37,009 nt of DNA from Lachnospiraceae bacterium (GTDB lineage Bacteria; Bacillota; Clostridia; Lachnospirales; Lachnospiraceae): the NCBI GenBank assembly GCA_017938485.1, contig JAGBBM010000004.1, forward strand, positions 1 through 37,009, given 5' to 3'. The notes under the pieces were generated by a model. It did not search any database. It saw only the letters and a list, made by a program, of their open reading frames with translations, and was not told where the DNA came from. Positions 1 through 37,009 of the stretch are shown here, piece after piece. A program made the position numbers and the translations under genes. How positions within the stretch are numbered: the stretch's first letter is position 1; every line of letters begins with the position of its first letter.

Positions 1-1
1 A

Positions 2-1111
2 CTTACTCTTATATGTGTATTTAGATGTAGTAATCCCACATTGCTTATTATATTGGCAGGTGTTTTGATGGTGGCGGTAACCTTTACATCCTTAGATGAA
101 GAGAAAAATAAGCTGGTAACCTTCTTTAAGCTTTTAGTGGTGATAGTTTTTGCTATTGTGTCTGAAAGCTTTGTGGGATTTGGTGCTTTTGCCCTTATGG
201 ATGAGTTTATGAAAAGGTACAAGCTAGTGCTTGCAACCCTTATCTATATGGCTGTGAATTTATTTGTTTACAGGGAATACACCACTGCTTGGGTGATTCT
301 TTTTGCTATGTTCCTTTTGCTGGAGTTAGCTTTACTTCTTGTAATAAAGTGGGCAATTGATAAGCAAGAGCAGCGGAAGAAAGAAGATAGAAGAATTCTT
401 GAAAATTCCAACATAAGAGAGATGCATGAAAAAAGAGTGAATCAGCAGCTGGTAAGACAGAGCTATCTGGCGGAGAAAAATGCCAGACTTTTAGAGAGGG
501 AGAACATAAGTCGAAACATACATAATAGTGTGGGTCATTCTATAACTGCGGCGGTTATGACCCTGGATGCGGCGGATATGCTCTACGAGGTTAAACCAGA
601 GGATGCCAGAAGAAAGATGAATGAGGCAAATGAGCGAATTAGAGGAAGTCTTGAATCCATCAGGCAGGCGGTTAGAGTTTTGGACGAGGAGACGGAGGGC
701 TTTGTAGCCAGTGACCTTAAGGCGATTATGACTAACATAATAGATGAGTTTGTTATGGATACCAGCATAGAAGTGGATAAGATATTTGGGGAGCTGCCAG
801 ATGATGTTAGAGTGTCTCATGAGTTAGGGGAGTTTCTTACGGGAGTTCTTAAGGAGTTACTTACAAATGGTCAAAAGCACGGTGGAGCCACCTATTATCA
901 GGTAGTGCTTAAGGGAGATAATGGACATATAAGACTTATGGTAGCCGATAATGGAAAAAGCGATTTTAACGACGCTAATAGCACCATGAAGCTTCAGCAG
1001 GGCTTTGGTCTTAAGAAGATTATATCTTATGCGAAAAGGTGTGGTGGTGAGGCTACATTTATAAATGAAGAGGGCTTTAAGGCAGTTGTGGAATTGCCTA
1101 TTGGAGAATAA
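2..1111 (+). CDS. Sensor histidine kinase, HisKA_3/NarX-LiaS type, 5' end outside window
   Basis: This is a membrane sensor kinase expected to autophosphorylate and pass phosphate to a NarL/LiaR-type response regulator. The reading frame is open back to the window edge, so the TTG at 41 is probably not the real start. Numbered from that TTG, hydrophobic segments lie at about 1-16, 28-50, 60-75 and 82-103. A charged coiled linker follows (108-155). The HisKA_3 box contains RNIHNSVGHS, with His161 as the likely phosphoacceptor. The HATPase_c domain (about 260-355) shows a KELLTNGQKHG N-box, VADNGKSD and GFGLKKI. The residue after the phospho-His is Asn instead of the usual Asp/Glu. A terminator follows, then an ABC transporter operon that it may control, as in antimicrobial-peptide sensing modules. 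That link, and a regulator gene upstream of the window, are inferred. Confidence 0.85.
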   Translation, partial: LTLICVFRCSNPTLLIILAGVLMVAVTFTSLDEEKNKLVTFFKLLVVIVFAIVSESFVGFGAFALMDEFMKRYKLVLATLIYMAVNLFVYREYTTAWVILFAMFLLLELALLLVIKWAIDKQEQRKKEDRRILENSNIREMHEKRVNQQLVRQSYLAEKNARLLERENISRNIHNSVGHSITAAVMTLDAADMLYEVKPEDARRKMNEANERIRGSLESIRQAVRVLDEETEGFVASDLKAIMTNIIDEFVMDTSIEVDKIFGELPDDVRVSHELGEFLTGVLKELLTNGQKHGGATYYQVVLKGDNGHIRLMVADNGKSDFNDANSTMKLQQGFGLKKIISYAKRCGGEATFINEEGFKAVVELPIGE

Positions 1112-1116
1112 TATAT

Positions 1117-1160
1117 GTGGCTGCAGTCATAGGAAGAATATGACTGTGGTCACTTTTTTT
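1117..1160 (+). terminator. Rho-independent terminator after the histidine kinase gene
   Basis: A 15-bp stem with a few G-U or mismatched pairs (1117-1131 against 1139-1153) and a 7-nt loop is followed by seven T residues (1154-1160). It separates the kinase transcript from the ABC operon. Confidence 0.75.
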
Positions 1161-1172
1161 ATTGTGAGGAGT

Positions 1173-1181
1173 TGCTATAAT
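1173..1181 (+). promoter_or_regulatory. Extended -10 promoter of the ABC transporter operon
   Basis: TGCTATAAT is a perfect extended -10 element. There is no convincing -35 hexamer 17 bp upstream, where the terminator T-tract lies. It sits 57 bp before the permease ATG, which has a purine-rich AAGGGA ribosome binding site. Confidence 0.55.
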
Positions 1182-1237
1182 ACAGATATATTCAAAAGAA
1201 AATACAACTAATTTGTCTGTAAGAAGGGAAAGAGAAA

Positions 1238-2398
1238 ATGAACAGTAATTTATCTGCGTCAAAATTTATACGGAACAACAAAAAGCAGGTTTGGGTGCTG
1301 ATTATAGCATTAGCACTATCATTTATGACCATGTACATTATAAACTTTTTATTTATGGCATCGGAGGTAAGCTTTAGACCTATGTGCTTGGAGCAACCCA
1401 AGAAGGTGGCCTTTATAAGTGTTAAATATGATACCTTTGGTATATCCATAGATGACTATGAAACTCTTGAGGAGGCTGCAGAGGTGTCCAAGGCAAGAAA
1501 AGAAAAGTTTATGGAAGATCTAAAAGCCTATCCAGGAATAACAGATGCCTATGAGACTCAGGTTTTAAACTCTACCTATAATGGTATAGCGGGTGGTATT
1601 GGATATAAGTTTCCGCTGGTTGAAGTAGATATGATTGAACCATACCTAGACCATATGGGAGCAAAGCTTGTAGAGGGCAGACTTCCGGAAGGCTCAGGTG
1701 AGATACTTGTGGACAGCAAGGTATTAAAGAATCAGGAATCTAAGGTGGGAGATTACTTCAAGGAGGATATTTATGGTAAGAACTTTAAGATAGTGGGTGC
1801 TCTTGAATCTGATAATTTTACCACTGTTGGTACACCACAGGGCTTTAACAACACCGGCTGGTACATAGTAGTGCTTTGTGATGAGGAGCACTGTGATATG
1901 TCAGTTATAGTTGAGGAGCTAGGTGGAAAGCTTACTGCCTGGGATGAAGTATTTGATGTAAATGCTTGGAGAGATTTGTATGACAATGATTTGGTTGGTG
2001 TCTTAGAGGATATGATTTCAGGAATCCTTATAGTTATAACTGTGTTTCTTACTATAGCAATAGTAGTGGCTTATGTATCATTTATGAGAAGCAGGGTAAA
2101 TGAATACTGTCTCTACTCATCCATAGGATATTCCAGAAAGGCTATATACTCCATGATGATGAGGGAGCTTATGATGATATTTGGAATAAGCATGGTGATA
2201 GGAGCAGTTATTAGTATAGTGGCAATGATACTTTTGGGAGAGAATCTACTAGCTTACCTAGGTCTTAGCTATCAGATGTTTTATCCTGACCAGATAGTGA
2301 AAATAATAGCAGTTTTCGCAGCTATAGTGGGTGTGCTTCAGATACCGATTTTGGCTACACTTTATAAGATTAAAACCATAGATATGATAGAGGAGTAG
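1238..2398 (+). CDS. ABC transporter permease, FtsX/MacB family
   Basis: This 386-aa membrane subunit belongs to an FtsX-type ABC transporter. It has one N-terminal TM segment (about 18-40), a large extracytoplasmic domain (about 45-255), then three TM segments (about 257-282, 305-333 and 352-374). It ends in a short tail, KTIDMIEE. This 1+3 topology is typical of FtsX-domain permeases, which usually work as mechanotransmitters or in export of lipids, peptides or antimicrobial compounds rather than as classic importers. The ATPase gene starts 10 nt downstream and a second, unequal permease follows, so the complex is probably heterodimeric. The substrate cannot be told from sequence. The histidine kinase next door suggests a cell-envelope stress or peptide-resistance role (inference). 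Confidence 0.85.
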   Translation: MNSNLSASKFIRNNKKQVWVLIIALALSFMTMYIINFLFMASEVSFRPMCLEQPKKVAFISVKYDTFGISIDDYETLEEAAEVSKARKEKFMEDLKAYPGITDAYETQVLNSTYNGIAGGIGYKFPLVEVDMIEPYLDHMGAKLVEGRLPEGSGEILVDSKVLKNQESKVGDYFKEDIYGKNFKIVGALESDNFTTVGTPQGFNNTGWYIVVLCDEEHCDMSVIVEELGGKLTAWDEVFDVNAWRDLYDNDLVGVLEDMISGILIVITVFLTIAIVVAYVSFMRSRVNEYCLYSSIGYSRKAIYSMMMRELMMIFGISMVIGAVISIVAMILLGENLLAYLGLSYQMFYPDQIVKIIAVFAAIVGVLQIPILATLYKIKTIDMIEE

Positions 2399-2408
2399 GA
2401 GGAAGATT

Positions 2409-3101
2409 ATGTTTGAGATAAATGATATTAGCATGATATACGATATGGATACAGAGGAGAAGATGTACGCCCTAGATGGCTTTAACCTTAAGCTTCCGGA
2501 TACAGGCTTGGTTGGAGTAATAGGGCCTAGTGGTAGCGGAAAGAGTACACTTATGTACTGTATGTCCACCCTTAAAAGCCCTACAGAGGGTAGTATAATT
2601 TACAACGACAGAGAACTCACTACTCTTTCTAATAAGGATAGAGAAAATCTAAGAAGAAATGAGTTCGGCTTTATATTCCAGAAGCACTACTTAGTTCCAT
2701 ATATGAATGCTATGGACAATGTAACTGTGGCAGGTACAGGAAATGTTAAGGACATTAAGGAAAAGGCGGCGGAGTATCTTAAGACCTTAGGTTTAAGGGA
2801 GCGAGAGTTTAAGAAAAAGCCTGCCAAACTTTCTGGTGGACAATGTCAGAGAGTGGCTATAGCAAGAGCAATGATTAACGACCCTAAGGTTATATTTGCC
2901 GATGAGCCAACAGCATCCCTTGACCATGAGAATGCATTTAATGTTATGAAGATACTTAAGAAGTACTCTAAGGATAGATTAGTAATAGTTGTAACTCACG
3001 ATAGGTCAATACTTAGTGATGTGGATATGACTGTGGAAATGTGGGATGGAAAGCTTAGTCAGGTGACTACAGCAACCCAAAAGGAAGAAGGAGAGGAATA
3101 A
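2409..3101 (+). CDS. ABC transporter ATP-binding protein, LolD/MacB type
   Basis: This 230-aa nucleotide-binding subunit energises the two flanking FtsX-like permeases. All ABC motifs are present: Walker A GPSGSGKST (39-47), Q-loop FIFQ with Gln91, signature LSGGQ (141-145), Walker B VIFADEP (161-167), D-loop SLD (170-172) and switch His197 in VVTHD. The length and the FIFQKHYLVPYMNAMDNV region match the MacB/LolD/FtsE group that pairs with FtsX-type permeases. It lies 10 nt after the first permease and 1 nt before the second, so the three genes are one transcription unit. The catalytic residues are intact and an active ATPase is expected. Confidence 0.93.
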   Translation: MFEINDISMIYDMDTEEKMYALDGFNLKLPDTGLVGVIGPSGSGKSTLMYCMSTLKSPTEGSIIYNDRELTTLSNKDRENLRRNEFGFIFQKHYLVPYMNAMDNVTVAGTGNVKDIKEKAAEYLKTLGLREREFKKKPAKLSGGQCQRVAIARAMINDPKVIFADEPTASLDHENAFNVMKILKKYSKDRLVIVVTHDRSILSDVDMTVEMWDGKLSQVTTATQKEEGEE

Positions 3102-3102
3102 T

Positions 3103-4209
3103 ATGAAGGAAATAAAACCATTTTCGTCATTTTATTATATACGAGAAAATAAGGGTCGTGCCTTTATAGCTATGTTTATGATGTTTCTTACAGTGGGAAT
3201 GTTAATTGCGGGAAATTATATTTACTCTCTGTACTGGACCTTTGAGCCGGAGATTGAGTTTAATGATAAGGTGGTTTCCGCAGAGTATCTATCTATAGAC
3301 GAAACAGGAGAGGATTTTCAGTCTTTCTTAGAGGATGTAAAAGCGGATGAGAATTTAAAATGTGTAACTAGAACCGGTTATGGGTTTTCTTCTATGCTTC
3401 ATAACTCAGTGTTAAATCTTCCTATAGGTGGCGATTCATATACCTTTAATTCTGTAGAAGATATGGAGGCTGTGCTTACACATGTTGGCATAAAAGGAGA
3501 TTTCTCTAACTGTAAGAATCGTAGTGTGGTTATAAGTGAAGAGTTTGCAAAGGATAAGGGCATAAAGCTTGGAGATGTAATAGGGCCTGAGTTTGATGAG
3601 GATTTGAGTGCAGAGTGGACAGTAGATGCTATTATTCCAGATGCTGGATTTGCTAGCTTTTACATATATGAGGATGATGAGTCGAATCATGCTAGAGCAT
3701 ATATTTATAGTGATACTATGGAAGGGCAGGAGCTTCGTGATTACCTGACTAATTTGTTAGGTGACAGACAGGTAGAAATTAAGAGACATTTTAAGGAGGG
3801 CATAGACGAGCAGTTTAGAGCATATTTTGTAATATTCTATGCGGTGGTTATCCTTATAGCTGTGGTGCTTGCAGTAACCGTTAACTCAGTTGTAACAGGT
3901 CAGTATATGAAGCGTATCTATGAGTTTGGCGTGTATAGAGCCTTAGGAAGAAGCAAGAGAGAGATAAAGGCTAAGGTGGCAGCAGAGATTATAGTTATGA
4001 ATGTAATGGCATGTGCCGTAGGAATTGCTATAAGCTGTTTATTTACCTACCTTGTCAATGAGCTTCTCTACATACCAACAGGAAGATATTTACTTTACTT
4101 CTCAGAACTTGGTATAAAGGGATTCTTGCTCTGTGACTTGTTGGTGGTAATACCACTTATAATCAGCAAGGGAAAGATGATGTGTAAGGCAGATGTGACA
4201 GAGTTTTAA
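3103..4209 (+). CDS. ABC transporter permease, FtsX-like, second subunit
   Basis: This 368-aa protein has the same plan as the first permease. There is a TM segment near residues 20-43, an extracytoplasmic domain (about 45-240) and three C-terminal TM segments (about 243-267, 290-316 and 335-355). The two permeases share topology but little obvious sequence, consistent with an obligate heterodimer. The cytoplasmic loop after TM2 (YEFGVYRALGRSKREIKAK) is the typical FtsX-domain coupling segment that contacts the ATPase. The ATG lies 1 nt after the ATPase stop, implying translational coupling. A shared terminator follows. Substrate unknown. Confidence 0.82.
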   Translation: MKEIKPFSSFYYIRENKGRAFIAMFMMFLTVGMLIAGNYIYSLYWTFEPEIEFNDKVVSAEYLSIDETGEDFQSFLEDVKADENLKCVTRTGYGFSSMLHNSVLNLPIGGDSYTFNSVEDMEAVLTHVGIKGDFSNCKNRSVVISEEFAKDKGIKLGDVIGPEFDEDLSAEWTVDAIIPDAGFASFYIYEDDESNHARAYIYSDTMEGQELRDYLTNLLGDRQVEIKRHFKEGIDEQFRAYFVIFYAVVILIAVVLAVTVNSVVTGQYMKRIYEFGVYRALGRSKREIKAKVAAEIIVMNVMACAVGIAISCLFTYLVNELLYIPTGRYLLYFSELGIKGFLLCDLLVVIPLIISKGKMMCKADVTEF

Positions 4210-4215
4210 GAATAG

Positions 4216-4250
4216 AAAAAGCGTAGCAGATTAAATCTGTTACGCTTTAT
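4216..4250. terminator. Bidirectional terminator between convergent genes
   Basis: A stem of about 15 bp (4216-4230 against 4236-4250) has a 5-nt loop, an A-run on one side and a T-rich run on the other. It therefore serves the plus-strand ABC operon and the minus-strand surface protein gene ending at 4257. Confidence 0.8.
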
Positions 4251-4256
4251 TATTAT

Positions 4257-7200
4257 TTATTCCTGTGTAAATGTGTAGTTTCCATCTTCACTTACATAGA
4301 AGGTAGTATTGCCTGAATAGCTAGTACTATCACCCTCTACCTGCCAATTACCTTCGGCGAAGGTGTATGCCTGATTGGCAACTAGCTTAACCAGGTCACC
4401 AGCAGGTATGACGCCTGCCTTTGTCCACTCAGAAGCAACTGTAACAGTTTTTACTGACATATTACCTGCCTTATCCCAAATCTGGATTGTGTACTGAGTA
4501 ACACCACCCTCTGAGTCAAGAGTGAGTTTATTACCAAGGGAATTTAGTTCCTGAGCAGTAATAATTGTGTCATTTACCATAACTCTTACTATGTCACTAT
4601 CTGAAAGTGCAACATCCACTGAATCGCTGTAATAAACTTGGTTGTCGGTAAGGTTAATTATAGGTGCATCAGTGTCTACATCAAAACCGTTAAGAGCTAT
4701 GCCAGCAGTCATTTCGCCAGTTTCAATCTTTTTAAGGTAGATTACGCCATCATCTGTAGTGGCATCAAAAACAAGCTTTTCCTCATATCTGCCGCCTAAG
4801 GTATCTGATATAAGATAACCTTCCTTTGCAGTAACTGTTACCTCTGAGGTATAGATGTCATTTTCTCCCATAGTACCTGTAATAGTGTATGCATCCTCAG
4901 GCACATCTAAGTAACTGATAGTAAAGTCATCTGTAACAATAACCTCTTTGTATATGCTGTAGGCTTCAAATATAGCTTTTACAGTGTAGGTGCCTACCTG
5001 AGTAGGAACTGTGCTGGTATATGTTGTATCATCTGCTGAAGCCTCCTTGTAAAGGATGGTGACATTGTCACTTTTGTTGGTGGATGACTCAATAATTGGT
5101 GAAACCAAAAGTCCCATCACCACATCCTTAACAGTAACACTTGCAACACCATTTTCAAAATCCTTTATCTTAAAGGTGTCAGTTGCAACAACTTCATCGT
5201 AAATTAGTGTTGCAGGGAATGTAGCTCTTACATCGTAGCTTCCCACTGCAGTTGGTTTTACAGTTGTATATTCTGTATCGCTTGTAAGCTTATACTCAAT
5301 AATTGCATGGGCAATTCCGTTTTTGTCAGAGGTTAAAACAGGAGTAATCTCGGTTCCAACATAGACATCGTTAACGGAAATACTTCCATCACCCAAAAGG
5401 TAATTTATCTCAAAGGTTGTAGCAGCAACTGCCTGAGTATGTGATATAGTTGCAGGGTAGGTAACCCTCGCGTCGTAGCTACCAACAGCGGTTGGAACAG
5501 TTGTTGTATATGCTGATTCATCCTGGCTTGTAAGCTTATATTCTACAGTAGGAGTAGAAGTATTAGTAGATGATGAGTACTGTGGGTTAAGTGTCTCGCC
5601 GTAGGAAATATCTGTCACGGTGATGTCGGCAATACCTTCCTCAAGCTCCTTTATCTCAAAGGTGTCAGTTGCAATAACTTCGTCGTAAATCAGTGTTGCA
5701 GGGAATGTAGCTCTTACATCGTAGCTTCCCACTGCAGTTGGTTTTACAATTGAGTATACGGTGTCAGTTGTAAGCTTGTACTCAATAATTGCATGGGCAA
5801 TTCCGTTTTTGTCAGAGACTAAAACAGGGGTAATCTCAGTTCCAACATAGACATCAGCAACAGAAATACTTCCCTCGCCTGGGAGATAATTTATATTAAA
5901 GCTTGTAGTTTTAACAGCTTCTTTATGTGATACAGTTGCAGGGTAGGTAACCCTTGCGTCGTAGCTACCAACAGCGGTTGGAACAGTTGTTGTATATGCT
6001 GATTCATCCTGGGTTGTAAGCTTATATTCTACAGTAGGAGTAGAAGTATTGGTGGATGAAGAATACTGTGGGTTAAGTGTCTCGCCGTAAGAAATATCTG
6101 CCACGGTAATGTCAGCAATACCCTCCTCAAGCTCTTTAATAGAGAAGCTGTATGTCTGAGAATAAGCACCATAATCATAAGTTGCAGGAAACTCAACAAG
6201 AGCAGTGTAGTCGCCAATAGCAGTTGGTTTTACAGTTGTATAGGCTTCGTCTCCATCTGTATTTTTCTTGAATTTCACAGTTCCAGCGGCGGTATCGTAT
6301 TCCGTAGCCGTACCAAAGGTATATGAAACCTCCTGACCTACATATATATCTGGAATTGTAAAAACAACGGTTCCCTCAGACAGAACTGATGGACTTGTCA
6401 AGGTGATTCGAACTTCTCCGTTTAAAACATCTACATCAGCTCCAGAAACAGTATATGATATGGATAAAATATTATCAGTCTCTGAATATGTAACATTAGG
6501 AGTTCCTGAACCATTGCAGCTGTCAGTCACAGTTGCAAGGTAATCAGCTGTGATTCCATATCCAGGAAGTAATTTGTACTGCACGGAGCTAATTGTGTCA
6601 TTATGCATATAATAAGAGGATAAACAAGAATTATCAACCAAAGTAAGCCCTGTACTATTTGTATCAATTACGTTTAGTTTGATACCACATACCTCATCCA
6701 TTCTTCCCGATACACCAGATAAGATGAATTCTTTTCCTTCGCATGTGACAATGACATTTACATTCTCAGATATGGATACATTTGTGCTTCTAGATACTGT
6801 AATACTACCTGATTGAGTAAATGTATATGTCCCTTCAAAGCCAGAGATAGATAAGCTGTCGGTAACAGTTATATTTGAAATATCTATTTCTCCATTTGAA
6901 ATAGATAATGTTCCTACTGTTCCACCTGTAAGAGTGCAAGGTACATTAGTTGATGATATCGCTGCAATTGAGCCAGAGTTATTAATAACGAATTCTGCAG
7001 CGGAGTTATCTGTTAAGGTTACATTTCCCGAAATGGTTCCATTATTATTTATTGTGGAAGTGTTTTGATAAAAATTCGTAGCTGTAGATATATTACCTGA
7101 TAATACCACACCTTCATTAATGGTTAGGATGGGAGTGTCCAGCATACCACCGCTCATTATATAGTTATTACTGGTATCGCTATCAACAGTTACAGTTCCC

Positions 7201-7322
7201 CCAACCGCAATATCCTCTGCCATAGCAATTATAGGTTTAAAGCATGGCATATTACACATCATAATTCCTGCAAGTAAAACAGCAAGTATTCTTTTTGCTT
7301 TTTTTCTAATAAATACTCTCAT
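4257..7322 (-). CDS. Large secreted repeat protein with beta-helix-like N-terminus
   Basis: This is an exported protein of 1021 aa. The start was chosen at the second in-frame ATG (7322), because GGGGGA lies 7 nt upstream of it and the ATG at 7337 overlaps that site. A signal peptide follows (MRVFIRKKAKRILAVLLAG, cleavage near AMA/ED). Residues 40-300 are Ser/Thr/Asn-rich and resemble a beta-helix with repeated TISGN/SISG turns. Residues 310-790 hold about six 75-85-aa beta-sandwich-like modules with recurring VPTAVGSYDARVTYPAT-type strands. The last 200 residues contain a Big/cadherin-like DTDAPIINLTDNQVYYSDS segment. No LPxTG-like signal or C-terminal TM is visible, so it may be released or held non-covalently. 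The ligand is unknown. It is transcribed away from the plus-strand surface operon, with an operator-like inverted repeat at its start. Confidence 0.8.
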   Translation of the reverse strand: MRVFIRKKAKRILAVLLAGIMMCNMPCFKPIIAMAEDIAVGGTVTVDSDTSNNYIMSGGMLDTPILTINEGVVLSGNISTATNFYQNTSTINNNGTISGNVTLTDNSAAEFVINNSGSIAAISSTNVPCTLTGGTVGTLSISNGEIDISNITVTDSLSISGFEGTYTFTQSGSITVSRSTNVSISENVNVIVTCEGKEFILSGVSGRMDEVCGIKLNVIDTNSTGLTLVDNSCLSSYYMHNDTISSVQYKLLPGYGITADYLATVTDSCNGSGTPNVTYSETDNILSISYTVSGADVDVLNGEVRITLTSPSVLSEGTVVFTIPDIYVGQEVSYTFGTATEYDTAAGTVKFKKNTDGDEAYTTVKPTAIGDYTALVEFPATYDYGAYSQTYSFSIKELEEGIADITVADISYGETLNPQYSSSTNTSTPTVEYKLTTQDESAYTTTVPTAVGSYDARVTYPATVSHKEAVKTTSFNINYLPGEGSISVADVYVGTEITPVLVSDKNGIAHAIIEYKLTTDTVYSIVKPTAVGSYDVRATFPATLIYDEVIATDTFEIKELEEGIADITVTDISYGETLNPQYSSSTNTSTPTVEYKLTSQDESAYTTTVPTAVGSYDARVTYPATISHTQAVAATTFEINYLLGDGSISVNDVYVGTEITPVLTSDKNGIAHAIIEYKLTSDTEYTTVKPTAVGSYDVRATFPATLIYDEVVATDTFKIKDFENGVASVTVKDVVMGLLVSPIIESSTNKSDNVTILYKEASADDTTYTSTVPTQVGTYTVKAIFEAYSIYKEVIVTDDFTISYLDVPEDAYTITGTMGENDIYTSEVTVTAKEGYLISDTLGGRYEEKLVFDATTDDGVIYLKKIETGEMTAGIALNGFDVDTDAPIINLTDNQVYYSDSVDVALSDSDIVRVMVNDTIITAQELNSLGNKLTLDSEGGVTQYTIQIWDKAGNMSVKTVTVASEWTKAGVIPAGDLVKLVANQAYTFAEGNWQVEGDSTSYSGNTTFYVSEDGNYTFTQE
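5161..6132 (-). repeat. Two tandem 486-bp repeats inside the secreted protein gene
   Basis: Segments 5161-5646 and 5647-6132 are near-identical direct copies with a period of 486 bp (162 codons). Each encodes a pair of about 80-aa modules. Landmarks such as GGTGTCAGTTGCA and CTCAAGCTC recur exactly 486 bp apart. Differences are scattered point changes without frameshift, so the duplication is fairly recent and kept in frame. Confidence 0.88.
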
Positions 7323-7373
7323 AATATATTCCCCCATTAAGTTTACATGAACTTTATAAGTACCTTTAGTTAC

Positions 7374-7393
7374 CGGTTACTTTTGAGTAACCG
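7374..7393. promoter_or_regulatory. Operator-like inverted repeat
   Basis: CGGTTAC (7374-7380) and GTAACCG (7387-7393) form a perfect 7-bp inverted repeat with a 6-bp spacer. A third half-site, GTTACC, abuts it at 7369-7374. It falls at the predicted transcription start of the minus-strand secreted protein gene, where a dimeric repressor would block transcription. It has no T-tract and is not a terminator. Confidence 0.5.
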
Positions 7394-7397
7394 AAAT

Positions 7398-7427
7398 AAA
7401 ATATCATATAATATATTACCATGTCAA
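7398..7427 (-). promoter_or_regulatory. Promoter of the minus-strand secreted protein gene
   Basis: On the minus strand, a consensus -35 TTGACA (7427-7422) is followed at 18 bp by TATTTT (7403-7398), or at 17 bp by ATATTT. Transcription would start close to the inverted repeat at 7374-7393, about 70 bp before the start codon. Confidence 0.5.
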
Positions 7428-7444
7428 GAGAAAATTTGAACATT

Positions 7445-7480
7445 TATTTTTACGCAAAATGTGGCTATTTTTACGCAAAA
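7445..7480 (+). repeat. 21-bp-phased direct repeat within a larger inverted repeat
   Basis: TATTTTTACGCAAAA occurs twice without mismatch, at 7445-7459 and 7466-7480, exactly 21 bp (two helical turns) apart. The pair is framed by an 11-bp inverted repeat, CATTTATTTTT (7441-7451) with AAAAATAAATG (7477-7487). It lies just upstream of the plus-strand extended -10 at 7505. Spacing of this kind is what LytTR-class activators use, but the binding protein is not known. Confidence 0.6.
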
Positions 7481-7501
7481 ATAAATGTTTTAAAAAAAAT
7501 G

Positions 7502-7510
7502 TGTTATATT
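7502..7510 (+). promoter_or_regulatory. Extended -10 promoter of the small membrane protein gene
   Basis: TGTTATATT is an extended -10 with no good -35, which fits activator dependence through the phased repeats immediately upstream. It lies 40 bp before the ATG at 7550. Confidence 0.45.
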
Positions 7511-7549
7511 GCAGTAAAAATAAAGCGTGGAAAGATAGAGGTATGTAAT

Positions 7550-8065
7550 ATGAGTTTTTCTTTTGGACTAAGAGATTTGGCAGACCCAAAAAAGAGGATG
7601 ATAATGGGAGTGTTGCTTATAGCCTTGGGCCTGTTCTGTATGATAGGTAAGAATTGGTATCAAGGAATGGAAAGAACGGATTGCGTGGAGGTTGAAGCAA
7701 CCTTTGATGAATGTAAGTATCGTTCAGACGCTGATGGTGGTATAGATGTAAATAGTATATATCTGACCTTTGATGACTATGGCTCGGATCTTGATATACA
7801 TTCTAGTTGTACAAAGGGCAAGCTTACTGAAAGATTGATGAACTTAAAATCAGGAACTAAGATGAAACTTCTTGTTCATGAGAAAACAGGAATTATATAT
7901 GAACTTAAGGTGGATGGCGAGACATGGCTTGACTTTGATGATGCCAGAAACTCTATAGAAAAGAACAATAATATTATAACTATAGTCGGTTATATAATGC
8001 TTGGTCTGGGTGCCGTATTTGCTATATCCGCAATTATACCCTTTGTTTTTAGAAAGAAAAAATAA
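7550..8065 (+). CDS. Small two-TM membrane protein, DUF3592-like
   Basis: The gene encodes 171 aa. The start at 7550 was chosen because AGAGGT sits 7 nt upstream. Upstream in-frame ATGs (from 7421) fall in the promoter and repeat region. The layout is a short cytoplasmic N-terminus (SFGLRDLADPKKR), TM1 (about 17-34), an extracytoplasmic beta-rich domain (about 38-130), TM2 (about 142-165) and a basic RKKK end. This resembles DUF3592-type proteins, which lack an assigned reaction. The next gene, a giant surface protein, starts 55 nt downstream with no terminator between, so the two are probably co-transcribed. A role in surface-protein assembly is possible but only inferred from position. Confidence 0.65.
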   Translation: MSFSFGLRDLADPKKRMIMGVLLIALGLFCMIGKNWYQGMERTDCVEVEATFDECKYRSDADGGIDVNSIYLTFDDYGSDLDIHSSCTKGKLTERLMNLKSGTKMKLLVHEKTGIIYELKVDGETWLDFDDARNSIEKNNNIITIVGYIMLGLGAVFAISAIIPFVFRKKK

Positions 8066-8120
8066 CTTTCTATATTGATTAATAGAAAAAATATAGATGA
8101 AATAATTTGGGAGGAATAAA

Positions 8121-11100
8121 ATGCTTAAAAATCTAAAAAAGGTCTTGGCTGGGTTACTCACAGTAATTATGGTAGTATGTCTATTGCCTGAAAATATCAT
8201 GATATCCCATGGCCAAGAAGAAACAATCCACACACTTACCGAGCAGATTGTAATTAATAGCAGCAATCTTAGTACATATGATAATACTACTATCACAGGT
8301 ACATGTGTGTTTTCTGACGATGATGACTTATCTAGTCGCCCCGGAATAACCATAGATGGGGTAGAAGTGCATTTAACAATAAGGGATTTGAATATTGAAA
8401 CGAAGTTTTTTAATGACAATGATCCGGCACCAATAGCTTTGAGAAACGGAGCTACTCTGTATCTTACAGTTGAGGGAGTGAATATATGTGATGTAAATAG
8501 ATCTAATGCTGCGGGAATCAGCGTGCCGAAAGGATGTACTCTTATAATTACAGATGCTTCAAGTGGTACTCTGAAAGCGTTTGGAGGCAATTACTATGGT
8601 GGAGGAGCAGGAATCGGGGCTCCGGGTAATGGCTACTATGTAGCAAATGGAATTGATACTTCTAGTACTACAACCACTTATACTTGCGGAACAATTATAA
8701 TCAATGGTGGAACAATTCAGGCGCGTGGTGGTACACATAAAGTAAATGGTACGCCGATGTTAGGTGCTGCAGGTATAGGAAATTCTTCTCCTGGACACTA
8801 CACTAATGAAGATGATGTAGATTTTAATAATATGGGAACCGGTATAATAGAGATTAATGGAGGTAACGTAGAGGCCTCTGGTGGAGCTGGTGCAGCTGGA
8901 ATAGGTGGAGGAGATTGTAATAGTGTAGAAAGCATATCCATTAACGGAGGTACAATTAACGCAACCCCTGGTAGTGGGGGTGCTTCCATAGGAATGGGAT
9001 CTTGGTTAAAAGATGGTTCATACACATATAATACAGTAATATCTATTAATGGTGGAAATGTCACTGCTAATGGTAATATAGGTTACGGTTCGTATAATAT
9101 AAACGAATCAAAGGGAAATGGTACACTTTCCGGTGGTAGTGTAAATATTGAAGATGAAGCTGAATTAAATATAAGCGGAGCCATTAGACCAAACACCAGT
9201 AACTGCAAAGGTTATACTGTTAATGTTTCCTTAAATGATAAGGTATTAAATGAAGAGAAGAATATAACTGCAATGGTGGAAGTGGATGGTATAACTCGAA
9301 CTGCCGAATACACCTTAACACCTACTAACTATAATGTTTCATTTGGTATGAATTGCTATATGAATGATACCAACATAGGAAAAAATGCTAAAATTACCAT
9401 CTCAGATGGTACTAATACATGGTCGAAGGAATTTATATTAGCACAGGATAATAACTTGGAAATAGGGAAGAAAATGTATCCGGTAACCCTTAAGGTTTCT
9501 TCTCCAAACTTGACACAGAATCTTTCGGAAAATGACTATATCTTGACTATTACTGATTCGGAGGGGAATCCGGTATCTAATGATTATGTTGTAATGGAAC
9601 CGGGATTAAATTTCGATGGAACAATTGGTCGTATTCGTTTTTTTGTTGCAAATGGCGAATACAGAGTTAGCTTCCAAACGGATAGCTTGAATAATGGCGA
9701 GTCTGTATCCAAGGAGTTGACTGTGGATAATCAGGCAACGGAGGTTGATCTTCATTTAGATATAATAACAATAGATTATAATTTGGATTTATATTATGGA
9801 AACATTGAAATAGGATATAAAGCAAATGGTGGATATGTAAAGTATTCAGATTCAGAAGGTGAACATACGGATTCATATTTAAGCCCTAATACATTATTTA
9901 ATATCAATCAGAGCAATAATGATGATACAACAGCTAATACAGTAGCTATTAAGAGTTGGGACAGTGAGACACCTGTAAATATTAATATTGATAGTATAAA
10001 TATTAGCACAGATGAAAAAGTTAATATTGACATAGGACAGAATATACAGGTCAACCTTACTCTTAAGGGAGAATCAAAGCTAGCCTGTGACAATGAAGAT
10101 TACACATATTACTCAGTAGTGAAAGTACGTACTAACAGTATATTGAATATCAATGGAACAAGCGCAGATAAGCTTAGCATGTACAATGACCAAAGTAGTG
10201 GATGTATTGAGTTGTCTGATAGTACTGTGAATATAATGAGTGGTAATATTGAAGCAACATCAAATGGACGTGCGGCGACTATAGGAAGTAACGAAGGAAG
10301 TCATGTTACATTCAACAGTGCGAAAGCAACAATAAATATATATGGTGGTACTGTTAAGGCATCAAACGCATATTTGGGTGCAGCCATAGGAAGCGGGCAG
10401 TTTGCAGATGCGTTAGTAAATATATCTGGTGGAACTATTAAAGCATCAAATACAGTTGATGGACTAGTTGATGGAGCAGCTATAGGTAATGGTTATGGAG
10501 GTAATGCAACACTCTATATAACCGGCGGTAACATCAACTCAAACAAAACAGTTACAGCGACAAACGGAGAGGCTAATGGAAGTAAGACTCTTGTATGCAA
10601 AGAACTTACCATTCAGGGTGTTGATAATGATATACCAATAACGGATGCAGATAATATCCCTGAGTACTACGGTTTGAATGATGTAAAGACCATAGACGGA
10701 AAGCTTTACCTGTATCTGCCGGAAGATGCAACCTTGCCTAAAAATATATTATCTGGTGAGGATAACTATATTCAGCATATGACAGAGGATACTAAGTATA
10801 TATCACATGAGCATATTTTAGGATATACAATAAATGGTACTAGTATTACTGAGAACTGTGCTGGATCAGATGTGTGTGGCACGGCTCCAAGTACCATTAC
10901 CCTTTCTGACCCGGATGCAAACGGGGCACTTGTGTATAACGGAGCAGCCTATGAGGCAGAAACAACCGGAACACTTTCCTCAGGTGCAACAGCTTCTGTT
11001 GAGTATACATCACTGACCGGAGGTGTAAGTCTCGTAGATGGTAAGGCAGTAAATGCAGGTGATTATAGGGCAACTATGTATTTGATTGATACTGAGGGTG

Positions 11101-12983
11101 ATAAAATCAAGGATGGAAATAATAACCCTATATCTGTATCAGTGGAATTTACCATTGAAAAAGCTACACTTACTGTAACAAGCTATACTGCAGAGGATAG
11201 AGCTTTTGATGGGACAGATGATATACAGGTGACAGAAGCTACACTTAGTGGTGCTTTAGGCAATGATATAGTAACTATACAGTTGCCTGTTACAGCAACT
11301 TTGGTGGATGAACAGGGAGAGCCGCTTATCGGTGGTGTTGCAGATGTTACTGATAATGGCTACTCTAAGGTGTTGCTTCCTACCCTTGCATTGACAGGTG
11401 ACGACAAAAATAATTATATCTTAGAACAACCAAGTGGCGCAGTTTCTTTATCATCAAATGTTATGATTAAAAAGGCTGAAGCACCTATGTTACCGGAGGA
11501 AAAGAAAACCTATACCTACGGACAGACTCCTACAGTAGAACGCTATAGTATTAGCCTTCCTGAGGACTGTGGGGATATTTCTTATTCATTTGAAGAAGAT
11601 GATTCAGATAATATAATCTCCAATATCGTTGTAAGTGATGAGGGTGTATTAACTTATGATGTGGAAAAGGTAGATGAATATACTGATGAGATAACAGCAA
11701 CTGTTACAGTAACTGCGGTTATGGATAATTATAAGGATGCAACCTTTACATCAAGTATTACAATTACAGATAAGAAGATTCAGACATTGAATGCAGAGGA
11801 TATTTCAATGACCTATGGCGATGAGGGAAAAACTATTTCACTTTCCGGCAATCAGACTCAGGTGTCATATAAAGTTGTTGAGAATCCTGAGCAGGATAAA
11901 ACTGTAGTGACTGTGGATGCAAACGGTAAGGTTAGCATTGTAAATGCCGGAACTGCTATCATTGAAATTAAAGCTGCATCGAATGATATATATGCGGAAG
12001 CAACCTGTCAGATAAAGGTGACTGTTGCTCCAAAGCCTGCATACATCACCGCTAAGAGCTATATAATAGCTGAGAAGGATGAACTTCCTTCTGTCTACGA
12101 ATATGATGTAGAGGGACTTGTTAGTGGTGAAAAACTGTCTCAGGATATGAAGGATAGCATTAAGGCAGCAACTGGTGTATCAGATAGTAACAAAACAGGT
12201 GATTATGAAATTACTATAACTGGTCCTACTCTTTCAGGAAACTATAGCCTCTCATATGCAAGTGGAAAGCTTGCTATTCTTCCTGCTGATGAAGCTCCAT
12301 TTATCATGGGTGATGATGGCAAGATGGGCTGGGATGCTATCAGTGATGAAATTGATGATGCAAAAGCCGGTGACGAAGTAGTGGTTGATATGAACGGAGC
12401 TACAGTAGTACCGGGAGATATCCTCGAGGATGTAAGGGATAAGGATATTACCATTTCCTTTAAGTTTGATAATGGATTAATCTGGACTATCGATGGCGGA
12501 ACAATAACTGATGGTGACATTGGTAATATTGATTTCGGTACAACCATTGAGTCAGAGGATAATCCTCTTAATAATATTCCTGTAGATGTAATAAATAATA
12601 TTACAGGGGAGAAAAGTACTATAGAGGTTAATCTGGCATACTCAGGTGAGTTTGGATTTACAGCAGTCCTTACAACCAATCTTAGTAGTGCCAATGCAGG
12701 ATACTATGCAAACCTGTTCTACTACAATCCTACAACCAAGGAATTGGAGTACGTGTGTGCGGATGTGATAGCAGGTGATGGAACAGCCGAGCTAACATTT
12801 ACTCATGCATCGGATTATGTTATCGTAATTGATGATGTGGATTTGGGAAATGTTAAGGAAGCAACTACGCCTGATTCTAATGCGAATACAGGAGATGCAA
12901 CTCCACTTATGGCACTTGCATTCATGCTAATGTTAAGTGGCACATTATTGGTTGCTATGAGTAGAAAGAAAAAAGAGATATAA
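8121..12983 (+). CDS. Giant cell-wall-anchored beta-helix/MBG-YDG surface protein with NTGD sorting signal
   Basis: This 1620-aa surface protein has a GGGAGGAA ribosome binding site 8 nt before the ATG. Order: signal peptide (1-32); Gly-rich beta-helix repeats (about 60-330) with turns such as INGGTI, INGGNV and GAAGIG; a beta-sandwich stretch (about 335-540); a second beta-helix block (about 640-800) with IYGGTV/ISGGTI turns; a YDG-type domain (about 1010-1125); Big/MBG-type modules (about 1130-1390); and a C-terminal sandwich ending FTHASDYVIVIDD. The C-terminus is NANTGD, a hydrophobic span (MALAFMLMLSGTLLVAM) and SRKKKEI. This is the architecture of a sortase substrate, with a degenerate pentapeptide in place of LPxTG. 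It probably mediates adhesion or binds polysaccharide, but no catalytic site is recognised. No sortase gene is in the window. Confidence 0.85.
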   Translation: MLKNLKKVLAGLLTVIMVVCLLPENIMISHGQEETIHTLTEQIVINSSNLSTYDNTTITGTCVFSDDDDLSSRPGITIDGVEVHLTIRDLNIETKFFNDNDPAPIALRNGATLYLTVEGVNICDVNRSNAAGISVPKGCTLIITDASSGTLKAFGGNYYGGGAGIGAPGNGYYVANGIDTSSTTTTYTCGTIIINGGTIQARGGTHKVNGTPMLGAAGIGNSSPGHYTNEDDVDFNNMGTGIIEINGGNVEASGGAGAAGIGGGDCNSVESISINGGTINATPGSGGASIGMGSWLKDGSYTYNTVISINGGNVTANGNIGYGSYNINESKGNGTLSGGSVNIEDEAELNISGAIRPNTSNCKGYTVNVSLNDKVLNEEKNITAMVEVDGITRTAEYTLTPTNYNVSFGMNCYMNDTNIGKNAKITISDGTNTWSKEFILAQDNNLEIGKKMYPVTLKVSSPNLTQNLSENDYILTITDSEGNPVSNDYVVMEPGLNFDGTIGRIRFFVANGEYRVSFQTDSLNNGESVSKELTVDNQATEVDLHLDIITIDYNLDLYYGNIEIGYKANGGYVKYSDSEGEHTDSYLSPNTLFNINQSNNDDTTANTVAIKSWDSETPVNINIDSINISTDEKVNIDIGQNIQVNLTLKGESKLACDNEDYTYYSVVKVRTNSILNINGTSADKLSMYNDQSSGCIELSDSTVNIMSGNIEATSNGRAATIGSNEGSHVTFNSAKATINIYGGTVKASNAYLGAAIGSGQFADALVNISGGTIKASNTVDGLVDGAAIGNGYGGNATLYITGGNINSNKTVTATNGEANGSKTLVCKELTIQGVDNDIPITDADNIPEYYGLNDVKTIDGKLYLYLPEDATLPKNILSGEDNYIQHMTEDTKYISHEHILGYTINGTSITENCAGSDVCGTAPSTITLSDPDANGALVYNGAAYEAETTGTLSSGATASVEYTSLTGGVSLVDGKAVNAGDYRATMYLIDTEGDKIKDGNNNPISVSVEFTIEKATLTVTSYTAEDRAFDGTDDIQVTEATLSGALGNDIVTIQLPVTATLVDEQGEPLIGGVADVTDNGYSKVLLPTLALTGDDKNNYILEQPSGAVSLSSNVMIKKAEAPMLPEEKKTYTYGQTPTVERYSISLPEDCGDISYSFEEDDSDNIISNIVVSDEGVLTYDVEKVDEYTDEITATVTVTAVMDNYKDATFTSSITITDKKIQTLNAEDISMTYGDEGKTISLSGNQTQVSYKVVENPEQDKTVVTVDANGKVSIVNAGTAIIEIKAASNDIYAEATCQIKVTVAPKPAYITAKSYIIAEKDELPSVYEYDVEGLVSGEKLSQDMKDSIKAATGVSDSNKTGDYEITITGPTLSGNYSLSYASGKLAILPADEAPFIMGDDGKMGWDAISDEIDDAKAGDEVVVDMNGATVVPGDILEDVRDKDITISFKFDNGLIWTIDGGTITDGDIGNIDFGTTIESEDNPLNNIPVDVINNITGEKSTIEVNLAYSGEFGFTAVLTTNLSSANAGYYANLFYYNPTTKELEYVCADVIAGDGTAELTFTHASDYVIVIDDVDLGNVKEATTPDSNANTGDATPLMALAFMLMLSGTLLVAMSRKKKEI

Positions 12984-12992
12984 TTTGTAAAC

Positions 12993-13061
12993 AAAAAAAC
13001 CCTTCGGTTTGATATTTCCTTGTTTGCTTAACAAGGGATATCAAGCTGGAGAGTTTTTTTT
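12993..13061 (+). terminator. Long-hairpin terminator after the surface protein gene
   Basis: A near-perfect 15-bp stem (13010-13024 against 13030-13044) extends outward through A-rich and T-rich flanks and ends in eight T residues (13054-13061). The T-tract also forms the left end of the repeat that brackets the downstream ATPase gene. Confidence 0.75.
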
Positions 13062-13146
13062 GTTCATCGGAAAAAATGTTTTTATAAGTCGAAAGTTCGT
13101 CAGAAAAAGTGTAAAAAAATATGGAAAGTTCGTCAGAAAAAGTGTA
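13062..13146 (+). repeat. Three 33-bp-spaced iterons upstream of the ATPase gene
   Basis: Copies start at 13062 (GTTCATCGGAAAAAATGT, degenerate), 13095 and 13128 (both GTTCGTCAGAAAAAGTGTA), exactly 33 bp apart. Copies 2 and 3 are identical over 23 bp (13091-13113 and 13124-13146). The third copy runs into TATACT (13145-13150), a plausible -10 for the ATPase gene, with TGGAAA 17 bp upstream. The arrangement looks like a cooperative protein-binding array over a promoter. Confidence 0.75.
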
Positions 13147-13181
13147 TACTAAAGTCAGAACATTAGAAAAGGGGCGGTTTT

Positions 13182-14471
13182 ATGAGACGATATGCATTGG
13201 AAAAATTAATTGAATGGAAAAATAAAAAAAATCGTAAGCCTCTTATATTGAAGGGGGCAAGGCAGGTTGGAAAAACCTGGCTCATGAAGGAATTTGGAAA
13301 GCAGTGTTTCAAATATACAGCTTATATAAATTTTGATAACAATAAAAGAATGGAAGATGTATTTTCCACAGACTACGATATAGAAAGAATATTGATGTCT
13401 ATAAATATTGAGACAGGTGTGAAGATAGTTCCGGGAGAAACCTTGATTATATTTGATGAGATTCAGGAAAATCCCAGAGCTATAGCAGCTTTAAAATATT
13501 TTTATGAAAATGCACCCCAGCATGCAATTATAGCAGCCGGTTCATTGCTTGGTGTTGCTATACACGAAGGAGTGTCGTTCCCTGTGGGAAAGGTAGATAC
13601 ATTGGAATTAAATCCTTTAAGCTTTAAAGAATTTTTGCTTGCTTTGGGAGAGGAAGGACTGGTTTCCTTGATTGAGAAAAAAGAGCAAGGGTTAATTGAA
13701 GCCTATCATGATAAGCTACAGGATTATCTCAGAAAGTATTATTATATCGGTGGCATGCCGGAAGTGGTATCTAGTTTTGTGGAGAACAAAGATTTTACAG
13801 AAGTACGAGAATTGCAAAATAGAATCATAGAACTATACGAAAGTGATTTTAGCAAACACACTACGGTGGGAGAACTGCCGAGAATCCGAATGGTGTGGAA
13901 TTCTATCCCTATGCAGCTTGCGAAGGAAAACAAGAAGTTTTTCTTTGGTAAGATTAAAGAGGGTGCCAGAGCAAAGGATTTTGAGATAGCAATAGAGTGG
14001 CTTATGGATTGTGGTCTGATTAAAAAAGTATATAAGGTAAATAAGCCAGCCATGCCATTAAAGGCATATACGGAATTTTCGGCATTTAAGCTCTTCCTTC
14101 TTGATGTAGGCTTGCTTGGCGCATTGAGTGATTTGGATGCAAAGTCAATATTAGAAGGAAATAAAGTGTTTGTAGAATTTAAGGGTGCTATGACAGAACA
14201 GTATGTTTTACAGCAGATTGTGGCTGAAACACCATATACACCATATTATTTTACAGAAACTAAATCTGAGGGAGAAATAGATTTTCTTATCCAAAAGGAT
14301 AGTCTGATTGTACCTATAGAGGTTAAAGCAGAGGAAAATCTTAGAGCAAAAAGCTTGAAAGTGTTCTGTGATAAATATAAACCAGAACTGGCAATCAGGA
14401 CGTCTATGTCTAAATATAGGGAGCAGGATTGGATGATAAATGTACCTTTATATTTAGTGAGTGAAATATAG
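13182..14471 (+). CDS. AAA_14/DUF4143 family ATP-binding protein
   Basis: This 429-aa P-loop ATPase has a usual length for the family. The N-terminal AAA_14 domain has Walker A GARQVGKT (25-32), Walker B LIIFDEIQ (88-95) and a sensor-like AAGS (118-121). The DUF4143 region follows. Near the C-terminus EIDFLI and PIEVKA (about 364-380) form a D...ExK pattern like the PD-(D/E)XK nuclease fold. These proteins are common, often multicopy accessory genes in gut Clostridia. Their function is not established; mobile-element and toxin-antitoxin roles have both been suggested. The gene stands alone after three iterons and a weak AAGGGG ribosome binding site. It is bracketed by a 20-bp direct repeat. 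Confidence 0.9.
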   Translation: MRRYALEKLIEWKNKKNRKPLILKGARQVGKTWLMKEFGKQCFKYTAYINFDNNKRMEDVFSTDYDIERILMSINIETGVKIVPGETLIIFDEIQENPRAIAALKYFYENAPQHAIIAAGSLLGVAIHEGVSFPVGKVDTLELNPLSFKEFLLALGEEGLVSLIEKKEQGLIEAYHDKLQDYLRKYYYIGGMPEVVSSFVENKDFTEVRELQNRIIELYESDFSKHTTVGELPRIRMVWNSIPMQLAKENKKFFFGKIKEGARAKDFEIAIEWLMDCGLIKKVYKVNKPAMPLKAYTEFSAFKLFLLDVGLLGALSDLDAKSILEGNKVFVEFKGAMTEQYVLQQIVAETPYTPYYFTETKSEGEIDFLIQKDSLIVPIEVKAEENLRAKSLKVFCDKYKPELAIRTSMSKYREQDWMINVPLYLVSEI

Positions 14472-14473
14472 TC

Positions 14474-14493
14474 TTTTTTTGTTCGTCGGAAAA
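14474..14493 (+). repeat. Right copy of a 20-bp direct repeat bracketing the ATPase gene
   Basis: Seven T residues followed by GTTCGTCGGAAAA match 13055-13074 at 19 of 20 positions. The copies are 1419 bp apart and enclose the whole ATPase gene with its iterons. They could be recombination or insertion footprints, or simply a further iteron copy. Confidence 0.6.
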
Positions 14494-14541
14494 GATTGAG
14501 GGTCAACGATACTATTGATAATTTCATTGCAATTTGATAGT

Positions 14542-14579
14542 CCCAATATATTGACTATTGGGGAGCGTTTTGGTATGAT
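14542..14579 (+). promoter_or_regulatory. Promoter of the fic-like gene with overlapping operator
   Basis: TTGACT (14551-14556), a 17-bp spacer and TATGAT (14574-14579) make a good housekeeping promoter. The inverted repeat CCCAATA (14542-14548) / TATTGGG (14556-14562) straddles the -35, so a repressor bound there would block polymerase. The start codon lies 36 bp beyond the -10. Confidence 0.65.
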
Positions 14580-14614
14580 GTTAGAGTAAATTGTTCCCCA
14601 AAGGAGGAGATACA

Positions 14615-15559
14615 ATGGCCGTACAATATAGTGAAGTACAGGAATTGCTCAGAAGTCGCGCTGACCTTCATGCAAGACTGAATTTAATGCCTTATGATGG
14701 TACACCTGAAATCAAGGAACGTGGTGACGGAAAATATCTTTATGTCAGAAAACGTGTAGCAGGAAAACAGACATCTACTTATGTAGGTGTATATACTGAA
14801 GAGCTATATAATCTACTTCTGCGAAATGCCAGAGAAGCTCGTGAAATCAGAAAACACTTACGCAGTATTAAAAAACAACTTGTAGAAGCGGGATATCCTG
14901 AGGATGAACTTTCTGCTGACGTTATAAATAATATCGCATTTGCACGTGCAAATATGAAAATGAATATCTATGATCAGGCTGTTTTGGAGGGTGTTGCAAC
15001 ATCCTTTCCACAGACGGAAGCAATCATAGAGAACGGTAAAGTATCCGGCATGACGGCTACTGACGTGCAGAAGATTCTAAATTTGAAACACGCATGGGAA
15101 TTTATTTTGGACCGTGATGTAGTTGCCAGCCGTTCTGACTATTATATGCTTAGTCATATTGCAAGACTTGTCAATGAAGGCTTTTTTGCAGAAGGTGGTC
15201 GAATTCGTGGTGTTCCGGTTACCATAGGTGGTTCATCTTATGTTCCACCCTTACCGAACGAACTGGATGTAAAAGACAGAATCCGAGAGATTGCTGAGGA
15301 AGATGATGATGCCATTAACATTGCCATCAGACTTTGCCTTTACTGTATGAAAACTCAGATATTCTTGGACGGCAATAAACGTGCTTCTGTTATTTTTGCA
15401 AACCACTATCTTATTTCACACGGCGGAGGTTTTTTGGTGATTCCGGAAAAGGAAGTACCGGAGTTTAAAAAATTGCTTGTAAAATACTATGAAGGCGAAG
15501 ATATATCTGTTATTGCGACATTTATGAAAGAACGCTGTTGGAAAACATTGTACAAATAG
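14615..15559 (+). CDS. Fic-family protein with Gln in place of the catalytic His
   Basis: This 314-aa protein starts at ATG 14615, which has AAAGGAGG 7 nt upstream. The upstream TTG at 14591 would put the ribosome binding site inside the gene. The N-terminal half is helical and charged. TSFPQTEAIIENG (129-141) occupies the place of the inhibitory-helix region. The substrate flap RGVPVTIGGSSYVPP (198-212) is clear. The core Fic motif reads QIFLDGNKR (248-256), where canonical enzymes have HPFxDGNKR. Gln248 therefore replaces the catalytic His, while the anion-binding GNKR loop is kept. Canonical Fic enzymes AMPylate Tyr/Thr/Ser of target proteins. This one may be inactive, regulatory or use different chemistry. 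CGT/CGC arginine codons are frequent, unlike the AGA-dominated neighbours, suggesting transfer. Confidence 0.85.
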   Translation: MAVQYSEVQELLRSRADLHARLNLMPYDGTPEIKERGDGKYLYVRKRVAGKQTSTYVGVYTEELYNLLLRNAREAREIRKHLRSIKKQLVEAGYPEDELSADVINNIAFARANMKMNIYDQAVLEGVATSFPQTEAIIENGKVSGMTATDVQKILNLKHAWEFILDRDVVASRSDYYMLSHIARLVNEGFFAEGGRIRGVPVTIGGSSYVPPLPNELDVKDRIREIAEEDDDAINIAIRLCLYCMKTQIFLDGNKRASVIFANHYLISHGGGFLVIPEKEVPEFKKLLVKYYEGEDISVIATFMKERCWKTLYK

Positions 15560-15596
15560 CATTATAATTCGTTTACAAAATGTAAAGTAGAAATAA

Positions 15597-15632
15597 AGGG
15601 CAAGTGCACTAAAGGATTAGTGTGCTTGCCCT
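15597..15632. terminator. Terminator between convergent fic-like and LytTR genes
   Basis: A 14-bp stem (15597-15610 against 15619-15632), including G-U pairs, has an 8-nt loop. It overlaps the last base of the minus-strand stop codon. The minus-strand side continues into a T-rich run; the plus-strand side is less T-rich. Confidence 0.65.
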
Positions 15633-16347
15633 AGTTATTTATCCAGACAGAACGGATTTCGTTGCAGATTTTTTTGTTAAAGAAAACCTTGAAGGTGTCA
15701 TTAAAAGTCACTTCATCATTGCCTACCATAGTCACTTGTGAGAGATTAATAATCTTTCCTGCTCCGCATTGAAGGAAATTTTTATCGGCAAGAAGCTCTT
15801 TGGTTGCTTCAGCAAATGGAACTCTAATATATATACTGTCCAAGGTTGAGCCATTGTCCAGATGGTATACAAGGATTCGGTTGCATAATTCAACATACAT
15901 AATATTACTTAAAGAAAGACGTACGTTACCTTCCTTAGTTTTGACTATGATGCTTTTATCTGTTTTCAGTGACAAGGTTCTCATAGCGTCATCTAAAGTG
16001 GAGTATAATTCCTCAGGGATAACAGGCTTTAATATGTAATTAAAAGCTTTAACCTTGTAGGAATCAAGGGCAAATTCCTTGCTTGATGTGAGATAAATTA
16101 TAACGCCATTAAATCCGTTTTCTCTAAGCTTAACACCAAGCTCTATGCCGCTTACTGCTGGCATCAATATGTCTAATATGCAGATATCAAAGTTTCTGTT
16201 TTCCTGTATGGCATCCAGTAAATCGTTGCCGTCAGTGTATGTGGAAACAGAAAAATCAGTGATGCATTTACGTGAAGCATATTCTTTGAGAGATATAGTA
16301 AGCATCCCGCTACACTGCTTGTCATCGTCGCATATGGCAATATTCAT
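15631..16347 (-). CDS. LytTR-type response regulator
   Basis: This 238-aa two-component regulator starts at MNIAICDDD, 5 nt after GGAGGTGA; the longer upstream frame lacks a ribosome binding site. The receiver domain (1-120) has acidic DDD (7-9), phospho-acceptor Asp59 in ILDILMP, Thr87 in YLTSS and Lys107 in YILKP. A LytTR DNA-binding domain (about 132-236) follows, with VKTKEGNVRLSLSNIMYVE and the usual C-terminal strands. Such regulators bind paired direct repeats about 21 bp apart and often control surface proteins, virulence or peptide systems. No cognate histidine kinase is adjacent, so it is an orphan in this window. The phased repeat at 7445-7480 is one possible target by geometry only. 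It diverges from the GGDEF gene over a 161-bp AT-rich region without a clear promoter. Confidence 0.92.
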   Translation of the reverse strand: MNIAICDDDKQCSGMLTISLKEYASRKCITDFSVSTYTDGNDLLDAIQENRNFDICILDILMPAVSGIELGVKLRENGFNGVIIYLTSSKEFALDSYKVKAFNYILKPVIPEELYSTLDDAMRTLSLKTDKSIIVKTKEGNVRLSLSNIMYVELCNRILVYHLDNGSTLDSIYIRVPFAEATKELLADKNFLQCGAGKIINLSQVTMVGNDEVTFNDTFKVFFNKKICNEIRSVWINN

Positions 16348-16508
16348 TATCTCACCTCCTTGACTTGATATATTAAATGTAGCATAAAACAAGAGAAAAT
16401 TCATCAATATTTTAATTTTTTATAAAAAACAATCGAATTAATTAGGATAACGTGTTAATATATATACTATGTAACAAATTACTGTTTTATATGGGTGGAT
16501 ATGTATAA

Positions 16509-18137
16509 ATGAAATCAATACAAACTAAAATTACATCACTGATAATTATAGGTATTGTTGTGTCATCTATTATTATTGGCGGAGTAAGTATTTTATCTTT
16601 TAAGTATGCCATGAATAAGAATTCCGCTGAAATTATGAATCTTACCTGTTCGGATAAGGCAAGAGAACTTAACAATGTTTTTGTTAGGATAGAACAGTCT
16701 GTGGAAATTATGGCAAAACATGCTATTGATAATTTAGAGAGTGTTGAAAAACTTTCTTCGGATATGGAGTATCTTCAGGAGTATACTAAGCTGATAGAAG
16801 AGCTAGGTCAGACTATTGTTGAAGAAACTGAAGGCGCGGTGGCGGTTTATATCAGATTTAATCCTGATATTGCGGGATATAAATCAGGTTTTTTTAAGAT
16901 AAAAAATCCTGATACAGATGAGTTCAATAATGTGGAAGTGACAGATTTGTCTTTATACGATGAAGATGATATGGAACATGTAGGATGGTATTATATTCCA
17001 GTTAGTAACGGTGAACCTACATGGATGCAACCTTATTATAACGATAACATAGATATTTATATGATTTCTTATGTTATTCCTATATATAAGGATGGAACTC
17101 TCATTGGTATTGTAGGTATGGATGTTGACTTTAATTTTATTACTGACAAAACAGATGAAATTCACATATTTGATACAGGACATGCATTTTTGACAGATAA
17201 TAATTTGTGTGTGCTTCACAGTGAACATTATGAGAAGGGCGTATCGGTTAGAGACTTTAGTGACGAATTAAAAAATGTAGAAGTTAGTCAAATTGCATAT
17301 GAGAATTCTCTTTATGAGCATAAACATAACGGAGAAGATACTAAACTTGCTTTTCAGCCCTTGGAAAATGATATGTATATTGTAGTAGCAGCTCCGGTAG
17401 ATGAGATAAATGCAAATACAAATGCACTCATAAGTGAGCTTGGTATAATAACTGTTATAATAGTACTTATATTTGTTTGCGTGGCAGTGTTTATAGCAAA
17501 GTCTATAGCAAAACCCCTTAGAGAGTTAAATAGGGCAGCTATGGAGATTGCGGGAGGTAATCTAGATGTTGAATTATCTTGTACTTCCAAGGATGAAGTT
17601 GGAACCCTTACCGAAAGTTTCAAGCATACTGCAAAGGAGCTTAAGAATCGAATAGATTATATAAATAATCTGGCATATATAGATGTACTAACTCATGTCA
17701 AAAATAGTACAGCTTATGCACAGGAAAAAACTGAACTCTTGCAAAAGATAGAATATGGCAATGTATCCTTCGCAATCTTTGTAGTTGATATTAATGGACT
17801 GAAGGTTACCAATGATACTTTGGGACATGAGGTGGGTAATAGACTTATTAAAGAGGTTGCAAGATGTCTCGTAGAAGTGTTTGATTATGAACATGTATAT
17901 AGAGTTGGTGGAGATGAATTCGTAGTGATTATGAGAGACTTGAACGATATGGATTGCACAGAGTATGAGAGGAAATTTGCTCAAGTACTTGGCAATAGCA
18001 CTTTGGATATTAAACCATCAGCGGCTATAGGCAGTACTGTATATGACAAAAAGAGAGACGCTGGCTATGAAGATGTGCTTAAACGAGCAGATAATAATAT
18101 GTATAACAATAAGCAACATATGAAAAATAATATATAA
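16509..18137 (+). CDS. dCache-HAMP-GGDEF membrane diguanylate cyclase
   Basis: This 542-aa membrane signalling enzyme is predicted to make cyclic di-GMP from two GTP. Order: TM1 (about 8-32); extracytoplasmic double-Cache sensor (about 38-300) with a GWYYIPVSNGEPTWMQPYYN segment like small-ligand Cache pockets; TM2 (about 311-331); HAMP (about 331-384); GGDEF (about 386-540). The catalytic loop is intact as RVGGDEF (465-471). DINGLKVTNDTLGHEVGNR supplies the metal- and base-binding Asp/Asn residues. No RxxD inhibitory site lies five residues upstream, so product inhibition there is unlikely. GGGTGGA lies 10 nt upstream of the ATG. The next gene starts 13 nt after the stop and is probably co-transcribed. 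The window has no PilZ or EAL partner. Confidence 0.92.
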   Translation: MKSIQTKITSLIIIGIVVSSIIIGGVSILSFKYAMNKNSAEIMNLTCSDKARELNNVFVRIEQSVEIMAKHAIDNLESVEKLSSDMEYLQEYTKLIEELGQTIVEETEGAVAVYIRFNPDIAGYKSGFFKIKNPDTDEFNNVEVTDLSLYDEDDMEHVGWYYIPVSNGEPTWMQPYYNDNIDIYMISYVIPIYKDGTLIGIVGMDVDFNFITDKTDEIHIFDTGHAFLTDNNLCVLHSEHYEKGVSVRDFSDELKNVEVSQIAYENSLYEHKHNGEDTKLAFQPLENDMYIVVAAPVDEINANTNALISELGIITVIIVLIFVCVAVFIAKSIAKPLRELNRAAMEIAGGNLDVELSCTSKDEVGTLTESFKHTAKELKNRIDYINNLAYIDVLTHVKNSTAYAQEKTELLQKIEYGNVSFAIFVVDINGLKVTNDTLGHEVGNRLIKEVARCLVEVFDYEHVYRVGGDEFVVIMRDLNDMDCTEYERKFAQVLGNSTLDIKPSAAIGSTVYDKKRDAGYEDVLKRADNNMYNNKQHMKNNI

Positions 18138-18150
18138 AGGGGTATTTGAA

Positions 18151-19653
18151 ATGGCAGAGATGAGTATTTATAAGAAAATTAAAGAGATTATTGTAAAGGA
18201 TGGACAGTTGCCAGCAGATTTTTCTCTTGAGACAGAAGAATTTGCAAATGGTATTAAATTTGCACCTGGAGCAAAAGAGGGAGTATTAAGACATCATTCT
18301 AGTGGACAGGGCGGAAGTTCAATTTTTCCAAAGACTTTAAAAGGCTATATGTCAAAGCCTGAGGCTTTTGCATTAAAGCATTTTGAGGATAAAGAGGCAG
18401 ATGATTTTAGTACAGCTACTGAGGGTAAAGTAATACTCAATTATATCCAGTTGCACAAGCAGGATTTCCCTGCACAGAAGCTTTTTTCTATGGCTCACTT
18501 CTTCGTTTTAAATGGAACTAAGCCAGAGTCTGTTAAGCTTGGACTTATGCTTATGAGACTCTTTAGATTGCAACCAAAGGAGATTGCAAAGGTAAAGGAT
18601 TCATTGGTTACCTTGGGATACTATGAGGATTTTACAGGATATGTTTTAGATAATATGATGTACTGGGACAACGATGCTCGTCAGGAGATTTTGTTTGATT
18701 ACGCTCAGAAGTTGAATGGTTGGGGCAAGATAAACGTTATGGGTCTTCTTGAAGCTGATACTGAGGAGAAGAAGAGTTGGATTTTAAAACATGGATGTAA
18801 GAATTCCGTTATGTGTAATTATCTTGCTATGACATGTGCTGCAAAATCCGGTATTTATGAGAGATTGGCTGAGGGCAATTTGTCTGATGAAGAGATGATT
18901 GGTGTAAGAGATATTATAGGAGGTTTAGTTGAAGATGGACCAGCAGCATCTCTGGCAGACCTTAAGAATCCATCAGGACTTATTGTTGCTTATTTCCTTC
19001 AGCTTAAGGGAAAAGCTCTTGATATCGAGACAATAGATTTACTTTATGGAATTAAGCTTTATTTTGAAACCAGAGAGCTTGAAAAGGCCGACACTATAGC
19101 AGCTATGGTAGACGAGTTGGTAGCATCTATGAATGTAAATGTTATGATTAAGGATGCTTTGCCTGAAAAGACATTCCTTTGTCTTAGAATTTCAAGCCTT
19201 AGAAATGAGGATTTGTCTGAAGAATTGTATGAACTTTTAAGAAATGATTTTACTAAATATTTTAGATATTCAACATATATCCTTATCAAGGATACAAAGA
19301 CAGAAGATTTCTTTGACCTTTGTGATTTGAATATTAAAGAGGAGGATTACCCTGTAGGAATGGGTGATTTGCAGATATTTAAACCTGAGAATGAAAAAGC
19401 ACTTCCTCTTGATATAGTTGTTCAGTATCTTGATAAGTTCCCTAATAAGGGCAAGAAGATGATTAAGATATGCTTAAACTCTCCAGTTATTCGTTGGAGA
19501 AATGTGGCAGCTAAGGCATTGCTCGGTTGGGAAGATGAGCTTAGTAAGAAGCTTTCTAACATAGATGAAGAGCTGTATAATATGGTAGTTGATATAAACG
19601 GCAAGGAAGTAAGCAAGCTTACAAAAGAAATGTTGATGAAGATGGTATTGTAA
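18151..19653 (+). CDS. Unrecognised 500-aa soluble alpha-helical protein
   Basis: I do not recognise this family. The protein is soluble, with no signal peptide or TM segment, and starts at ATG 18151 behind AAGGGG. From about residue 100 to the end it reads as successive amphipathic helices (for example LFSMAHFFVLNGTKPESVKL, LDNMMYWDNDARQEILFDYA, WRNVAAKALLGWEDELSKKL). This suggests a HEAT/TPR-like superhelical repeat. Residues 30-65 are Gly/Ser/His-rich (HHSSGQGGSS) and may be a loop or ligand site. It follows the diguanylate cyclase by 13 nt with no terminator between, so co-expression and perhaps a shared signalling role are likely. Nothing in the sequence proves c-di-GMP binding; a PilZ RxxxR motif is not obvious. 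Confidence 0.75.
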   Translation: MAEMSIYKKIKEIIVKDGQLPADFSLETEEFANGIKFAPGAKEGVLRHHSSGQGGSSIFPKTLKGYMSKPEAFALKHFEDKEADDFSTATEGKVILNYIQLHKQDFPAQKLFSMAHFFVLNGTKPESVKLGLMLMRLFRLQPKEIAKVKDSLVTLGYYEDFTGYVLDNMMYWDNDARQEILFDYAQKLNGWGKINVMGLLEADTEEKKSWILKHGCKNSVMCNYLAMTCAAKSGIYERLAEGNLSDEEMIGVRDIIGGLVEDGPAASLADLKNPSGLIVAYFLQLKGKALDIETIDLLYGIKLYFETRELEKADTIAAMVDELVASMNVNVMIKDALPEKTFLCLRISSLRNEDLSEELYELLRNDFTKYFRYSTYILIKDTKTEDFFDLCDLNIKEEDYPVGMGDLQIFKPENEKALPLDIVVQYLDKFPNKGKKMIKICLNSPVIRWRNVAAKALLGWEDELSKKLSNIDEELYNMVVDINGKEVSKLTKEMLMKMVL

Positions 19654-19709
19654 TTACACAAATTCAATAAAAATTAATAAATAATATTTTAACTTTAAAA
19701 TATTTGATG

Positions 19710-19796
19710 TATAATGTATGGGAATCTAATGAGCCAAGTGACTTTTGAATGGTTGTTTGGCTCGTACTTATGTTTCCGATATTACATAAGGAGGTG
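19710..19796 (+). promoter_or_regulatory. Promoter and structured leader of the small secreted protein gene
   Basis: A perfect -10 TATAAT (19710-19715) has only a weak AT-rich -35. The leader of about 80 nt holds two hairpins. GAGCCAA/TTGGCTC pairs 19731-19737 with 19757-19763. CTTATGT/ACATAAG pairs 19767-19773 with 19784-19790, and its right arm takes in the first three bases of the AAGGAGGTG ribosome binding site (19788-19796). Folding could therefore modulate translation. It matches no riboswitch class that I can name. Confidence 0.4.
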
Positions 19797-19802
19797 ACGG
19801 AT

Positions 19803-20213
19803 TTGAATATTAAGAGATATAATCGAAAAAACATTTGTAGTATATGTGTTTTGTTAGTTATTTCTATGTTAATGATATGTATGATGCCAAGGGAAGACAT
19901 CGTATCTGCAAAAGAATATAAATCTGTCAATCCTCGTTCTGAGAAGGTTACTGTACTTCAGGGGACAGATTTTAATACTGAAATCTGTACTACTGATATG
20001 CTTGGTAATCGTAATGTTGCGTATATAAATAAAAATTCAAAGCGTACATACAACGAAGTTGCTACTAGAAATTCAGTGACTATTTTACGTGTTCAAAATT
20101 ATATACATGATATATCTGATATGTGCAGAAGCTTACATTGGGATGTTATCCAGGAGTTGCATACGGATATATTTATTCTTGATTTTATTCACAGGCAAGA
20201 CGGCGAAAAATAA
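19803..20213 (+). CDS. Small secreted protein of unknown function
   Basis: The gene encodes 136 aa from a TTG start at 19803, chosen because AAGGAGGTG lies 6 nt upstream; the frame further upstream runs through the leader hairpins. The N-terminus is a signal sequence: basic NIKRYNRKN, a hydrophobic core (ICSICVLLVISMLMICMM) and likely cleavage near VSA/KEY. The mature part of about 100 aa is polar, with two Cys residues (in EICTTD and DMCRSL) that could form a disulphide once secreted. No domain is recognised and no cell-wall anchor is visible. It may be a secreted signal or envelope factor, which is conjecture from the export signal alone. A weak hairpin and T-tract follow. Confidence 0.6.
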   Translation: MNIKRYNRKNICSICVLLVISMLMICMMPREDIVSAKEYKSVNPRSEKVTVLQGTDFNTEICTTDMLGNRNVAYINKNSKRTYNEVATRNSVTILRVQNYIHDISDMCRSLHWDVIQELHTDIFILDFIHRQDGEK

Positions 20214-20240
20214 TATATTTCTTTCTTTGAGGTTTTTTTT

Positions 20241-20278
20241 ACCTATAGAGACATAGGTTTCTCTTGGTGTGCTTTTTT
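20241..20278 (+). terminator. Possible weak terminator
   Basis: A 6-bp stem ACCTAT/ATAGGT (20241-20246 with 20253-20258) is followed, after 14 nt, by six T residues (20273-20278). The stem is short and not adjacent to the T-run, so the call is tentative. Confidence 0.3.
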
Positions 20279-20280
20279 GC

Positions 20281-20370
20281 ATGAAATTTTTTGAAGGAGC
20301 TGCATTGATAGGAACAATTGCTAAAAAAATATATAGAAAGATAAGATACGGAGCATTGCTTTACGACTAA
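20281..20370 (+). CDS. Possible short basic peptide ORF
   Basis: A 29-codon frame opens with ATG at 20281. More convincingly, it can start at TTG 20305 behind GAAGGAG (20293-20299, 5-nt spacer), giving about 21 aa rich in Lys/Arg and aromatic residues (IGTIAKKIYRKIRYGALLYD after the start). The peptide would be cationic and amphipathic. It sits in the 224-bp gap before the ion transporter and could be a leader peptide or small membrane peptide. The evidence is one good ribosome binding site and an open frame only, so it may be chance. Confidence 0.35.
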   Translation: MKFFEGAALIGTIAKKIYRKIRYGALLYD

Positions 20371-20437
20371 ATTACAACACATACAATGTTATTGAGGGGA
20401 TGACATAAATTTTTAGACGGTTTTGGAGGAAAAGAAA

Positions 20438-21796
20438 ATGACATTGGCTCAGATTTTAGCGTTGATTATATTTGTTGCTATGTTTGTTCTTGTGGTAATG
20501 GATAAAATTGAAAGACACATAGTAACTTTGGTATGCGGGGTACTTACTTTTGTATTTGTGTTTGGACTTGGGTTACACAGTATGGAGGCCGTGATTGAAA
20601 CTCTTAATGTAAAGGGTATTTTTACCCTAGAGTTTTGGTATTCAGCCGGTGAAAGTGGTGAATCTACCTCGGGAATAAATTGGGCAACCATTATATTTCT
20701 TGCTGGTATGATGATTATGGTTGAGGGGATGGCAAAGGCAGGATTTTTCAGATGGCTTTGTATGAAGCTTGCCAAGATGGTTAATTACAAAACTATACCA
20801 CTCTTTATAACTTTTATGATAATGTCAGCCATACTTTCAATGTTTATTGACAGTATTACAGTTATTTTATTTCTGGCAGCGGTAACTGTAGAGCTTGCGA
20901 GACTTCTGAGGTTTGATCCTGTGCCTATGATTTTGGCAGAGATATTTTGTGCCAATCTTGGAGGTTCGGCAACTATGTGTGGAGACCCACCAAATATAAT
21001 TATAGGAACGTCTCTTGGATATTCCTTTGCAGATTTCTTGACTAATACAGGACTTATTGCGGGATTTGGACTTGTTATTTCGGTTGTATATTTCTATGTG
21101 GTGTGTAGAAAAGATTTAAAACTTGCATCCAATCAGGATATTGATCTTAGCAGTATGCCTGCACCTAAGGAAGCTATAACCAACATGAAGGATTTTGTAG
21201 TGAGTAGTGTTATATTTATGCTAGCGGTAGTGCTTCTTGTGACACATTCTATGACCCATCTTTCGGTGGCTTTTATAGGAACATTTATTGCGATTATAAC
21301 TCTTCTTGCGGCAGGAAAAGATATAGTTTACTTGTTAAAAAAGGTGGACTATAAAACCTTACTTTTCTTCGTAGGACTATTTATGGTAGTAGGAGGTCTT
21401 GAACAGACTGGTGTGCTTGAGATAATTGCAGAATTTATCGGTAGAGTAAGTGGCGGAAACGTATTTCTTATGGTGTCAATTATCCTCTGGGTATCTGCTA
21501 TTGCCAGTGCATTTGTTGATAATATACCATTTGCGGCAACCATGATTCCAGTTATTCAGAGTCTTGCGGCAACATCAGGGGTAAGTCTTGATACTCTTGC
21601 GTGGACGTTGTCTATGGGAACAGATATCGGTGGAAGTGCCACACCTATCGGAGCTTCTGCAAATGTAGTGGGTACTTCAGTGGCTGCAAAAAATGGTCAC
21701 CCAATTACCTGGGGTAGATATTGCAAAATTATGGCACCAGCCACTATAATGATAGTAGCACTTTCTATGATTATGATATTTGTACGTTACTGTTAG
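20438..21796 (+). CDS. ArsB/NhaD-type (SLC13/IT superfamily) ion transporter
   Basis: This 452-aa polytopic inner-membrane carrier has about 11-12 TM segments. The start is ATG 20438 with TGGAGGA upstream; the TTG 15 nt earlier is part of that site. The family hallmark is a pair of internally repeated motifs in the two halves: GGSATMCGDPPNIIIGTS (about 179-196) and GGSATPIGASANVVGTS (about 399-415). This places it in the ArsB/NhaD permease superfamily, whose members exchange Na+ for H+ or export arsenite. Without ars genes nearby and with a large Mrp-like operon close downstream, Na+/H+ antiport is the likelier role (inference). It is followed 14 nt later by the cytidylate-kinase-like gene, apparently in one operon. 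Confidence 0.88.
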   Translation: MTLAQILALIIFVAMFVLVVMDKIERHIVTLVCGVLTFVFVFGLGLHSMEAVIETLNVKGIFTLEFWYSAGESGESTSGINWATIIFLAGMMIMVEGMAKAGFFRWLCMKLAKMVNYKTIPLFITFMIMSAILSMFIDSITVILFLAAVTVELARLLRFDPVPMILAEIFCANLGGSATMCGDPPNIIIGTSLGYSFADFLTNTGLIAGFGLVISVVYFYVVCRKDLKLASNQDIDLSSMPAPKEAITNMKDFVVSSVIFMLAVVLLVTHSMTHLSVAFIGTFIAIITLLAAGKDIVYLLKKVDYKTLLFFVGLFMVVGGLEQTGVLEIIAEFIGRVSGGNVFLMVSIILWVSAIASAFVDNIPFAATMIPVIQSLAATSGVSLDTLAWTLSMGTDIGGSATPIGASANVVGTSVAAKNGHPITWGRYCKIMAPATIMIVALSMIMIFVRYC

Positions 21797-21810
21797 AAGG
21801 GAGAAGCATT

Positions 21811-22407
21811 ATGGGAAAACAATTTATTATTGCAATTGGTAGAGAATACGGAAGTGGCGGACATGAAATTGCAGAAATGATTGCAAAAGATTTAGGCTTT
21901 GAACTTTATGACAGAGCTATATTGGACGGCATAGCCGATGAGAAAAATATCAAGATAGAGTATCTTGAAAAATATGATGAAAAACCTAGAAATTTAATTT
22001 TGTCGAGACGTATAGGCTCTTTTTCAAACTCCATAGAAGAGGTTATGGCTGAATTACAGTTTGATTATTTGAAAGAAAAGGCCAAAAGTGGTGAATCCTT
22101 TGTTGTAGTTGGAAGATGTGGAGAGTCAGTTTTTAGGCAGCATGAGGGACTTATATCTTTATTTATAACAGGTGATTATGAATCTAAGGTTCAGAGGATT
22201 ATGAAAAAATATAAGCTTAGTCAGAAAGAAGCAGCAATTAAGATTGCTCGCCATGACAGAAGTAGAAAGAAGTATCATAATTACCATTCTGATTTTAAGT
22301 GGGGAGATTCGAGACATTATGATATCTGCGTAAATAGCAGCAAACTTGGTGAGGTGGAAACATCTAAAATTCTTGTGGAATACATAAGGAAGAGGATGGA
22401 GGAGTAA
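21811..22407 (+). CDS. Cytidylate kinase-like family protein
   Basis: This 198-aa protein starts at ATG 21811, behind GAAGGGAGAA. The P-loop is the family variant GREYGSGGHEIAE (11-23). A central VVVGRCGES strand with a following Arg-rich segment (IARHDRSRKKYHNYHSDFKWGDSRHYD) resembles the nucleotide-binding and lid regions of the cytidylate-kinase-like (AAA_26-type) group. It is clearly divergent from Cmk proper, and true CMP kinase activity is uncertain. In Clostridia such genes are often fused to or beside ion and CBS-domain transporters; here it is 14 nt after the NhaD-like gene. A perfect 15-bp terminator closes the unit. Confidence 0.82.
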   Translation: MGKQFIIAIGREYGSGGHEIAEMIAKDLGFELYDRAILDGIADEKNIKIEYLEKYDEKPRNLILSRRIGSFSNSIEEVMAELQFDYLKEKAKSGESFVVVGRCGESVFRQHEGLISLFITGDYESKVQRIMKKYKLSQKEAAIKIARHDRSRKKYHNYHSDFKWGDSRHYDICVNSSKLGEVETSKILVEYIRKRMEE

Positions 22408-22424
22408 GACCTACGAATGATTTT

Positions 22425-22475
22425 TATAGGGTTATTGCATAATTGTAAAAAATTTTGCAATAACCCTATATTTTT
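22425..22475 (+). terminator. Strong Rho-independent terminator
   Basis: A perfect 15-bp inverted repeat (22425-22439 against 22456-22470) with a 16-nt loop is followed by TTTTTA. It ends the NhaD-like/kinase transcript before the Mrp promoter. Confidence 0.88.
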
Positions 22476-22487
22476 ATAAATCTTTAT

Positions 22488-22516
22488 TTGACATACACCA
22501 TAAAAAACGATACTAT
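22488..22516 (+). promoter_or_regulatory. Promoter of the Mrp-like operon
   Basis: Consensus -35 TTGACA (22488-22493), a 17-bp spacer and TACTAT (22511-22516) make a strong sigma-A promoter. It lies in an open frame that continues into mrpE, which would wrongly extend that gene by 26 codons. Transcription would start near 22523, leaving a leader of about 43 nt before the GGAGGA/ATG at 22566. Confidence 0.8.
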
Positions 22517-22565
22517 GAAAAAGGACAAAAATTACAATTTTTGGTTGCAATTTGGAGGATATTTA

Positions 22566-23027
22566 ATGTACTTAGTGTACTTTTTATTGTGGGTTATTTT
22601 TAACGGAAGATTCAATTTAGAGATTGCCATTTTTGGTATTATTATTTCTGCTGTCATTTTTCTATTTTCCTGCAAGTTCGCAGATTACAGCGTTGAAAAA
22701 GAAAAAAAATTATATAAAAACATATTTAGAGTGATTAAGTATATCTTTATGCTTATAGGTGAGGTGATTAAGTCTAACTTTAAGGTTATGAGGCTTATTC
22801 TCACTCAAAAGGAAGAGGTGGAACCTGTTCTTGTGACTTTTGAGTCCAAATTGAACAATCCTACAGAGCAGGCTATGCTTGCTAATACAATCACTCTTAC
22901 ACCGGGAACTATAACTGTTTCTTTGGAGAAAAACCAGTACACAGTTCATTGTCTTGATGAGGAGTTTGTGGAGGGCATAGATGACAATGCCTTTATTGAA
23001 GTGTTGAAGGATATAGAGAGAAATTAA
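22566..23027 (+). CDS. mrpE: Mrp-like antiporter subunit E
   Basis: This 153-aa subunit is of normal family length and starts at ATG 22566, preceded by GGAGGA with a 6-nt spacer. The upstream open frame overlaps the promoter. Two closely spaced N-terminal TM segments (about 1-40) are followed by a membrane-associated segment (VIKYIFMLIGEVIKSNFKVM). Next comes the conserved soluble domain with NPTEQAMLANTITLTPGTIT, a strong MrpE/MnhE signature. MrpE is a small accessory subunit of the multisubunit Na+/H+ antiporter. It opens the operon, with mrpF 13 nt downstream, matching the E-F-G order of Mbh-type (archaeal hydrogenase) clusters rather than the A-G order of Bacillus mrp. Confidence 0.9.
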   Translation: MYLVYFLLWVIFNGRFNLEIAIFGIIISAVIFLFSCKFADYSVEKEKKLYKNIFRVIKYIFMLIGEVIKSNFKVMRLILTQKEEVEPVLVTFESKLNNPTEQAMLANTITLTPGTITVSLEKNQYTVHCLDEEFVEGIDDNAFIEVLKDIERN

Positions 23028-23040
23028 GGAGGAAAGCATA

Positions 23041-23370
23041 ATGGGAAAAGGTTTTGAGACCCTTGATGGGGTGTACGAGATTTTCTTCGTAGCATTTTTA
23101 ATAATTATGGCTATTATGGTTATGCTTTGCCTTATTCGCGCCATCTTAGGACCTAAGGTTGCAGATAGAATAGTTGCCACCAATATGATGGGTTCTATGA
23201 TTATGGTTATAATCGCAGCGCTTACTATTGTGCTAGGGGAGGGATATCTTGCTGATATCTGTCTTATTTATGCAATGATTAGTTTTCTGGCAGTAATTGT
23301 ACTTACTAAGGTATACACTGGTGTCTACCTTAAAAAGAAGATGGAGGAAGAAAAAAATGGAGATAATTGA
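23041..23370 (+). CDS. mrpF: Mrp-like antiporter subunit F
   Basis: This 109-aa protein has three TM segments (about 12-33, 46-65 and 70-92) and a charged C-terminal tail (KKKMEEEKNGDN). The signature LIRAILGPKVADRIVATNMMG is characteristic of MrpF/MnhF and MbhB, where the RxxxGP...DR motif sits at the end of TM1. A GGAGGAAAG ribosome binding site precedes the ATG. It overlaps mrpG by 14 nt, indicating translational coupling. The small E, F and G subunits build the sodium-side part of the complex in known Mrp and Mbh structures. Confidence 0.9.
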   Translation: MGKGFETLDGVYEIFFVAFLIIMAIMVMLCLIRAILGPKVADRIVATNMMGSMIMVIIAALTIVLGEGYLADICLIYAMISFLAVIVLTKVYTGVYLKKKMEEEKNGDN

Positions 23371-23707
23371 GTGGATTAAATTCATAGTAGGTGCCATTTT
23401 TATGGTTTGCGGCTTAATTATCTTTGTTATAGAGATGATAGGTGTGTTTAAGTTTAAATATGTGCTTAACAGAATGCATGCTGCAGCCATGGGAGATACC
23501 TTAGGTCTGGGCCTTTCCATATTAGGTGTAATAATCATGAACGGGTTTTGCTTTACATCCCTTAAGCTGTTTTTAGTAATTGTATTTTTGTGGATAGCAT
23601 CTCCGGTGTCCTCACATCTCATTGCAAGACTTGAGGTTACAACAAATGAAGACAAGGCACATCATTATACAGAGAAGAAACTAGGAGCGTTAGAAGAAGG
23701 AGAATAG
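23357..23707 (+). CDS. mrpG: Mrp-like antiporter subunit G
   Basis: This 116-aa protein starts at ATG 23357 inside the end of mrpF, with GGAGGAAG upstream; the longer frame from 23297 has no ribosome binding site. It has three TM segments (about 5-28, 42-62 and 65-83). The RMHAAAMGDTLGLGLSILG motif matches the conserved RxHaa...DTlG pattern of MrpG/MnhG/MbhC. A hydrophilic C-terminal tail of about 30 residues is present, as in other MrpG proteins. It is 2 nt from the next gene. Confidence 0.9.
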   Translation: MEIIEWIKFIVGAIFMVCGLIIFVIEMIGVFKFKYVLNRMHAAAMGDTLGLGLSILGVIIMNGFCFTSLKLFLVIVFLWIASPVSSHLIARLEVTTNEDKAHHYTEKKLGALEEGE

Positions 23708-23709
23708 GA

Positions 23710-23994
23710 ATGACTGTATTTGTATACATTCTTTTGGTGTTTTTAGTGGTTTGCGCTATTGCGGTAAGCTTTTCTAAAAACCTACTCAATTCCATATTGA
23801 TTTTTATGTCATATAGTGTAGTTATGTCCGTTATATGGCTTCTTCTTGAGTCTCCGGATTTGGCTATCACAGAGGCTGCTGTTGGTGCCGGTGTAACAAG
23901 TATATTATTCTTTGTCACCTTGAAAAAAATAGAAGCTATAATTAAAAAAGAAGATAAGAAGGAGGAAGAAGATGAGCAAAAAGATTCCGAGTGA
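23710..23994 (+). CDS. MbhD-like (DUF4040) subunit, equivalent to part of the MrpA C-terminus
   Basis: This 94-aa protein has three TM segments (about 2-20, 25-46 and 52-70) and a Lys/Glu-rich tail of about 20 residues. SPDLAITEAAVGAGVTSILFF is the MbhD/DUF4040 signature. In Bacillus-type Mrp this segment is fused to the C-terminus of MrpA, while in archaeal Mbh it is the free subunit MbhD, as here. The conserved acidic residues in PDLAITE are in the region proposed to line the sodium path in Mrp/Mbh structures. The gene overlaps the next one by 23 nt. Confidence 0.87.
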   Translation: MTVFVYILLVFLVVCAIAVSFSKNLLNSILIFMSYSVVMSVIWLLLESPDLAITEAAVGAGVTSILFFVTLKKIEAIIKKEDKKEEEDEQKDSE

Positions 23995-24934
23995 TATCTA
24001 CGAAAAAACTTTCTCTTTCCGATTCAAGCGCTGGCTTGATGGTACAAAGGATCCATTTATAGATGTGATAGAAACAAAGCCCCAGACTATAAGTGAGGAA
24101 GAGCTAGAAAGAAAAGAGCAGTACAAGAAAGAAAAAGAAGAGCGAATAAAGAATTTATATACCGTAGGTGGTAGCAGAAGAGTGAAGCGATTTAACAAGC
24201 TGTATACATTTTTCTGTGTGGCTTTCTGCGTCTTTTTGGTTGCCATGCTTCTTGTAGCTGTGTCAAATCTTCCAGCTTACGGCGAAGCAACTAATCCAGC
24301 AAACAACGAAGTGGCAAAACGTTATATCGAGGAAGGTCTTAAGGAGACTGGCTCTGTAAATATTGTAACCGGTATGATTTTAGACTACAGAGCTTTTGAT
24401 ACCTTGGGAGAATCCCATGTACTTTTTATTGCTACGGCAGCAGTGCTTATACTCCTTGCAAAAACCAGCGATAAAACCGAAGAGGCTACAGGAGAAAATG
24501 ACAGAATATATGAGCCAAAAAATGATGTGATTTTGCAGACTGCCGCAAGGCTTTTAGTACCACCAATTATTATATTCGGTGCTTATGTAGTGCTGTGTGG
24601 TCACCTTGGCCCCGGAGGAGGTTTTTCCGGAGGTGCCATAATTGGTGCAGGACTTATCTTATACCTTAACGCTTTTGACTTTAAGAAAACGGAGAGATTT
24701 TTTACTGCTAAGACATACAAGGTTTTAAGCATATCTGCCTTGGGATGCTACTGCCTTGCAAAGAGCTACTCATTTTATACCGGTGCTAATCATATCCACA
24801 GTATAATTCCTCTTGGAACTGCTGGAGATATCTTAAGCAGTGGTCTTATTCTCATATTAAACATTTGTGTCGGTGTGGTAGTTGCAGGAACTATGTACAC
24901 GTTTTACGTTATGTTCAGAAAGGGAGGGTACTAG
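23972..24934 (+). CDS. MbhE-MnhB fusion subunit
   Basis: This 320-aa protein joins two subunits that are usually separate. Residues 1-70 are cytosolic and highly charged (KEQYKKEKEERIKN). Residues 75-170 match MbhE, the last part of the MrpA C-terminus, with a TM segment, LPAYG, GSVNIVTGMILDYRAFDTLGE and a second TM. Residues 185-320 are an MnhB/MrpB domain with four TM segments and the signature HLGPGGGFSGGAIIGAG (about 210-226). The charged 70-residue N-terminal extension is not part of either family as I know them and may dock other subunits. It starts within the MbhD-like gene (23-nt overlap), and its stop is 1 nt before the mrpC ATG. Confidence 0.85.
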   Translation: MSKKIPSDIYEKTFSFRFKRWLDGTKDPFIDVIETKPQTISEEELERKEQYKKEKEERIKNLYTVGGSRRVKRFNKLYTFFCVAFCVFLVAMLLVAVSNLPAYGEATNPANNEVAKRYIEEGLKETGSVNIVTGMILDYRAFDTLGESHVLFIATAAVLILLAKTSDKTEEATGENDRIYEPKNDVILQTAARLLVPPIIIFGAYVVLCGHLGPGGGFSGGAIIGAGLILYLNAFDFKKTERFFTAKTYKVLSISALGCYCLAKSYSFYTGANHIHSIIPLGTAGDILSSGLILILNICVGVVVAGTMYTFYVMFRKGGY

Positions 24935-24935
24935 G

Positions 24936-25313
24936 ATGAATTTATCTAATCTCTTTGTGAATTTCGAAGAAGCTATATCTATGGTTTTGTTTGGTATAGG
25001 TTTCTGTAATCTTTTAATGCAGAAAAATCTTATCAAGAAAATCATAGGTCTTAATATTATGGATACAGCTATGTTTTTGTTCCTTGCGGCTAAAGGTTAT
25101 GTGGAAGGTAGAAAAGCACCAATTATAACTGATGGTGTGACAGATGTTACTGCATACATTAATCCTATTCCTAGTGGTCTGGTCCTTACAGGAATTGTTG
25201 TGTCTGTGTCTGTAACTGCTCTTATGCTTGCTCTTACTATAAGACTATACCAGAGATATCACACTCTTGATATAGATGAGATTACAGCCCTTATGAAGAA
25301 GGAGGAAAAGTAA
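24936..25313 (+). CDS. mrpC: Mrp-like antiporter subunit C (NuoK-like)
   Basis: This 125-aa protein starts at ATG 24936, 1 nt after the previous stop, with AGGGAGGG upstream. It has three TM segments (about 8-28, 33-53 and 82-108), as in NuoK. The NPIPSGLVLTGIVVSVSVTALMLAL region is a clear MrpC/MnhC signature, resembling DPLPQALVLTAIVI of the family. The ATG of the following antiporter gene overlaps its stop codon (TAATG), so the two are translationally coupled. MrpC sits between the B-type and D-type subunits in known complexes. Confidence 0.92.
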   Translation: MNLSNLFVNFEEAISMVLFGIGFCNLLMQKNLIKKIIGLNIMDTAMFLFLAAKGYVEGRKAPIITDGVTDVTAYINPIPSGLVLTGIVVSVSVTALMLALTIRLYQRYHTLDIDEITALMKKEEK

Positions 25314-26821
25314 TGGAATTTGTGCAGAATCTACCATTTATATCCATACTTGTTTCTCTTTTTGCGGGGCCGGTTTGCCTTCTCTTAAAGGGAAAGAAAG
25401 CCAAGTATGTGAACCTTTTTGTCATAATTTCTGTGGGAATTATGCAGCTTTTTGTGTTGCTTCACGCCCTAAAGCTTAAGGAGGCATACACCTATTCTAT
25501 GGGTCATTATCCTGCACCTTGGGGAAATGAAATTCGTATTGGAATCTTAGAGGCTTCTATGGCACTGTTTTTCACCATTATATTGCTTCTTTCTATGCTT
25601 GCAGGAATAAGGGAAAGAGAAAAAGATATCGATAGCGAGAAACAGAATCTATACTATGTAATGACCAATCTTTTGCTTTGCTCTTTGATGGCATTGGTAT
25701 ACACCAATGATATATTTAATGCATATGTTTTTGTGGAGATAAATACCATAGCAGCTTGCGGACTTATCATGATTAGAGAGAAGGGTAGAACTATACTTGC
25801 AGCTACTAGATACATGATTATGAATCTTCTTGGTTCTGGTCTATTTCTTCTTGGAATTTGTTTCCTGTATGATTTAACAGGACACCTTCTTATGAGCAAT
25901 ATAAAGGAGCAGGTAGCCATTCTCAATGTTACAGGAGAGTATCATATGCCTCTTCTTGTAGCCATAGTACTTCTTGCGGTGGGACTTGCTATAAAGAGTG
26001 CTCTGTATCCTTTCCATAGCTGGGTGCCAGATGCCTACGGATATTCTACAGTATCCTCAGCGGCAATTCTTTCATCTTTGGTTTCAAAAGGATATATATT
26101 CCTACTCATAAAGATATTCTACAGAGTTGTTGGCTTTGATATTATTGCGAGCAGTAAGGTTATAGATGTGCTCTTTGTCTTTGGTGTGGCAGGTATGCTT
26201 ATGGGCTCTATAAATGCCATAAAGGAAAAAGACATAAGACGTATGATAGCATTTTCATCGGTTGCTCAGATAGGTTACATATATATGGGATTTGGCCTTG
26301 GTACTGTTGCTGGTATGGTGGCCAGTGTATATCGTATTGTATTCCACGCTGCAACAAAGTCTTTGCTTTTTGTGGCTGCATCTGGACTTATAGATGCCTC
26401 AGGAAATGATAAACATATAACTAGCTTAAAGGGAGCTGGTTACAGGAATAAAACCGCAGGTGTGGCATTTACTGTAGGTGCACTTTCTATGATAGGTTTT
26501 CCTCTTCTTTCAGGCTTTATATCCAAGATTCTATTCGCAGGAGCAGCCTGGGAGACTGATACAAAGATGATGGTGACACTGGTGGCTCTTGCTATAAGTA
26601 CTATCTTAAATGCTATGTACTTTATGAGAACGGTTATAACTATTTATACGCCGATGAAGACACCTGAGGTTAAGGAGAAGGGATATGCTAAGATTAAGTT
26701 CTCCGAGGAGACACTTAAGAATATAACCCTTATTGGTTTTATTGTTTTAAATGTATTGCTTGGAGTTTGTTCTGAGCCTGTAGTTGATTTGATAGAAAAA
26801 GGTTTAGCTATGTTTGGTTAG
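25313..26821 (+). CDS. NuoM/N-type antiporter-like subunit 1 (Mrp-like operon)
   Basis: This 502-aa protein with about 14 TM segments belongs to the proton-conducting membrane transporter family (Proton_antipo_M). Key charged residues are intact: Glu142 in VFVEINTIAA (TM5), Lys228 in AIKSALYPFHSW (TM7), Lys259 in SSLVSKG (TM8) and Lys405 in GFISK (TM12). The TM7-8 loop reads VPDAYGYSTVSSAAI, which differs from the AHPVAPSPAS type of the two longer subunits and resembles divergent MrpD/MbhH-type paralogues. It takes the MrpD position directly after mrpC, but I cannot assign mrpD with certainty because three further paralogues follow. It probably forms one proton or sodium half-channel. Confidence 0.88.
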   Translation: MEFVQNLPFISILVSLFAGPVCLLLKGKKAKYVNLFVIISVGIMQLFVLLHALKLKEAYTYSMGHYPAPWGNEIRIGILEASMALFFTIILLLSMLAGIREREKDIDSEKQNLYYVMTNLLLCSLMALVYTNDIFNAYVFVEINTIAACGLIMIREKGRTILAATRYMIMNLLGSGLFLLGICFLYDLTGHLLMSNIKEQVAILNVTGEYHMPLLVAIVLLAVGLAIKSALYPFHSWVPDAYGYSTVSSAAILSSLVSKGYIFLLIKIFYRVVGFDIIASSKVIDVLFVFGVAGMLMGSINAIKEKDIRRMIAFSSVAQIGYIYMGFGLGTVAGMVASVYRIVFHAATKSLLFVAASGLIDASGNDKHITSLKGAGYRNKTAGVAFTVGALSMIGFPLLSGFISKILFAGAAWETDTKMMVTLVALAISTILNAMYFMRTVITIYTPMKTPEVKEKGYAKIKFSEETLKNITLIGFIVLNVLLGVCSEPVVDLIEKGLAMFG

Positions 26822-26833
26822 GAGAAATGATAC

Positions 26834-28336
26834 ATGGAGTACGTAATTGTTTTGCCAATACTTATATCAGTTCTTATAGGTGTTTTACTTCTTATATCTT
26901 CTTTTGTGTCTCACACTAGAGAGAAAAGTAAAGCATTTATAAGTGACAATTTTAAGTACACAGGGGTGGTTTCACTTATTACCCTTTTTGTTTGCGTGGC
27001 AATTACTTTATATGTGGCTTGGTTCGGTCCAGATGATATAGTGCTTTTCTCTCTGGTAGACGACATACCTATACATTTTCACATAGATGATTTGGGCAGA
27101 CTTTTTGTAACAGTCACAAGTATTGTGTGGCTCATGGTTTGTGTATATGCCATTAAGTATATGAAGCACGAGGGTGAGGAGAGAAGATTTTATGGATGTT
27201 ATCTCATAGTGTATGGAGTTTTAGTTGCACTGGATTTTGCAGGTAATCTCATAACTTTTTATCTCTTATATGAACTTATGACAATAACATCAGTTGTTAT
27301 GGTGTTGCACAAGGGAACTAAGGAAGCTATTATGGCAGGACTTAAGTATCTCTTTTATTCTATGGCAGGAGCTTACTGTGCCCTTTTTGGTATGTTTGTA
27401 GTGTATCAGCACTGTCACCACCTCAACTTTACAGCAGGTGCAAATTTAAATGAGGTGTTGGCGTCAGAAAATAGAGAGATTATGTTGGTTGCAGTATTCT
27501 TTATGTTACTTGGATTTGGAACTAAAGGAGGTATGCTCCCTTTCCACGCATGGCTTCCAACAGCCCATCCAGTGGCACCATCTCCGGCATCTGCAGTACT
27601 TTCTGCAATTATAGTTAAGTCAGGTGTTTTGGGTGTAATTCGTACGGTTTACTATGTTGTGGGTCCTGATTTTATTAGGGGAAGCTGGGTTCAGTATGCT
27701 TGGATTGGCTTTGCCCTTACAACTATATTTATGGGCTCTATGCTTGCATATAGAGAAAAGGTGTTCAAGAAGAGACTTGCATATTCTACGGTTAGTCAGG
27801 TGTCATACATCTTCTTTGGACTTGCTTTGCTTGACCCGGTTGCTATGACTGGTTCCCTGGTTCACGTGGTGGGACATGCCCTTATCAAATGTAGTCTCTT
27901 CCTTTCAGCAGGACTCTTTGCGTTTAAGACAGGAAAGACCCATGTGGATGATTTCATTGGTATTGGAAAGACTATGAAGGTTACTCTTATGGCTTACACA
28001 TTGGGAGCTCTAGGGCTTATTGGTATACCGCCAACAGTTGGTTTCATAAGCAAGTGGTATTTTGCTTCCGGTGCGCTTAAAGCTGATTTAAATGTGGTAT
28101 CTATACTTGGAATTGTAGTGCTCTTGATTAGTGCACTTCTTACAGCAGGGTATCTTCTACCTATAACCATAAGAGGATTTTTCCCAGGAAAAGATGTCCA
28201 GATAGAAGAGAAAGAGGAAAAACTTGATAGTATGTCCGGAGTGATTTTTATAATGGCAATCTTGGCACTTTTGATTGGAATATTACCTAATCCTATCATA
28301 GATTTTGCCCGAGAAATTGTTGCCACATTATTTTAA
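26834..28336 (+). CDS. NuoM/MrpD-type antiporter-like subunit 2 (Mrp-like operon)
   Basis: This 500-aa protein has about 14 TM segments. The proton-path residues are present: Glu147 in LLYELMTITS, Lys231 in FGTKGGMLPFHAWLP, Lys262 in IIVKSG and a Lys in GFISKW. The AHPVAPSPASAVLSAI loop is the MrpD/HyfB/MbhH type. The start is ATG 26834, 12 nt after the previous stop. Three His residues in a soluble loop (YQHCHHLNF, about 191-199) stand out and could bind metal or simply be variable. It is likely paralogous to the neighbouring subunits by ancient duplication rather than recent copying, since sequence similarity is low outside the motifs. Confidence 0.88.
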   Translation: MEYVIVLPILISVLIGVLLLISSFVSHTREKSKAFISDNFKYTGVVSLITLFVCVAITLYVAWFGPDDIVLFSLVDDIPIHFHIDDLGRLFVTVTSIVWLMVCVYAIKYMKHEGEERRFYGCYLIVYGVLVALDFAGNLITFYLLYELMTITSVVMVLHKGTKEAIMAGLKYLFYSMAGAYCALFGMFVVYQHCHHLNFTAGANLNEVLASENREIMLVAVFFMLLGFGTKGGMLPFHAWLPTAHPVAPSPASAVLSAIIVKSGVLGVIRTVYYVVGPDFIRGSWVQYAWIGFALTTIFMGSMLAYREKVFKKRLAYSTVSQVSYIFFGLALLDPVAMTGSLVHVVGHALIKCSLFLSAGLFAFKTGKTHVDDFIGIGKTMKVTLMAYTLGALGLIGIPPTVGFISKWYFASGALKADLNVVSILGIVVLLISALLTAGYLLPITIRGFFPGKDVQIEEKEEKLDSMSGVIFIMAILALLIGILPNPIIDFAREIVATLF

Positions 28337-28349
28337 GGAGGTAGGATAG

Positions 28350-29825
28350 ATGAGTTCATATTTTATGTTAATAGCTGTGCTACTTCCTATAGTTGGAGGA
28401 TGTCTTATACCACTTCTTCCACTTAATAAAAGGTCATGGCTTGCAATCTATACAGAATTTATAGTTATCACAACTTCTGTCTTGGTGTTCTTAATTATAG
28501 TGAACAGACCAGACAGTGGTTTTGTTGTATTTGATTTAACAAAGGAACTTAGCATAACCTTAAAGTTGGATGAAACAGGTTCTGTGTTTGCTACTTTGGT
28601 TGCCTTCCTCTGGCCTTTTGCAACTCTATATGCGGTAGAGTATATGAGACATGAGACCCACGAGAAGACTTTCTTTGGATTTTACACCATGACCTATGGT
28701 GTGACTCTTGGTATAGCTATGGCTGGCAATATTGTAACTCTTTATTTGTTTTACGAGATGCTCACCATAGTTACCTTGCCACTGGTTATGCACACTCTCA
28801 CTAAAGAGGCTATAAAGGCAAGTAGAACATATATATATTATTCTTTAGGTGGAGCTGCCTTTGCATTTATTGGTATGGTGTACATATTAAAATATGGTTC
28901 AACTGCCGACTTTGTGGCAGGAGGAGTTCTTGATATGGCTAAAATTGGTAATGGAACTGATTTGATGCTACTTGTGTATGTAATCTGTTTCTGCGGATTT
29001 TCAGTTAAGGCAGCGATGTTTCCATTTTCAGCATGGCTTCCAAAGGCTGGTGTGGCACCAACTCCGGTTACTGCACTTCTCCATGCCGTAGCAGTGGTTA
29101 AGGCAGGTGCTTTTGCCATTATAAGAGTAACTAATTTTAGCTTTGGAACGGAAGCATTAAAGGGAACTTGGGCTCAGAATTTCCTTATGGTGCTCGTTAT
29201 ATTTACTATCGTTTATGGTTGTAGTAGAGGACTTAAGGAGCCCCATTTTAAAAGGCGTCTTGCCTGGTCTACAGTAAGTAACTTATCCTACATACTTTTT
29301 GGTGTTATCACTATGTCACCTATGGGACTGCTTGGTGCATTTGCCCATATGATTTGTCACGCCTTTATGAAGATTACTGCATTTTTCTGTGCAGGTTCAG
29401 TTATATATAAGACAGGAAGAAATTATGTATATGAGTTGGATGGCTTTGGAAGAAAGATGCCAAAGACCTTCTTTGCCTTTACTATATCAGGTCTCGCTCT
29501 TATGGGCGTGCCGGGACTTTGTGGTTTTGTAAGTAAGTGGGATTTGGCAAAGGGAGCAGTGACAAATAACACAGTTCTCTCCTTTGTGGGAGTGGCGGCC
29601 CTTCTTGTATCATCCCTTCTTACAGCTATATATATGCTCAGTGTAGTGGTTAGAGCTTACTTCCCAGGAAAAGACTTTGATTACAGTACCATATCAGATG
29701 TAAAAGACCCGAACTGGATGATGACTCTTCCACTTATTATATTTGTAGTAGTGATGTTTGTTATAGGTCTTAATCCATCCCTTCTGATGAGTCAATTGTC
29801 AGAAGTTGTGGATACGGTTTTCTAG
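28350..29825 (+). CDS. MrpA/NuoL-signature antiporter-like subunit 3 (Mrp-like operon)
   Basis: This 491-aa protein has about 14 TM segments. Key residues are Glu136 in LFYEMLTIVT, Lys220 in SVKAAMFPFSAWLP, Lys251 in AVVKAGAF and a Lys in GFVSKW. Its TM7-8 region, APTPVTALLHAVAVVKAG, is of the NuoL/MrpA kind (PTPVSAxLHxATMVKAG), unlike its sisters. The usual His of PFHxWLP is Ser here. It thus looks like the N-terminal antiporter half of MrpA, while the MrpA C-terminal half is supplied by the separate MbhD-like and MbhE-MnhB proteins. AAGGAGG lies 8 nt upstream of the ATG. Confidence 0.87.
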   Translation: MSSYFMLIAVLLPIVGGCLIPLLPLNKRSWLAIYTEFIVITTSVLVFLIIVNRPDSGFVVFDLTKELSITLKLDETGSVFATLVAFLWPFATLYAVEYMRHETHEKTFFGFYTMTYGVTLGIAMAGNIVTLYLFYEMLTIVTLPLVMHTLTKEAIKASRTYIYYSLGGAAFAFIGMVYILKYGSTADFVAGGVLDMAKIGNGTDLMLLVYVICFCGFSVKAAMFPFSAWLPKAGVAPTPVTALLHAVAVVKAGAFAIIRVTNFSFGTEALKGTWAQNFLMVLVIFTIVYGCSRGLKEPHFKRRLAWSTVSNLSYILFGVITMSPMGLLGAFAHMICHAFMKITAFFCAGSVIYKTGRNYVYELDGFGRKMPKTFFAFTISGLALMGVPGLCGFVSKWDLAKGAVTNNTVLSFVGVAALLVSSLLTAIYMLSVVVRAYFPGKDFDYSTISDVKDPNWMMTLPLIIFVVVMFVIGLNPSLLMSQLSEVVDTVF

Positions 29826-29839
29826 GAAAGGAGTAGAGT

Positions 29840-31906
29840 ATGAACGAGAGTTTATTGTTACCTTTATTAGTTTTTCTACCTTTCCTTGGAACATTGATAT
29901 CCTATTGTATAGGTAGAAAAAATGAATTGGCAAGAGATATATTTGCCTGGGTTTTGGTTATAAGCGAGTTTGCTGTTACAATGGGACTATTTCTTATGTA
30001 TAACCAAAAAGTGGGCCAGGAAGCTATTCTTGATTGCTACATTCCTGAGATATGTGGTATGGGAATAGGCTTTACCTTAGATGGCTTCAGGCTGATATAT
30101 GTAATGATAGCGGCACTTATGTGGATGATGACTACTCTCCTTTCAAGAGAGTATTTTGTCCATCACGAAAATAGAAATAGATTCTATACCTTTTTCCTCC
30201 TTACTTTAGGTGCAACTATGGGAGTGTTTTTATCTGCAGATTTGTATACTACATTTATCTTCTTTGAGATAATGTCCTTTACATCTTATGTGTGGGTTGC
30301 CCAGGAAGAAAATGGGGAATCCCTTAGGGCAGCAGCTACCTATCTTGCAGTGGCTATTATCGGTGGATTGGTTATGCTTATGGGCATATTCCTTCTTTAT
30401 AACCAGCTTGGAACTGTGAAGATAAGTGAGCTTATGGAGGCTGCAGCATCAACCAACAATGAGACTTTGTTATATAGTGTTGGTGTGTGCTTGCTTGTGG
30501 GCTTTGGTGCAAAAGCAGGTGCATTTCCACTTCACGTATGGTTGCCAAAGGCACATCCTGTTGCTCCGGCGCCAGCTTCAGCACTTCTTTCAGGTATACT
30601 TACCAAGACCGGTGTGTTTGGCATATTGGTAGTAAGTAGCAATATGTTCTTCCATGACCCTCTTTGGGGAAAGCTAATCCTTACCCTTGGAGTTATAACT
30701 ATGTTTGGTGGAGCATTGCTAGCGGTATTTTCTATAGATTTAAAGAGAACCCTTGCCTGTTCCTCTATGTCCCAGATAGGATTTATAATGGTGGGTATAG
30801 GTATGCAGGGAATCATAGGAGAGGATAATGGTCTTGCGGTGGATGGAACCTTTGTACATATGATAAACCACTCCCTGATTAAGCTGCTTCTCTTTATGAT
30901 ATCCGGTGTTATATATATGAATGCCCACGCTCTTGATTTAAATGCTATAAGAGGCTTTGGAAGAAAGAAGAGGCTTATCAAGGTGCTGTTTTTAATAGGT
31001 GCCCTTGTTATTGCGGGAATTCCTATGTTTAGCGGATATATCAGCAAAACCTTGCTCCATGAAAGCATAGTGGAGTATCACGGTGGAACTATATATACGG
31101 TGATTGAGTGGATATTCCTAGTAAGCGGTGGTCTTACCCTTGCTTATATGACTAAGCTTTTTGTGGCAATATTTGTAGAGAAAAACAAGGACGAGAAGCT
31201 TCAAGCAAAGTATGATGAGAAGAAAAAATATATGAACCCTATAAGTGGAATAGCAGTGACCGTAAGCGGAATTATACTCTTTGTATGGGGACTTTTCCCT
31301 CACGCTGTTATAGAGAAGGTTGCAGCTATGGGAGATAAGTTTATGCACTTTGTAGGGCACAGACATGAGGTTCACTATTTTAACTGGATAAACCTTAAGG
31401 GGGCAGTTATAACCCTTGTAATCGGCTCTTTGGTATACTTCCTAATTATAAGATTGCTTCTTATGAAGGAAGGTAATTATGTAAACCGCTGGCCAAAATG
31501 GTTTGATATGGAAAATCTCATATATCGCCCAATACTTCTAGGCGTGTTTCCATTTATAGGTGGTGTAATTGCGAGAGTATGCGATAGCTTTATGGATACT
31601 GTGGTGGTTATTCTAAGAAAGACGATTTATAAAGATACACCTACTAAAACTGAGCGAATCGAAGGAAATGTTGTGACAGATTTCCTTGGAAATATAATGA
31701 ATTTCTTCACTGGACTGGTGGCGAAAATCAAGAGAAATATTACAGGTAAAGAACCTGCAATTAAGAAAGATTATGTGCATATACTTGCGGTTAGATATGA
31801 TGAGTTTAAGGAGGATGCACTGGTTATAGGCAGAAGCCTTTCCTTCGGATTTATGCTTCTTGGCATAGGACTTGTATTAACCCTCATCTACATAATCCTT
31901 ATATAA
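29840..31906 (+). CDS. Long NuoL/HyfB-type antiporter-like subunit 4 (Mrp-like operon)
   Basis: This 688-aa protein is the longest antiporter-like subunit. The 14-TM core carries Glu143 in IFFEIMSFTS, Lys225 in FGAKAGAFPLHVWLP, Lys256 in ILTKTG and a Lys in GYISK. The AHPVAPAPASALLSGIL loop is of HyfB/EchA/MrpD type. The C-terminal extension of about 190 aa contains another TM (about 515-535), WPKWFDMENLIYRPIL, an amphipathic stretch and a final TM (about 663-687). This pattern resembles the lateral helix of NuoL/HyfB/EchA proteins, which clamps neighbouring subunits. Such long subunits belong mainly to energy-converting hydrogenase complexes, yet no hydrogenase or quinone-type gene follows here. 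It ends the operon. Confidence 0.87.
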   Translation: MNESLLLPLLVFLPFLGTLISYCIGRKNELARDIFAWVLVISEFAVTMGLFLMYNQKVGQEAILDCYIPEICGMGIGFTLDGFRLIYVMIAALMWMMTTLLSREYFVHHENRNRFYTFFLLTLGATMGVFLSADLYTTFIFFEIMSFTSYVWVAQEENGESLRAAATYLAVAIIGGLVMLMGIFLLYNQLGTVKISELMEAAASTNNETLLYSVGVCLLVGFGAKAGAFPLHVWLPKAHPVAPAPASALLSGILTKTGVFGILVVSSNMFFHDPLWGKLILTLGVITMFGGALLAVFSIDLKRTLACSSMSQIGFIMVGIGMQGIIGEDNGLAVDGTFVHMINHSLIKLLLFMISGVIYMNAHALDLNAIRGFGRKKRLIKVLFLIGALVIAGIPMFSGYISKTLLHESIVEYHGGTIYTVIEWIFLVSGGLTLAYMTKLFVAIFVEKNKDEKLQAKYDEKKKYMNPISGIAVTVSGIILFVWGLFPHAVIEKVAAMGDKFMHFVGHRHEVHYFNWINLKGAVITLVIGSLVYFLIIRLLLMKEGNYVNRWPKWFDMENLIYRPILLGVFPFIGGVIARVCDSFMDTVVVILRKTIYKDTPTKTERIEGNVVTDFLGNIMNFFTGLVAKIKRNITGKEPAIKKDYVHILAVRYDEFKEDALVIGRSLSFGFMLLGIGLVLTLIYIILI

Positions 31907-31933
31907 TCCCACCAGAACGGATTACCTATAAGG

Positions 31934-32289
31934 TTCAGCATCCCATTTTCACACTGCACCACTCGTAGATATAAACAGGGTATGTAGAAAACACGCTCTC
32001 GCTCGTCTCACACGCAGGAGTACTAAGGTTCTTACCTGACATAATATATAGGGCATAAGAAAACCGTTTGAACACGCGGGCACTTAGCTAAAAAAGATAT
32101 GGAGCAGATTTTAATCTGTTCCATATCTTTTTTGCTTAGTACCCTTGCGTAGTGAGACGAGCGAAAGCGTGTTTTCACTATGCCCTATATATTATGTCAG
32201 GTAAGAACCTAAGGACTCGCGTGTTCAAACGGTTTTCTTATACCCTGTTTATATCTACGAGTGGTGCAGTGTGAAAATGAGAGGCTGAA
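31934..32289. repeat. Block-shuffled inverted repeat around a terminator
   Basis: The gap between the Mrp-like operon and the lipoprotein gene (31907-32390) is non-coding and holds this structure. Left blocks: A 31944-31983, B 31987-32010, C 32026-32056, D 32057-32078. Inverted right copies: B' 32153-32176, C' 32180-32210, D' 32218-32239, A' 32240-32279. A (40 bp), C (31 bp) and D (22 bp) match perfectly; B (24 bp) has one mismatch. Reading inward, the left order is A-B-C-D and the right is A-D-C-B. TTCAGC/GCTGAA extends the outer ends (31934, 32289). Each junction carries short shared sequences (AGGGTAT or AGGGCAT on one side, TTAG or CTAAG on the other). Confidence 0.9.
32086..32135. terminator. 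Central bidirectional terminator of the Mrp-like operon
   Basis: A 21-bp stem (32090-32110 against 32113-32133, one G-U pair) has six A residues on the left and six or more T residues on the right. It lies at the centre of the shuffled inverted repeat and can stop transcription from either side. Confidence 0.88.
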
Positions 32290-32325
32290 TCATATAAAAA
32301 TCCACATTGGGTGGAAAGAAAAATC

Positions 32326-32354
32326 TTGATAATTGGGTGGCGTGGTGCTATAGT
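32326..32354 (+). promoter_or_regulatory. Promoter of the lipoprotein gene
   Basis: TTGATA (32326-32331), a 17-bp spacer and TATAGT (32349-32354), with TGC just before the -10, form a good promoter with an extended -10. The expected start near 32361 leaves about 30 nt before the ATG. Confidence 0.75.
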
Positions 32355-32390
32355 AAAGACTGCAAAAAATATTTAGGAGGCGTATTAATT

Positions 32391-33062
32391 ATGCGTAGAA
32401 TTAAGAAATTAGGTTCACTTATGTTAATTGCTGCACTTGCATTTTCACTTTGTGCATGTGGCAAGGATGAGGACACAAAAAAGGAAGATAAAACAGAAAA
32501 GGAGTCTGTAGTGGATACTACTGAGGAGTCAAATAAAGATGACGAAGTAGTTAAGGATGACGAGGAAAGCGTAGATGGTTCAATGGATGAAGCTGCTGCT
32601 GAGATGATTGGAACAGACATAAAGACTTGTAAGACTATAAAGACTGCTGTTGAAGTGGCTTTAGGCAATGAAGGCTTCTTTACATTACTTACTTATGGTG
32701 GAAATGGAGTTGTTATAGAACTTACACCGGGTGGAAAAGATGCTACAGCTGTAAATATTGTTGGAGCTGATACAGAGGTAACATTTAATGATTTTTCAAA
32801 CGAACAGTTAAGAGAGAATTTAACAGAAGAGATTTTAACTAATATAGGTACAGAAATCCCTGCAATTCAGTATGCTGCACAGCTTGATGGTTCATCTGAC
32901 GAGCTTGCTATGTATTATGTATATGTTTCAGATAAGGGAACTGTATATGTATACCTTGCACCTGCAGGAAAGACTATGGATGATTTACTTGCTGATGCGG
33001 AGGGAGACGGAATATACGTGATTACTCCAGAAACAGCAGCTGAGTATGAGGCGTATAAGTAA
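32391..33062 (+). CDS. Putative lipoprotein of unknown function
   Basis: This 223-aa protein starts at ATG 32391 with TAGGAGG 10 nt upstream. The N-terminus RRIKKLGSLMLIAALAFSLC ends in a lipobox-like L-C-A-C, so it is probably lipidated on Cys22 and held on the outer face of the membrane. A linker of about 45 residues very rich in Asp, Glu and Lys follows (KDEDTKKEDKTEKE), then a compact domain from about residue 70 to the end with alternating strands and helices (GFFTLLTYGGNGVVIELTPG, AMYYVYVSDKGTVYVYLAPA). I do not recognise the domain. The ddh gene starts 49 nt downstream without a terminator, so read-through is likely, but a functional link is not evident. Confidence 0.75.
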   Translation: MRRIKKLGSLMLIAALAFSLCACGKDEDTKKEDKTEKESVVDTTEESNKDDEVVKDDEESVDGSMDEAAAEMIGTDIKTCKTIKTAVEVALGNEGFFTLLTYGGNGVVIELTPGGKDATAVNIVGADTEVTFNDFSNEQLRENLTEEILTNIGTEIPAIQYAAQLDGSSDELAMYYVYVSDKGTVYVYLAPAGKTMDDLLADAEGDGIYVITPETAAEYEAYK

Positions 33063-33111
33063 ATTTTGATGTCTGTTTTTTATAAAAATATAAATTAGGG
33101 AGGACATAGAG

Positions 33112-34095
33112 ATGATTAGAGTAGGAATTATGGGTTATGGTAACTTAGGAAGAGGAATCGAGTGTTCTTTAAAGCAGAACGAGGATATGGAATTAGTTGC
33201 TGTATTTACTCGTAGAGACCCAAGCACAGTAAGTATTTTAACTGAGGGTGTTAAGGTGTATCACGTAGACGATGCTATCAAGATGAAGGATGATATAGAT
33301 GTTCTTATCCTTTGTGGTGGTAGTGCAACGGACCTTCCAGAGCAGACAAAGGAATATGCAAAATACTTTAACGTTATAGATAGTTTTGATACTCATGCGA
33401 GAATACCAGAGCATTTTGCAAATGTTGATGAAGTTGCAAAGGCAAATGGCAACATTGCCATTATATCAGCTGGGTGGGATCCTGGTATGTTCTCACTTAA
33501 CAGACTTTATGCAAGTGCTGTTTTGCCACAGGGTAAGGATTACACTTTCTGGGGCAAGGGAGTAAGTCAGGGACATTCAGATGCCATTAGAAGAATTGAT
33601 GGTGTGGCTGATGCAAAGCAGTACACTGTACCTGTTGATTCAGCTTTAGAGGCAGTGAGAAGTGGTTTAAACCCAGACCTTACAACTAGACAAAAGCACA
33701 CAAGAGAGTGTTTTGTAGTAGCTGAGGAAGGCGCAGACCTTGCAAGAATAGAAGCAGAAATCAAGAATATGCCGAACTACTTTGCAGATTATGATACAAC
33801 AGTTACATTTATCTCAGCAGAGGAATTAAAGGCAAATCACAGTGGTATTCCTCATGGTGGATTTGTTATCCGCAGTGGAAACACTGGCTGGAATGAGGAG
33901 AATAAGCATATCATCGAGTATAGCTTAAAGCTTGACTCAAACCCAGAGTTTACTGCATCAGTTATTGTTGCTTACGCAAGAGCTGCTTATCGCATGAAGC
34001 AGGAAGGCGCAACTGGCTGTAAGACAGTATTTGATATCGCACCAGCATATATGAGCGCCCTTTCAGGTGAAGAGCTTAGAAAGAGTATGTTGTAG
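33112..34095 (+). CDS. ddh: meso-diaminopimelate D-dehydrogenase
   Basis: This 327-aa enzyme is of the normal family length. It interconverts meso-2,6-diaminopimelate with L-2-amino-6-oxopimelate (tetrahydrodipicolinate) plus ammonia, using NADP(H) (EC 1.4.1.16). This one-step route replaces the acetylase/succinylase branches of lysine and peptidoglycan-precursor synthesis. The N-terminal Rossmann motif GIMGYGNLGRG (5-15) is intact, followed by AVFTRRDPS (NADP-type Arg residues) and ILCGGSATDLPEQ. The substrate-domain residues SAGWDPGMFS, GKGVSQGHSDAIRRI, SGIPHGGFVIRSG and TGWNEENKH match Ddh closely. GGGAGGACATAGAG precedes the ATG. It is probably cytosolic and constitutive, and no other lysine gene is adjacent. 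Confidence 0.95.
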   Translation: MIRVGIMGYGNLGRGIECSLKQNEDMELVAVFTRRDPSTVSILTEGVKVYHVDDAIKMKDDIDVLILCGGSATDLPEQTKEYAKYFNVIDSFDTHARIPEHFANVDEVAKANGNIAIISAGWDPGMFSLNRLYASAVLPQGKDYTFWGKGVSQGHSDAIRRIDGVADAKQYTVPVDSALEAVRSGLNPDLTTRQKHTRECFVVAEEGADLARIEAEIKNMPNYFADYDTTVTFISAEELKANHSGIPHGGFVIRSGNTGWNEENKHIIEYSLKLDSNPEFTASVIVAYARAAYRMKQEGATGCKTVFDIAPAYMSALSGEELRKSML

Positions 34096-34125
34096 AGTTT
34101 AAAGTATAGATACAATAAGAGACAC

Positions 34126-34165
34126 AAAAAAACCCACACTTCTAATTTGGAGTGTGGGTTTGTGC
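34126..34165. terminator. Shared terminator between ddh and the minus-strand gene
   Basis: An 11-bp perfect stem AAACCCACACT/AGTGTGGGTTT (34130-34140 with 34151-34161) has a 10-nt loop. The seven-A run on the left becomes a T-tract on the minus strand, so it best serves the gene ending at 34186. It is weaker for ddh. Confidence 0.78.
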
Positions 34166-34185
34166 ATACAGCGATAAAAATGAAA

Positions 34186-35025
34186 TTAAAGTCCTAAAAC
34201 TTCCATGATATAATCGAGAGAGCAGTCTGTTAGTTCAACAATCTCTTGCGGAGTTTTTTTACATTTGAAATAGGTTTTGATTGTACCTTTAAGTTCACCT
34301 TCTTGTATGGCTTCTTGCACGGCAGCATCAATCTCTGGTTTCATTATTTCTCTTAATGCCTGACACATATTTTTGCCCTCCTTCCATTTTCGAACAGATT
34401 CTTCGTTTACTGATGTGACTAATTGTATAACTGTGTCTGCCAGTCCTTTTTCGTTTTCATTTAAGTTGTCATCTCTTTCGTGATATAGATCTAAATACTG
34501 TGTCTGCTGAATATTGTCACTTAAAGCAGTAATCCACTTGTATTCAGAAGTGTCTAGTTCTGAGGATACAATTATCTGAACTTCAAACATAAAGCCTTTG
34601 ATATAGTATATGCCTTTGTAGGTATGCTCTATGAGGTACCCACCATCACTAAGTATATCTAATAGCTTTCGTGGTTTAGAGTGTCTTAGTAGTGTGATGG
34701 TAATATCTCGTGCATCTACTTGTATATTATGTATAGGAGAAATAATATACAAGCAAGCATAGGCAATGGCTTTGTAAAACGTACGGATATTCATATCGTC
34801 TTTTGGCGATTTGTACTCAATGATATTATGAGCTTTAAATATCTTGCCAATAGTGTTGTTAATTACAATATCGGCTTCTTTTTGGACAATCATTAAATCG
34901 ATTTTTAAGGGTTTTCTTGTTAATTCAAATTCATCAATAAATTCTAAACCCTTTTCGTTTCTTAATTCCAACCGCATAGCATGATAAAATGCAGGATGCC
35001 ATTGGAAAAACTTCTTTTCTGTCAT
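34186..35025 (-). CDS. PD-(D/E)XK/Rpn-like protein
   Basis: This 279-aa protein starts at 35025, behind GAGGAGGAG; the longer frame from 35103 overlaps the promoter. Residues 24-75 show the nuclease-fold pattern LKIDLMIV ... HNIIEYKSP, that is D followed by ExK. A middle alpha/beta segment follows, then a C-terminal helical tail (about 218-279) with EAIQEGELKGTIK and a degenerate helix pair TPQEIVELTDCSLDYIMEVLG, typical of Rpn/PDDEXK-family transposase-like proteins. Members are multicopy in Lachnospiraceae and frequently mislabelled in databases. RpnA-type proteins of E. coli are DNA endonucleases that promote recombination. Activity here is unproven, because the spacing between D and ExK is long. 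Confidence 0.7.
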   Translation of the reverse strand: MTEKKFFQWHPAFYHAMRLELRNEKGLEFIDEFELTRKPLKIDLMIVQKEADIVINNTIGKIFKAHNIIEYKSPKDDMNIRTFYKAIAYACLYIISPIHNIQVDARDITITLLRHSKPRKLLDILSDGGYLIEHTYKGIYYIKGFMFEVQIIVSSELDTSEYKWITALSDNIQQTQYLDLYHERDDNLNENEKGLADTVIQLVTSVNEESVRKWKEGKNMCQALREIMKPEIDAAVQEAIQEGELKGTIKTYFKCKKTPQEIVELTDCSLDYIMEVLGL

Positions 35026-35105
35026 TGTAACTCCTCCTCGAATATTAAAAATTACCTCTCCAGGTGCAATTTTTAATACAAAAGAGGAATATCTTTTGTA
35101 CACTT

Positions 35106-35134
35106 ATGATATACCAAATGCGAATACTTTTCAA
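35106..35134 (-). promoter_or_regulatory. Promoter of the PD-(D/E)XK gene
   Basis: On the minus strand, TTGAAA (35134-35129), a 17-bp spacer and TATCAT (35111-35106). The -10 lies about 80 bp before the chosen start codon. Confidence 0.6.
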
Positions 35135-35152
35135 GGGTAAAATGTCATTGGC

Positions 35153-35181
35153 TTGAATTTATATTGTATAAATGCTATAAT
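35153..35181 (+). promoter_or_regulatory. Promoter of the polytopic membrane protein gene
   Basis: TTGAAT (35153-35158), a 17-bp spacer and TATAAT (35176-35181), with TGC completing an extended -10. It diverges from the minus-strand promoter 19 bp away, so both could share one regulator. Confidence 0.75.
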
Positions 35182-35238
35182 GCCACGAGTAAAAAGAAAG
35201 CTAATAAGATTTACATATTTGTAGAGGGGATATTGACT

Positions 35239-36108
35239 ATGAGCAAGATTAAAAAATGTTTTGGTGACTTAGATATAACTTGGAAAAAGTTAATAATATC
35301 TGCCATAGTAGCGGGCGTGTACACTGGAATTATGGCTATGCTTCCAGTAGTGAGAGATACATCTTTTCATGATATAGCAATGACTTTTGAATGGTGGGTT
35401 CTCTTTGGAATAATCATCATTGTAAATAGTAAGTCGGCAAAGGAAGCTGCATTAAAGTGTGTGGTTTTCTTTTTGATAAGTCAGCCTTTAGTATATTTGG
35501 TGCAGGTTCCATTTAATGCGGATGGCTTCGGAATATTTAGATTTTATCCGGGTTGGTTTAAGTGGACACTGTTAACCATACCAATGGGATATATTGGATA
35601 TCATATGAAAAAAGATAAGTGGTGGGGATTATTCATACTGGGACCAATGCTTTTATTTGTAGGTTTCCATTATGAAGGTTTTTTAAGCACAGCGCTGTCT
35701 TTTTTTCCAAATCATATATTGAGTGCAGTTTTTTGTGTAGTGACTATGATTATTTATCCTTTATGTATATTTGAGAATAAGAAGATAAGAATAACAGGTC
35801 TTGCCATAAGTATTGTAATTATATTAGTTATGACAATAGTCGCTTTTGGCAATGGAAAAGATTTTTACAATACCACAATAATGAGTAGCGGTAATGAAGG
35901 AATCGAGTTTGACGATAGTTATACTGTTTATCTTACCGACGAAGAGTATGGTGAAGTATATATAACATATGAGTATGGTACTTACAATATATATGGGGAA
36001 TTTAAAAAAGAGGGAGAGACTGAGTTAGTACTTGAATCTCCAGATGGAACTAAAACAGAATTTAGGTTGATTATAGAAAAGTATTCATATGATTTAATTT
36101 TGCAATAA
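35239..36108 (+). CDS. Polytopic membrane protein of unknown function
   Basis: This 289-aa protein starts at ATG 35239 with AGAGGGG 9 nt upstream; the longer frame from 35164 overlaps the promoter. About seven TM segments occupy residues 15-210 (for example LIISAIVAGVYTGIMAML, WWVLFGIIIIVN, LLTIPMGYIGY, WGLFILGPMLLFVGF, AISIVIILVMTIVAF). A C-terminal soluble domain of about 75 residues, probably extracytoplasmic, is made of beta strands rich in Tyr, Glu and Asp (YTVYLTDEEYGEVYITYEYG). I do not recognise the family and see no transport or catalytic motif. It is monocistronic, with its own promoter and terminator. Confidence 0.7.
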   Translation: MSKIKKCFGDLDITWKKLIISAIVAGVYTGIMAMLPVVRDTSFHDIAMTFEWWVLFGIIIIVNSKSAKEAALKCVVFFLISQPLVYLVQVPFNADGFGIFRFYPGWFKWTLLTIPMGYIGYHMKKDKWWGLFILGPMLLFVGFHYEGFLSTALSFFPNHILSAVFCVVTMIIYPLCIFENKKIRITGLAISIVIILVMTIVAFGNGKDFYNTTIMSSGNEGIEFDDSYTVYLTDEEYGEVYITYEYGTYNIYGEFKKEGETELVLESPDGTKTEFRLIIEKYSYDLILQ

Positions 36109-36125
36109 AAATGTTATAAATATAT

Positions 36126-36155
36126 AAGGCTGGAAGCAGTTATGCTTCCAGCCTT
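36126..36155. terminator. Terminator between convergent genes
   Basis: A perfect 13-bp stem AAGGCTGGAAGCA/TGCTTCCAGCCTT (36126-36138 with 36143-36155) has a 4-nt loop. The tract beyond it is T-rich but interrupted. It serves the membrane protein gene and mnmA on the opposite strand. Confidence 0.8.
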
Positions 36156-36191
36156 CATTGTTGTGATTTTTTAGCATTGTTACGATGCATC

Positions 36192-37009
36192 TTACCCCAC
36201 AATAGTTCCACCGCCAACAACCTTATCCTCATCATAAAGAACAACTGCCTGTCCCTTGGTGATGGCACGCTGTGGTTCGTCAAATACTACCTGTATAGTA
36301 TCCTCATCAAGCTGAGTGGCAGTAGCCCATTGTTCTACGTGCTTGTAGCGAACCTTTGCCTTAACTCGCATAGGGGTGTAGAGGTCGGGAACGGATATAA
36401 GGTTGATGTTTCTTGCCGTAAGGGTTGTTGTAAATAAGTCGCTGTCACGACCTAGTATTACAGTGTTGGTTTCTGGTTCAACCTTTACAACATACATAGG
36501 CTCTTTTAAAGATAGTCCAAGACCTTTTCTCTGGCCTATAGTGTATCGAATGATACCCTTGTGCCTGCCCAGAACATTTCCATCCATATCAACGAAATCC
36601 CCCTCGGGATAAGTCTTCTTTGTATAGTTTTCAATAAAGTCTGTGTATTTGCCATTTGGGACGAAGCAGATGTCCTGACTGTCACCCTTTCTGGCATTTA
36701 CGAAACCATTTTCCTCTGCAAGCTCACGAGCCTTGGTTTTTGGCATGGAACCTAGAGGAAAGAGGGTGTGGGAGAGCTGCTCTTGGGTCATAGAGTAGAG
36801 CACATAGCTTTGATCCTTGGTTGGGTCGCAAGCTTTCTTCAACTCATATCTTCCTGTAGTTTCGTTATAATCTATAATGGCATAGTGGCCAGTAACCACA
36901 TAGTCGTAGCCAAGCTCCTTGGCACGGTGGTGTAGGTATTCGAATTTGAGTTTTCTGTTGCATTCTATACAAGGGTTTGGGGTGATTCCATTTTCGTAGG
37001 CACAGACAA
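36192..37009 (-). CDS. mnmA: tRNA-specific 2-thiouridylase MnmA, 5' end outside window
   Basis: The C-terminal 271 residues or so are visible; the frame runs open to the window edge. MnmA adenylates U34 of the Glu, Gln and Lys tRNAs and inserts sulfur from a persulfide donor, giving 2-thiouridine. The nucleophile Cys is in ITPNPCIECN, followed by VVTGHYA. The sulfur-accepting Cys is in GDSQDICFVP. DPTKDQSYVLYSM, GIIRYTIGQRKGLGL and the C-terminal beta-barrel (VRYKHVEQWATATQ, PQRAITKGQAVVLYD) are all standard. The GTG encoding Val of VVTGHYA is an internal codon and not a start. It is a housekeeping gene with no sign of transfer. Confidence 0.95.
   Translation of the reverse strand, partial: VCAYENGITPNPCIECNRKLKFEYLHHRAKELGYDYVVTGHYAIIDYNETTGRYELKKACDPTKDQSYVLYSMTQEQLSHTLFPLGSMPKTKARELAEENGFVNARKGDSQDICFVPNGKYTDFIENYTKKTYPEGDFVDMDGNVLGRHKGIIRYTIGQRKGLGLSLKEPMYVVKVEPETNTVILGRDSDLFTTTLTARNINLISVPDLYTPMRVKAKVRYKHVEQWATATQLDEDTIQVVFDEPQRAITKGQAVVLYDEDKVVGGGTIVG

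Follow-up and report, generated by a model that had tools for sequence, protein, structure and literature searches.

An inverted-repeat locus in a Lachnospiraceae genome is probably a two-unit member of a family of dispersed, non-autonomous, RNA-folding elements that insert into the tips of hairpins. Within the window—the whole 37,009-nt stretch of DNA analyzed—four inverted block pairs (A–D) flank a tip stem, T, and the order of B and D is exchanged between the two sides (Table 1). The window sequence confirms this arrangement, which the initial annotation had described. The window also holds two large repetitive open reading frames, at 4257–7337 (−; 1026 aa) and 8121–12983 (+; 1620 aa), which by eye look like surface proteins.

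Table 1. Features of the window locus, with sites of an additional hairpin in related copies
Feature	Position	Strand	Remarks
Upstream gene	29840..31906	+	Presumably an Mrp-type antiporter subunit; stop codon 20 nt ahead of the hairpin arm
A, left outer arm	31927..31983	.	93% complementary to 32240–32296; private to the window copy
Outer unit, B side (block B and tail)	31985..32026	-	Three-way-junction motif in sense on −
Block B inverted pair	31987–32011/32152–32176		
Outer-unit mini-hairpin GC-GAGA-GC	32002–31995	-	
C, left strand of the stem linking outer and inner unit	32027..32057	.	
Inner unit (D, tip stem, B′)	32056..32178	+	Three-way junction with GNRA mini-hairpin
Block D inverted pair	32057–32078/32218–32239		
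T, tip stem A6...T6	32090..32133	.	21-nt arms, 2-nt loop
Inner-unit mini-hairpin GC-GAAA-GC	32161–32168	+	
C′, right strand of the outer–inner linking stem	32179..32209	.	
Outer unit, D′ side (block D′)	32210..32239	-	
A′, right outer arm	32240..32296	.	Inverted pair with 31927–31983
Promoter-like TTGATA-17-TATAGT	32326..32354	+	Just past the element, ahead of the next gene (ATG near 32391)
Extra ~45-nt hairpin	L122:856–1022		
Extra ~45-nt hairpin	L089, near 6620–6670		
Extra ~45-nt hairpin	L072, near 4430–4480		

The blocks are predicted to form one continuous structure. A script counted 41/42 pairable positions in A, 24/25 in B, 31/31 in C, and 22/22 in D. The 382-nt strand has a predicted folding energy of −221.6 kcal/mol, compared with −87.1 on average (SD 5.5) over 100 shuffles (z −24.3); in this prediction A-B-C-D-T-B′-C′-D′-A′ forms a single rod of ~380 nt. 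In the best fold, A-A′, C-C′, and T nest together and no B-B′ pairs are used; the partner of the B tail is D′, and that of the B′ tail is D. B-B′, C-C′, and D-D′ are each complementary, in keeping with the earlier proposal of a 3′ RNA switch that chooses among three long-range folds, each excluding the others; the coexistence of A-A′, C-C′, and T, together with the cost of enforcing A+B (−201.9 kcal/mol, 20 worse) or A+D (−192.8 kcal/mol, 29 worse), contradicts that exclusivity and leaves the switch highly improbable. By eye, T looks like a bidirectional intrinsic terminator; a terminator scan restricted to loops of 3–8 did not list its stem. The promoter-like site downstream agrees with 10/12 consensus positions, in a scan that gave 3 sites where 2.1 are expected by chance.

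Single-unit copies in relatives reveal B and D to be the two sides of one three-way junction. Along the unit strand, the ~100-nt unit runs from a closing helix (P1) through ACCGU... into P2, where GGUACUUA...UUAGUACC leads to the tip stem, and then into a mini-hairpin (P3; 2 bp and a four-base GNRA loop) before P1 closes. The window holds two such units, the inner one in sense on the + strand and the outer one in sense on the − strand. The tip of the outer unit contains the inner one in reversed orientation, hence the exchange of B and D (A-B-C-D versus A-D-C-B): The two blocks are sides of one folded unit rather than the interchangeable cassettes first suggested, and inverted nesting explains their order. 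A covariance model built from 28 units, including several genus genomes and the window copy, scores the inner unit at 88.8 bits, a match by construction since that unit is among the 28 model sequences; the outer unit gives a partial match at 31985–32074 (−), 23.8 bits.

Nesting with alternating orientation recurs in other copies. All 36 hairpins with two recognized motifs, a count that leaves out hairpins whose degenerate second motif was missed, carry one motif per strand, so nested units alternate in orientation. Other genera also hold unit pairs side by side, in opposite orientation and non-nested (G177, loci L209 and L243; G269, loci L235–L237), making nesting one arrangement among others. 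Several further structures were observed in or near units. In two genomes, an extra hairpin (GTCCTCAGG...CCTCAGGAC) is inserted into the 3′ side of the unit, at an identical point in both (Table 1). Within the clade of G006, another repeat (GGGCGCATATGAA...TTCATATTTAGGATGCGCCC and variants) breaks or replaces the 3′ half of the unit at L165, L171, L179, and L191. Internal loops of the form NUGAG/CGAAN recur, by eye, at several levels of the nested stems (tip/arm junctions of L232 and L110) and would form tandem sheared G-A pairs.

A DNA search of the source assembly (2.43 Mb, 137 contigs) recovered 12 full copies with the same architecture, the window's included, plus 1 partial copy; covariance-model matches add single units on further contigs. 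Each full copy forms one nearly continuous hairpin, at −169 to −260 kcal/mol over both strands. The layout is thus neither chance nor a one-off assembly error, and the initial annotation's "dispersed modular repeat family" is upheld. An assembly artefact or one-off event, to which fragmentation into 137 contigs lends some color, is very unlikely—for the artefact, to the point of being negligible—given the same layout at 12 places here and in other genomes.

The copies of this genome fall into subgroup I (8 copies) and subgroup II (4 copies), and their segments differ sharply in conservation. For the inner D side, pairwise identities have a median of 1.00 within I, 0.98 within II, and 1.00 across the two; the corresponding medians are 0.97, 0.93, and 0.82 for the outer B side and 0.62, 0.58, and 0.55 for the A arm, where shuffled sequences give 0.57. 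A single kind of inner unit therefore occurs within outer units of two kinds, and within arms private to each copy. Between copies the A arms bear no resemblance, yet inside each copy they are complementary: Across 24 doubles (two-unit copies) from several genomes, 1029 of the 1129 aligned pairs between an arm and its own partner are Watson–Crick, with 26 further gap positions. The window's A arm has no counterpart in the 11 other full copies of its genome, and A, taken earlier for a common module, differs in sequence in each copy. Shared cores in private arms require nested insertion and/or gene conversion; that much of the earlier "recombination product" stands.

Beyond the source genome, DNA searches of that genome and 60 relatives gave matches in 25/61, all in the same genus. 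Of the 37 genus genomes, 22 contain the pattern CGAGCGARAGCGNGT, which was found at 202 places in total; the reversed control gave 3. The covariance model, scanned under strict filters with 16 candidates scored per genome, matches 22/246 genomes of the order. Within the family it matches 21 of the 33 genomes listed, in 10 genera, a figure which rests on the 204 unlisted misses belonging to other families, an assumption that the ordering of the list favors. The sole match outside the family, in one genome of the order (G221, locus L247; E 4e-4), is doubtful and was rejected as a member, as it folds as a plain palindrome. Matches at L056, L069, and L083, comprising two Opitutia contigs and including a Clostridia contig, were also set aside: The Opitutia ones lie inside long open reading frames, form no rod, and were attributed to chance, and L083, one of the three loci, has no unit of the family's form and was treated likewise.

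Searches of phage and plasmid collections gave no match to window positions 31968–32255 at E 1e-5. Against Rfam, the window had no match, the 12 loci of the source genome gave only weak matches below the gathering score, and 18 further loci yielded only TwoAYGGAY, outside the element. That TwoAYGGAY RNA (RF01731, 85 bits) lies at L216:1228–1389 (−), ~110 bp from a unit.

Three lines of sequence evidence bear on whether the fold itself is under selection. In 32 single copies from the clade of G006, G026, and G035, 23 of the 43 predicted pairs show double changes that keep pairing. A second set of 45 distinct rows, drawn from 37 partly overlapping sources, contributed nothing to the model and comes almost entirely from other genera. 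In it, 93.8% of cells are paired, against 67.8% in shuffles, and the covariation score is 0.676, against 0.187 in shuffles, in an alignment that was fitted to the model and so leans towards the structure. The mini-hairpin loop is of the GNRA type in 44 of these 45 rows (including GCAA and GCGA), which were retrieved by a model trained on GNRA loops, and in 31/32 clade copies; the series comprises GAAA, GAGA, GCAA, GGAA, GGGA, and GCGA.

Mispairs in the arms provide the third line: If both DNA strands were affected alike, G·U and A·C should be equally frequent. Read on the unit strand, the same 32 copies (53 matches, less 8 that did not have both ends of the unit and 13 near-duplicates) have G·U:A·C mispairs of 54:23; isolated mispairs alone give 30:12 (P = 0.008), and removal of L114 and L180, each one member of an orthologue pair (L111/L114, L180/L190), gives 48:22 (P = 0.003). 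Other genus genomes give 45:20 (P = 0.003) in the 29 copies kept after leaving out 2 graded "far D," 3 "weak," 7 "no D," and near-duplicates. For the 24 doubles, from which 1 "no D" and near-duplicates had been dropped and in which L057, L112, and L128 aligned almost nowhere, the A arms oriented by the outer unit give 38:21 (P = 0.04), and the C arms give 10:7, a non-significant asymmetry. The G·U excess implies selection on one folded strand.

On this sequence evidence, covariation, the GNRA loop, and the excess of G·U over A·C together show that the predicted folded strand is selected for pairing. Single-stranded DNA would likewise favor G·T, which makes RNA likely rather than proven; the selected strand is most likely RNA. 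The complementary arms might instead be a by-product of template switching at quasi-palindromes, with the fold unselected. Paired changes with few intermediates are what such a process would leave, and one core pair is G-C in 22 and A-U in 10 of the 32 copies with 0 one-sided changes; it predicts neither the G·U excess on the unit strand nor the conserved asymmetric junction and GNRA loop, and we regard it as a poor candidate, to be given little weight.

Gene context was summarized separately for each class of element. The 37 multi-unit hairpins—the 36 with both motifs plus 1 contig-end fragment—lie between convergent genes in 28 cases, between tandem genes in 4 (+/+) and 3 (−/−), and in unclassed positions in 2; the window copy is one of the tandem-gene cases. 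In 23 of the 28 convergent cases, the base of the hairpin is ≤50 bases from both stop codons. Single units of the G006 clade are in sense with the preceding gene in 29/32 cases. One-motif hairpins elsewhere in the genus (n = 44, some holding a degenerate second unit) divide into 18 convergent, 12 antisense, 6 sense, and 8 with one side unclassed. Model matches outside the main genus set give 20 sense, 11 convergent, 8 antisense, 1 divergent, and 6 unclassed among 46 distinct matches, which remain from 55 after removal of 9 whose place was already counted under another locus, include one in genus genome G027, and are in some cases mutual orthologues.

Divergent gene pairs account for 3/159 positions overall (20 with one side unclassed), against 30/208 adjacent pairs in a background drawn from loci fetched for holding elements. 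Their rarity indicates that the element stays clear of promoter regions and occupies transcribed positions, though not always in sense. For tandem genes of the genus outside the G006 clade, the split of 6 sense and 12 antisense fits poorly with a function in the mRNA. Should transcription end at tip T, a single RNA would not contain both halves of a hairpin. Element sites include gene ends and the interior of operon-like gene rows (fab genes, feoA–feoB, and the region upstream of pfkA).

Comparisons among species bear on how nesting arises. At feoA–feoB, G006 and G035 have a common outer palindrome with different inner hairpins, and G026 is without either; in one relative, a short tandem repeat (CAGGTTATCTGATTTCAAAA-like; L147) fills this gap. 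In two G034 copies (L089 and L124), an old tip stem, AATTGCC/GGCAATT, now flanks a different hairpin, with remains of an older unit on one side of it. Upstream of pfkA, the "empty" site of G035 keeps one arm and so looks like a deletion. No good full match to the site of the window copy was found among the 37 genus genomes: Its upstream gene matches G021 over 235 bases (73%) and three others over 35–39 bases, too sparse to provide an empty site.

The fabH–fabK–fabD region provides the fullest comparison. G265 has two copies 1.1 kb apart, flanking fabK on both sides, with cores identical at 109/112 bases and different complementary arms. In G299, which is 92% identical around fabK, the first site holds a 6-bp stem with a 12-nt loop; the second is without the element and has a small A/T palindrome beside, not around, the insertion point, so insertion at the second site was not into the tip of that palindrome. 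A RAGG-like direct repeat is seen by eye at one fab site only, and the genome comparisons caught no insertion in progress and established no consistent target duplication. The fab intergenic regions (L249–L278) also carry a second conserved frame, GATGAG-stem-CGGAYTAGAGG, before the next gene start; it holds different hairpins in several species and is possibly another structured family.

The principal competitor to tip insertion is vertical inheritance of ancient RNA structures, in which the arms change by compensated drift and gene conversion keeps the cores alike from locus to locus, without transposition. Consistent with it, the two G265 fab cores (3/112 differences) are closer to each other than to the orthologous cores of G283 and G290, orthologous positions are occupied in several species, and compensated changes between orthologous arms are seen by eye; the two fab arms may be distantly alike (ACTAG...GATAG), so they may have drifted under gene conversion. 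Against it, two species often each carry a hairpin at an orthologous site, but the hairpins are unrelated throughout, at flank identities of 83–94% (L047/L089, L072/L124, L121/L088–L066), which could reflect repeated insertion or other turnover; in addition, the second fab site of G299 is without the element, and unit number varies. Weighing these points, we hold vertical inheritance with core conversion to be unlikely, if still of appreciable weight. We conclude that tip insertion together with deletion explains most of the observations, with gene conversion of cores as the main rival.

Each unit is predicted to fold on one strand into P1, a P2 reaching the tip stem, and a P3 with GNRA loop, a prediction supported by covariation. 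The folded strand may act as RNA at gene 3′ ends and between operon genes, probably as a terminator, stabilizer, or processing structure. Under the tip-insertion model, units would spread as non-autonomous elements, with new units preferring the tips of existing hairpins, and the older hairpin would remain as the private complementary arms, A; palindromes may also be lost by deletion. More tentatively, and at somewhat less than an even chance, the family may be one of self-nesting mobile elements that target hairpin tips, their own included, each new unit landing inverted in the preceding one, such that a gene-end hairpin grows from inside while its older stem becomes private arms—without a Y1 transposase or, in several genomes, a detectable reverse transcriptase.

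Candidate movers were sought by domain. Y1_Tnp (PF01797) is present in 8/37 genus genomes and was not found in element-bearing G000, G006, G036, G011, G015, and G001, where G006 is one contig, 99% complete, and the other genomes are drafts that may miss genes. RVT_1 (PF00078) is present in 14/37 genomes, with one each in G006, G026, and G035, and was not found in G000, G034, G036, G015, G001, G005, and G029. REP-type and retroelement routes are thus unsupported in several element-bearing genomes, and derivation from a group II intron or retron was rejected on the lack of a detected reverse transcriptase in the seven genomes named. A further candidate, a transposon consisting of two oppositely oriented units ~1.1 kb apart in other genera and a gene between them, was also rejected: The intervening genes are ordinary (by reading, fabK-like, deacetylase-like, and sugar-nucleotide-reductase-like).

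Among known repeats, MITEs (BOX/RUP, ERIC, Correia) are short, non-coding, dispersed, and folded. Several copies in G036, G011, G034, and G001 resemble them in sharing, by eye, an outer GGGGCTGTCGCACTAA-like end. Unlike MITEs, the 12 copies of the source genome share no sequence beyond the unit ends and have private arms, and a candidate parental transposase was not found (Y1_Tnp and RVT_1 sought). Like bidirectional intrinsic terminators, the elements have an A6...T6 tip stem and many copies between convergent genes; they differ in their ~400-nt rod, their conserved junction, and the occurrence of single units between tandem genes as well.

The family resembles REP/BIME/REPIN sequences in being intergenic, palindromic, mosaic, and present in many copies of alternating orientation—the criterion for BIMEs, found here in 36/36 two-motif hairpins. 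REP/RAYT systems, according to the available text of PMC3733652, are based on a 20–40-bp palindrome or hairpin with a GTAG or CGTC tag at one end, and some REPs are insertion-sequence targets, with one set inserting precisely at the axis of the palindrome (PMC1525189). A REP/BIME-like DNA hairpin mobilized in single-stranded form by a Y1 (RAYT/TnpA) transposase would account for the alternating, intergenic, hairpin-forming units, and a strand-specific fold with G·T over A·C suits single-stranded DNA as well. By contrast, the unit here, at ~100 nt, has a three-way junction and an RNA-like series of GNRA loops in place of the 20–40-bp palindrome of that text (PMC3733652), units nest in each other's tips with copy-private complementary arms, and PF01797 was not found in six element-bearing genomes; we consider movement of this kind improbable.

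A survey of the human microbiome lists 3161 candidate structured RNAs, and 230/250 of its palindromic intergenic candidates are predicted terminator stems; its four described examples are, in the available text, mostly or entirely from Bacteroidetes, unlike the Lachnospiraceae family here, with nesting undescribed (PMC8040213). A fragment of the unit may already be among those 3161 anonymous candidates. The available portions of the literature on such repeats and RNAs (PMC8040213, PMC11109978, PMC3733652, PMC1525189, PMC2267715) contain no description of the family that we could find.

The family would constitute a large class, not represented in Rfam, of folded elements in the intergenic regions of Lachnospiraceae. 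Its inverted nesting, together with complementary arms that are private to each copy, suggests targeting of hairpin tips, which in the available sources we did not find described in such a form for other interspersed repeats. The elements would make a convenient test case for the spread of structured repeats when no transposase is evident, and for a possible role of such repeats in defining mRNA ends.
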